Shown here: piece after piece, positions 1 through 33,374 of the stretch
Position numbering within the stretch: position 1 is the first letter of the stretch
How the letters are laid out: every line of letters starts with the position of its first letter
Source: Actinomycetota bacterium
GTDB lineage: Bacteria > Actinomycetota > Actinomycetes > Actinomycetales > Microbacteriaceae
Direction: 5' to 3'
Assembly (NCBI GenBank): GCA_013297625.1
Contig: JAAFHT010000017.1
Location: 1 to 33,374, forward strand
DNA: 33,374 nt
Notes under the pieces: model-generated
The model's database searches: none
Seen by the model: the letters and a program-made list of their open reading frames with translations, nothing else
Told to the model about the DNA's origin: nothing
Program-made: the position numbers and the translations under genes

Positions 1-208
1 TGAGGTCGACCGAGTGCGTCGGGATGCTGCGCACCAGCTCGACGGGCGCCACCCACTCACCCCAGCCGCCGTCGACGCGCACCCCGGCGCGAGCGATCGC
101 TTCGGCATGCTCGCCGCGCGCGGTCACGAGCACCTCGTGCCCCGCGCGCGCGGCCAGGGCGGCCACGAGGCCGCCGACCGCGCCCGCTCCGATGACCGCG
201 ATGCGCAT
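1..208 (-). CDS. 2-dehydropantoate 2-reductase-like protein, 5' part only
   Basis: The minus strand from the ATG at 208 reads MRIAVIGAGAVGGLVAALAA and continues open to the window edge (69 codons seen). The glycine-rich loop G7-x-G9-x-x-G12 after a short hydrophobic strand is a Rossmann NAD(P)-binding start. The wording GAGAVGG followed by a 'VTARGEHAEAI' strand-2 region is typical of ketopantoate reductases (PanE/ApbA), which reduce ketopantoate for pantothenate and CoA synthesis. The catalytic lysine and the C-terminal domain lie outside the window, so a related Rossmann enzyme cannot be excluded. It is divergent from truB with 41 bp between the two start codons. A TAGGCT box on the minus strand (216-221) sits 7 nt before the ATG, suggesting a leaderless transcript. 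Confidence 0.7.
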   Translation of the reverse strand, partial: MRIAVIGAGAVGGLVAALAARAGHEVLVTARGEHAEAIARAGVRVDGGWGEWVAPVELVRSIPTHSVDL

Positions 209-215
209 GCCCGCC

Positions 216-243
216 AGCCTAGGCGCGAGAGCCGCGCTACCGT
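216..243. promoter_or_regulatory. Overlapping divergent -10 boxes for the panE-like gene and truB
   Basis: In the 41-bp gap, TAGGCT on the minus strand (216-221) lies 7 nt from the ATG at 208, and TACCGT on the plus strand (238-243) lies 6 nt from the GTG at 250. Both fit the actinobacterial TANNNT -10 box placed so that transcription starts at or next to the start codon. No -35 boxes are clear. Inference from spacing only. Confidence 0.45.
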
Positions 244-249
244 GGTCAT

Positions 250-1179
250 GTGCCCACCGGACTGCTGCTCGTCGACAAGCCGCAGGGTCTGACGAGCCAT
301 GACGTCGTCGCTCGTGCGCGTCGCGCGCTCAACACTCGCAAGGTCGGCCATGCCGGAACTCTCGACCCGATGGCGACCGGCCTGCTCACGCTCGGAGTAG
401 GCCCTGCCACGCGTCTGCTCACCTACCTGGTCGGCCTCGACAAGACCTACGAGACGACCATGCGGCTCGGCGCCGCGACGACGACCGATGACGCCGAGGG
501 CGAGGTCGTCAGCACGGCTGAGCCCGCGCTCGTCTCAGCCGTGACCGACGCGCAGCTCGCCGAGGGCATCCGCGCCCTCACGGGCGACATCGACCAGCGG
601 CCCAGTTCGGTGAGCGCCATCAAGGTCGACGGGCAGCGCGCCTACGACCGTGTGCGCGCGGGTGAGCAGGTCGAGCTCGCGTCGCGCCGCGTCACGATCA
701 GCGCGTTCGAGGTGCTCGCCGTGCGCCGCGGCCCGCTGGCGATTGAGGTGGATGCTCGCATCGACTGCAGTTCAGGAACCTACATTCGCGCCCTCGCGCG
801 CGACCTGGGCGCGGCCCTCGGTGTCGGCGGGCATCTCACGGCGCTGCGGCGCACGCGCGTCGGGCCCTTCGAGGTTGCCAACGCCGTGAGCCTCGAGGCG
901 CTGGCCGAGGGTGGCGTCAGTCTGCTCGACTCACCGGCGGCGGTTGCCGCGCGTTTGTTCCCGGTGCTCGAAGTGGATGCCGCGCAAGCCCGCGACCTCG
1001 GGCACGGCAAGCTGCTCACCCTGCCTGAGCACGCCGACGCCGAGCCGGTCGCCGCGATCGAGCGGGGTGGAGGCGGCGAGCATCCCGACCGCCTCGTCGC
1101 CCTCATCAGCGTGCATCAGGGTCGCGGTCGTACGCTGGTCGGGTTCCCCACCAACAGCGCCCAGGAGGCACCCTCGTGA
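250..1179 (+). CDS. truB: tRNA pseudouridine(55) synthase TruB
   Basis: Isomerises U55 of the T-loop to pseudouridine in nearly all tRNAs; cytoplasmic. The 309-aa product has the TruB signature GHAGTLDPMATGLL at residues 33-46, with the catalytic Asp39. It also has the N-terminal LLVDKPQGLTS (5-15), the SSGTYIRALARDLG segment in the middle, and a C-terminal extension typical of actinobacterial TruB. The length is normal for the family. I chose the GTG at 250 because the conserved N-terminus begins there and a TACCGT box ends 6 nt upstream, implying leaderless translation; no Shine-Dalgarno is visible. The next gene overlaps its stop by 4 nt, so the two are probably cotranscribed. The usual partner rbfA is not seen in this window. 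Confidence 0.95.
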   Translation: MPTGLLLVDKPQGLTSHDVVARARRALNTRKVGHAGTLDPMATGLLTLGVGPATRLLTYLVGLDKTYETTMRLGAATTTDDAEGEVVSTAEPALVSAVTDAQLAEGIRALTGDIDQRPSSVSAIKVDGQRAYDRVRAGEQVELASRRVTISAFEVLAVRRGPLAIEVDARIDCSSGTYIRALARDLGAALGVGGHLTALRRTRVGPFEVANAVSLEALAEGGVSLLDSPAAVAARLFPVLEVDAAQARDLGHGKLLTLPEHADAEPVAAIERGGGGEHPDRLVALISVHQGRGRTLVGFPTNSAQEAPS

Positions 1180-1556
1180 TCGAGTGGTTCACCACGATCG
1201 CCATCATCGTGAGCGTGCTCGCGGGTCTGATCGCGCTCGTGCTCGGCGGCATTGGCCACCAGCCCGACGACTACAGCGTGCTGCCGACGGCGTCGGTCGC
1301 ACTCGTTTTGCTCGTGCAGATTGTCATCGGCATCGTGGCGCCATTCGTCGGCAATGAACCGACGGGCGACATCGTCGAGTGGTGGATCTACCTCATCGTT
1401 GCGCTCGTACTGCCAGTCGCAGCGATCGTGTGGGCGCTCGTCGATCGCTCGCGATGGGCGACCGTCGTCATGGGAGTCGCGTCTCTCGCGGTCGCCGTCA
1501 TGGTGTTTCGCATGAACCAGATCTGGTTCGTGCAAGGCGTCGCCCTCGTCAGCTAG
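1176..1556 (+). CDS. Small four-helix membrane protein, unknown function
   Basis: A 126-aa protein made almost entirely of hydrophobic segments: about residues 5-26, 38-60, 68-89 and 96-115, giving four predicted transmembrane helices with short loops. No catalytic motif is recognised. It resembles the small uncharacterised integral membrane proteins often found next to truB in Microbacteriaceae, but I cannot name a family. The GTG start at 1176 overlaps the truB stop (GTGA) and is preceded by AGGAGG at about 1163-1168, a strong ribosome-binding site inside truB. Translational coupling to truB is therefore likely. No functional link to tRNA modification can be inferred from the sequence. Confidence 0.75.
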   Translation: MIEWFTTIAIIVSVLAGLIALVLGGIGHQPDDYSVLPTASVALVLLVQIVIGIVAPFVGNEPTGDIVEWWIYLIVALVLPVAAIVWALVDRSRWATVVMGVASLAVAVMVFRMNQIWFVQGVALVS

Positions 1557-1598
1557 AGCGAGTGGTGACGGATGCTCGCTCCGCGATAGCGTGCGTGC

Positions 1599-2282
1599 AT
1601 GCCCTTGACCCTCGAACGCGACGGCATCGTGTGCGTCTTGGTCTTCAAGAAGCCGGCGTGGTACATCGTCAACCCGGAGGCCGAGGGAGGCTTTGACCCG
1701 GCGCTCAAGTCTCTCCTGCAGTCGTTGAAACCCACCCAGAGATCTGAGTGGCAGTTCATTGCTCGGGTGACCGTTTTCCTTATTGTGTGGTTATTGGTCG
1801 GCGGCGGAATGGCCTACGTCTCGAACACGGTCCAGGGGATAGATGCCTGGCGGGGGCTGATCTATGGCGGGGCAATGATTCTTGGGCTGCTCGTCGCGTG
1901 GGCGGCAATCATTCCTGTCTTTCCGCTTCGACCGCAGGCGCCCCGTCAACTCGACACAGTCAGGTTGATACCCCCACACATTGCGAAGTGGGCCGATGAC
2001 TCGATCGACGCAGATCGTTTGTGGAGCATTGTCGTCGCGAGTCATCGACTCGAAGATGTGCGAAACCTAGCGATCGTCGTTCTGGAAGATTGGAGCTTCG
2101 AACACGGGGGAGAGCTGCAGGCCGATACGGCGCACACTCTGGTGATGAAGATTCTCAAAAGGGAGTTCAACGAGCGACGCGCACACTACGTGCGCCTCGG
2201 TAAGGAACTCGGGTTCAAGCCTTCAGGTGATGAGTTGAGGGATCTCACGGACCTCGAGGTCTCGATGAGCTCCGAAGGTTAG
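1599..2282 (+). CDS. Hypothetical two-helix membrane protein, AT-richer than its neighbours
   Basis: A 227-aa protein that I do not recognise. The N-terminus (1-48) is soluble and includes VNPEAEGGFDP. Two adjacent hydrophobic segments (about 52-74 and 85-108) form a helical hairpin. The rest (115-227) is a charged, mostly helical cytoplasmic domain without recognisable motifs. Composition between about 1730 and 2200 is visibly less GC-rich than the flanking genes and uses codons rare here (ATT, TTA, GGA, AAA), suggesting recent acquisition or relaxed codon selection. The ATG at 1599 follows a TAGCGT box (1587-1592) by 6 nt, so a leaderless transcript is plausible. Its stop overlaps the convergent HAD gene by 4 bp. 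Confidence 0.7.
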   Translation: MPLTLERDGIVCVLVFKKPAWYIVNPEAEGGFDPALKSLLQSLKPTQRSEWQFIARVTVFLIVWLLVGGGMAYVSNTVQGIDAWRGLIYGGAMILGLLVAWAAIIPVFPLRPQAPRQLDTVRLIPPHIAKWADDSIDADRLWSIVVASHRLEDVRNLAIVVLEDWSFEHGGELQADTAHTLVMKILKREFNERRAHYVRLGKELGFKPSGDELRDLTDLEVSMSSEG

Positions 2283-2947
2283 AGCCTCTCGATAGCCGTC
2301 AGCACGGCGTCGAGCGACTCGGCCAAGTCAGCAACGACGAGCACCGCGCCGGTCTCGCGCAAGTCGTCGACCGAGAACACGCCCGTCGCCACGCCAATGA
2401 ACGGCATGCCCGCGGCCGCCGCGGCTTCATCGTCGCGCGGGGTGTCGCCGATGATCACGAGGGTTTCGCCGGGCAAGGCCTCGCGAGCTGCGCGGGTGAT
2501 CTCGCTGCGCTCGCGCGCAGTCGCACCAAAGAACGAGCGGTCCCAGTCGAACCACTCCGGCCCGAGCCCGGCACCCTCGAGCTTGACGCGAGCGCGCACG
2601 AGCGAGTTACCCGTCAACAGCGCGTTGTGCCAGCCACGGGCGGCGACCGCGGTGAGAGCATCCACCACTCCCGGGGCGGGCTCGCGCCGATCACCGGCGT
2701 GCGCGCGCTCGATCGAGAGCTCGTCGAGCACCGCGCGGGCGCGCTCGTGCCACGAGTCGTCGTATCCGAAGTGGGCGAGGATCTCGCTGAGGATGAGCCC
2801 GTCAGGCTTGCCGTGCGTGCGCGGCATCGGCGGGTGCAGTTCACGGCCCACGGTGCGCTCGACGGCCGTGTGATACAGCTCGCCACCGCCCCCGAACGAG
2901 TTGAGCAGCAAGGTTCCGTCGACGTCCCAGAGAATCGTGATGGTCAC
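2279..2947 (-). CDS. HAD-superfamily hydrolase (phosphoglycolate phosphatase-like)
   Basis: A 222-aa protein with the haloacid dehalogenase motifs in order: motif I LWDVDGTLL with nucleophile Asp8 and acid Asp10, motif II Thr in ALLTGNS (about 114), motif III in the following helix (Arg/Lys region about 118-123), and motif IV IGDTPRDDEAA (about 167-177). A helical cap lies between residues 15 and 90. This is the class-I HAD layout of small phosphatases acting on phosphoglycolate or other sugar phosphates; the substrate cannot be read from the sequence. The start is GTG at 2947. A CAGGGT hexamer ends 6 nt before it and could be a degenerate -10 box. It is divergent from hemW (40-bp gap) and convergent with the hypothetical gene at 1599. 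Confidence 0.85.
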   Translation of the reverse strand: MTITILWDVDGTLLLNSFGGGGELYHTAVERTVGRELHPPMPRTHGKPDGLILSEILAHFGYDDSWHERARAVLDELSIERAHAGDRREPAPGVVDALTAVAARGWHNALLTGNSLVRARVKLEGAGLGPEWFDWDRSFFGATARERSEITRAAREALPGETLVIIGDTPRDDEAAAAAGMPFIGVATGVFSVDDLRETGAVLVVADLAESLDAVLTAIERL

Positions 2948-2987
2948 CGGTCAACCCTGCCAGACCGCGGCCTGAGAGGATGACAGA

Positions 2988-4214
2988 GTGCCCAGCGCCC
3001 TGCCCCTCGCCGACCCGGCCCCCGACGACGGGATGCTGCCGCCGAGTGTCATCGAGGGCGCCGAGCAGCGCGACCTGGGTGTGTACCTGCACGTGCCGTT
3101 CTGTCGCGTGCGCTGTGGCTACTGCGACTTCAACACCTACACGGCCGACGAAGTGCGCGGGGTCAAGCAGAGCGACTTTGCCGACCAGGCGATCGCCGAG
3201 GTCGAGCTTGCCGCGCGCGTGCTGCGCGAGAGCGGCCTGCCCGCGCGGCCCGTGAGCACGGTGTTCTTCGGCGGAGGCACGCCGACCCTGCTGCCGACCG
3301 ATGATCTCGCCCGCATGCTCGGCGCCGTGCGAGACGCCTTCACTCTCGCCCCTAACGCTGAAGTGACGACCGAGGCCAACCCCGACTCGATCGACGCCGC
3401 GGGCCTTGAGCGCCTCGCCGCCGCCGGGTTCACGCGCGTGAGCGTCGGCATGCAGTCGGCGGTGCCGCACGTGCTCGCGGTGCTCGAGCGCACGCACAAC
3501 CCCGAGAACGTGCCCCGTGTCGTGCAGGCCGCGAAGGCCGCGGGACTCGCCGTGAGCCTCGACCTCATCTACGGCACGCCCGGCGAGACCGAGGCCGACT
3601 GGCAGCGAAGCCTCGACGCGGCTCTCGCGTGCGAGCCCGACCACCTGAGCGCCTATGCGCTGATCGTCGAACCGGGCACGAAGCTCGCCCGGCAGATCTC
3701 CCACGGCCAGGTAGCCCCTGTCGACGACGACCTGCACGCGCTCTTCTACGAAGTGCTCGATGCCCGCATGGCCGCCGCCGGGTACGACTGGTACGAAGTC
3801 AGCAACTGGGCACGAACCCCGGCGCAGCGCTCACGCCACAACCGCGCCTACTGGACCGGTCAGGATTGGTGGGGCGTTGGCCCCGGGGCGCACAGCCACG
3901 TCGGGGGAGTGCGCTGGTGGAACGTCAAGCACCCCGCCGCCTACGCCGACCGACTCGCGCACGACGTCAGCCCCGCGGCCGGGCGCGAAACCCTCGACGC
4001 CGATACTCGCCGCGTCGAGCGCGTGCTATTGCACACCCGCCTAGTCGAGGGTTTGCCGACGGATGCTCTCACCTCGCTCGGCCGCCGAGCCGTCGCCGAG
4101 CTCATCGCCGATGAGCTCGTCGAGCCAGGGCCCGCGCTGCGCGGTACGATCGTGCTCACGCTGCGCGGGCGCCTGCTCGCTGACGGTGTTGTGCGCCGCC
4201 TGCTGCCTGACTGA
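2988..4214 (+). CDS. hemW: Radical SAM family haem chaperone HemW
   Basis: A 408-aa radical-SAM protein of the HemN-like HemW group. After a 28-residue N-terminal tail, the 4Fe-4S/SAM motif CRVRCGYC places the cluster cysteines at 39, 43 and 46. FFGGGTP (93-99) follows, then the TTEANPDS segment, YEVSNWA and the HNRAYW motif characteristic of HemW rather than true coproporphyrinogen dehydrogenase. HemW binds haem and delivers it to respiratory proteins; some annotations still label it coproporphyrinogen III oxidase. The GTG at 2988 has GAGAGGA at 2974-2980 as ribosome-binding site. In many Gram-positive genomes hemW lies just upstream of hrcA; here two DUF4870 genes on the opposite strand intervene. 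Confidence 0.93.
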   Translation: MPSALPLADPAPDDGMLPPSVIEGAEQRDLGVYLHVPFCRVRCGYCDFNTYTADEVRGVKQSDFADQAIAEVELAARVLRESGLPARPVSTVFFGGGTPTLLPTDDLARMLGAVRDAFTLAPNAEVTTEANPDSIDAAGLERLAAAGFTRVSVGMQSAVPHVLAVLERTHNPENVPRVVQAAKAAGLAVSLDLIYGTPGETEADWQRSLDAALACEPDHLSAYALIVEPGTKLARQISHGQVAPVDDDLHALFYEVLDARMAAAGYDWYEVSNWARTPAQRSRHNRAYWTGQDWWGVGPGAHSHVGGVRWWNVKHPAAYADRLAHDVSPAAGRETLDADTRRVERVLLHTRLVEGLPTDALTSLGRRAVAELIADELVEPGPALRGTIVLTLRGRLLADGVVRRLLPD

Positions 4215-4220
4215 TCCGCG

Positions 4221-4589
4221 CTAGCGGACGAACGTGATCGACAGCGGGTAGGTGTAGGCCTGGCCGCGGTTGGCCGCGACCGCGGCCAAGATCGAGAAGA
4301 TGATCACGAGAATGCTGACGGCGATGATCACAAAGATGCCGACGAACACCAGGGTCAAGATTCCGCCGACGAACGACGCGATGAGCATCGTCAACTGAAA
4401 GTTGAGCGCCGTGGCCGTGTGGCCGCGAACGAAGGGCCCACGGTTGCCAACGATGAGAAAGCCCAAGAGTGCGGGCAAGAAGCCGAAGAAGATGCCGCCG
4501 ACGTGCACGAGCGTGGCCCACAACTTCTCGTCGGCGGGGCTCATGGGCTGCGGGGCAGTGGAATACGGGTTTGCAGGCTGATCGGTCAT
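4221..4589 (-). CDS. DUF4870-type (Tic20-like) membrane protein, second paralogue
   Basis: A 122-aa protein starting MTDQPANPYSTAPQ. It has a Pro/Ser-rich soluble N-terminus (1-18), then the DUF4870 pattern: LWATLVHVGGIFFGFLPALLG, the NRGPFVRGHTATALNFQ segment linking helices, two long hydrophobic helices, and the C-terminal YTYPLSITFVR. Three to four membrane helices in about 120 residues and the conserved 'ALNFQ' identify the family; its function is unknown. The start was moved to the ATG at 4589, because that is where it matches its neighbour (4654-5043), a clear paralogue sharing MTDQ, the HLGG/HVGG helix, ALNFQ and the YPxSI ending. A tandem duplication is the simplest origin. Confidence 0.85.
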   Translation of the reverse strand: MTDQPANPYSTAPQPMSPADEKLWATLVHVGGIFFGFLPALLGFLIVGNRGPFVRGHTATALNFQLTMLIASFVGGILTLVFVGIFVIIAVSILVIIFSILAAVAANRGQAYTYPLSITFVR

Positions 4590-4596
4590 GCGGCCA

Positions 4597-4646
4597 TTAA
4601 ACACCCGCGGGGCCCGGCCGTCATGGCCGAACCCCGCGAGAGTGTT
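4597..4646 (-). terminator. Intrinsic-terminator-like hairpin between the DUF4870 genes
   Basis: An interrupted stem is centred on 4620-4624: CGCGGGG (4606-4612) pairs with CCCCGCG (4632-4638), CGGCC (4615-4619) with GGCCG (4625-4629), and AACAC (4600-4604) with GTGTT (4642-4646). Read on the minus strand, the GC-rich stem runs into GTGTTTAAT, a weak U-tract. It would partly stop transcription from the upstream DUF4870 gene before its paralogue, or protect mRNA ends. Confidence 0.5.
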
Positions 4647-4653
4647 CGATCGA

Positions 4654-5043
4654 CTACTTGATGAGACGGATCGAGACGGGGTAGCGGTAGCCGTTGCCGT
4701 CTTTCGACTTCACGAAGCCGAGGATCGAGAAGATCACGGCCGCGATCCACACAAGCGGGATGAGGAACGTGATGAGACCACCGAGGCCGAACGTGACGGC
4801 ACCGAGAATGACGCCCAGGACGTTCAGCGCGATATAGGCGATGGTCACGGCGATCTGGAAGTTCAGGGCCTCTTTGGCTTCTTGGTTCGTGAACGAACCG
4901 CGGTCCTTGAACACGAGCCAGATGATGAGCGCCGGGAGGAAGCCGAGCACGCCACCGAGGTGTGCGAACGACGCCCACTGGCGGTCCTCCGCCTCCGTGA
5001 GCGGAGCAGCCGACGCGGCGGGGGGAGGAGTCTGGTCAGTCAT
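4654..5043 (-). CDS. DUF4870-type (Tic20-like) membrane protein, first paralogue
   Basis: A 129-aa protein beginning MTDQTPPPAASAAPLTEAED. The short Pro/Ala-rich soluble tail is followed by a HLGGVLGFLPALIIWLVF helix, the conserved NQEAKEALNFQIAV stretch, two further hydrophobic helices (about 74-118) and the ending GYRYPVSIRLIK. This is the DUF4870 pattern, 3-4 membrane helices, function unknown. I prefer the ATG at 5043 over an in-frame start further upstream, because AAAGG precedes it and the paralogue starts with the same MTDQ. A promoter at 5103-5131 drives it leftward. The C-terminal 'YxYPxSIxxx(R/K)' matches that of its neighbour. Confidence 0.87.
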   Translation of the reverse strand: MTDQTPPPAASAAPLTEAEDRQWASFAHLGGVLGFLPALIIWLVFKDRGSFTNQEAKEALNFQIAVTIAYIALNVLGVILGAVTFGLGGLITFLIPLVWIAAVIFSILGFVKSKDGNGYRYPVSIRLIK

Positions 5044-5102
5044 GAATGCTGCCTTTCGATCATTCTCAAGCGGTTGGGTACTGCGGGGTGGAGCACGGAG
5101 CA

Positions 5103-5131
5103 AACCTAGCGCTCGCGCATCCCGCAAGCAA
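5103..5131 (-). promoter_or_regulatory. Sigma-70-type promoter for the DUF4870 pair
   Basis: On the minus strand TTGCTT (5126-5131) and TAGGTT (5103-5108) are separated by exactly 17 bp, a near-consensus housekeeping promoter. The expected start, near 5096, leaves a leader of about 50 nt with an AAAGG ribosome-binding site before the ATG at 5043. Confidence 0.6.
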
Positions 5132-5154
5132 TGATGATTGCCCCGTGTTGCAGG

Positions 5155-5160
5155 TAGAAT
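5155..5160 (+). promoter_or_regulatory. -10 box of the hrcA operon
   Basis: TAGAAT at 5155-5160 is a good actinobacterial -10 box, 65 nt before the hrcA ATG. No convincing -35 box is found 16-18 bp upstream. Its last base is the first base of the CIRCE-like operator, so HrcA bound there would cover the transcription start. Confidence 0.55.
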
Positions 5161-5186
5161 TGGCAGTCTGATCGAGCGAGTGCCAG
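5160..5186 (+). promoter_or_regulatory. CIRCE operator (HrcA binding site)
   Basis: TTGGCAGTC, a 9-nt spacer, then GAGTGCCAG. This has the exact 9-9-9 architecture of CIRCE (consensus TTAGCACTC-N9-GAGTGCTAA). The right arm matches the consensus at 7 of 9 positions and the left arm at 7 of 9. The arms are imperfect inverted repeats of each other, as in many actinobacterial sites. The position, immediately after the TAGAAT box and before hrcA, fits the known autoregulation of HrcA as a heat-shock repressor. Confidence 0.85.
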
Positions 5187-5225
5187 TTGTTGAGCTGACA
5201 CGGGCGGCAGATGAGGAGGAGCGTC

Positions 5226-6221
5226 ATGGTTTCAGAGCGCGCTCTGCACGTGTTGCGAGCGATCGTGCACGACTATGTCGCGTCGCGTGAACCCGTCGGC
5301 TCGAAAGCCATCGTTGACCGTCACCAGTTCGGTGTGTCAGCCGCGACGATTCGCAACGACATGGCTCTGCTCGAAGAAGAAGAGCTCATTACGGCTCCCC
5401 ACACGTCTTCGGGCCGCGTGCCGACCGATAAGGGTTACCGCGTCTTCGTCGATCAGTTCGCCGACCTTCGGCCGCTCAGTGGTGCGCAACGGCAGGCCAT
5501 TGCGTCGTTTCTCGACCAGTCGGTCGACCTCGATGACGTGTTCGCGCGCACGGTTCGCCTGCTTTCGCACCTGACCAACCAGGTTGCTCTCGTGCAATAC
5601 CCGGCACTCGGCAACGCGCGCGTGCGCCACATCGAGCTCGTACCTATGAGTGCCACGCGCGTCATGACGGTGTTCATCACCGATGGCGGCCGCGTCGATC
5701 AGCGCATCATCGAGCTTCCGCTCGAGGCCGACGACGCCTTCATCGGTGAGTTGCGCGCCAAACTCAACGCGGCGCTCGCGGGCCAGGTGCTCAGCGAGGT
5801 GCCCCAGGTTGCCGCCTCGCTCGCCGAACGATTCGCTCCCGATCGCCGCGAAGCCGTGGGCGTCGTTTCCGAAGCCCTTTTGGGGCATGTGGATGCGCAC
5901 CGCACCGACCGGCTCGTCATGGCGGGCGCGGCCAACCTCGTGCGCACCGAGGGTGACTTTGCGGGCAGCGTCTACCCCGTGCTCGAAGCTCTCGAAGAGC
6001 AAGTCACGTTGCTCAAGCTTTTCAGCGAAATGCAGGTCGACGAGAGCGGCGTGACCGCCCGCATTGGTCGCGAAAATGATGAAGCGCTGAAAGAAACTGC
6101 GGTTGTCACGAGCGCCTACCGCGTCGGCACCGATAGCTCGGCCAAACTCGGCGTCAAGCGAGCGCCGACGACATCAAGAAGGCGTACCGCCGACTCGCGC
6201 GCGAGCTGCACCCCGACGTGA
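5226..6221 (+). CDS. hrcA: Heat-inducible repressor HrcA, C-terminus lost and replaced by out-of-frame dnaJ sequence
   Basis: HrcA represses heat-shock genes by binding CIRCE. The 331-aa frame (ATG 5226, AGGAGGAG just upstream) has the N-terminal winged-helix domain (about 1-75: [53 protein letters not shown]) and the GAF-like domain through residue about 310 ([17 protein letters not shown]). The family then continues with a G(P)TRMDY...AVRxVAxxL ending of about 25-30 residues. Here that is missing. After LGV (about 6155) the frame reads 22 residues of basic nonsense that is the dnaJ J-domain read in another frame. The fault is either a real deletion or an assembly error. Repressor stability and dimerisation could be affected, since the missing segment belongs to the core domain. 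Confidence 0.85.
6147..6220 (+). other. hrcA/dnaJ junction with out-of-frame J-domain remnant
   Basis: Read in the dnaJ frame, 6158-6220 encodes [20 protein letters not shown] and continues V-N-P, that is helix I end, helix II and the HPD motif of a J-domain. The frame opens only after the TAG at 6134-6136 and contains no ATG, GTG or TTG before the GTG at 6218. The HPD tripeptide therefore cannot be translated from a normal start. CTCGGCGTC (6147-6155) encodes the LGV that both HrcA (LGVxGP) and DnaJ (YxxLGV) normally carry and is a likely microhomology for the joining event. A -1 shift anywhere in 6137-6220 would fuse HrcA to DnaJ. Confidence 0.8.
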
Positions 6222-7222
6222 ATCCCAGTGCGGATGCCGCCGAGCGGTTCAAGCAAGTGACGCACGCCTACGACGTGCTGAGCGACCCGCAGCAGCGGCA
6301 GCAGTATGACCTGGGCGGGTCGGGCGGCTTTGGCGGAGCATCCGGATTCGGGGGCTTTGGCGACATCTTCGAAACCTTCTTCGGCGGCGGGCAGCAGCAG
6401 CGCGGCCCGCGCAGTCGCCGCGAACGCGGGCAAGACGCTCTGTTGCGTGTCGAAGTCGAGCTCGACGAGATCGTCTTTGGCACGAGTCGCAAGGTCGAGG
6501 TCGACACCGCGATTCTGTGTTCAACATGCGAAGGCTCGTGTTGCTCACCCGGAACGAGCCCCCAGACCTGTGACATTTGTCGCGGCTCGGGCCAGATTCA
6601 ACGAACCGTGCGCAGCCTGCTGGGCAACGTCATGACCTCGAGCCCGTGCGGAACCTGCCGTGGATACGGCACGGTCATCGCGAGCCCGTGCCCCTCGTGC
6701 GCCGGTCAGGGTCGAGTGCGTGCCCGCCGGGCGATTCCCGTTGACATTCCCGCGGGTGTCGACACCGGCGTGCGCATTCAGCTGCCCGCGCAAGGTGAGG
6801 TTGGCCCCGCGGGCGGACCCAACGGTGACCTCTACCTCGAGATCAAGGTCAAGACGCACGAGACGTTCAGCCGCAACGGAGACGACTTGCTCGCGACCGT
6901 TGAAGTGCAAATGACCGACGCGATTCTCGGCACCACCGTGACGCTGCCCGGTCTCGACGGCGATGTTCCCGTGGAGATCAAGCCCGGCACCCAAAGTGCC
7001 GAGATCATCACGATCAAAGACCGTGGCATCACGCGCTTGCGGGGTTCGGGCCGCGGCGACCTCAAGGTGGGGGTGCAGGTCGTCACGCCCGTGCGCCTCA
7101 ACGCGAAAGAGACCGAACTCATTCGGCAGTTCGCGTCGAGCCGACGCCCGGTTCCGCCGCAGTTCTCGACCTTCCAGCAGGGCATCTTCGCGAAACTCCG
7201 TGATCGTTTTCTGAACCTCTAG
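6218..7222 (+). CDS. dnaJ: DnaJ2-type Hsp40 chaperone, J-domain start missing
   Basis: DnaJ stimulates the ATPase of DnaK and hands it unfolded clients. The readable frame (334 aa from GTG 6218) starts inside the J-domain, just after HPD. It keeps the helix III-IV region ([25 protein letters not shown]), a Gly/Phe-rich linker (about 30-60), and four zinc-binding Cys repeats ([32 protein letters not shown]; about 98-165). The C-terminal substrate-binding domains ([32 protein letters not shown]) also remain. The first zinc repeat ends GSCC rather than GSG. Without HPD the product could not stimulate DnaK. The order hrcA-dnaJ-rsmE identifies it as the second DnaJ of actinobacteria, not the dnaK-linked one. 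Upstream coding sequence exists but is out of frame (see the junction entry). Confidence 0.85.
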
Positions 7223-7224
7223 CG

Positions 7225-7983
7225 ATGGCGCACTTCTACCTCGACGACTCACTCGACGCGCAACTGACGACCGCCGAGGGGGCGGTAGCGACGACCGTCG
7301 TGCACCTGCGCGGCCCGGACGCGCGGCACGCGGCCACGGTCGCGCGCGTGCGGGTGGGTGAGCTCCTTCGGCTGGGCGACGGCGCGGGGTTGGTGGTGCA
7401 TGGTGTCGTTGCCGCGGTTGAGCCGGGCGACGTGGCGCTCGCCGTCGAGCGAGTCGAGCGGTATGAGCGGCCGCGGCCGGGCATCCACCTCGTCCAGGCT
7501 CTCGCCAAGGGCGATCGTGACGAACTCGCGGTGCAGGCCGCCACAGAACTCGATGTCGATGGCGTGATTCCGTGGCAAGCGGCGCGCAGCGTCTCGCGAT
7601 GGGATGCCGCCAAGGCCGTCAAGAACCGTGACCGCTGGCAGACGATCGCGCGCGAAGCGACGAAGCAATCGATGCGCGCGTGGATGCCCGTCATCGAGCC
7701 CCTCGCAACGACTGCCCAGCTCGTGGCGCGCGCCGCCGAGTCGACCGTGCTCGTGCTCGACCCCACGGCCGAGCACGCCCTCACAGCCCTCACGGCGCCC
7801 GACCTCGGACACGGCGACGTGCTGCTCGTCGTGGGCCCCGAGGGCGGCATCGCCCCGGAAGAACGGGATGCCCTGGTCGCCGCCGGAGCACGCTGCGTGC
7901 GCCTCGGCACGAGTGTCTTGCGCACCTCGACCGCGGGCCCCGCCGCCATCGCGGTGCTGTCGGGAACGCTCCGGCGCTGGTAA
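7225..7983 (+). CDS. rsmE: 16S rRNA (uracil(1498)-N3)-methyltransferase RsmE
   Basis: Methylates N3 of U1498 in 16S rRNA of the 30S subunit, using SAM. The 252-aa product has an N-terminal PUA-like domain (about 1-72, including HLRGPDARHAATVARVRVGE) and a C-terminal SPOUT (alpha/beta-knot) methyltransferase domain. The latter has HLVQALAKGDRDELAVQAATELDVDGVIPWQAARS and the knot motifs VVGPEGGIAPEE (about 207-218) and RLGTSVLRTSTAG (about 231-243), where SAM binds. The length is typical. The ATG lies 2 nt after the dnaJ stop, so translation is probably coupled to dnaJ. The hrcA-dnaJ-rsmE order is conserved across Gram-positive bacteria. Confidence 0.95.
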   Translation: MAHFYLDDSLDAQLTTAEGAVATTVVHLRGPDARHAATVARVRVGELLRLGDGAGLVVHGVVAAVEPGDVALAVERVERYERPRPGIHLVQALAKGDRDELAVQAATELDVDGVIPWQAARSVSRWDAAKAVKNRDRWQTIAREATKQSMRAWMPVIEPLATTAQLVARAAESTVLVLDPTAEHALTALTAPDLGHGDVLLVVGPEGGIAPEERDALVAAGARCVRLGTSVLRTSTAGPAAIAVLSGTLRRW

Positions 7984-8015
7984 GCATCGCCGGGCGCTTG
8001 GTCAGGGCCGCGCTC

Positions 8016-8021
8016 TAGACT
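8016..8021 (+). promoter_or_regulatory. -10 box directly before the HIT-protein gene
   Basis: TAGACT at 8016-8021 ends 6 nt before the ATG at 8028, and no Shine-Dalgarno is present. This suggests an internal promoter giving a leaderless mRNA for HIT-phoH-ybeY-corC-era, in addition to read-through from hrcA. Confidence 0.5.
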
Positions 8022-8027
8022 GGAACC

Positions 8028-8381
8028 ATGAGCAGCGCAGAGCCCACGATCTTCGAGCGCATCATCGCGCGCGAGATTCCGGCCGACATCGTGCATGAAA
8101 CCGACGCGATCATCGCGTTTCGCGACATCGCCCCGAAGGCGCCCGTGCACCTGCTCGTCGTGCCCAAGACCTCGCGCTACCGCGATGTTGCCGAGCTCGC
8201 TGCGGGCGACCCGGCGCTCCTCGCCGAGGTTGTTGCCACGGCCCAGTTGCTCGCCACCGAGCACGCCGACGGGCACTTCCGGCTCATCTTCAATACCGGC
8301 GCGAACGCCGGCCAGACCGTCTTCCACGTGCACGCCCACGTGCTTGCCGGAGGACTAACCGAGGGATCCCTTGCCCACTGA
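8028..8381 (+). CDS. HIT-domain protein (HinT-like purine phosphoramidase)
   Basis: A 117-aa histidine-triad protein. It begins TIFERIIAREIPADIVHETD, the usual HinT N-terminus (which normally carries a Cys: 'IFCKIIxGEIP'). The C-terminus has the triad HVHAHVLAG (about 99-107), matching HxHxHxx with the central His as nucleophile. HinT-type enzymes hydrolyse adenosine 5'-phosphoramidates; here the physiological substrate is unknown. The length fits the family. The 3' end overlaps phoH by 11 bp. The HIT-phoH-ybeY order is a conserved actinobacterial cluster. Confidence 0.92.
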   Translation: MSSAEPTIFERIIAREIPADIVHETDAIIAFRDIAPKAPVHLLVVPKTSRYRDVAELAAGDPALLAEVVATAQLLATEHADGHFRLIFNTGANAGQTVFHVHAHVLAGGLTEGSLAH

Positions 8382-9486
8382 CGATTCTGCGCGCGAGACG
8401 CGCGCCCGCGAACAACTCAACGTCGACGGCGTCGCGATGGTTCGACTGCTCGGCCCCCACGATCGCTTGCTGAGCACGGTCGAAAAGCAGTACCCGCTCG
8501 TTGACGTGCACGTGCGCGGCAACCAGATCACGCTCGAGGGCGACCCCGCGCAGGTGGCCGCAGCTCGTCGACTCGTCGATGAGCTGCTCGTGATGGTTCG
8601 CGGCGGCCACGACCTGGGCGAGACCGAAGTGACGAGCTCGGCCCGCATTCTCGAGCAGGGAGCCGGCAGCCCCGCTGAGGTGCTCAGTCAGGCCATTCTG
8701 ACGAGCCGCGGCAAGAGCATCCGCCCCAAGACGCTCGGCCAGAAGTCGTACGTCGACGCGATCGATGACCACACGATCGTGTTCGGTATCGGCCCCGCCG
8801 GAACCGGCAAGACATACCTCGCGATGGCCAAGGCCGTGCAAGCGCTCACCCGCAAAGAGGTTGACCGCATCATCTTGACGCGCCCCGCTGTCGAGGCCGG
8901 CGAACGACTGGGGTTCTTGCCCGGCACGCTCACCGACAAGATCGACCCGTACTTGCGGCCGCTCTATGACGCGCTTAACGAGATGATGGACCCAGAACTC
9001 GTGCCCAAGTTGCTCGCGAGTGGCGTGGTCGAAGTGGCTCCGCTCGCGTACATGCGCGGCCGCACGCTCAACAACGCCTTCATCGTGCTCGACGAAGCGC
9101 AGAACACGAGCCCCGAGCAAATGAAGATGTTCCTGACCCGCCTCGGTTTCGGCTCGAAGATCGTCGTGACGGGTGACATCACCCAGATCGACCTGCCCAC
9201 CGGCGCGAGTGGCCTGCAGCTCGTCACGCGCGTGCTCGATGGCATCGACGACATTCACTTTGCACGGTTGACCTCTGACGACGTCGTGCGGCACTCGCTC
9301 GTGGGCCGCATCGTTGACGCGTACACCAAGTACGACGCCGAGAAGCAGGCGCAGCAGTACGCGCGTGAGAACGGGCTGCCTGATCCCCTCGAGGGTGCGA
9401 ACCGCGAGGATCGCCGCCGCGGACTGCAGGGCACGCCGCGCGATCGTGCGACGAGACGCCCGCGACCCGGAGCGGGAGGGCGCTGA
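8371..9486 (+). CDS. phoH: PhoH family P-loop ATPase
   Basis: A 371-aa PhoH-like protein with an N-terminal KH-like region (about 15-75, RLLGPHDRLLSTVEKQYPLVDVHVRG). The ATPase core has Walker A GPAGTGKT (141-148), RPAVEAGERLGFLPG, and Walker B IVLDEAQN (238-245), followed by a motif with VTGDITQIDLP. The C-terminal tail (about 330-371) is basic and probably disordered. PhoH proteins are linked genetically to YbeY and RNA metabolism, but the substrate is not established. The start is a TTG at 8371 inside the 3' end of the HIT gene. The alternative, a later in-frame start, would trim the variable N-terminus, so the exact start is uncertain. Two nt separate its stop from ybeY. Confidence 0.93.
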   Translation: MPTDDSARETRAREQLNVDGVAMVRLLGPHDRLLSTVEKQYPLVDVHVRGNQITLEGDPAQVAAARRLVDELLVMVRGGHDLGETEVTSSARILEQGAGSPAEVLSQAILTSRGKSIRPKTLGQKSYVDAIDDHTIVFGIGPAGTGKTYLAMAKAVQALTRKEVDRIILTRPAVEAGERLGFLPGTLTDKIDPYLRPLYDALNEMMDPELVPKLLASGVVEVAPLAYMRGRTLNNAFIVLDEAQNTSPEQMKMFLTRLGFGSKIVVTGDITQIDLPTGASGLQLVTRVLDGIDDIHFARLTSDDVVRHSLVGRIVDAYTKYDAEKQAQQYARENGLPDPLEGANREDRRRGLQGTPRDRATRRPRPGAGGR

Positions 9487-9488
9487 AC

Positions 9489-9956
9489 ATGGCCGTTGAG
9501 ATCAACAACGAGTCGGGCATCCCCGTTGACGAATCGGGCCTGCAGCGGCTCGCCCTGCACGCCTTCGAGCACCTGAACGTGCACCGCGACGCCGAGCTCG
9601 CCATCGTGCTCGTCGACGAGGCCGCCATTGAGCAGTTGCACGTCCAGTGGATGGACGAGCCCGGCCCCACCGACGTTCTGAGCTTTCCGATGGACGAGCT
9701 GCGCCCGGGTAGCGACGACGAGCCCACCCCACCGGGGCTTCTCGGTGACATCGTGCTGTGCCCGCAAGTCGCCATTCAGCAGGCTGAGGCGGCCGGCCAC
9801 TCGACCCATGACGAATTGCTGCTGCTGACGACCCACGGCATTTTGCACCTGCTGGGCTTCGACCACGCCGAGCCAGACGAAGAGAAAGAGATGTTCGGCA
9901 TTCAGCGCGACATTCTCGTGAGCTTCACGCTGGCCGAGCGGGGTCGTTCGCGATGA
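9489..9956 (+). CDS. ybeY: Endoribonuclease YbeY (rRNA maturation factor)
   Basis: A single-strand-specific metallo-endoribonuclease involved in 16S rRNA 3'-end maturation and ribosome quality control. The 155-aa product has the diagnostic zinc motif HGILHLLGFDH with ligands His116, His120 and His126, the preceding STHDELLLLTTHG, and the PTDVLSFPMDE segment (60-70) conserved in the family. Length and layout are standard. The ATG is 2 nt after the phoH stop, and the 3' end overlaps the CBS-domain gene by 4 bp (ATGA), so this is a tightly packed operon. Confidence 0.96.
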   Translation: MAVEINNESGIPVDESGLQRLALHAFEHLNVHRDAELAIVLVDEAAIEQLHVQWMDEPGPTDVLSFPMDELRPGSDDEPTPPGLLGDIVLCPQVAIQQAEAAGHSTHDELLLLTTHGILHLLGFDHAEPDEEKEMFGIQRDILVSFTLAERGRSR

Positions 9957-11266
9957 CCGCAGCCCTGCTGTTCTTCGTCGCGGCTGGCCTCTTGGTCGCG
10001 ATCGGCGGTCTTCTGGCCTCGATCGACGCTGCGCTCGGCGTCGTGAGCCGCGCTGAGCTCGTCGACATTGCCGCGAGTCGCTCGAAGCCTGCGCGGTTGC
10101 AGGCCGTTGCGGCCGACGTGGGTGCCCACGTCAACGCTCTCAACTTCTTGCGTATCGTCGCCGAAACCATTGCCGCCGTGCTCGTCACGATCGGCTTCGC
10201 GACGATCATTGCCGAATGGTGGTGGGTGCTGCTGATCAGTGCCGGCATCATGATCGGCGTCTCGTTCATTCTCGTCGGCTCGAGCCCGCGCTCCGTGGGC
10301 CGTGCCCACCCGCGCGGCATGATCGGCACATTCGACTGGCTCATTCGCGGCGTGCGGTTGCTGACCGGCCCGCTAGCCGATGCCCTCGTCGTGATCGGCA
10401 ATCGCGTCACGCCCGGGCGCCCCTCGAGCGCGAGCTTCTCGAGCGAAGAGCAATTGCTCAACATGGTCGACGAGGCCACCGAACTCGACGTGCTCGAAGA
10501 AGAAGATCGCGAACTCATCCACTCGATCTTCGAGTTCAACGACACGATCGTGCGTGAGGTCATGGTGCCGCGCACCGACATGATCGTGCTCGAGCAGGGC
10601 GCCACCGTGGCCGAGGCGATGACGCTGTTTCTCAGCCGGGGCGTATCGCGCGTGCCGGTCGTGGGCGAGAGCGCCGATGAGGTGCTGGGCGTGGTCTACC
10701 TGCGCGACGCATCCCGCCTCACGTTCGAGAAGCCGAAGCAAGCTGCCACGGCGCTCATTGACGAGCTTGTGAAGCCGGCGCTCTTTGTTCCCGAGTCGAA
10801 GAAGGCCGACGACGCGTTGCGGCAATTGCAGCTCGAGTCGAACCACCTCGCTCTCGTGGTCGACGAGTACGGCGGCATCGCGGGCCTCGTGACGATGGAA
10901 GACCTCATTGAAGAGCTCGTGGGCGAGATCGTTGACGAATACGACCGCGAGACGGCCGACAGCGAGCAGCTCGGCGAGAACAGCTTTCGCGTGAGTGCGC
11001 GCATGCCCATTGACGAGCTCGGCGACCTCTTCGGCATCGAGCTTGATGACGACGAAGTCGATTCGGTCGGCGGCTTGCTCGCCAAACACCTGGGGCGCTT
11101 GCCTGTGGCCGGGTCGACCGTCACGGTCGACGGCCTCAATCTCACGGCAGAGCGCACCGAAGGGCGACGCAAGCGCGTCGTCACGGTGCTCGTTGAGGCC
11201 GATCAGGCCTTGCTGGATGCTCGCGCCGCCTTTGCCACCGACCGCGACCGAGACGAGCCAGAGTGA
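9953..11266 (+). CDS. CNNM/CorC-type CBS-pair membrane protein (hemolysin family)
   Basis: A 437-aa integral membrane protein. The N-terminal CNNM/DUF21 domain has hydrophobic segments at about 1-28, 62-85 and 88-106. A linker with SEEQLLNMVDEATELDVLEEEDRELIHSIFEFND follows, then two CBS repeats (about 200-255, beginning VREVMVPRTDMIVLEQG, and 265-325 with VVDEYGGIAGLVTMEDLIEELVGEI), and a C-terminal CorC_HlyC domain (about 345-425). Relatives act in Mg2+/Co2+ efflux or homeostasis; older annotations say 'hemolysin'. The membrane domain is shorter than the usual 180-190 residues and weakly conserved, as in the actinobacterial ybeY-era-linked group. It overlaps ybeY and era by 4 bp each, so it is cotranscribed with them. 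Confidence 0.9.
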   Translation: MTAALLFFVAAGLLVAIGGLLASIDAALGVVSRAELVDIAASRSKPARLQAVAADVGAHVNALNFLRIVAETIAAVLVTIGFATIIAEWWWVLLISAGIMIGVSFILVGSSPRSVGRAHPRGMIGTFDWLIRGVRLLTGPLADALVVIGNRVTPGRPSSASFSSEEQLLNMVDEATELDVLEEEDRELIHSIFEFNDTIVREVMVPRTDMIVLEQGATVAEAMTLFLSRGVSRVPVVGESADEVLGVVYLRDASRLTFEKPKQAATALIDELVKPALFVPESKKADDALRQLQLESNHLALVVDEYGGIAGLVTMEDLIEELVGEIVDEYDRETADSEQLGENSFRVSARMPIDELGDLFGIELDDDEVDSVGGLLAKHLGRLPVAGSTVTVDGLNLTAERTEGRRKRVVTVLVEADQALLDARAAFATDRDRDEPE

Positions 11267-12195
11267 GCGACCGCAAGCCGCGCGGCGGCGCCGCAACTCC
11301 CGACGAGCCCACGTTTCGGGCCGGATTCGTGACCTTCGTCGGTCGCCCCAACGTCGGCAAGTCGACCCTCACGAACGCACTCGTCGGCGAGAAGGTGGCC
11401 ATCACGAGTTCAAAGCCGCAGACCACGCGCCGCGCGATTCGCGGCATCGTGCACCGCGCATCCGGCCAGTTGATCGTCGTCGACACGCCCGGCATGCACC
11501 GCCCGCGCACGCTGCTCGGTGAGCGCCTCAACGCCGTCGTGCAAGACACTCTCGGCGACGTCGATGTCATCGGCTTCTGCGTTCCCGCCAATGAGCCCAT
11601 CGGGCCGGGCGACCGCTTCATCAACGAGCAACTCGACAACTTTCCGCGCACGCGCAAGATCGCAATCGTGACGAAGACCGACGCCGCCGGCTCGACGAAG
11701 GTGGCCGAGCAGTTGCTCGCCGTGTCTGAACTGCGCGAGTGGGATCTCGTGATTCCGCTCTCGGCCGTCACGGGGGAGCAGGTCGACCTCTTGGCCGAGC
11801 AGGTGATCGCGCTCATGCCCGAGTCGCCGGCTCTCTACGACGACGATGCCGTGACCGACGAGTCGACGACCGACCGCGTTGCCGAACTCATTCGTGAGGC
11901 CGCGCTCGAGGGCGTGAGCGACGAGCTGCCGCACTCGCTCGCCGTGACGATCGATGAGATGGCCGAGCGCTCGCCCGGCGGCGTTTTCGATATCTTCGCC
12001 AACGTCTTTGTCGAGCGCGACAGCCAAAAGGGCATCATCATCGGCCACAAAGGCTCGCGCTTGACCGAGGTCGGCACGCGCGCGCGCCTCGAGATCGAGG
12101 AGCTGCTCGGCCGCCGCGTGTACCTCAAGCTGCACGTCAAGGTCGCGAAAGAGTGGCAGCGCGACCCGAAGCAGCTCGGCAAGCTCGGGTTCTAG
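11263..12195 (+). CDS. era: GTPase Era
   Basis: An essential GTPase that binds 16S rRNA near its 3' end and licenses 30S assembly. The 310-aa product has G1 GRPNVGKS (27-34), the G2 region KPQTTRRAIRG (51-61), G3 DTPG (74-77) and G4 TKTD (137-140, with Thr where many Era have Asn; this is common in actinobacteria). It ends with a C-terminal KH RNA-binding domain with KGIIIGHKGSRLTEVG (about 255-270) and the ending VKVAKEWQRDPKQLGKLGF. The start is GTG at 11263 overlapping the previous stop (GTGA). It is the last gene of the block; a convergent response-regulator gene follows after 19 bp. Confidence 0.97.
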   Translation: MSDRKPRGGAATPDEPTFRAGFVTFVGRPNVGKSTLTNALVGEKVAITSSKPQTTRRAIRGIVHRASGQLIVVDTPGMHRPRTLLGERLNAVVQDTLGDVDVIGFCVPANEPIGPGDRFINEQLDNFPRTRKIAIVTKTDAAGSTKVAEQLLAVSELREWDLVIPLSAVTGEQVDLLAEQVIALMPESPALYDDDAVTDESTTDRVAELIREAALEGVSDELPHSLAVTIDEMAERSPGGVFDIFANVFVERDSQKGIIIGHKGSRLTEVGTRARLEIEELLGRRVYLKLHVKVAKEWQRDPKQLGKLGF

Positions 12196-12214
12196 GCGGC
12201 CCTCATGGCGCTGC

Positions 12215-12916
12215 TCAGCGGCGGGGCAGCAGACCGTGGTCGTGGGCGTAGAGCACGACCTGCACGCGGTCGCGCAGGCTGAGCTTGGCGAGAATCTTGC
12301 CGACGTGCGACTTCACGGTTGCCTCGGCCACAAACTCGCGCGCGGCGATCTCGGCATTGCTCAAGCCCTCGGCGACGGCGGCGAAGATCTCGCGCTCGCG
12401 TTTGCTGAGGTCGGGGAGCGCCGCGTCACGCGCCGCCGCGAGTTCGGCGGGCGTGCTGGTGCGGCGAGCATCCCGAGCCGGCCCGACATGGGCGAGCAGG
12501 TCGGTGATCGCACCGGGCGCGACGACTGCGTGCCCACCGTGCACCGCGCGGATGGCGGCGAGCAAGAACTCGGGCTCGGCATCCTTGAGCAAGAAACCGC
12601 TCGCCCCCGCGCGAATCGCCCGCAGCGCTGCATCGTCGAGGTCAAAGGTCGTGAGCACGATGACGCGCGGTGGCGTGCGCCCCGCGTCCGTGGCTGATCG
12701 CAGGATGCCCGCCGTTCCCGCGATGCCGTCGGCCCGCGGCATCCGGATGTCCATGAGCACCACGTCGGGCAGCACCTCGTCGGCGACGAGCAAGGCCTCG
12801 CCCCCGTCGCCGGCCTCGCCGACCACCGTCAGGTCAGCCTGCGAGTCGATAAGCATGCGCATCCCGCGCCGGAAGAGCGGCTGATCGTCGACGAGCAGCA
12901 CCCGAATGGTGGTCAC
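12215..12916 (-). CDS. NarL/LuxR-type response regulator
   Basis: A 233-aa two-component regulator. The receiver domain (about 3-125) has the acidic pair Asp10-Asp11 (VLLVDDQPLFRRGMR), the phospho-acceptor Asp56 in VVLMDIRMPRADG, the conserved Thr in IVLTTFD and Lys in FLLKDAEP. The C-terminal LuxR/GerE helix-turn-helix (about 168-228) reads LSKREREIFAAVAEGLSNAEIAAREFVAEATVKSHVGKILAKL. I chose the GTG at 12916 because the receiver begins right there and it overlaps the kinase stop by 4 bp. Upstream in-frame sequence is kinase read in another frame. It is the cognate partner of the adjacent histidine kinase. The regulated genes are unknown; no transporter lies next to it. Confidence 0.95.
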   Translation of the reverse strand: MTTIRVLLVDDQPLFRRGMRMLIDSQADLTVVGEAGDGGEALLVADEVLPDVVLMDIRMPRADGIAGTAGILRSATDAGRTPPRVIVLTTFDLDDAALRAIRAGASGFLLKDAEPEFLLAAIRAVHGGHAVVAPGAITDLLAHVGPARDARRTSTPAELAAARDAALPDLSKREREIFAAVAEGLSNAEIAAREFVAEATVKSHVGKILAKLSLRDRVQVVLYAHDHGLLPRR

Positions 12917-14139
12917 GCGAGCACCCCGGCCAGCTCGACCTCGAGCGGCAGGCGCGCCCGCACCCGGAACACCGCGCCCTCGTGCACGCTCAACTCGCCA
13001 CCGGCGAGGGATGCCCGCTCGCGCATCCCGTCGATGCCGTGCCCGCGCTCGCCCTCCGCAGCGGCGCCGCTCGCGATGTTGGTCACGACGAGGTCGACGG
13101 CCTGGTCGCCCCACTCCAGCTCGAGCGTCGCGGCGCCATCGCCATGCCGCAACGCGTTCGTGAGCGACTCTTGCACGATGCGGTAGAGCGCGAGCTCACG
13201 CGTCTCGCTCAGGCGCCCGCGGTCGCCGAACTCGCGCACCTCGAGCGTGAGGCCCGAGTCGCGCATCGACTGCAGCAGAGCGTCGAGGTCAGCCAGCCCC
13301 GGCTGCGGCCCGGCCTCTTGCGTGTGCCGCAGCTCGGTGAGCAACACCCGCACGTCGCCGAGGGCATCCCGCGCGGTCTGCGCGATCGTCTCGAAGGCAT
13401 CGGCCGCCGCGGGGGAGTCGCCCGCCGTCGCGTACCGTGCCCCATCAGCCTGCGCGATGACGACCGTGAGCGAGTGGGCAACGATGTCGTGCACGTCGCG
13501 AGCGACCCGCGTGCGCTCGGCTTCGAGGTCGGCGCGCGTGAGGGCAGCATCGCGCTGCGTGCTGACTGTTGCGACGGCCGCGCTGAGCTGACGGCGGTTC
13601 CGGATGCTGCGCACGAGCTCGCCGAGCACCCATGGCAGTAGCGCCAATAGCGGCCAGATCATCCACATGAGCACTTGGGCAACGAGAGCCACGAACCGCA
13701 CGCCTGAGACATCTGCGCCACCGAACAGGATCATCATCGCGATGCTGACCGCGACGAGAATCGAGACCACCAAAGAGACGCGTCGGGCCAATGTCGACCC
13801 GTACGCAGCCCCGCCGAACACGATGACCGCTGCGCCCAGGAGGATGAGCGGCGATGAGGACGCGCCATATTGGACGCCCGCCAGGATGGCAAGGACGGTG
13901 CCAAGTGCCGCGGCGAGCAGCCCTATTTGGGCCAAATCAGATCGCACGCGATGCAGAGCGACACCGGCACCGACGACGAGCGCGATGCCCACGTTGACCA
14001 TCGCGCCAAGAACGCCACCCCACCACTGCTGATTGAGCAGCACCGCGAGCGCGAGCCACGAGCCGAGAGCAATCTCGATCGGGAAGAGAATGCGCGCGCG
14101 GCGCTCGGGCGTGAACCAGGCAAGGGCTGAATCGAACAT
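12913..14139 (-). CDS. Sensor histidine kinase, HisKA_3 (NarL/DesK) class
   Basis: A 408-aa membrane kinase. The N-terminal half (about 20-172) contains six hydrophobic segments with almost no extracytoplasmic loops, so it probably senses a membrane or intramembrane signal. The dimerisation/phospho-acceptor helix is TRVARDVHDIVAHSLTVVIAQ with His217, of the HisKA_3 type. The HATPase domain has LYRIVQESLTNALRHGDG (N box) and GHGIDGMRERASLAGGEL (G box) near the C-terminus. I prefer the ATG at 14139 over one 78 nt upstream, because the hydrophobic domain starts soon after and the extra residues are not conserved-looking. The architecture resembles actinobacterial DesK-like sensors linked to envelope stress or antibiotics, but the signal is unknown. 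Confidence 0.92.
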   Translation of the reverse strand: MFDSALAWFTPERRARILFPIEIALGSWLALAVLLNQQWWGGVLGAMVNVGIALVVGAGVALHRVRSDLAQIGLLAAALGTVLAILAGVQYGASSSPLILLGAAVIVFGGAAYGSTLARRVSLVVSILVAVSIAMMILFGGADVSGVRFVALVAQVLMWMIWPLLALLPWVLGELVRSIRNRRQLSAAVATVSTQRDAALTRADLEAERTRVARDVHDIVAHSLTVVIAQADGARYATAGDSPAAADAFETIAQTARDALGDVRVLLTELRHTQEAGPQPGLADLDALLQSMRDSGLTLEVREFGDRGRLSETRELALYRIVQESLTNALRHGDGAATLELEWGDQAVDLVVTNIASGAAAEGERGHGIDGMRERASLAGGELSVHEGAVFRVRARLPLEVELAGVLA

Positions 14140-14276
14140 GTCCGCCACGGTACGGGGCGCGCGGCCTGCAGCCGAGCAAAACTCGCGCGGCTCACTCCAG
14201 CGGATGACCCTTTTCATCCGAAAGGCTGAGGGAGCAGCATCCCGAACCGCATTCGCGCGCTCGCAGAACGCGGGTG

Positions 14277-14282
14277 TACCCT
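14277..14282 (+). promoter_or_regulatory. -10 box of the leuA leader transcript
   Basis: TACCCT at 14277-14282 ends 6 nt before the GTG of the leader peptide, fitting the TANNNT box of a leaderless actinobacterial mRNA. A clear -35 box is not visible. The rest of the 14140-14276 gap shows nothing I can name. Confidence 0.5.
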
Positions 14283-14288
14283 GAAACC

Positions 14289-14314
14289 GTGTTCGGCCAG
14301 CTCCTTCTTCGCTG

Positions 14315-14330
<16 letters not shown>
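14289..14330 (+). CDS. leuA leader peptide with three consecutive Leu codons
   Basis: A 13-codon ORF read as M(V)-F-G-Q-L-L-L-R-C-R-D-E-A then TAG. Codons 5-7 are CTC, CTT, CTT; CTT is rare in this GC-rich genome, so the triplet would be sensitive to charged tRNA-Leu supply. The ORF ends inside the loop region of the downstream inverted repeats. A leader peptide rich in leucine codons in front of the leucine-biosynthesis gene is the classical attenuation arrangement, and it is known for actinobacterial leuA. It lacks a Shine-Dalgarno and probably starts at the transcript's first nucleotides. Confidence 0.75.
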
Positions 14331-16163
<1,833 letters not shown>

Positions 16164-16166
16164 GCG

Positions 16167-16913
16167 TTACTCGGCAGTCGCCGCCCACTCGGCGAACCGG
16201 ATGCCCGGCCCGGGCACTCCGGTCGTGTGCAGCCCTGCCCGGTAGGCGCCGACGAGCTTTCCGGGCGCGTGCCACTCGACGACGCGGCGCGCCGCGGCCT
16301 CGGGTGTGGCGCCGCGCGCCACAAGCCACTGCCGAGCGAGTTCGGCCATGGGTAGCGACTCGGGGCCGCCGAGGTCATCGACGCGGCCCTGCGCGGGTGC
16401 TGCCCCCACGAGCTCAACGAGTCGCGCCGCCACGGCATCGGTGCTGATCGGCTGAAACGGAACGTCGAACGTCGTCACGCGGGGCAGACGGCGTTGAGCG
16501 CGGAAGAATCCCGCGACGAAGTCGTGAAACTGGGTGGCGCGCAGAATCGTGTGCGGCAGACCCGAGTCGGCAATCAGGTGCTCGCACGCGAGCTTCGCCC
16601 GGTAGTAGCCGAGCGGCACGGCGTCGACGCCCACGATCGACAGATACACGAGGTGCTGCACGCCCTCGGTGCGGGCGGCCTGCAGCAGGTGCTGCGTGGC
16701 GCGAGCATCCGACCGCCGATTGGTCGCGAGGTGCAGCACGGTGTCGACGCCCGCGAGGGCTTCGGCGAGGCCAGTGCCCGACTGCAGGTCGGCGATCACA
16801 TGACCGGCGCCGGGCCGGCGGCTCAGGATGCGCGGCTCGACGCCCCCCGCGCGCAGGGCGTCGACGGTGGGCCGGCCCAGGGTTCCCGTGCCGCCGGTAA
16901 TCAACAGGGTCAC
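16167..16913 (-). CDS. NAD(P)-binding SDR-type protein (NmrA-like)
   Basis: A 248-aa atypical short-chain dehydrogenase/epimerase-like protein. The N-terminus LLITGGTGTLGRPTVDALR carries the TGGTGxxG nucleotide-binding loop (about 6-13), followed by VDTVLHLATN and HLVYLSIVGVD. YYRAKLACEHLI provides the Tyr-x-x-x-Lys pair, although in this subfamily catalytic competence is often lost. The best match in memory is the NmrA/TMR family of NAD(P)-binding proteins, whose members act as redox sensors or reductases of unknown substrate. The GTG at 16913 has a strong GAGGAGGA just upstream. A 20-bp gap separates it from the upstream UPF0126 gene in the same direction, so the two are probably cotranscribed. 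Confidence 0.87.
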   Translation of the reverse strand: MTLLITGGTGTLGRPTVDALRAGGVEPRILSRRPGAGHVIADLQSGTGLAEALAGVDTVLHLATNRRSDARATQHLLQAARTEGVQHLVYLSIVGVDAVPLGYYRAKLACEHLIADSGLPHTILRATQFHDFVAGFFRAQRRLPRVTTFDVPFQPISTDAVAARLVELVGAAPAQGRVDDLGGPESLPMAELARQWLVARGATPEAAARRVVEWHAPGKLVGAYRAGLHTTGVPGPGIRFAEWAATAE

Positions 16914-16933
16914 AGCAGAATCCTCCTCGTGCG

Positions 16934-17767
16934 TTACCCGCGCGACTGGCTCGCGCCGGGAATGGGCGAGCGGCGGCGCGTACGCGGCTCAGAGCCGATT
17001 ACGGGAATCGACGACGTCGTCGGGTGCAAGTGGATCACACCCGTGGCCGTCGTGACCGTGCGCCCGCGCTCAAGGTCGGCCTCAGCATCCGCATCGGCAC
17101 GACTGCGCCGCGGCAGGCTCGGCAGCTTGGGCAACCGCGTGATCGCGCGTTGTTCGGGGAGGCTCCAGCCGAAGAGCACTGAAGCCACGCGAACCCCAAA
17201 GGTCAGGGCCACGCCGATGATGCCCGCGACGAGCACGTCAGCGTCAAGGGCGAGCAGCACCGCGATAGCGCCGGAGCCGGCAGCCGCAGCAACGGCATAG
17301 AGCGAACCGACGTGCATGAGGGCGATGGGCAGATTGAGCAAGAGGTCGCGCAGAATCGACCCGCCCACGGCGGCGAGCACGCCGACGAACACCGCCGCGA
17401 CTTCGGGCAGTCCGAGGGCGAGCGCCTTCGTCGTGCCGATGGCACCGAACAGCCCAATTGTCAGGGCATCGAGCACGGTGATGAAGCGATTGAGCCGCCG
17501 AAACACCCGCTCCAGCAACATGCCGAGCAGCGCCGCGCCGGTCGCCACGACGACGTACCAGTTCGACTGCAGGGGAGCGAGCGGAACATCGAGCAGCAGG
17601 TCGCGCAAGAGACCGCCGCCAAACCCCACGACGATGCCGATGATCGCGACGCCGAGCCAGTCGAGTCGCCGGTCGCGAAACTGCGCCGCGAAGAGCGCGC
17701 CCTGCAGCGCACCGATGCCGACCGCGAGCAAGTCGACCCAGAGGGGAATAACGAAGACCTCGTCCAC
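16934..17767 (-). CDS. UPF0126/TRIC-like membrane channel protein
   Basis: A membrane protein of about 277 residues with two tandem UPF0126 (glycine-transporter/TRIC-like) repeats. Each repeat has a GGxxLRDLLL motif: GFGGGLLRDLLLDVP and VGGSILRDLLLNLP. Seven hydrophobic helices span about residues 7-205. The C-terminal 70 residues are charged and probably cytoplasmic. TRIC-type prokaryotic proteins form trimeric cation channels, while YicG-like members have been called glycine transporters; the ion or solute cannot be told from the sequence. I prefer the GTG at 17767, because the first helix (IPLWVDLLAVGIGALQGALFA) follows at once. A start at 17842 would add 25 non-conserved residues and would overlap the promoter region of nrtR. 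Confidence 0.88.
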   Translation of the reverse strand: MDEVFVIPLWVDLLAVGIGALQGALFAAQFRDRRLDWLGVAIIGIVVGFGGGLLRDLLLDVPLAPLQSNWYVVVATGAALLGMLLERVFRRLNRFITVLDALTIGLFGAIGTTKALALGLPEVAAVFVGVLAAVGGSILRDLLLNLPIALMHVGSLYAVAAAAGSGAIAVLLALDADVLVAGIIGVALTFGVRVASVLFGWSLPEQRAITRLPKLPSLPRRSRADADAEADLERGRTVTTATGVIHLHPTTSSIPVIGSEPRTRRRSPIPGASQSRG

Positions 17768-17852
17768 GGGTCCATTCTCTCGGTGGATGCCCTCCGCGCC
17801 GTCATCCGCGCGCGAACCGCCCACGACTCCTGTTCGTGTCACTCATACCCAA

Positions 17853-17884
17853 AGTGCTACACTGCCTTCAGGTCACCCTGACTT
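17853..17884 (+). promoter_or_regulatory. nrtR-nadABC promoter with candidate operators
   Basis: TACACT at 17858-17863 is a TANNNT -10 box. It overlaps the palindrome AGTG-CTA-CACT (17853-17863) and is followed by AGGTCA-CCC-TGACTT (17870-17884), an inverted repeat with 5 of 6 arm matches lying at the expected transcription start. Either could be the binding site of the adjacent NrtR regulator, which typically autoregulates its NAD operon. I do not recall the exact operator consensus of this family, so the assignment is inferred from symmetry and position. Confidence 0.45.
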
Positions 17885-17931
17885 TAACAACGGGTAACGC
17901 GGCAGAACGCGATCGAGCGGAAGGAGCATCC

Positions 17932-18654
17932 ATGACCAGCACGACAGCGATTGGGCTCGCCGTCTCGACGGTCATCTTCGCGCTGCGTGCCGACGAGACC
18001 GGGGCGCCGCAAGTGTGGCTTCCGCTCGTGCGGCGCACGCGCGAGCCGTTTTTCCAGCGCTGGGCCCTGCCCGGCGGAATGGTGCTGACTGACGAGAGTC
18101 TCGAGGGTGCCGCGCGGCGCAACCTCGGCGAGACCACGCGCCTCGAGCCGACTTACCTCGAGCAGCTCTACGCCTTCGGCGACGTCGACCGTTCGCCCGA
18201 CCAGCGCATGGTGTCGATCGTCTACTGGGCGCTCGTGCGGCCCGATGAAGCCGAACGAGTCACGCTGGGCGACAACGTGCGGTGGTTCGCGGCCGACGAC
18301 TTGCCCGACCTTGCCTTCGATCACAACCTCATCGTCGACTACGCCCTGTGGCGGCTGCGCACGAAGATGGAGTACTCGCGCATCGCCCACGCTTTCCTCG
18401 GCCCGCGATTTACCCTCGCCGAGTTGCGTGAGGTCTATGAGGCCGTGCTGCAGAAGCCCCTCGACCCCGCCAACTTTCGCCGCCAGATGGAGACGAGCGG
18501 CGTCATCGAACCCACGGGCGAGGTCGTCACGGGCGGCCGCCACCGCCCGCCGCGCCTCTACCGCTACACGGGCGACGTCGAACTCGTCGACGCTGGCCCC
18601 CTGACCAAGTCCCCACCATCCCGCACCATCGCACCCGCAAGGATCTCGGCATGA
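17932..18654 (+). CDS. nrtR: Nudix-related transcriptional regulator NrtR
   Basis: A 240-aa regulator of NAD metabolism. The N-terminal Nudix-fold domain (about 5-145) has WALPGGMVLTDESLEGAARRNLGETTRL where active Nudix enzymes have GX5EX7REUXEEXGU. Here the RE pair is RN and the EE pair is ET, so hydrolase activity is probably lost, as in known NrtR proteins that use the fold to sense ADP-ribose or NAD-related ligands. The C-terminal winged helix (about 150-225: FTLAELREVYEAVLQKPLDPANFRRQME) binds DNA. The start is ATG 17932 with AAGGAG at 17921-17926. The gene overlaps nadA by 4 bp, and its position heading nadABC supports repression of de novo NAD synthesis. Confidence 0.92.
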   Translation: MTSTTAIGLAVSTVIFALRADETGAPQVWLPLVRRTREPFFQRWALPGGMVLTDESLEGAARRNLGETTRLEPTYLEQLYAFGDVDRSPDQRMVSIVYWALVRPDEAERVTLGDNVRWFAADDLPDLAFDHNLIVDYALWRLRTKMEYSRIAHAFLGPRFTLAELREVYEAVLQKPLDPANFRRQMETSGVIEPTGEVVTGGRHRPPRLYRYTGDVELVDAGPLTKSPPSRTIAPARISA

Positions 18655-19937
18655 CCACCATCGACGCCTCCGTCGCCACGACCATCCGCCTCATCACCAA
18701 CGGGCAGGCGCCGGGTGAAACCTGCACGCCTGAGCTCGACCAAGGTCCGTGGGCCTTCGACGCCGCCCCGGGCTACGGTCCTGGTTCGTCGATGCACGAC
18801 GTCATCCCGACCGGCTCGCCTCGACAGGGTGCGCTGCCACGCGAGTATCAAGACGCCTCGAACGACGACTTGCACGCGCGCATCCGAAACGCGAAAGAGG
18901 CACTCGGCGACCGGCTGGTGATTCTCGGCCACTTCTATCAGCGAGACGAGGTGGTGCAGCACGCCGACTTCTTGGGCGACTCGTTCCAACTTGCCAATGC
19001 CGCGCTGACCAAGCCTGACGCTGAGTACATCGTGTTCTGCGGCGTGCACTTCATGGCCGAGACGGCCGACATCTTGGCCCGTGACGAGCAGCGCGTCATT
19101 TTGCCGAACCTGGCCGCGGGATGCTCGATGGCCGACATGGCCGACATCGACTCGGTGCAAGCCGCGTGGGATGAGTTGGTCTCCGTCTACGGTACTGAGC
19201 CCGACGCCGAAGGCCGCGCGCCCATCATCCCCGTCACCTACATGAACTCGTCCGCCGCCCTCAAGGCGTTCTGCGGGGCGAACGGCGGCATCGTCTGCAC
19301 CTCGTCGAACGCCAAGACCGTGCTCGAGTGGGCCTTTGAACGCGGGCAGCGCGTGCTGTTCTTCCCCGACCAACACCTGGGCCGCAACACGGCTAAGGCC
19401 ATGGGTGTGCCGCTCGAGCAGATGCCGATGTGGAACCCGCGCAAGCCTCTCGGCGGCTCGACCGAGCAGCAGTTGCTCGACGCACGCGTCGTGCTGTGGC
19501 ACGGCTTCTGCAGCGTGCACAAGCGATTCACCGTTGCCCAGGTCGAGCAAGCGCGCGCTGAGTACCCGGGCGTGCGCGTCGTCGTGCACCCCGAGTGCCC
19601 CATGGAGGTCGTGGATGCGGCCGACGAAGCGGGCTCTACCGACTACATCCGGCGTGCCGTCGCTGGCGCAACCGAGCCCACGACCTTCGCGATCGGCACC
19701 GAGGTCAACATGGTCAATCGGCTCGCGGCGGAGTATCCGCAGCACACGATCTTTTGCCTCGACCCCGTCATTTGCCCGTGTTCGACGATGTACCGCATTC
19801 ACCCCGGCTACCTCGCGTGGGTGCTCGAAGAGCTCGTGGCCGGCCGTGTCGTCAACGAGATCGTCGTTGACGCGGGCGTGCAGGCCGACGCCAAGCTCGC
19901 TCTCGAGCGCATGCTCGCCGCGAAGCCGAGGGACTAA
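18651..19937 (+). CDS. nadA: Quinolinate synthase NadA
   Basis: Condenses iminoaspartate (from NadB) with dihydroxyacetone phosphate to quinolinate, using an oxygen-sensitive 4Fe-4S cluster. The 428-aa product has the three NadA pseudo-repeats. Cluster cysteines are Cys130 (FCGVHFMAETA), Cys216 (GGIVCTSSNAK) and one of Cys375/Cys377 (VICPCSTMYRIHP). ILGHFYQRDEVVQHADFLGDS (91-111) and VHPECPMEV (312-320) are substrate-binding segments. The N-terminal 70 residues before the fold are longer than in E. coli and typical of actinobacteria. The ATG overlaps the nrtR stop (ATGA); nadB follows after 3 nt. Confidence 0.97.
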   Translation: MTTIDASVATTIRLITNGQAPGETCTPELDQGPWAFDAAPGYGPGSSMHDVIPTGSPRQGALPREYQDASNDDLHARIRNAKEALGDRLVILGHFYQRDEVVQHADFLGDSFQLANAALTKPDAEYIVFCGVHFMAETADILARDEQRVILPNLAAGCSMADMADIDSVQAAWDELVSVYGTEPDAEGRAPIIPVTYMNSSAALKAFCGANGGIVCTSSNAKTVLEWAFERGQRVLFFPDQHLGRNTAKAMGVPLEQMPMWNPRKPLGGSTEQQLLDARVVLWHGFCSVHKRFTVAQVEQARAEYPGVRVVVHPECPMEVVDAADEAGSTDYIRRAVAGATEPTTFAIGTEVNMVNRLAAEYPQHTIFCLDPVICPCSTMYRIHPGYLAWVLEELVAGRVVNEIVVDAGVQADAKLALERMLAAKPRD

Positions 19938-19940
19938 ACC

Positions 19941-21575
19941 ATGGCCCACATTCTTGTCATTGGTAGCGGCATGGCAGGCCTCGTCGCAGCCCTGCGCGCA
20001 GCCCGCCGCCACGACGTCACGATCGTCACGAAAGACGTGCTCACGGCGGGTTCAACAGCCTGGGCTCAGGGCGGCATCGCGGCCGCCGTTTTTCCTGATG
20101 ACTCGGCCGCGCTGCACGCGCGCGACACGCTCATCGCCGGGGCCGGGCTGAGTGATCCCGCCGCGGTCGACGTGCTCTGCACCGAGGGGCCCGCCCGGGT
20201 GCACGACCTTGTCGCCCTCGGGGTGGCCTTCGACCCCGCGGTGGGCGCCGTGGCTCCGTACACCGAGGTGAGCGACTGGGCTCGCGGGCTGGAGGCCGCC
20301 CACTCTGTGGCGCGCGTGCTGCACGCGGGCGGCGACGCCACCGGACGCGTGATCGAGACGGCATTGGCTGCCGCGGTGCGCGAGGGGCGCATCCGTGCGC
20401 GCGAATTCGCCCGTGCGGTGTCGCTCATCGTGCGCGATGGCGCGATCGCGGGCGCTGTGGTCGAGGGGCCGAACGGAGTCGAGAACGTCGAGGCCGACGC
20501 CGTTGTGCTCGCCACAGGCGGCAATGGGCGGCTCTACCGTCACACGACCAACCCCCCGGTTTCGACGGGCGATGGCGTGATTCTGGCCTACGCCGCCGGG
20601 GCCGCGATTGCCGACCTCGAGTTTGTGCAGTTTCATCCCACGGTGCTCTCGGGCGGCGGACTCGTCTCCGAGGCCGTGCGCGGCGAAGGTGCAACGCTGC
20701 TCAATGCCGATGGCCGCCGTTTCATGCTCGCGGTCGACCCGCGAGGCGAACTCGCGCCGCGCGACATCGTGGCCCGCGCAATCGCGCGCCAGATGCGGGC
20801 ACAGGATGGCCAGCCGGTGCTGCTTGACGCCACAATGCTCGGCGCTGACGTGCTCGCCGCACGCTTCCCGACCATCGACGCTCTCGTGCGCGCGACCGGG
20901 GTGGACTGGGCGCGCGAACCCGTGCCCGTCACCCCCGCGGCGCACTACGCCATGGGCGGTGCCCTCACCGACATGGATGGCCGCACGACGGTTTCGGGCC
21001 TGTTCGCTGTGGGCGAAACCGGGTCGACGGGCGTGCACGGGGCCAACCGCCTCGCCTCGAACTCGCTGCTTGAAGCCCTCGTCGTGGGATGGCGCGCGGG
21101 CGACACTGTCGGCGCCGCCGGCTCGGTAGCCGCGTTGCCGCTGCCGGCTCCGCATGCCGGGCGCGTCGCATCCGCCGTCGGTGAGCTCGACACTCCCGTG
21201 CCCGTCGCTACGGCGATCGCGCCCGACGCCCTCGCAGACGGCAGCACGGCCATGACGGCCGACCGCATCCGTGATCGCGCCTGGCAAGCTCTCGGCCTCG
21301 AACGCACGGGCGACGAAGTGACCGAGCTTGCTCGAGAGCTCGCGGCTGCCCACCCCGCCGACGACGAATCGCGCTCGCTCTTGCCTCTCGCGCGCCTGAC
21401 GGCAGCAGCCGCTCTCGCGCGCACCGAGTCACGCGGCGCGCACTGGCGTCACGACTTCGTCGACACCGACCCCGCGCAGCGCGTGCGCCGGGTGGTCGTG
21501 CGCCCCGGCGGGGCAGCCACAGACTGGAGCCGATCGGCCGACGCCTCCGTGATCGTCGAGCAGGTGCCCGCATGA
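19941..21575 (+). CDS. nadB: L-aspartate oxidase NadB
   Basis: An FAD enzyme that oxidises L-aspartate to iminoaspartate, the first step of bacterial NAD synthesis. The 544-aa product has the dinucleotide motif VIGSGMAGL (6-14), then STAWAQGGIAAAVFPDD, FAD-binding VVLATGGNGRLYRHTTNP, and EFVQFHPTVLSGGGLVSEAVRGEGA, shared with succinate dehydrogenase flavoproteins. HYAMGGALTDMDGRTTVSGLFAVGE and GANRLASNSLLEALVVG follow. The fumarate-reductase-like C-terminal domain is present (about 425-540), shorter and more variable than in enterobacteria. The 3-nt gap to nadA and 4-bp overlap with nadC place it inside the operon. Confidence 0.97.
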   Translation: MAHILVIGSGMAGLVAALRAARRHDVTIVTKDVLTAGSTAWAQGGIAAAVFPDDSAALHARDTLIAGAGLSDPAAVDVLCTEGPARVHDLVALGVAFDPAVGAVAPYTEVSDWARGLEAAHSVARVLHAGGDATGRVIETALAAAVREGRIRAREFARAVSLIVRDGAIAGAVVEGPNGVENVEADAVVLATGGNGRLYRHTTNPPVSTGDGVILAYAAGAAIADLEFVQFHPTVLSGGGLVSEAVRGEGATLLNADGRRFMLAVDPRGELAPRDIVARAIARQMRAQDGQPVLLDATMLGADVLAARFPTIDALVRATGVDWAREPVPVTPAAHYAMGGALTDMDGRTTVSGLFAVGETGSTGVHGANRLASNSLLEALVVGWRAGDTVGAAGSVAALPLPAPHAGRVASAVGELDTPVPVATAIAPDALADGSTAMTADRIRDRAWQALGLERTGDEVTELARELAAAHPADDESRSLLPLARLTAAAALARTESRGAHWRHDFVDTDPAQRVRRVVVRPGGAATDWSRSADASVIVEQVPA

Positions 21576-22450
21576 CCGACGACCTGCAGGGGCTCACGCT
21601 CGAGGGCGTGACCGAGATTGTCGATCGCGCACTCGCCGAAGACGCGCCGTGGGGCGACGCCACGAGCGAGGCCGCGATTCCCGCGAGCGCCACCGCCACG
21701 GCGCGCATCATGAGCCGCGTCGACGGCACGTTCGCGGGCGGGCTTCCGCTCGAGCTCGCCTTCACACGCGTTGACCCCGCGCTTGTCGTTGAGCGCCACC
21801 TGGCCGATGGTGCCCCGATGACTCCCGGCACGGTCGTTACTACGATCACGGGCTCAGCTCGCGGCATTTTGCGCGGCGAACGGGTCGCGCTCAACCTGTC
21901 GCAGCGCTTAAGCGGAATCGCCACGCTCACGCGCCAGCACGTCGACGCCGTGGCGGGCACCGGAGTGCGGCTCGTCGACACGCGCAAAACCACACCCGGC
22001 TTGCGCATGCTCGAGAAGGCTGCCGTGCGCGCGGGCGGGGGTCACAACCACCGCTACTCGCTCAGCGACGCCGTCATGCTGAAAGACAACCACCTCGCCG
22101 TGCTGCGGGCTCAGGGCCTCGATCTCACCGAGGCGATTCGCACGGTGCGCGCGCGCATTCCCCACACGATGCACCTCGAGGTCGAGGTCGACGGCCTCGA
22201 CCAGCTGCCCGCCGTCATCGCCGGTGAGCCCGACACGATCATGCTCGACAACTTCACGCTCGACGACTTGCGCGCGGGCGTTGCCCTCATTGCCGGTCGC
22301 GCCGTCGTCGAGGCGAGCGGGGGAGTGCGCCTCGACACCGTGCGTGCCATCGCCGAAACCGGGGTCGACGTCATCTCAGTGGGCGCGCTGACCCACAGCG
22401 CGCCGGCTCTCGACCTCGGGCTCGACATCGTGATCGATGGCGCGCTCTAG
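21572..22450 (+). CDS. nadC: Nicotinate-nucleotide pyrophosphorylase (carboxylating) NadC
   Basis: Converts quinolinate and PRPP to nicotinate mononucleotide with loss of CO2. The 292-aa product has the N-terminal ALAEDAPWGDATSEA segment and ERVALNLSQRLSGIATLT. The signature VDTRKTTPGLRMLEKAAVRAGGGHNHRYSLSDAVMLKDNH (about 130-170) holds the phosphate-binding Arg/Lys/His residues. Later come LEVEVDGLDQ, DTIMLDNFTLDDLR and EASGGVRLDTVRAIAETGVDVISVGALTHS. Length is standard. The start overlaps the nadB stop (ATGA). NadC ends the de novo branch; nadD and nadE, which complete NAD, are not in this window. Confidence 0.97.
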   Translation: MTDDLQGLTLEGVTEIVDRALAEDAPWGDATSEAAIPASATATARIMSRVDGTFAGGLPLELAFTRVDPALVVERHLADGAPMTPGTVVTTITGSARGILRGERVALNLSQRLSGIATLTRQHVDAVAGTGVRLVDTRKTTPGLRMLEKAAVRAGGGHNHRYSLSDAVMLKDNHLAVLRAQGLDLTEAIRTVRARIPHTMHLEVEVDGLDQLPAVIAGEPDTIMLDNFTLDDLRAGVALIAGRAVVEASGGVRLDTVRAIAETGVDVISVGALTHSAPALDLGLDIVIDGAL

Positions 22451-22459
22451 CGAGCATCC

Positions 22460-23614
22460 GTGACCCTTATCGATCTTGACCAGGCCGCGACGACGGCCGT
22501 GCGTCGTGAGGTGCTCGAGGCGATGTGGCCGTGGCTCACGGGTGAGCACGGCAACCCCTCGTCGACGCACTCGCTCGGCCGTCGGGCCGCCGATGCGCTG
22601 ACGGATGCTCGCGCGCGCATCGCCCGCATCGCCGGCGTGCGCCCCGCGCAGGTTGTGGTCACGAGCGGTGGCACCGAGAGCGACAACCTCGCCGTCATTG
22701 GCCTCACCCTCGCGGCCATCGCGCGCGGGCGTGACCGTCATGTTCTCGTGAGCGCGATCGAACACGAGGCCGTGCTCGAATCGGCGGCGTATCTCGAGCG
22801 CTGGCACGGGGTCGAGATCACGCGCATTCCCGTTGATGCCGATGGCGTGGTGGATGTCGATGCCGCGATCGCCGCCCTCCGACCCGGCACGGCGCTCGTC
22901 AGCGTGCAGGCCGCGAACAACGAGGTGGGCACGCTGCAACCCCTCGCGGCTCTCGCCCGTGCGGCGCACGAGGCCGGAGCGCTGCTGCACACCGATGCCG
23001 TGCAGTACGCCGGCTGGTACCCCCTGAGCGCGTTGCCGGCTGTTGACGCCATCACGATCTCGGGCCACAAGCTCGGCGCCCCGAAGGGCGTCGGAGCACT
23101 TCTGTTGCCAACCGGCGCCGCGATCGAGCCGCTCATTCACGGGGGAGGGCAAGAGCGTGACCGCCGCTCGGGCACCGAGAACGTGGCCGCGGCGGTGGGC
23201 CTTGCCCTCGCGCTCGAGCTCGCCGAGGCGGAGCGCGAGGCGCATCCGCTCGCCGCGCTCGAGGCACAGCGTGACGCATTCATCGCCCGGGTTCTCGCGA
23301 CCGTGCCGGGTGCCCGCCTCACCGGCCACGCCACGAAGCGCCTGCCCTGCCACGCCTCGTTTGTCGTGCCGGGAATCGGCGGCGAACCGCTGCTCATCGC
23401 GCTCGACGACCGCGGCATCCTCGCCTCGAGCGGCTCGGCGTGCGCGGCCGGCCGCGACGAGCCGTCATCCGTGTTGCTGGCGATGGGCTACGACGCCGAC
23501 ACAGCCCGCACCGCGGTGCGCTTCAGTTGGGGTGCCTCAACGACGGCCGAGCAGCTCGAGGTCGCGGCGCGAGAACTCGCCGAATCGGCGGCCACCCTGC
23601 GCGGCCTCGGCTGA
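22460..23614 (+). CDS. Cysteine desulfurase (IscS/NifS family), NadS-like
   Basis: A PLP enzyme that mobilises sulfur from cysteine for Fe-S clusters. The 384-aa product has the class-V aminotransferase hallmarks: N-terminal [29 protein letters not shown] (31-41), [10 protein letters not shown] (67-76), [31 protein letters not shown], and Schiff-base Lys204 in [18 protein letters not shown] (235-242) and the sulfur-accepting Cys328 in SSGSACAAG follow. Its place 9 nt after nadC suggests it builds the NadA cluster, as the nad-linked NadS/NifS proteins do elsewhere. It could also serve tRNA thiolation, since a mnmA-type partner often neighbours it in actinobacteria; none is seen here. Confidence 0.93.
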
Positions 23615-23631
23615 TCCGCACCCGCACGCGC

Positions 23632-23637
23632 GATACT
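23632..23637 (+). promoter_or_regulatory. -10-like box before recO
   Basis: GATACT at 23632-23637 ends 6 nt before the GTG at 23644. It matches the A at position 2 and T at position 6 of the -10 box and has the leaderless spacing seen at other genes here. No Shine-Dalgarno is present. Confidence 0.4.
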
Positions 23638-23643
23638 AAAGCC

Positions 23644-24465
23644 GTGCCGACTTACCGTGACGAGATCGTCGTGCTGCGCACCCACAAGCTGGGTGAAGCC
23701 GACCGCATCGTCACCATGCTCAGCCGCAATCACGGCAAGATTCGTGCGGTGGCCAAAGGCGTACGGCGCACGGCGAGCAAGTTCGGGGCGCGCCTCGAGC
23801 CCTTCATGGTCGCCGACGTGCAGCTCTATGCCGGACGGAGCCTTGACATCGTGCAGCAAGCCGAAAGCCTCGGCTCGTACGGCGCCGAGATCTCGAGCGA
23901 CTACGGCAGCTACACGGCCGCCAACGTCATGGTTGAGACGGCCGACCGCGTGACGGGTGACGATGGCGGGGGCATCCAGCAATACCTGCTGCTCGTCGGC
24001 GCGTTGCGGTCGCTCGCGCGCGGAGAGCATCCGCCGGGCTTGACGCTCGACAGTTATCTGCTGCGGTCGCTCTCGATTGCGGGATGGGCGCCGACGTTTG
24101 GCGACTGCGCCGTGACCGGCGCGCCCGGCCCCCACACGGCGTTCGTGGTGCAGTTGGGAGGCATGGTGGCCGACGAGGTTGCCCCGCCCGGCGCACCGCG
24201 CGTGAGCACCGAAACCCGCGAACTGCTCGCGGCCCTGCTCACGGGCGACTGGGACACCGCGGAAGCATCGACTGAGCGCGCGCGAGCGCAAGCCAACGGC
24301 ATCGTTGCCGCTTATGCGCAGTTTCACCTCGAGCGGGGCTTGCGCTCACTACCGCACGTCGATCGCGTTGACGCCCGGTTCGACGCGCGCGAGGCCGAGC
24401 GTGACGCCGAACGCGACCTCGCCCACGCCGCGGCGGCAGCCGCCGACCACCAGGAGTCTGCGTGA
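23644..24465 (+). CDS. recO: DNA repair protein RecO
   Basis: RecO anneals single strands and helps RecR load RecA at gaps (RecFOR pathway). The 273-aa product has the OB-fold N-terminus ([51 protein letters not shown], residues about 4-55) and an all-helical C-terminal domain. The usual zinc-finger region is degenerate. Where the family has CxxC...GG.VCxxC, this protein has [31 protein letters not shown], so only one of four cysteines is left. The GTG at 23644 is where homology begins, and longer in-frame extensions upstream overlap the desulfurase gene. recO overlaps uppS by 4 bp, the standard recO-uppS pair of actinobacteria. Confidence 0.94.
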
Positions 24466-25256
24466 GCAAAGACGTGCGACACCCCGAGCCGTTGCGCCCG
24501 CTCGACTGGACGGGCGAGCATCCGCCTGAGCTTCGGCGTGAGGCCGTGCCGAACCACGTCGCGATCGTCATGGATGGCAATGGCCGCTGGGCCAACCGCC
24601 AGGGCCTCACGCGCGTGGAAGGCCACCGCGCGGGCGAAGCGAGCCTGCTCGATGTCGTCGCCGGAGCCGTTCAGATCGGCGTCAAGCACCTCAGCGTTTA
24701 CGCCTTCAGCACCGAGAACTGGAGCAGAAGCCCTGATGAGGTGCGGTTTCTCATGGGCTTCAACCGCGAAGTTTTGCGCCGCCGCCGTGACCAACTCGAC
24801 GCCTGGAACGTGCGCATCCGCTGGGCGGGGCGTCGCCCGCGCCTGTGGCGCAGCGTCATCAGCGAGCTCGAAGAGGCGCAAGCCCGCACGGCCGGCAATA
24901 CGGGACTCACGCTGACGATGTGCGTCAACTACGGCGGACGCGTTGAGCTCGTGGATGCCGTGCGCGCCCTCGCCGCCGACGTCAAGGCCGGTCGCGTCGA
25001 CCCCGCCCGCATCACCGAGCGCTCGATCGCCAAACACCTCTACGAGCCCGACCAGCCCGATGTCGACCTCTTCGTTCGGTCGAGCGGCGAGCAGCGCACG
25101 AGCAATTTCATGCTGTGGCAGAGCGCCTACGCCGAAATGGTGTTTCTCAACACGCTGTGGCCCGACTTTCGGCGCCGGCACTTGTGGGCCGCGATCGAAG
25201 ACTTTGCGAGCCGCGACCGCCGCTTCGGCGGGGCGGTGGATGCTCCGACCGCGTAG
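24462..25256 (+). CDS. uppS: cis-prenyl (polyprenyl diphosphate) synthase, UppS family
   Basis: Extends a prenyl diphosphate with isopentenyl diphosphate in cis to make the lipid carrier for peptidoglycan and wall glycan synthesis. The 264-aa product has [18 protein letters not shown] with catalytic Asp38, [34 protein letters not shown], and the C-terminal [29 protein letters not shown], which holds the pyrophosphate-binding Arg and Ser residues. The chain length of the product (C50 or C55) cannot be told from sequence alone; actinobacteria often have two such enzymes. The GTG start overlaps the recO stop. The 100-bp gap that follows holds the glyS promoter. Confidence 0.95.
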
Positions 25257-25279
25257 CCCAGAGGCGCGCAGCGCCGTGA

Positions 25280-25296
25280 CTGGTGATCACTAGACT
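25280..25296 (+). promoter_or_regulatory. glyS promoter: TAGACT box abutting a palindrome
   Basis: TAGACT at 25291-25296 is a good -10 box with an expected start near 25303. It abuts an 8-bp perfect palindrome GTGATCAC (25283-25290), which extends to a 14-bp palindrome with one mismatched pair (25280-25293). This looks like an operator for a dimeric regulator, but no regulator is known to me. No -35 box is clear and there is no T-box fold in the short leader. Confidence 0.35.
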
Positions 25297-25356
25297 TCTC
25301 GGCATTGCGTAACTCGGCGCCGGGCATCCAGCTCGGCCAGAACAGGAGATCCTCTC

Positions 25357-26742
<1,386 letters not shown>

Positions 26743-26778
26743 CGGGAATACGAGGCACGACAGGGCGTTTACCTCAGC

Positions 26779-27444
26779 ATGAGCAACCCCATCGACGTGC
26801 AGATTTGGTCCGACGTGCAGTGCCCGTGGTGCTACATCGGCAAGCGTAAGTTCGAGGCCGCCGTCGAGCAGTTCGAGGGCGAGGTGCGCGTGACCTACCG
26901 GAGCTTCGAGCTCGCTCCCGATACCCCGGTCGACTTCGAGGGCTCACCTGTCGACTACTTGAGCCAGCGCAAGGGCATCAGCCCCGAGCAGGCGCAGATG
27001 ATGGTCGACCGGGTGAGCGGCATTGCTGAGAGCGTCGGTCTCGAGTATCACTATGACCGCATCCACCAGACGAACACGGTGCTCGCGCACGAGCTGCTGC
27101 ACTTCGCGAAGGCCCATGGCAAGCAGGTCGAGCTGAAAGAGCGCCTCCTTCGCGCGTACTTCACAGAGGGGGGCCACATCGGTCGCGCCGATGACCTCGC
27201 CGGCTTCGCTGCCGAGGTGGGCCTCGACCGCGGGGCGGCAGCAACCGCTCTCGCCGAGCACACCTACCTGCCCGACGTGAAGGCTGACATGGCGCAAGCG
27301 GTCGCGTACGGCATCCAGGGCGTGCCGTTCTTCGTCATCGACGACCGCTACGGCATCTCCGGCGCACAAGAGACGGTGACCTTTGTGGCCGCTCTGCAGC
27401 AAGCCGCGGCCGAGCGCGAGACGGCTCCGGCCGACGCCTCATGA
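26779..27444 (+). CDS. DsbA-family oxidoreductase (FrnE-like)
   Basis: A 221-aa thioredoxin-fold protein of the FrnE/2-hydroxychromene-2-carboxylate-isomerase-like group. The redox motif CPWC (Cys15-Cys18) follows VQIWSDVQ, and an all-helical insertion spans about 55-150. The cis-Pro region GIQGVPFFVIDDRYGISGAQ (about 178-197) completes the active site. No signal peptide is present, so it acts in the cytoplasm, probably as a thiol-disulfide oxidoreductase or isomerase; relatives contribute to oxidative-stress tolerance. The start ATG (26779) lacks a strong Shine-Dalgarno. Its last codon overlaps the start of a small Cys-containing ORF (ATGA at 27441). Confidence 0.93.
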   Translation: MSNPIDVQIWSDVQCPWCYIGKRKFEAAVEQFEGEVRVTYRSFELAPDTPVDFEGSPVDYLSQRKGISPEQAQMMVDRVSGIAESVGLEYHYDRIHQTNTVLAHELLHFAKAHGKQVELKERLLRAYFTEGGHIGRADDLAGFAAEVGLDRGAAATALAEHTYLPDVKADMAQAVAYGIQGVPFFVIDDRYGISGAQETVTFVAALQQAAAERETAPADAS

Positions 27445-27563
27445 CGACGGATGCGGCACCGAAGCCCTTCGCCATGCTCGGCGACCCCGCCGCCGAGGCC
27501 TGTGAGGGCGACGCCTGTCTGATCCCCGCTGTCGCAGCCGTGCCATCCGACGTCGCGCAGTAG
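27441..27563 (+). CDS. 40-aa Cys-pair mini-protein overlapping the DsbA gene
   Basis: The ORF starts at the ATG that overlaps the dsbA stop (ATGA) and ends with TAG at 27561-27563. It encodes 40 residues: MTTDAAPKPFAMLGDPAAEA, then CEGDACLIP, then an Ala/Val-rich tail. A Cys-x4-Cys pair with acidic and glycine residues between, followed by IP, is unlikely to be chance. The overlap is the same translational-coupling arrangement used by the confirmed operons here. I do not recognise a named family. Given its neighbour, it might be a redox partner or client of the DsbA-like protein. Too short for most gene callers, so it may be unannotated. Confidence 0.55.
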   Translation: MTTDAAPKPFAMLGDPAAEACEGDACLIPAVAAVPSDVAQ

Positions 27564-27597
27564 CCCGTTGCTATTCCGTCGGCCTCGCGAGCCGACG

Positions 27598-27603
27598 TAC
27601 ACT
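27598..27603 (+). promoter_or_regulatory. -10 box before the lipoprotein gene
   Basis: TACACT at 27598-27603 ends 6 nt before the ATG at 27610, the leaderless spacing. It supports the start at 27610 over an in-frame start 42 nt upstream. Confidence 0.45.
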
Positions 27604-27609
27604 CACGTC

Positions 27610-28233
27610 ATGACCGGAACGACCTCGACGCGCAGCTCGCTCGCCGCCGGCCTCAGCGTGACGCTGTGCGCGGTGCTCGTCGCAATCACCGCTTGTAGTT
27701 CTCCCGCCAGTGACGGCACCTCGATGCCGGTGCCCGACCCGAGTGCTTCGGCGTCTGGAGGGGCTTCCGAGGCCGGTGGCGAGTCGACGCCCGACGAGCC
27801 GATCGGCTGGCTCATCGAAGGCCAGACGACGTTTGTCACCGCGTCGGCCCGCATCTGTGCCGACGACGACCTCTTGTTCGAAGACTCGGAGTTCCCGTCG
27901 ATCTTGCTGGAAGCGAATGGTGGGCCGCCGGACGACTGGGATGGCGTGAGCACCTACGAGATCGACGACGACAGCATCACGCTCGATTTTGGTGAGGGCC
28001 AGTGGTACGCCGACCGCTTTGACGGCAGCAACGGCAAGGGCGATTCGTGGCAAACCCCCAACGGCGAACTCACGGTGACGCGCGACAGCAATGGCGTGGT
28101 GACGGGAGGGTCGGGCACGGGCCTCGGCGACGTGATTTACGCCAACGGTGATGGTGGTCGGTTCGACGACACCGTGACGTTCACGGTGACGGTCATGGAG
28201 CAACCTGCCTGGTGCTTGATCCCGATCGACTGA
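27610..28233 (+). CDS. Putative lipoprotein, unknown function
   Basis: A 207-aa secreted protein. A signal peptide with an Arg-containing n-region and hydrophobic core (about 9-25, SSLAAGLSVTLCAVLVAI) ends in the lipobox ITAC, making Cys29 the lipidation site. A Ser/Ala/Gly/Pro-rich linker (30-65) follows. The mature domain (70-207) is acidic, beta-rich in appearance and contains three further cysteines, two of them at about 85 and near the C-terminus (QPAWCLIPID), which could pair. No recognised domain. It is most likely an extracytoplasmic surface lipoprotein. The neighbouring cytoplasmic DsbA-like gene gives no clear functional link. Confidence 0.8.
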   Translation: MTGTTSTRSSLAAGLSVTLCAVLVAITACSSPASDGTSMPVPDPSASASGGASEAGGESTPDEPIGWLIEGQTTFVTASARICADDDLLFEDSEFPSILLEANGGPPDDWDGVSTYEIDDDSITLDFGEGQWYADRFDGSNGKGDSWQTPNGELTVTRDSNGVVTGGSGTGLGDVIYANGDGGRFDDTVTFTVTVMEQPAWCLIPID

Positions 28234-28252
28234 CGACGCGCACCAGCCGGGA

Positions 28253-28735
28253 CTAGCGAGGCGCGAGCGGCTCGCTGATGTCGGCGACCGTCGCGTCGAG
28301 CGCGGCGAGCAGGTCGTCAGCCTCGACGAAGAGTGAGTAGCCGTGCTCGCCCGCGCCCATCGAGACGCGGCGACCGACCATGCCCGCGTCGGCAAAGACG
28401 GGCCACGCGGTCGTTGAGCCGAGCGGTGTGATGGTGCCGCGCTCGAATCCCGTCGCCTCGAGAGCAAGCTCGGGGGCCGGTAGCTGCAACTTGTTCACGC
28501 CGACGAGCGCGCGCAGCTTCGGCCACGAGATCTGCCGGTCGCCCGGGATGAGCGCGAACAGGAACGTGTCGTCGCTGCGCTTCACGACGAGAGATTTCAC
28601 GATGTCGGCCGGGGTGATGCCGAGAATCTCGGCGGCCTCCTCGAGCGACGAGGCCCGCATCCGTTCGATGAATTCGACCGTCAATCCTAGTGCGGCGGCG
28701 TCGGCCGCTACGCGCTCGCGTCCACCCTGCGTCAT
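28253..28735 (-). CDS. YbaK/EbsC-family aminoacyl-tRNA deacylase
   Basis: A 160-aa single-domain protein of the YbaK/ProX superfamily, which hydrolyses mischarged aminoacyl-tRNAs such as Cys-tRNA-Pro or Ala-tRNA-Pro in trans. The family features visible are SSLEEAAEILGITPADIVKSLVVK (catalytic Lys within the IVKSLVVK strand), FLFALIPGDRQISWPKLRALVG, the GxxxGxxTP-like GFERGTITPLG, and MGAGEHGYSLFVEADDLL near the C-terminus. Length and order match. Substrate specificity among YbaK subgroups is not readable here. The ATG at 28735 has GGAGG and GCAGGA upstream. It is divergent from the oxidoreductase gene at 28767 (31-bp gap). Confidence 0.88.
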   Translation of the reverse strand: MTQGGRERVAADAAALGLTVEFIERMRASSLEEAAEILGITPADIVKSLVVKRSDDTFLFALIPGDRQISWPKLRALVGVNKLQLPAPELALEATGFERGTITPLGSTTAWPVFADAGMVGRRVSMGAGEHGYSLFVEADDLLAALDATVADISEPLAPR

Positions 28736-28754
28736 TCCTGCATCCTCCGCGTTC

Positions 28755-28760
28755 TAGGCT
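28755..28760 (+). promoter_or_regulatory. -10 box before the Gfo/Idh/MocA gene
   Basis: TAGGCT at 28755-28760 ends 6 nt before the ATG at 28767 in the 31-bp divergent gap. The spacing suggests a leaderless mRNA; no Shine-Dalgarno precedes the ATG. Confidence 0.45.
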
Positions 28761-28766
28761 GAGCCC

Positions 28767-29813
28767 ATGAGCAACGGCGCACCCTTGCGGGCAGGCATCA
28801 TCGGCTTCGGACTCGCGGGTCGAGTCTTTCACGCACCTTTCTTGGCCACGAATCCGGCGTTCACGATCGCCGCGATTGCCACGAGCGACGCCGACCGTGC
28901 CGCGCAAGCGTCGGCCGCACATCCCGATGCCACGATCATGACGACGGATGCCCTTCTCGCGCAGGCCGCCAACCTCGACCTCGTCGTGCTCGCCTCGCCG
29001 CCGCACGTTCACCGCGAGCAGGCTGTGGCGGCACTCGAGGCCGGCGCTGCCGTCGTGATTGACAAGCCCTTTGTGCCGACCGTTGCCGACGCCGAAGCGA
29101 TCATCACTGCTGCCGAGAAGGCGGGTCGCCCGCTCACGGTGTTTCAGAACCGTCGGTGGGATGGCGACTTTCGCACTGTCAAGAAACTGGTTAACGGCGG
29201 CGCTCTCGGCACGGTGCACCGCTTCGAGTCGACGTTTGAGCGATTCGGCGCCCCCAAGCGCGACCAATGGCAGGGGCAGATCAGCGCTGCGCAGGGCGGC
29301 GGCATTCTCTTCGACCTGGGCAGCCACCTCATCGACCAGGCGCTTGCGCTCTTCGGCCCCGCAACCCTTGAGGTCGCCGAGCTGCGCGCCGTGCGCGAGG
29401 GCCTCGGTAGCGAAGACGACGCGTTTGTGTCGCTGCGGCACGACAGTGGAGTGCGCAGCCACCTCACGATGAGTCGCGTCGCGGCACAGAGTGGGCCTCG
29501 ATTCCGCGTACTCGGTGACGAGAGCGGCTACAGCGTTTACGGCCTCGACGGGCAAGAGCCCGACCTCAAGGTCGGTCGCTGGCCCGGACGCGAGGGCTAC
29601 GGCGAGACGCCGAAGGCCGAGTGGGGGCTGCTCGGAGTCGACAACGGCGAACAACCGCTCGTGCCCGTACCCACCGAGGCGGGCGGCTATCCCGACTTCT
29701 ACGAGCAGGTCGCGGCGAGCATCCGCGACGGTGCTCCGGTGCCGGTGGATGCTCGCCACGCCCTCGAGACCGTGCGCATCATCGAGCAGGCCCACGCCCT
29801 CAGCACGCGCTGA
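28767..29813 (+). CDS. Gfo/Idh/MocA-family oxidoreductase
   Basis: A 348-aa NAD(P)-dependent oxidoreductase. The Rossmann domain starts LRAGIIGFGLAGRVFHAPFL (7-26) with the GxGxxG loop. LVVLASPPHVHREQAVAAL and the EKP-type motif VVIDKPFVPT (about 96-105, Asp in place of Glu) follow. The C-terminal domain has FQNRRWDGDF, GGGILFDLGSHLIDQALALFG (conserved HxxD) and the closing ADxxxE-like helices. The family acts on sugars, inositols and related alcohols. This branch resembles the YdgJ/YvaA-like scyllo-inositol or galactose dehydrogenase group, but the substrate is not deducible. No sugar transport or catabolic genes are adjacent. Confidence 0.92.
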   Translation: MSNGAPLRAGIIGFGLAGRVFHAPFLATNPAFTIAAIATSDADRAAQASAAHPDATIMTTDALLAQAANLDLVVLASPPHVHREQAVAALEAGAAVVIDKPFVPTVADAEAIITAAEKAGRPLTVFQNRRWDGDFRTVKKLVNGGALGTVHRFESTFERFGAPKRDQWQGQISAAQGGGILFDLGSHLIDQALALFGPATLEVAELRAVREGLGSEDDAFVSLRHDSGVRSHLTMSRVAAQSGPRFRVLGDESGYSVYGLDGQEPDLKVGRWPGREGYGETPKAEWGLLGVDNGEQPLVPVPTEAGGYPDFYEQVAASIRDGAPVPVDARHALETVRIIEQAHALSTR

Positions 29814-29850
29814 CACGGTACCCAGCACGACCTAGGAGACTAGAGGCACC

Positions 29851-31017
29851 ATGTCGACCGCCACCCTTCCCGCAGCGCCACAGGCCGCGCCGCTCAGCAT
29901 CGGCCCGATTCCGCTGATCGTGCCTGTTGTGCTTGCGCCCATGGCGGGCATCACGAACACGGCGTTCCGGAGGTTGTGCCGCGAATACGGCGCAGGGCTC
30001 TACGTGAGCGAGATGATCACGAGCCGCGCGCTCGTCGAGCGCACTCCCGAAAGCCTTCGCCTCATTACGCACCATGAGAGCGAGACGGTGCGCAGCATCC
30101 AGCTGTACAGCGTCGACCCGACGACAGCGGGCGAGGCGGCAGCGTTTCTCGCGGGCGAGGGTCTCGCCGACCACATCGACATGAATTTCGGATGCCCTGT
30201 TCCCAAAGTGACCAAGAAGGGCGGGGGAGCCGCCCTACCGTGGAAGCTCGAGCACTTCCGCCGCGTCGTCGAAGCGACCGTGAAGGCCGCGGGCGACATC
30301 CCCGTGACCGTCAAGATGCGCAAGGGCATCGATGCGGATCACTTGACCTACCTCGAGGCCGGCAAAGCCGCCGAGGGCGCGGGAGTCGCGGCGGTCGCCC
30401 TGCACGCGCGCACGGCCGCGGACTTCTACAGCGGCAACGCCGACTGGGACGCGATCGGAAAGCTGAAGGAGTCGATCTCGAGCATTCCGGTGCTTGGTAA
30501 CGGCGATATCTGGTCGGCGGAAGATGCCTTGCGCATGGTCGAGCAGTCGGGCTGCGACGGCATCGTGGTCGGGCGCGGATGCTTGGGTCGCCCCTGGCTC
30601 TTCGGTGACCTATCGGCCGCCTTCACCGAGCGCCACGTTCGCATTCAGCCGGGCCTCGGCGAGGTCGCCGACGCCTTCCGCCGGCACGCCGAATTGCTCG
30701 TCGAGTTCTTTGACGACGAGGCCAAGGCCTGCCGTGACATTCGCAAGCACGTTGCCTGGTACTTCAAGGGCTACGCGGTCGGTGGCGAGCTGCGGGCGCG
30801 CCTCGCGGCCGTCGAAAGCCTGCAGCACATGGATGATCTGCTCGGCGAACTCGACCGTGACGCTCCCTACCCGGGTGAGGCCGCCGAAGGTCAGCGCGGT
30901 CGGGCGGGTACCCCCAAGAAACCCTCGCTGCCGGATCGCTGGCTCGAGAGCCGCGAACTCACGGGCGCGAGCCGTGCCGAAGTCACGGCAGCCGAACTGC
31001 ACCACTCGGGCGGGTAG
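29851..31017 (+). CDS. dusB: tRNA-dihydrouridine synthase (DusB type)
   Basis: An FMN enzyme reducing uridines to dihydrouridine in the tRNA D-loop. The 388-aa product has LAPMAGITNTAFRRLCREYGAGLYVSEMITSRAL (28-61), IDMNFGCPVPKVTKKGGGAAL with the catalytic Cys115, VTVKMRKGID, and VALHARTAADFYSGNADWDAI. FMN-phosphate-binding VLGNGDIWSAEDAL and GIVVGRGCLGRPWLF follow. The C-terminal helical tRNA-binding domain ends in a long actinobacterial tail with PSLPDRWLESRELTG. ATG at 29851 with AGAGG at about 29842-29846. dgt follows after 3 nt; dusB-dgt-dnaG is a conserved actinobacterial order. Confidence 0.95.
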   Translation: MSTATLPAAPQAAPLSIGPIPLIVPVVLAPMAGITNTAFRRLCREYGAGLYVSEMITSRALVERTPESLRLITHHESETVRSIQLYSVDPTTAGEAAAFLAGEGLADHIDMNFGCPVPKVTKKGGGAALPWKLEHFRRVVEATVKAAGDIPVTVKMRKGIDADHLTYLEAGKAAEGAGVAAVALHARTAADFYSGNADWDAIGKLKESISSIPVLGNGDIWSAEDALRMVEQSGCDGIVVGRGCLGRPWLFGDLSAAFTERHVRIQPGLGEVADAFRRHAELLVEFFDDEAKACRDIRKHVAWYFKGYAVGGELRARLAAVESLQHMDDLLGELDRDAPYPGEAAEGQRGRAGTPKKPSLPDRWLESRELTGASRAEVTAAELHHSGG

Positions 31018-31020
31018 CGC

Positions 31021-32274
31021 GTGCACGATGACTTCACGCCCGGCTACGCGCCGGCCGACGCCGAGCGCTGGTTGCCCGAAGAACACAGCAGCCGACGCAG
31101 CGACTTCGCGCGCGACCGCGGCCGCCTTTTGCACTCGAGCGCGCTGCGCCGCCTCGCCGCCAAGACTCAAGTACTGAGTCCCACCGCGGGGCTCGATTTC
31201 GCGCGCAACCGCCTCACCCACTCGCTCGAAGTGGCCCAGGTCGGACGTGAGCTCGCCACGAGCTTGGGGCTCGACCCTGACGTCGTCGACACGGCGTGCC
31301 TCGCGCACGACCTCGGGCATCCGCCCTTCGGTCACAATGGCGAACGCGCGCTCAATGACTGGGCGGCCGACATCGGCGGCTTTGAAGGCAACGCGCAAAC
31401 CCTTCGCCTGCTGACCCGCATTGAACCTAAGGTTTTCGGCCCCGACGGGCGCAGCTACGGTCTCAACCTCACGCGCGCGAGCCTCGACGCGAGCACCAAG
31501 TACCCCTGGCCACAGTCGCAAGGCATCCCCGACCCCAGCGGGCGCAGCAAGTTTGGCTTCTACGACGACGACGCGGCTGCCTTCGAGTGGATGCGCGCTG
31601 GCTCACCCGCGCGCGTGCGCTGCATCGAGGCGCAGGTCATGGACTTGAGCGATGACATCGCCTATAGCGTCCACGACTTCGAAGACGCCATCGTCAACGG
31701 CTACCTCGACGTGCCGGCTCTGGGGGAGCGTGTTGACCACGACGCTCTCGTCGACTCGATGTTCGAGTGGATCGGCGGCGAGATCAGCCACGACGAGCTC
31801 ATCGCGGCTTTCGACCGACTGGATCACCTCGACGCCTGGATCGACTCGTGGGATGGTTCGCGGCACGACCTCGCACGGCTCAAGAACCTCACGAGCCAGC
31901 TGATCGGGCGGTTCGCGCATGAGGCCGTACATGCGACGCGCGCGGTGCATCCACAAGCCCTGCTCGCACGATTCGGCGCCGATGTCGTGGTTCCGCTCGA
32001 GACGCAAGCCGAGATCGCGGTTCTCAAGGGAATCGTCGCGGCCAACGTCATGTCGACCAACGCGCGGCAGCCCATCTACGCGCGCCAACGGGCCGTGCTC
32101 GCCGAGCTTGCGGACGCCCTGTGGCACATCGGTCCGGCGGCCCTCGACCGAGCGTTTGCCGATGACTTCGCCGAGGCGACCGACGACGCGAGCCGTCGAC
32201 GGGTGATTGTCGACCAAGTGGCGTCGCTCACTGATCAGAGCGCGATGGCCTGGCACGAGCGCCTTGTTCCCTAA
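31021..32274 (+). CDS. dgt: Deoxyguanosinetriphosphate triphosphohydrolase-like HD protein
   Basis: Hydrolyses dNTPs (dGTP in the classical enzyme) to nucleoside and triphosphate, helping balance dNTP pools. The 417-aa product has the HD-domain metal ligands His67 (RNRLTHSLEVAQ), His96-Asp97 (CLAHDLGHPPFGHNGE) and a downstream Asp in LSDDIAYSVHDFEDA. The N-terminal FARDRGRLLHSSALRRLAAKTQV is typical of Dgt type 2 proteins. The start is GTG at 31021, 3 nt after dusB. The start and length agree with actinobacterial homologues; the true nucleotide preference of this subgroup is uncertain. It is followed by dnaG, linking dNTP control and replication. Confidence 0.94.
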   Translation: MHDDFTPGYAPADAERWLPEEHSSRRSDFARDRGRLLHSSALRRLAAKTQVLSPTAGLDFARNRLTHSLEVAQVGRELATSLGLDPDVVDTACLAHDLGHPPFGHNGERALNDWAADIGGFEGNAQTLRLLTRIEPKVFGPDGRSYGLNLTRASLDASTKYPWPQSQGIPDPSGRSKFGFYDDDAAAFEWMRAGSPARVRCIEAQVMDLSDDIAYSVHDFEDAIVNGYLDVPALGERVDHDALVDSMFEWIGGEISHDELIAAFDRLDHLDAWIDSWDGSRHDLARLKNLTSQLIGRFAHEAVHATRAVHPQALLARFGADVVVPLETQAEIAVLKGIVAANVMSTNARQPIYARQRAVLAELADALWHIGPAALDRAFADDFAEATDDASRRRVIVDQVASLTDQSAMAWHERLVP

Positions 32275-32312
32275 CGGCGCACTCACGATGATTGGCCCCA
32301 GCGGCCCGGGCC

Positions 32313-32318
32313 TAGAAT
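32313..32318 (+). promoter_or_regulatory. -10 box before dnaG
   Basis: TAGAAT at 32313-32318, seven nt before the GTG at 32326, close to the -10 consensus. A TTGGCC at 32292-32297 is only 15 bp upstream, a short spacer for a -35 box. No Shine-Dalgarno is present, so dnaG probably also has a leaderless transcript. Confidence 0.5.
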
Positions 32319-32325
32319 CGGCGCT

Positions 32326-33374
32326 GTGGCAGGCCTGATTCGACGAAGCGATATCGACGAGGTCAGGTCGCGCACGAATCTGGCCGACATCGTCGGTGAC
32401 TACGTCACGCTCAAGAGCGCGGGCGTCGGCTCGATGAAGGGTCTGTGCCCTTTTCACGACGAGCGCAGCCCGAGTTTTCACGTGCGCCCTCAAGTCGGGT
32501 TTTATCACTGCTTCGGCTGCGGCGAAGGCGGCGATGTCTTCACCTTCTTGCAGAAGATGGACCACGTCACCTTCAGTGAAGCCGTCGAGCGACTCGCTGG
32601 TCGCCTGGCCTACACGCTGCATTACGAAGACGGTGGGCCCGCAGCTGATCAGGGAAATCGCAGTCGACTGCTCGCCGCGAACGCCGCCGCCGAGCAGTTC
32701 TTTCGCGACCAGCTCGGTACTCCCGACGCTGAGCCAGCGCGCCGGTTTCTCGGTGAGCGCGGCTTCGATGCATCGGCCGCCGAGCGTTTCTCGATCGGTT
32801 TTGCGCCCAACTCATACGATGCGCTCGGTGACCACCTGCGAGGGCTGGGCTTCACGGCAGAAGAGCTACTCGCTTCGGGGCTGCAGGGTCAGGGCGATCG
32901 CAAGCCCTACGACCGATTTCGCGGCCGACTGATCTGGCCGATCAAAGACGTCACGGGGCAGACGCTCGGCTTTGGCGCGCGCAAGCTGCTCGAGACCGAC
33001 CAGGGTCCAAAGTACCTCAACACTCCCGAAACACCGGTCTACAGTAAGTCGAAGGTGCTCTACGGGCTCGATCTCGCCAAGCGCGACATCGCCCGCGGCA
33101 AGCAAGTCGTCGTCGTCGAGGGCTACACCGACGTCATGGCGTGTCACCTCGCGGGCATCACGACGGCGGTGGCCACGTGTGGCACGGCCTTCGGTAGTGA
33201 CCACATCACGATCATCCGGCGAGTTTTGGGTGACGTCGACAATCGCGACTCGCACGGTCTGGGCGAGGTGATCTTCACGTTCGACCCCGACGAAGCCGGG
33301 CAGAAGGCCGCGAGTCGCGCCTTCGCCGATGAGCAGCGCTTCGCGGCGCAGACCTATGTCGCCGTCGCGCCCGA
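32326..33374 (+). CDS. dnaG: DNA primase DnaG, 5' part (truncated by window end)
   Basis: Synthesises RNA primers for replication with DnaB. 349 codons are visible. The N-terminal CHC2 zinc-binding domain has Cys41-Pro-Phe-His44 and Cys62-Phe-Gly-Cys65 (CPFHDERSPSFHV ... HCFGCGEGGD). The catalytic N-subdomain contains RFRGRLIWPIKDVTGQTLGFGARKL and GPKYLNTPETPVYSKSKVLYGLD. The Toprim domain has VVVVEGYTDVMACHLAG with the catalytic Glu, followed by FTFDPDEAGQKAA with the metal-binding Asp residues. The C-terminal helicase-binding domain is outside the window. The ORF starts at GTG 32326 (MAGLIRRSDIDEVRSRTNLADIVGDYV). A TAGAAT box lies 7 nt upstream. Confidence 0.97.
   Translation, partial: MAGLIRRSDIDEVRSRTNLADIVGDYVTLKSAGVGSMKGLCPFHDERSPSFHVRPQVGFYHCFGCGEGGDVFTFLQKMDHVTFSEAVERLAGRLAYTLHYEDGGPAADQGNRSRLLAANAAAEQFFRDQLGTPDAEPARRFLGERGFDASAAERFSIGFAPNSYDALGDHLRGLGFTAEELLASGLQGQGDRKPYDRFRGRLIWPIKDVTGQTLGFGARKLLETDQGPKYLNTPETPVYSKSKVLYGLDLAKRDIARGKQVVVVEGYTDVMACHLAGITTAVATCGTAFGSDHITIIRRVLGDVDNRDSHGLGEVIFTFDPDEAGQKAASRAFADEQRFAAQTYVAVAP

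Follow-up and report, generated by a model that had tools for sequence, protein, structure and literature searches.

The locus examined here, in which hrcA runs into dnaJ2 and the joining ends of both genes are missing, raises the question of whether the short junction is a normal form of its clade, an altered but working form, a recent deletion, or an artefact. The window (the whole stretch of DNA analysed, 33,374 nucleotides) corresponds to contig C13. The draft genome to which it belongs has 181 contigs totalling 2,431,884 bases, with 97.34% completeness and 2.92% contamination. The closest genome found, a MAG of the genus Microcella (G019; locus L037, PNMM01000001.1), was used as the reference for the deletion.

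Geometry and distribution of the short junction

Relative to G019, BLAST and alignment gave an exact count of 127 bp absent from the window, just under the 130-200 bp estimated in the first-pass annotation. The absent DNA encodes HrcA residues 311-339, the hrcA stop codon, the dnaJ2 ribosome-site region, the dnaJ2 start and its first 11 codons. The two BLAST pieces share exactly three window bases, CGT at 6152..6154 (the junction, annotated without strand), and these are found at both ends of the deletion; microhomology of at least 3 bp has a chance of 5.4% or less at random 127-bp breakpoints. When the alignment was read by eye, the hrcA stop directly abutted the dnaJ2 GTG in 19 of 23 same-genus loci. 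In G019 the stop is followed immediately by the GTG, and GGTGAGG ahead of the GTG was read by eye as the presumed ribosome-site region. Because the hrcA stop normally abuts the dnaJ2 start, one small deletion damages both genes, in agreement with the earlier proposal that a single deletion had removed both joining ends. The accompanying claim that intergenic DNA had been lost does not hold, as almost none exists in the genus. It is highly probable that a single one-step 127-bp loss at CGT, either a very young mutation or an artefact, has taken the end of hrcA and the beginning of dnaJ2 from this one assembly, as a private loss-of-function lesion without evolved function. The lesion is of an ordinary sort and creates no new kind of gene.

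A 9-bp box encoding LGV, CTCGGCGTC, had previously been suggested as the point of recombination or collapse; the break fits the 3-bp CGT at 6152-6154 instead. A crossover in the LGV box would leave CTCGGC-(GT/AT)-CGACCGTCAAGCG; it was rejected because these 7 bases are absent from the window. The box could still have contributed in two steps, by a 120-bp in-frame homologous deletion between its copies in hrcA and dnaJ2 and then a 7-bp slip between CGTC repeats, and a dnaJ2 that read CTCGGCGTCGACCGTC, as in locus L004, would yield the observed junction. This route is judged very unlikely: it needs two events where a single one at CGT accounts for the same sequence, and G019 reads CTCGGCATCGACCGTC, which leaves the 9-bp match undemonstrated in this lineage.

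In order to establish whether the short junction is shared, 25 other genomes of the genus were surveyed. The locus was found in 23 (all except G015, 75% complete, and G024, 82% complete), and the missing DNA was present in every one of the 23, so that chance variation does not account for the short form. Among the loci of 80 named relatives, all 80 gave a dnaJ2 N-terminus beginning at residue 1-3 and 79 an intact HrcA end; in the remaining one, a MAG of 71% completeness (G014, locus L046), hrcA carries a different lesion. The short junction was seen in none of the 23 same-genus loci and in none of the 80 loci from named relatives. A normal short form of the clade was ruled out, since no relative examined has it. 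Across the family, PF01628 was matched in 244 of 249 sampled genomes, and among the matches listed it ends at profile position 212-215 vs 203 in the window. The hrcA match was absent in 5 of the 249, suggesting that loss of hrcA is tolerated in places. Three of these five genomes (G174, G224, and G268) fall in one genus, g6, which points to lineage-wide hrcA loss there.

Remaining parts of hrcA and dnaJ2

The hrcA gene begins with an ATG at 5226 and stays in its native frame until about codon 310 (...AKLGV, 6155). Codons 1-310 (5226..6155, + strand) encode a product with 100% amino-acid identity to the G019 protein over 310 residues and with matches to PF01628 and TIGR00331; the final base of this stretch, 6155, comes from the dnaJ2 side of the join. 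Beyond it, 21 out-of-frame residues and a TGA (6219-6221) are read from dnaJ2 DNA (6156..6221, + strand), giving a protein of 331 aa vs 339 aa in G019. The PF01628 match ends at profile position 203 of 215 and that of TIGR00331 at 312 of 338, with a TIGR00331 score still above the curated cut-off (248.6 vs 197.2). As the first-pass annotation had stated, the conserved C-terminal segment (GPTRMDY...AAVRAVARY) is absent, corresponding to residues 311-339, and 13 columns that are invariant across 26 homologues fall within it. With these columns lost, the HrcA core may be damaged, as had been proposed. The AlphaFold model of an intact relative's HrcA is too poor to bear on this (mean pLDDT 55.7, with values below 50 over the segment lost in the window), and alignment to the solved relative 1STZ does not extend through the lost end, stopping at residue 303, or at 319 with a profile.

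The dnaJ2 remnant (6152..7222, + strand) is in frame from R12 to its stop, without the first 11 codons, the start, and the ribosome-binding region, and keeps its position behind hrcA and in front of rsmE. The earlier description of N-terminal residues as missing was accurate, while the number given (about 16) was too high; 11 residues are lost before the shared R codon, and the sequence resumes as R-Q-A-S-A (CGT CAA GCG AGC). No ATG, GTG or TTG occurs in the DnaJ2 frame before the GTG at 6218, which is therefore the first possible start. The resulting ORF (6218..7222, + strand) encodes 334 aa vs 367 aa normally, begins at the V after HPD, and overlaps the TGA of the hrcA frame in GTGA. The DnaJ2 so encoded lacks J-domain helices I-II and HPD, confirming that both the start and HPD are gone, and no recognisable ribosome site was seen by eye ahead of the GTG at 6218. 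The PF00226 match to the window DnaJ2 covers profile positions 36-63 only, and this half J domain still scores above the Pfam cut-off (32.0 vs 27.8). The complete CXXCXGXG zinc-finger and the C-terminal domains are retained, with PF00684 and PF01556 above their cut-offs. Over its full length the window DnaJ2 falls below the TIGR02349 cut-off (316.8 vs 377.2), which the intact G019 protein passes (379.3).

The two frames are related by -1 and jointly open from 6137 to 6221, and a -1 shift would fuse HrcA to DnaJ, as had been pointed out. A programmed frameshift producing such a fusion protein has a negligible probability, however, as an X-XXY-YYZ slippery heptamer is absent from 6130-6217 and overlapping frames occur at this place in no relative examined.

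Three J-domain places were found in this genome, and DnaJ2 is the only one with a zinc finger. DnaJ1 (L032 742-1716), which adjoins grpE and dnaK, has the J and C-terminal domains and no zinc finger. The dnaK-grpE-dnaJ1 cluster is intact on contig C2 with a MerR-type regulator behind it, and dnaK extends beyond the stretch examined. The third J-domain protein (L034 766-1701, on contig C7) has a weak NERD-like match, below the cut-off, behind its J domain.

Age of the lesion and its reality

The remaining parts of both genes bear no trace of decay. Over codons 1-310 of HrcA, 58 positions differ from G019, none of the changes being nonsynonymous (dS 0.30, dN 0); base 6155 belongs to the join, which leaves 57 differences to HrcA itself. 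In the DnaJ2 part, 354 codons long, there are 57 differences, two of them nonsynonymous and conservative (V/I, D/E). With neutrality along the whole window branch, the expected nonsynonymous changes would number about 103 in HrcA and about 95 in DnaJ2. Because amino-acid change is near zero, inactivity of the genes would be limited to at most about the last 3% of the branch, a bound calculated by hand from HrcA alone under a Poisson model with equal branches assumed. This bound allows a strain-level deletion and an artefact equally; a pseudogene or an altered form of any great age is hardly compatible with it.

Purifying-selection marks on both remaining parts, together with the GTGA overlap at 6218-6221, might also be taken as signs of an evolved short form, in which a truncated HrcA and a J-less DnaJ2 are coupled stop-to-start and both work in a changed way. 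Such a form is extremely unlikely, given that a new lesion would be expected to carry the same selection mark, that it is common to no relative examined, that by eye the GTG at 6218 has no recognisable ribosome site before it, and that 13 invariant HrcA columns are gone.

A real deletion, whether fixed or segregating in the sampled strain, would have arisen at CGT through illegitimate recombination or slippage during replication and would be very young; we place it close to an even chance. Its support includes the 3-bp microhomology at the join, a junction free of N whereas the assembly writes 10-N gaps where joining fails, an otherwise clean gene set (117 ORFs compared, none of the others broken except at contig ends), and the loss of hrcA elsewhere in the family (5/249 genomes). 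Selection offers an analogy: as the accessible part of one study describes, adaptation of Lactococcus lactis to heat selected for a point mutation in CIRCE that increases groESL (PMC4585701). The absence of molecular decay counts against a real deletion in so far as it confines the event to about the last 3% of the branch, and losing DnaJ2, which alone of the three J-domain places found has a zinc finger, should carry a cost. Furthermore, heat-adapted Geobacillus overexpressed hrcA instead of losing it, as the accessible part of that report describes (PMC12967825), which argues against HrcA loss as a general route to tolerance.

Alternatively, 127 bases may have been dropped through a chimera, of a molecule or of a read, or through an error in assembly or consensus, with the organism itself having normal hrcA and dnaJ2; we hold this to be somewhat under an even chance. 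Strong purifying selection on both genes until essentially now (0 replacements in HrcA, 2 in DnaJ2) is consistent with an artefact, as are the draft state of the genome (181 contigs), the cost expected from losing the only zinc-finger DnaJ found, and comparable clean-edged gaps in G014, another draft of the genus, from which it is evident that drafts can contain gaps of this kind. In available text from a report on metagenome scaffolds, local assembly errors were detected by read mapping and then fixed by hand (PMC7674155).

Several observations speak against an artefact. The junction carries no N although 10-N gaps are written elsewhere in the assembly, and only 3 bp are shared at the join; 3 bp of shared sequence is too little for an assembler k-mer collapse. 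No other such break was seen in about 130 kb compared. An intact second copy of hrcA or dnaJ2 was not found in the searchable assembly, though masked contigs of about 2-3 kb could hide one; in four of them that were sampled (2,079-2,859 bp), every base is N. The first-pass annotation had considered an artefact quite possible, and we concur: from sequence alone, a real strain-level deletion and an artefact are inseparable and stand nearly level.

The comparison of gene integrity with G019 covered about 129.5 kb out of 237.9 kb of this genome's sequence, window included. Of 117 ORFs, 106 were covered at least 90% by one piece and 11 were flagged. The flagged ORFs comprised seven at contig ends (six identified by script, one by eye), three whose reference ORF starts too far upstream, and one that represents this lesion, entered as an antisense ORF that the script preferred over hrcA and dnaJ2. 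The comparison is blind to in-frame losses inside one piece and to losses of less than 10% of a gene. A generally error-ridden assembly was ruled out, the lesion being the only break away from contig ends among the 117 ORFs.

Gaps of 10 N were seen in this assembly at L133 7381-7390 and 15916-15925 and at L144 19308-19317. Another, at about position 612 of L034, has a repeated stretch flanking it, a pattern suggestive of two overlapping ends that were not merged. Elsewhere in the window, G019 has about 947 bp more at 16912-16935, in what looks like a minus-strand gene for a sigma factor of the ECF type; in the window this place is a gene boundary with no broken gene. At 29814-29822, G019 is about 607 bp longer between an oxidoreductase gene and a dus-like gene, a reading-frame presence/absence difference.

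The CIRCE regulon and comparison with known systems

A genome-wide pattern search recovered four CIRCE sites at three promoters, and the reversed control gave 0 matches. The operator upstream of hrcA, TTGGCAGTC-N9-GAGTGCCAG (5160..5186, + strand), is intact and identical to that of G019. Of the others, one lies on contig C42 before a Cpn10 (groES) gene and two lie on contig C104 before a frame opening MAKIIAFDEEARRGLERG, which is presumably groEL.

If the deletion is real, HrcA would probably be unstable or inactive, and the CIRCE genes groES, groEL, and hrcA-dnaJ2 would be constitutively derepressed. DnaJ2, without ribosome site, start, and HPD, would be lost as a DnaK partner, and the DnaK cycle would be carried by the DnaJ1 of the intact dnaK-grpE-dnaJ1 cluster. 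Because HrcA loses 13 invariant columns, an inactive repressor with raised chaperonin levels would be the likeliest outcome. A further scenario has the deletion fixed in a Microcella population with no working HrcA and high GroES/GroEL, and with the J-less DnaJ2 acting as a DnaK-independent holdase through GTGA stop-start coupling; its probability is very small. A real deletion would represent a datable natural knock-out of a repressor and a neighbouring co-chaperone, and one recent enough for the regulon of three CIRCE promoters to be otherwise untouched. Caution is also warranted in annotation, where the locus would appear as a HrcA cut short next to a DnaJ2 without its J domain and could be taken for a fusion or a new regulator.

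Compared with known HrcA/CIRCE systems (PF01628, TIGR00331), the window is alike in that 310 of 339 residues are native, the score exceeds the cut-off (248.6 vs 197.2), and an intact CIRCE stands in front, but the conserved end (GPTRMDY...AAVRAVARY) is replaced by the 21 out-of-frame residues. Similarly, it resembles actinobacterial DnaJ2 of type I (TIGR02349; PF00226, PF00684, PF01556) in its complete zinc-finger and C-terminal domains and in its gene place, and differs in having no ribosome site, start, helices I-II, or HPD. Another lesion within the genus is that of G014 (L046; NCEJ01000089, MAG Micrococcales bacterium 32-70-13), where hrcA also carries a frame-shifting deletion; there, however, 83 bp are missing elsewhere in hrcA, the dnaJ2 start is intact, and no bases are shared at the ends. 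In the same genome (L046 3001-5100), a second gap of 174 bp, homology-free, lies at the dnaJ2-rsmE boundary, and both gaps fall within the same 6.8 kb. As far as the accessible part of the source describes it, the derepression mutant Lactococcus lactis TM29 (PMC4585701) would share the outcome of constitutively raised groESL; in TM29 the operator carries a point mutation, whereas in the window the operator is intact and it is the repressor gene that would be truncated.
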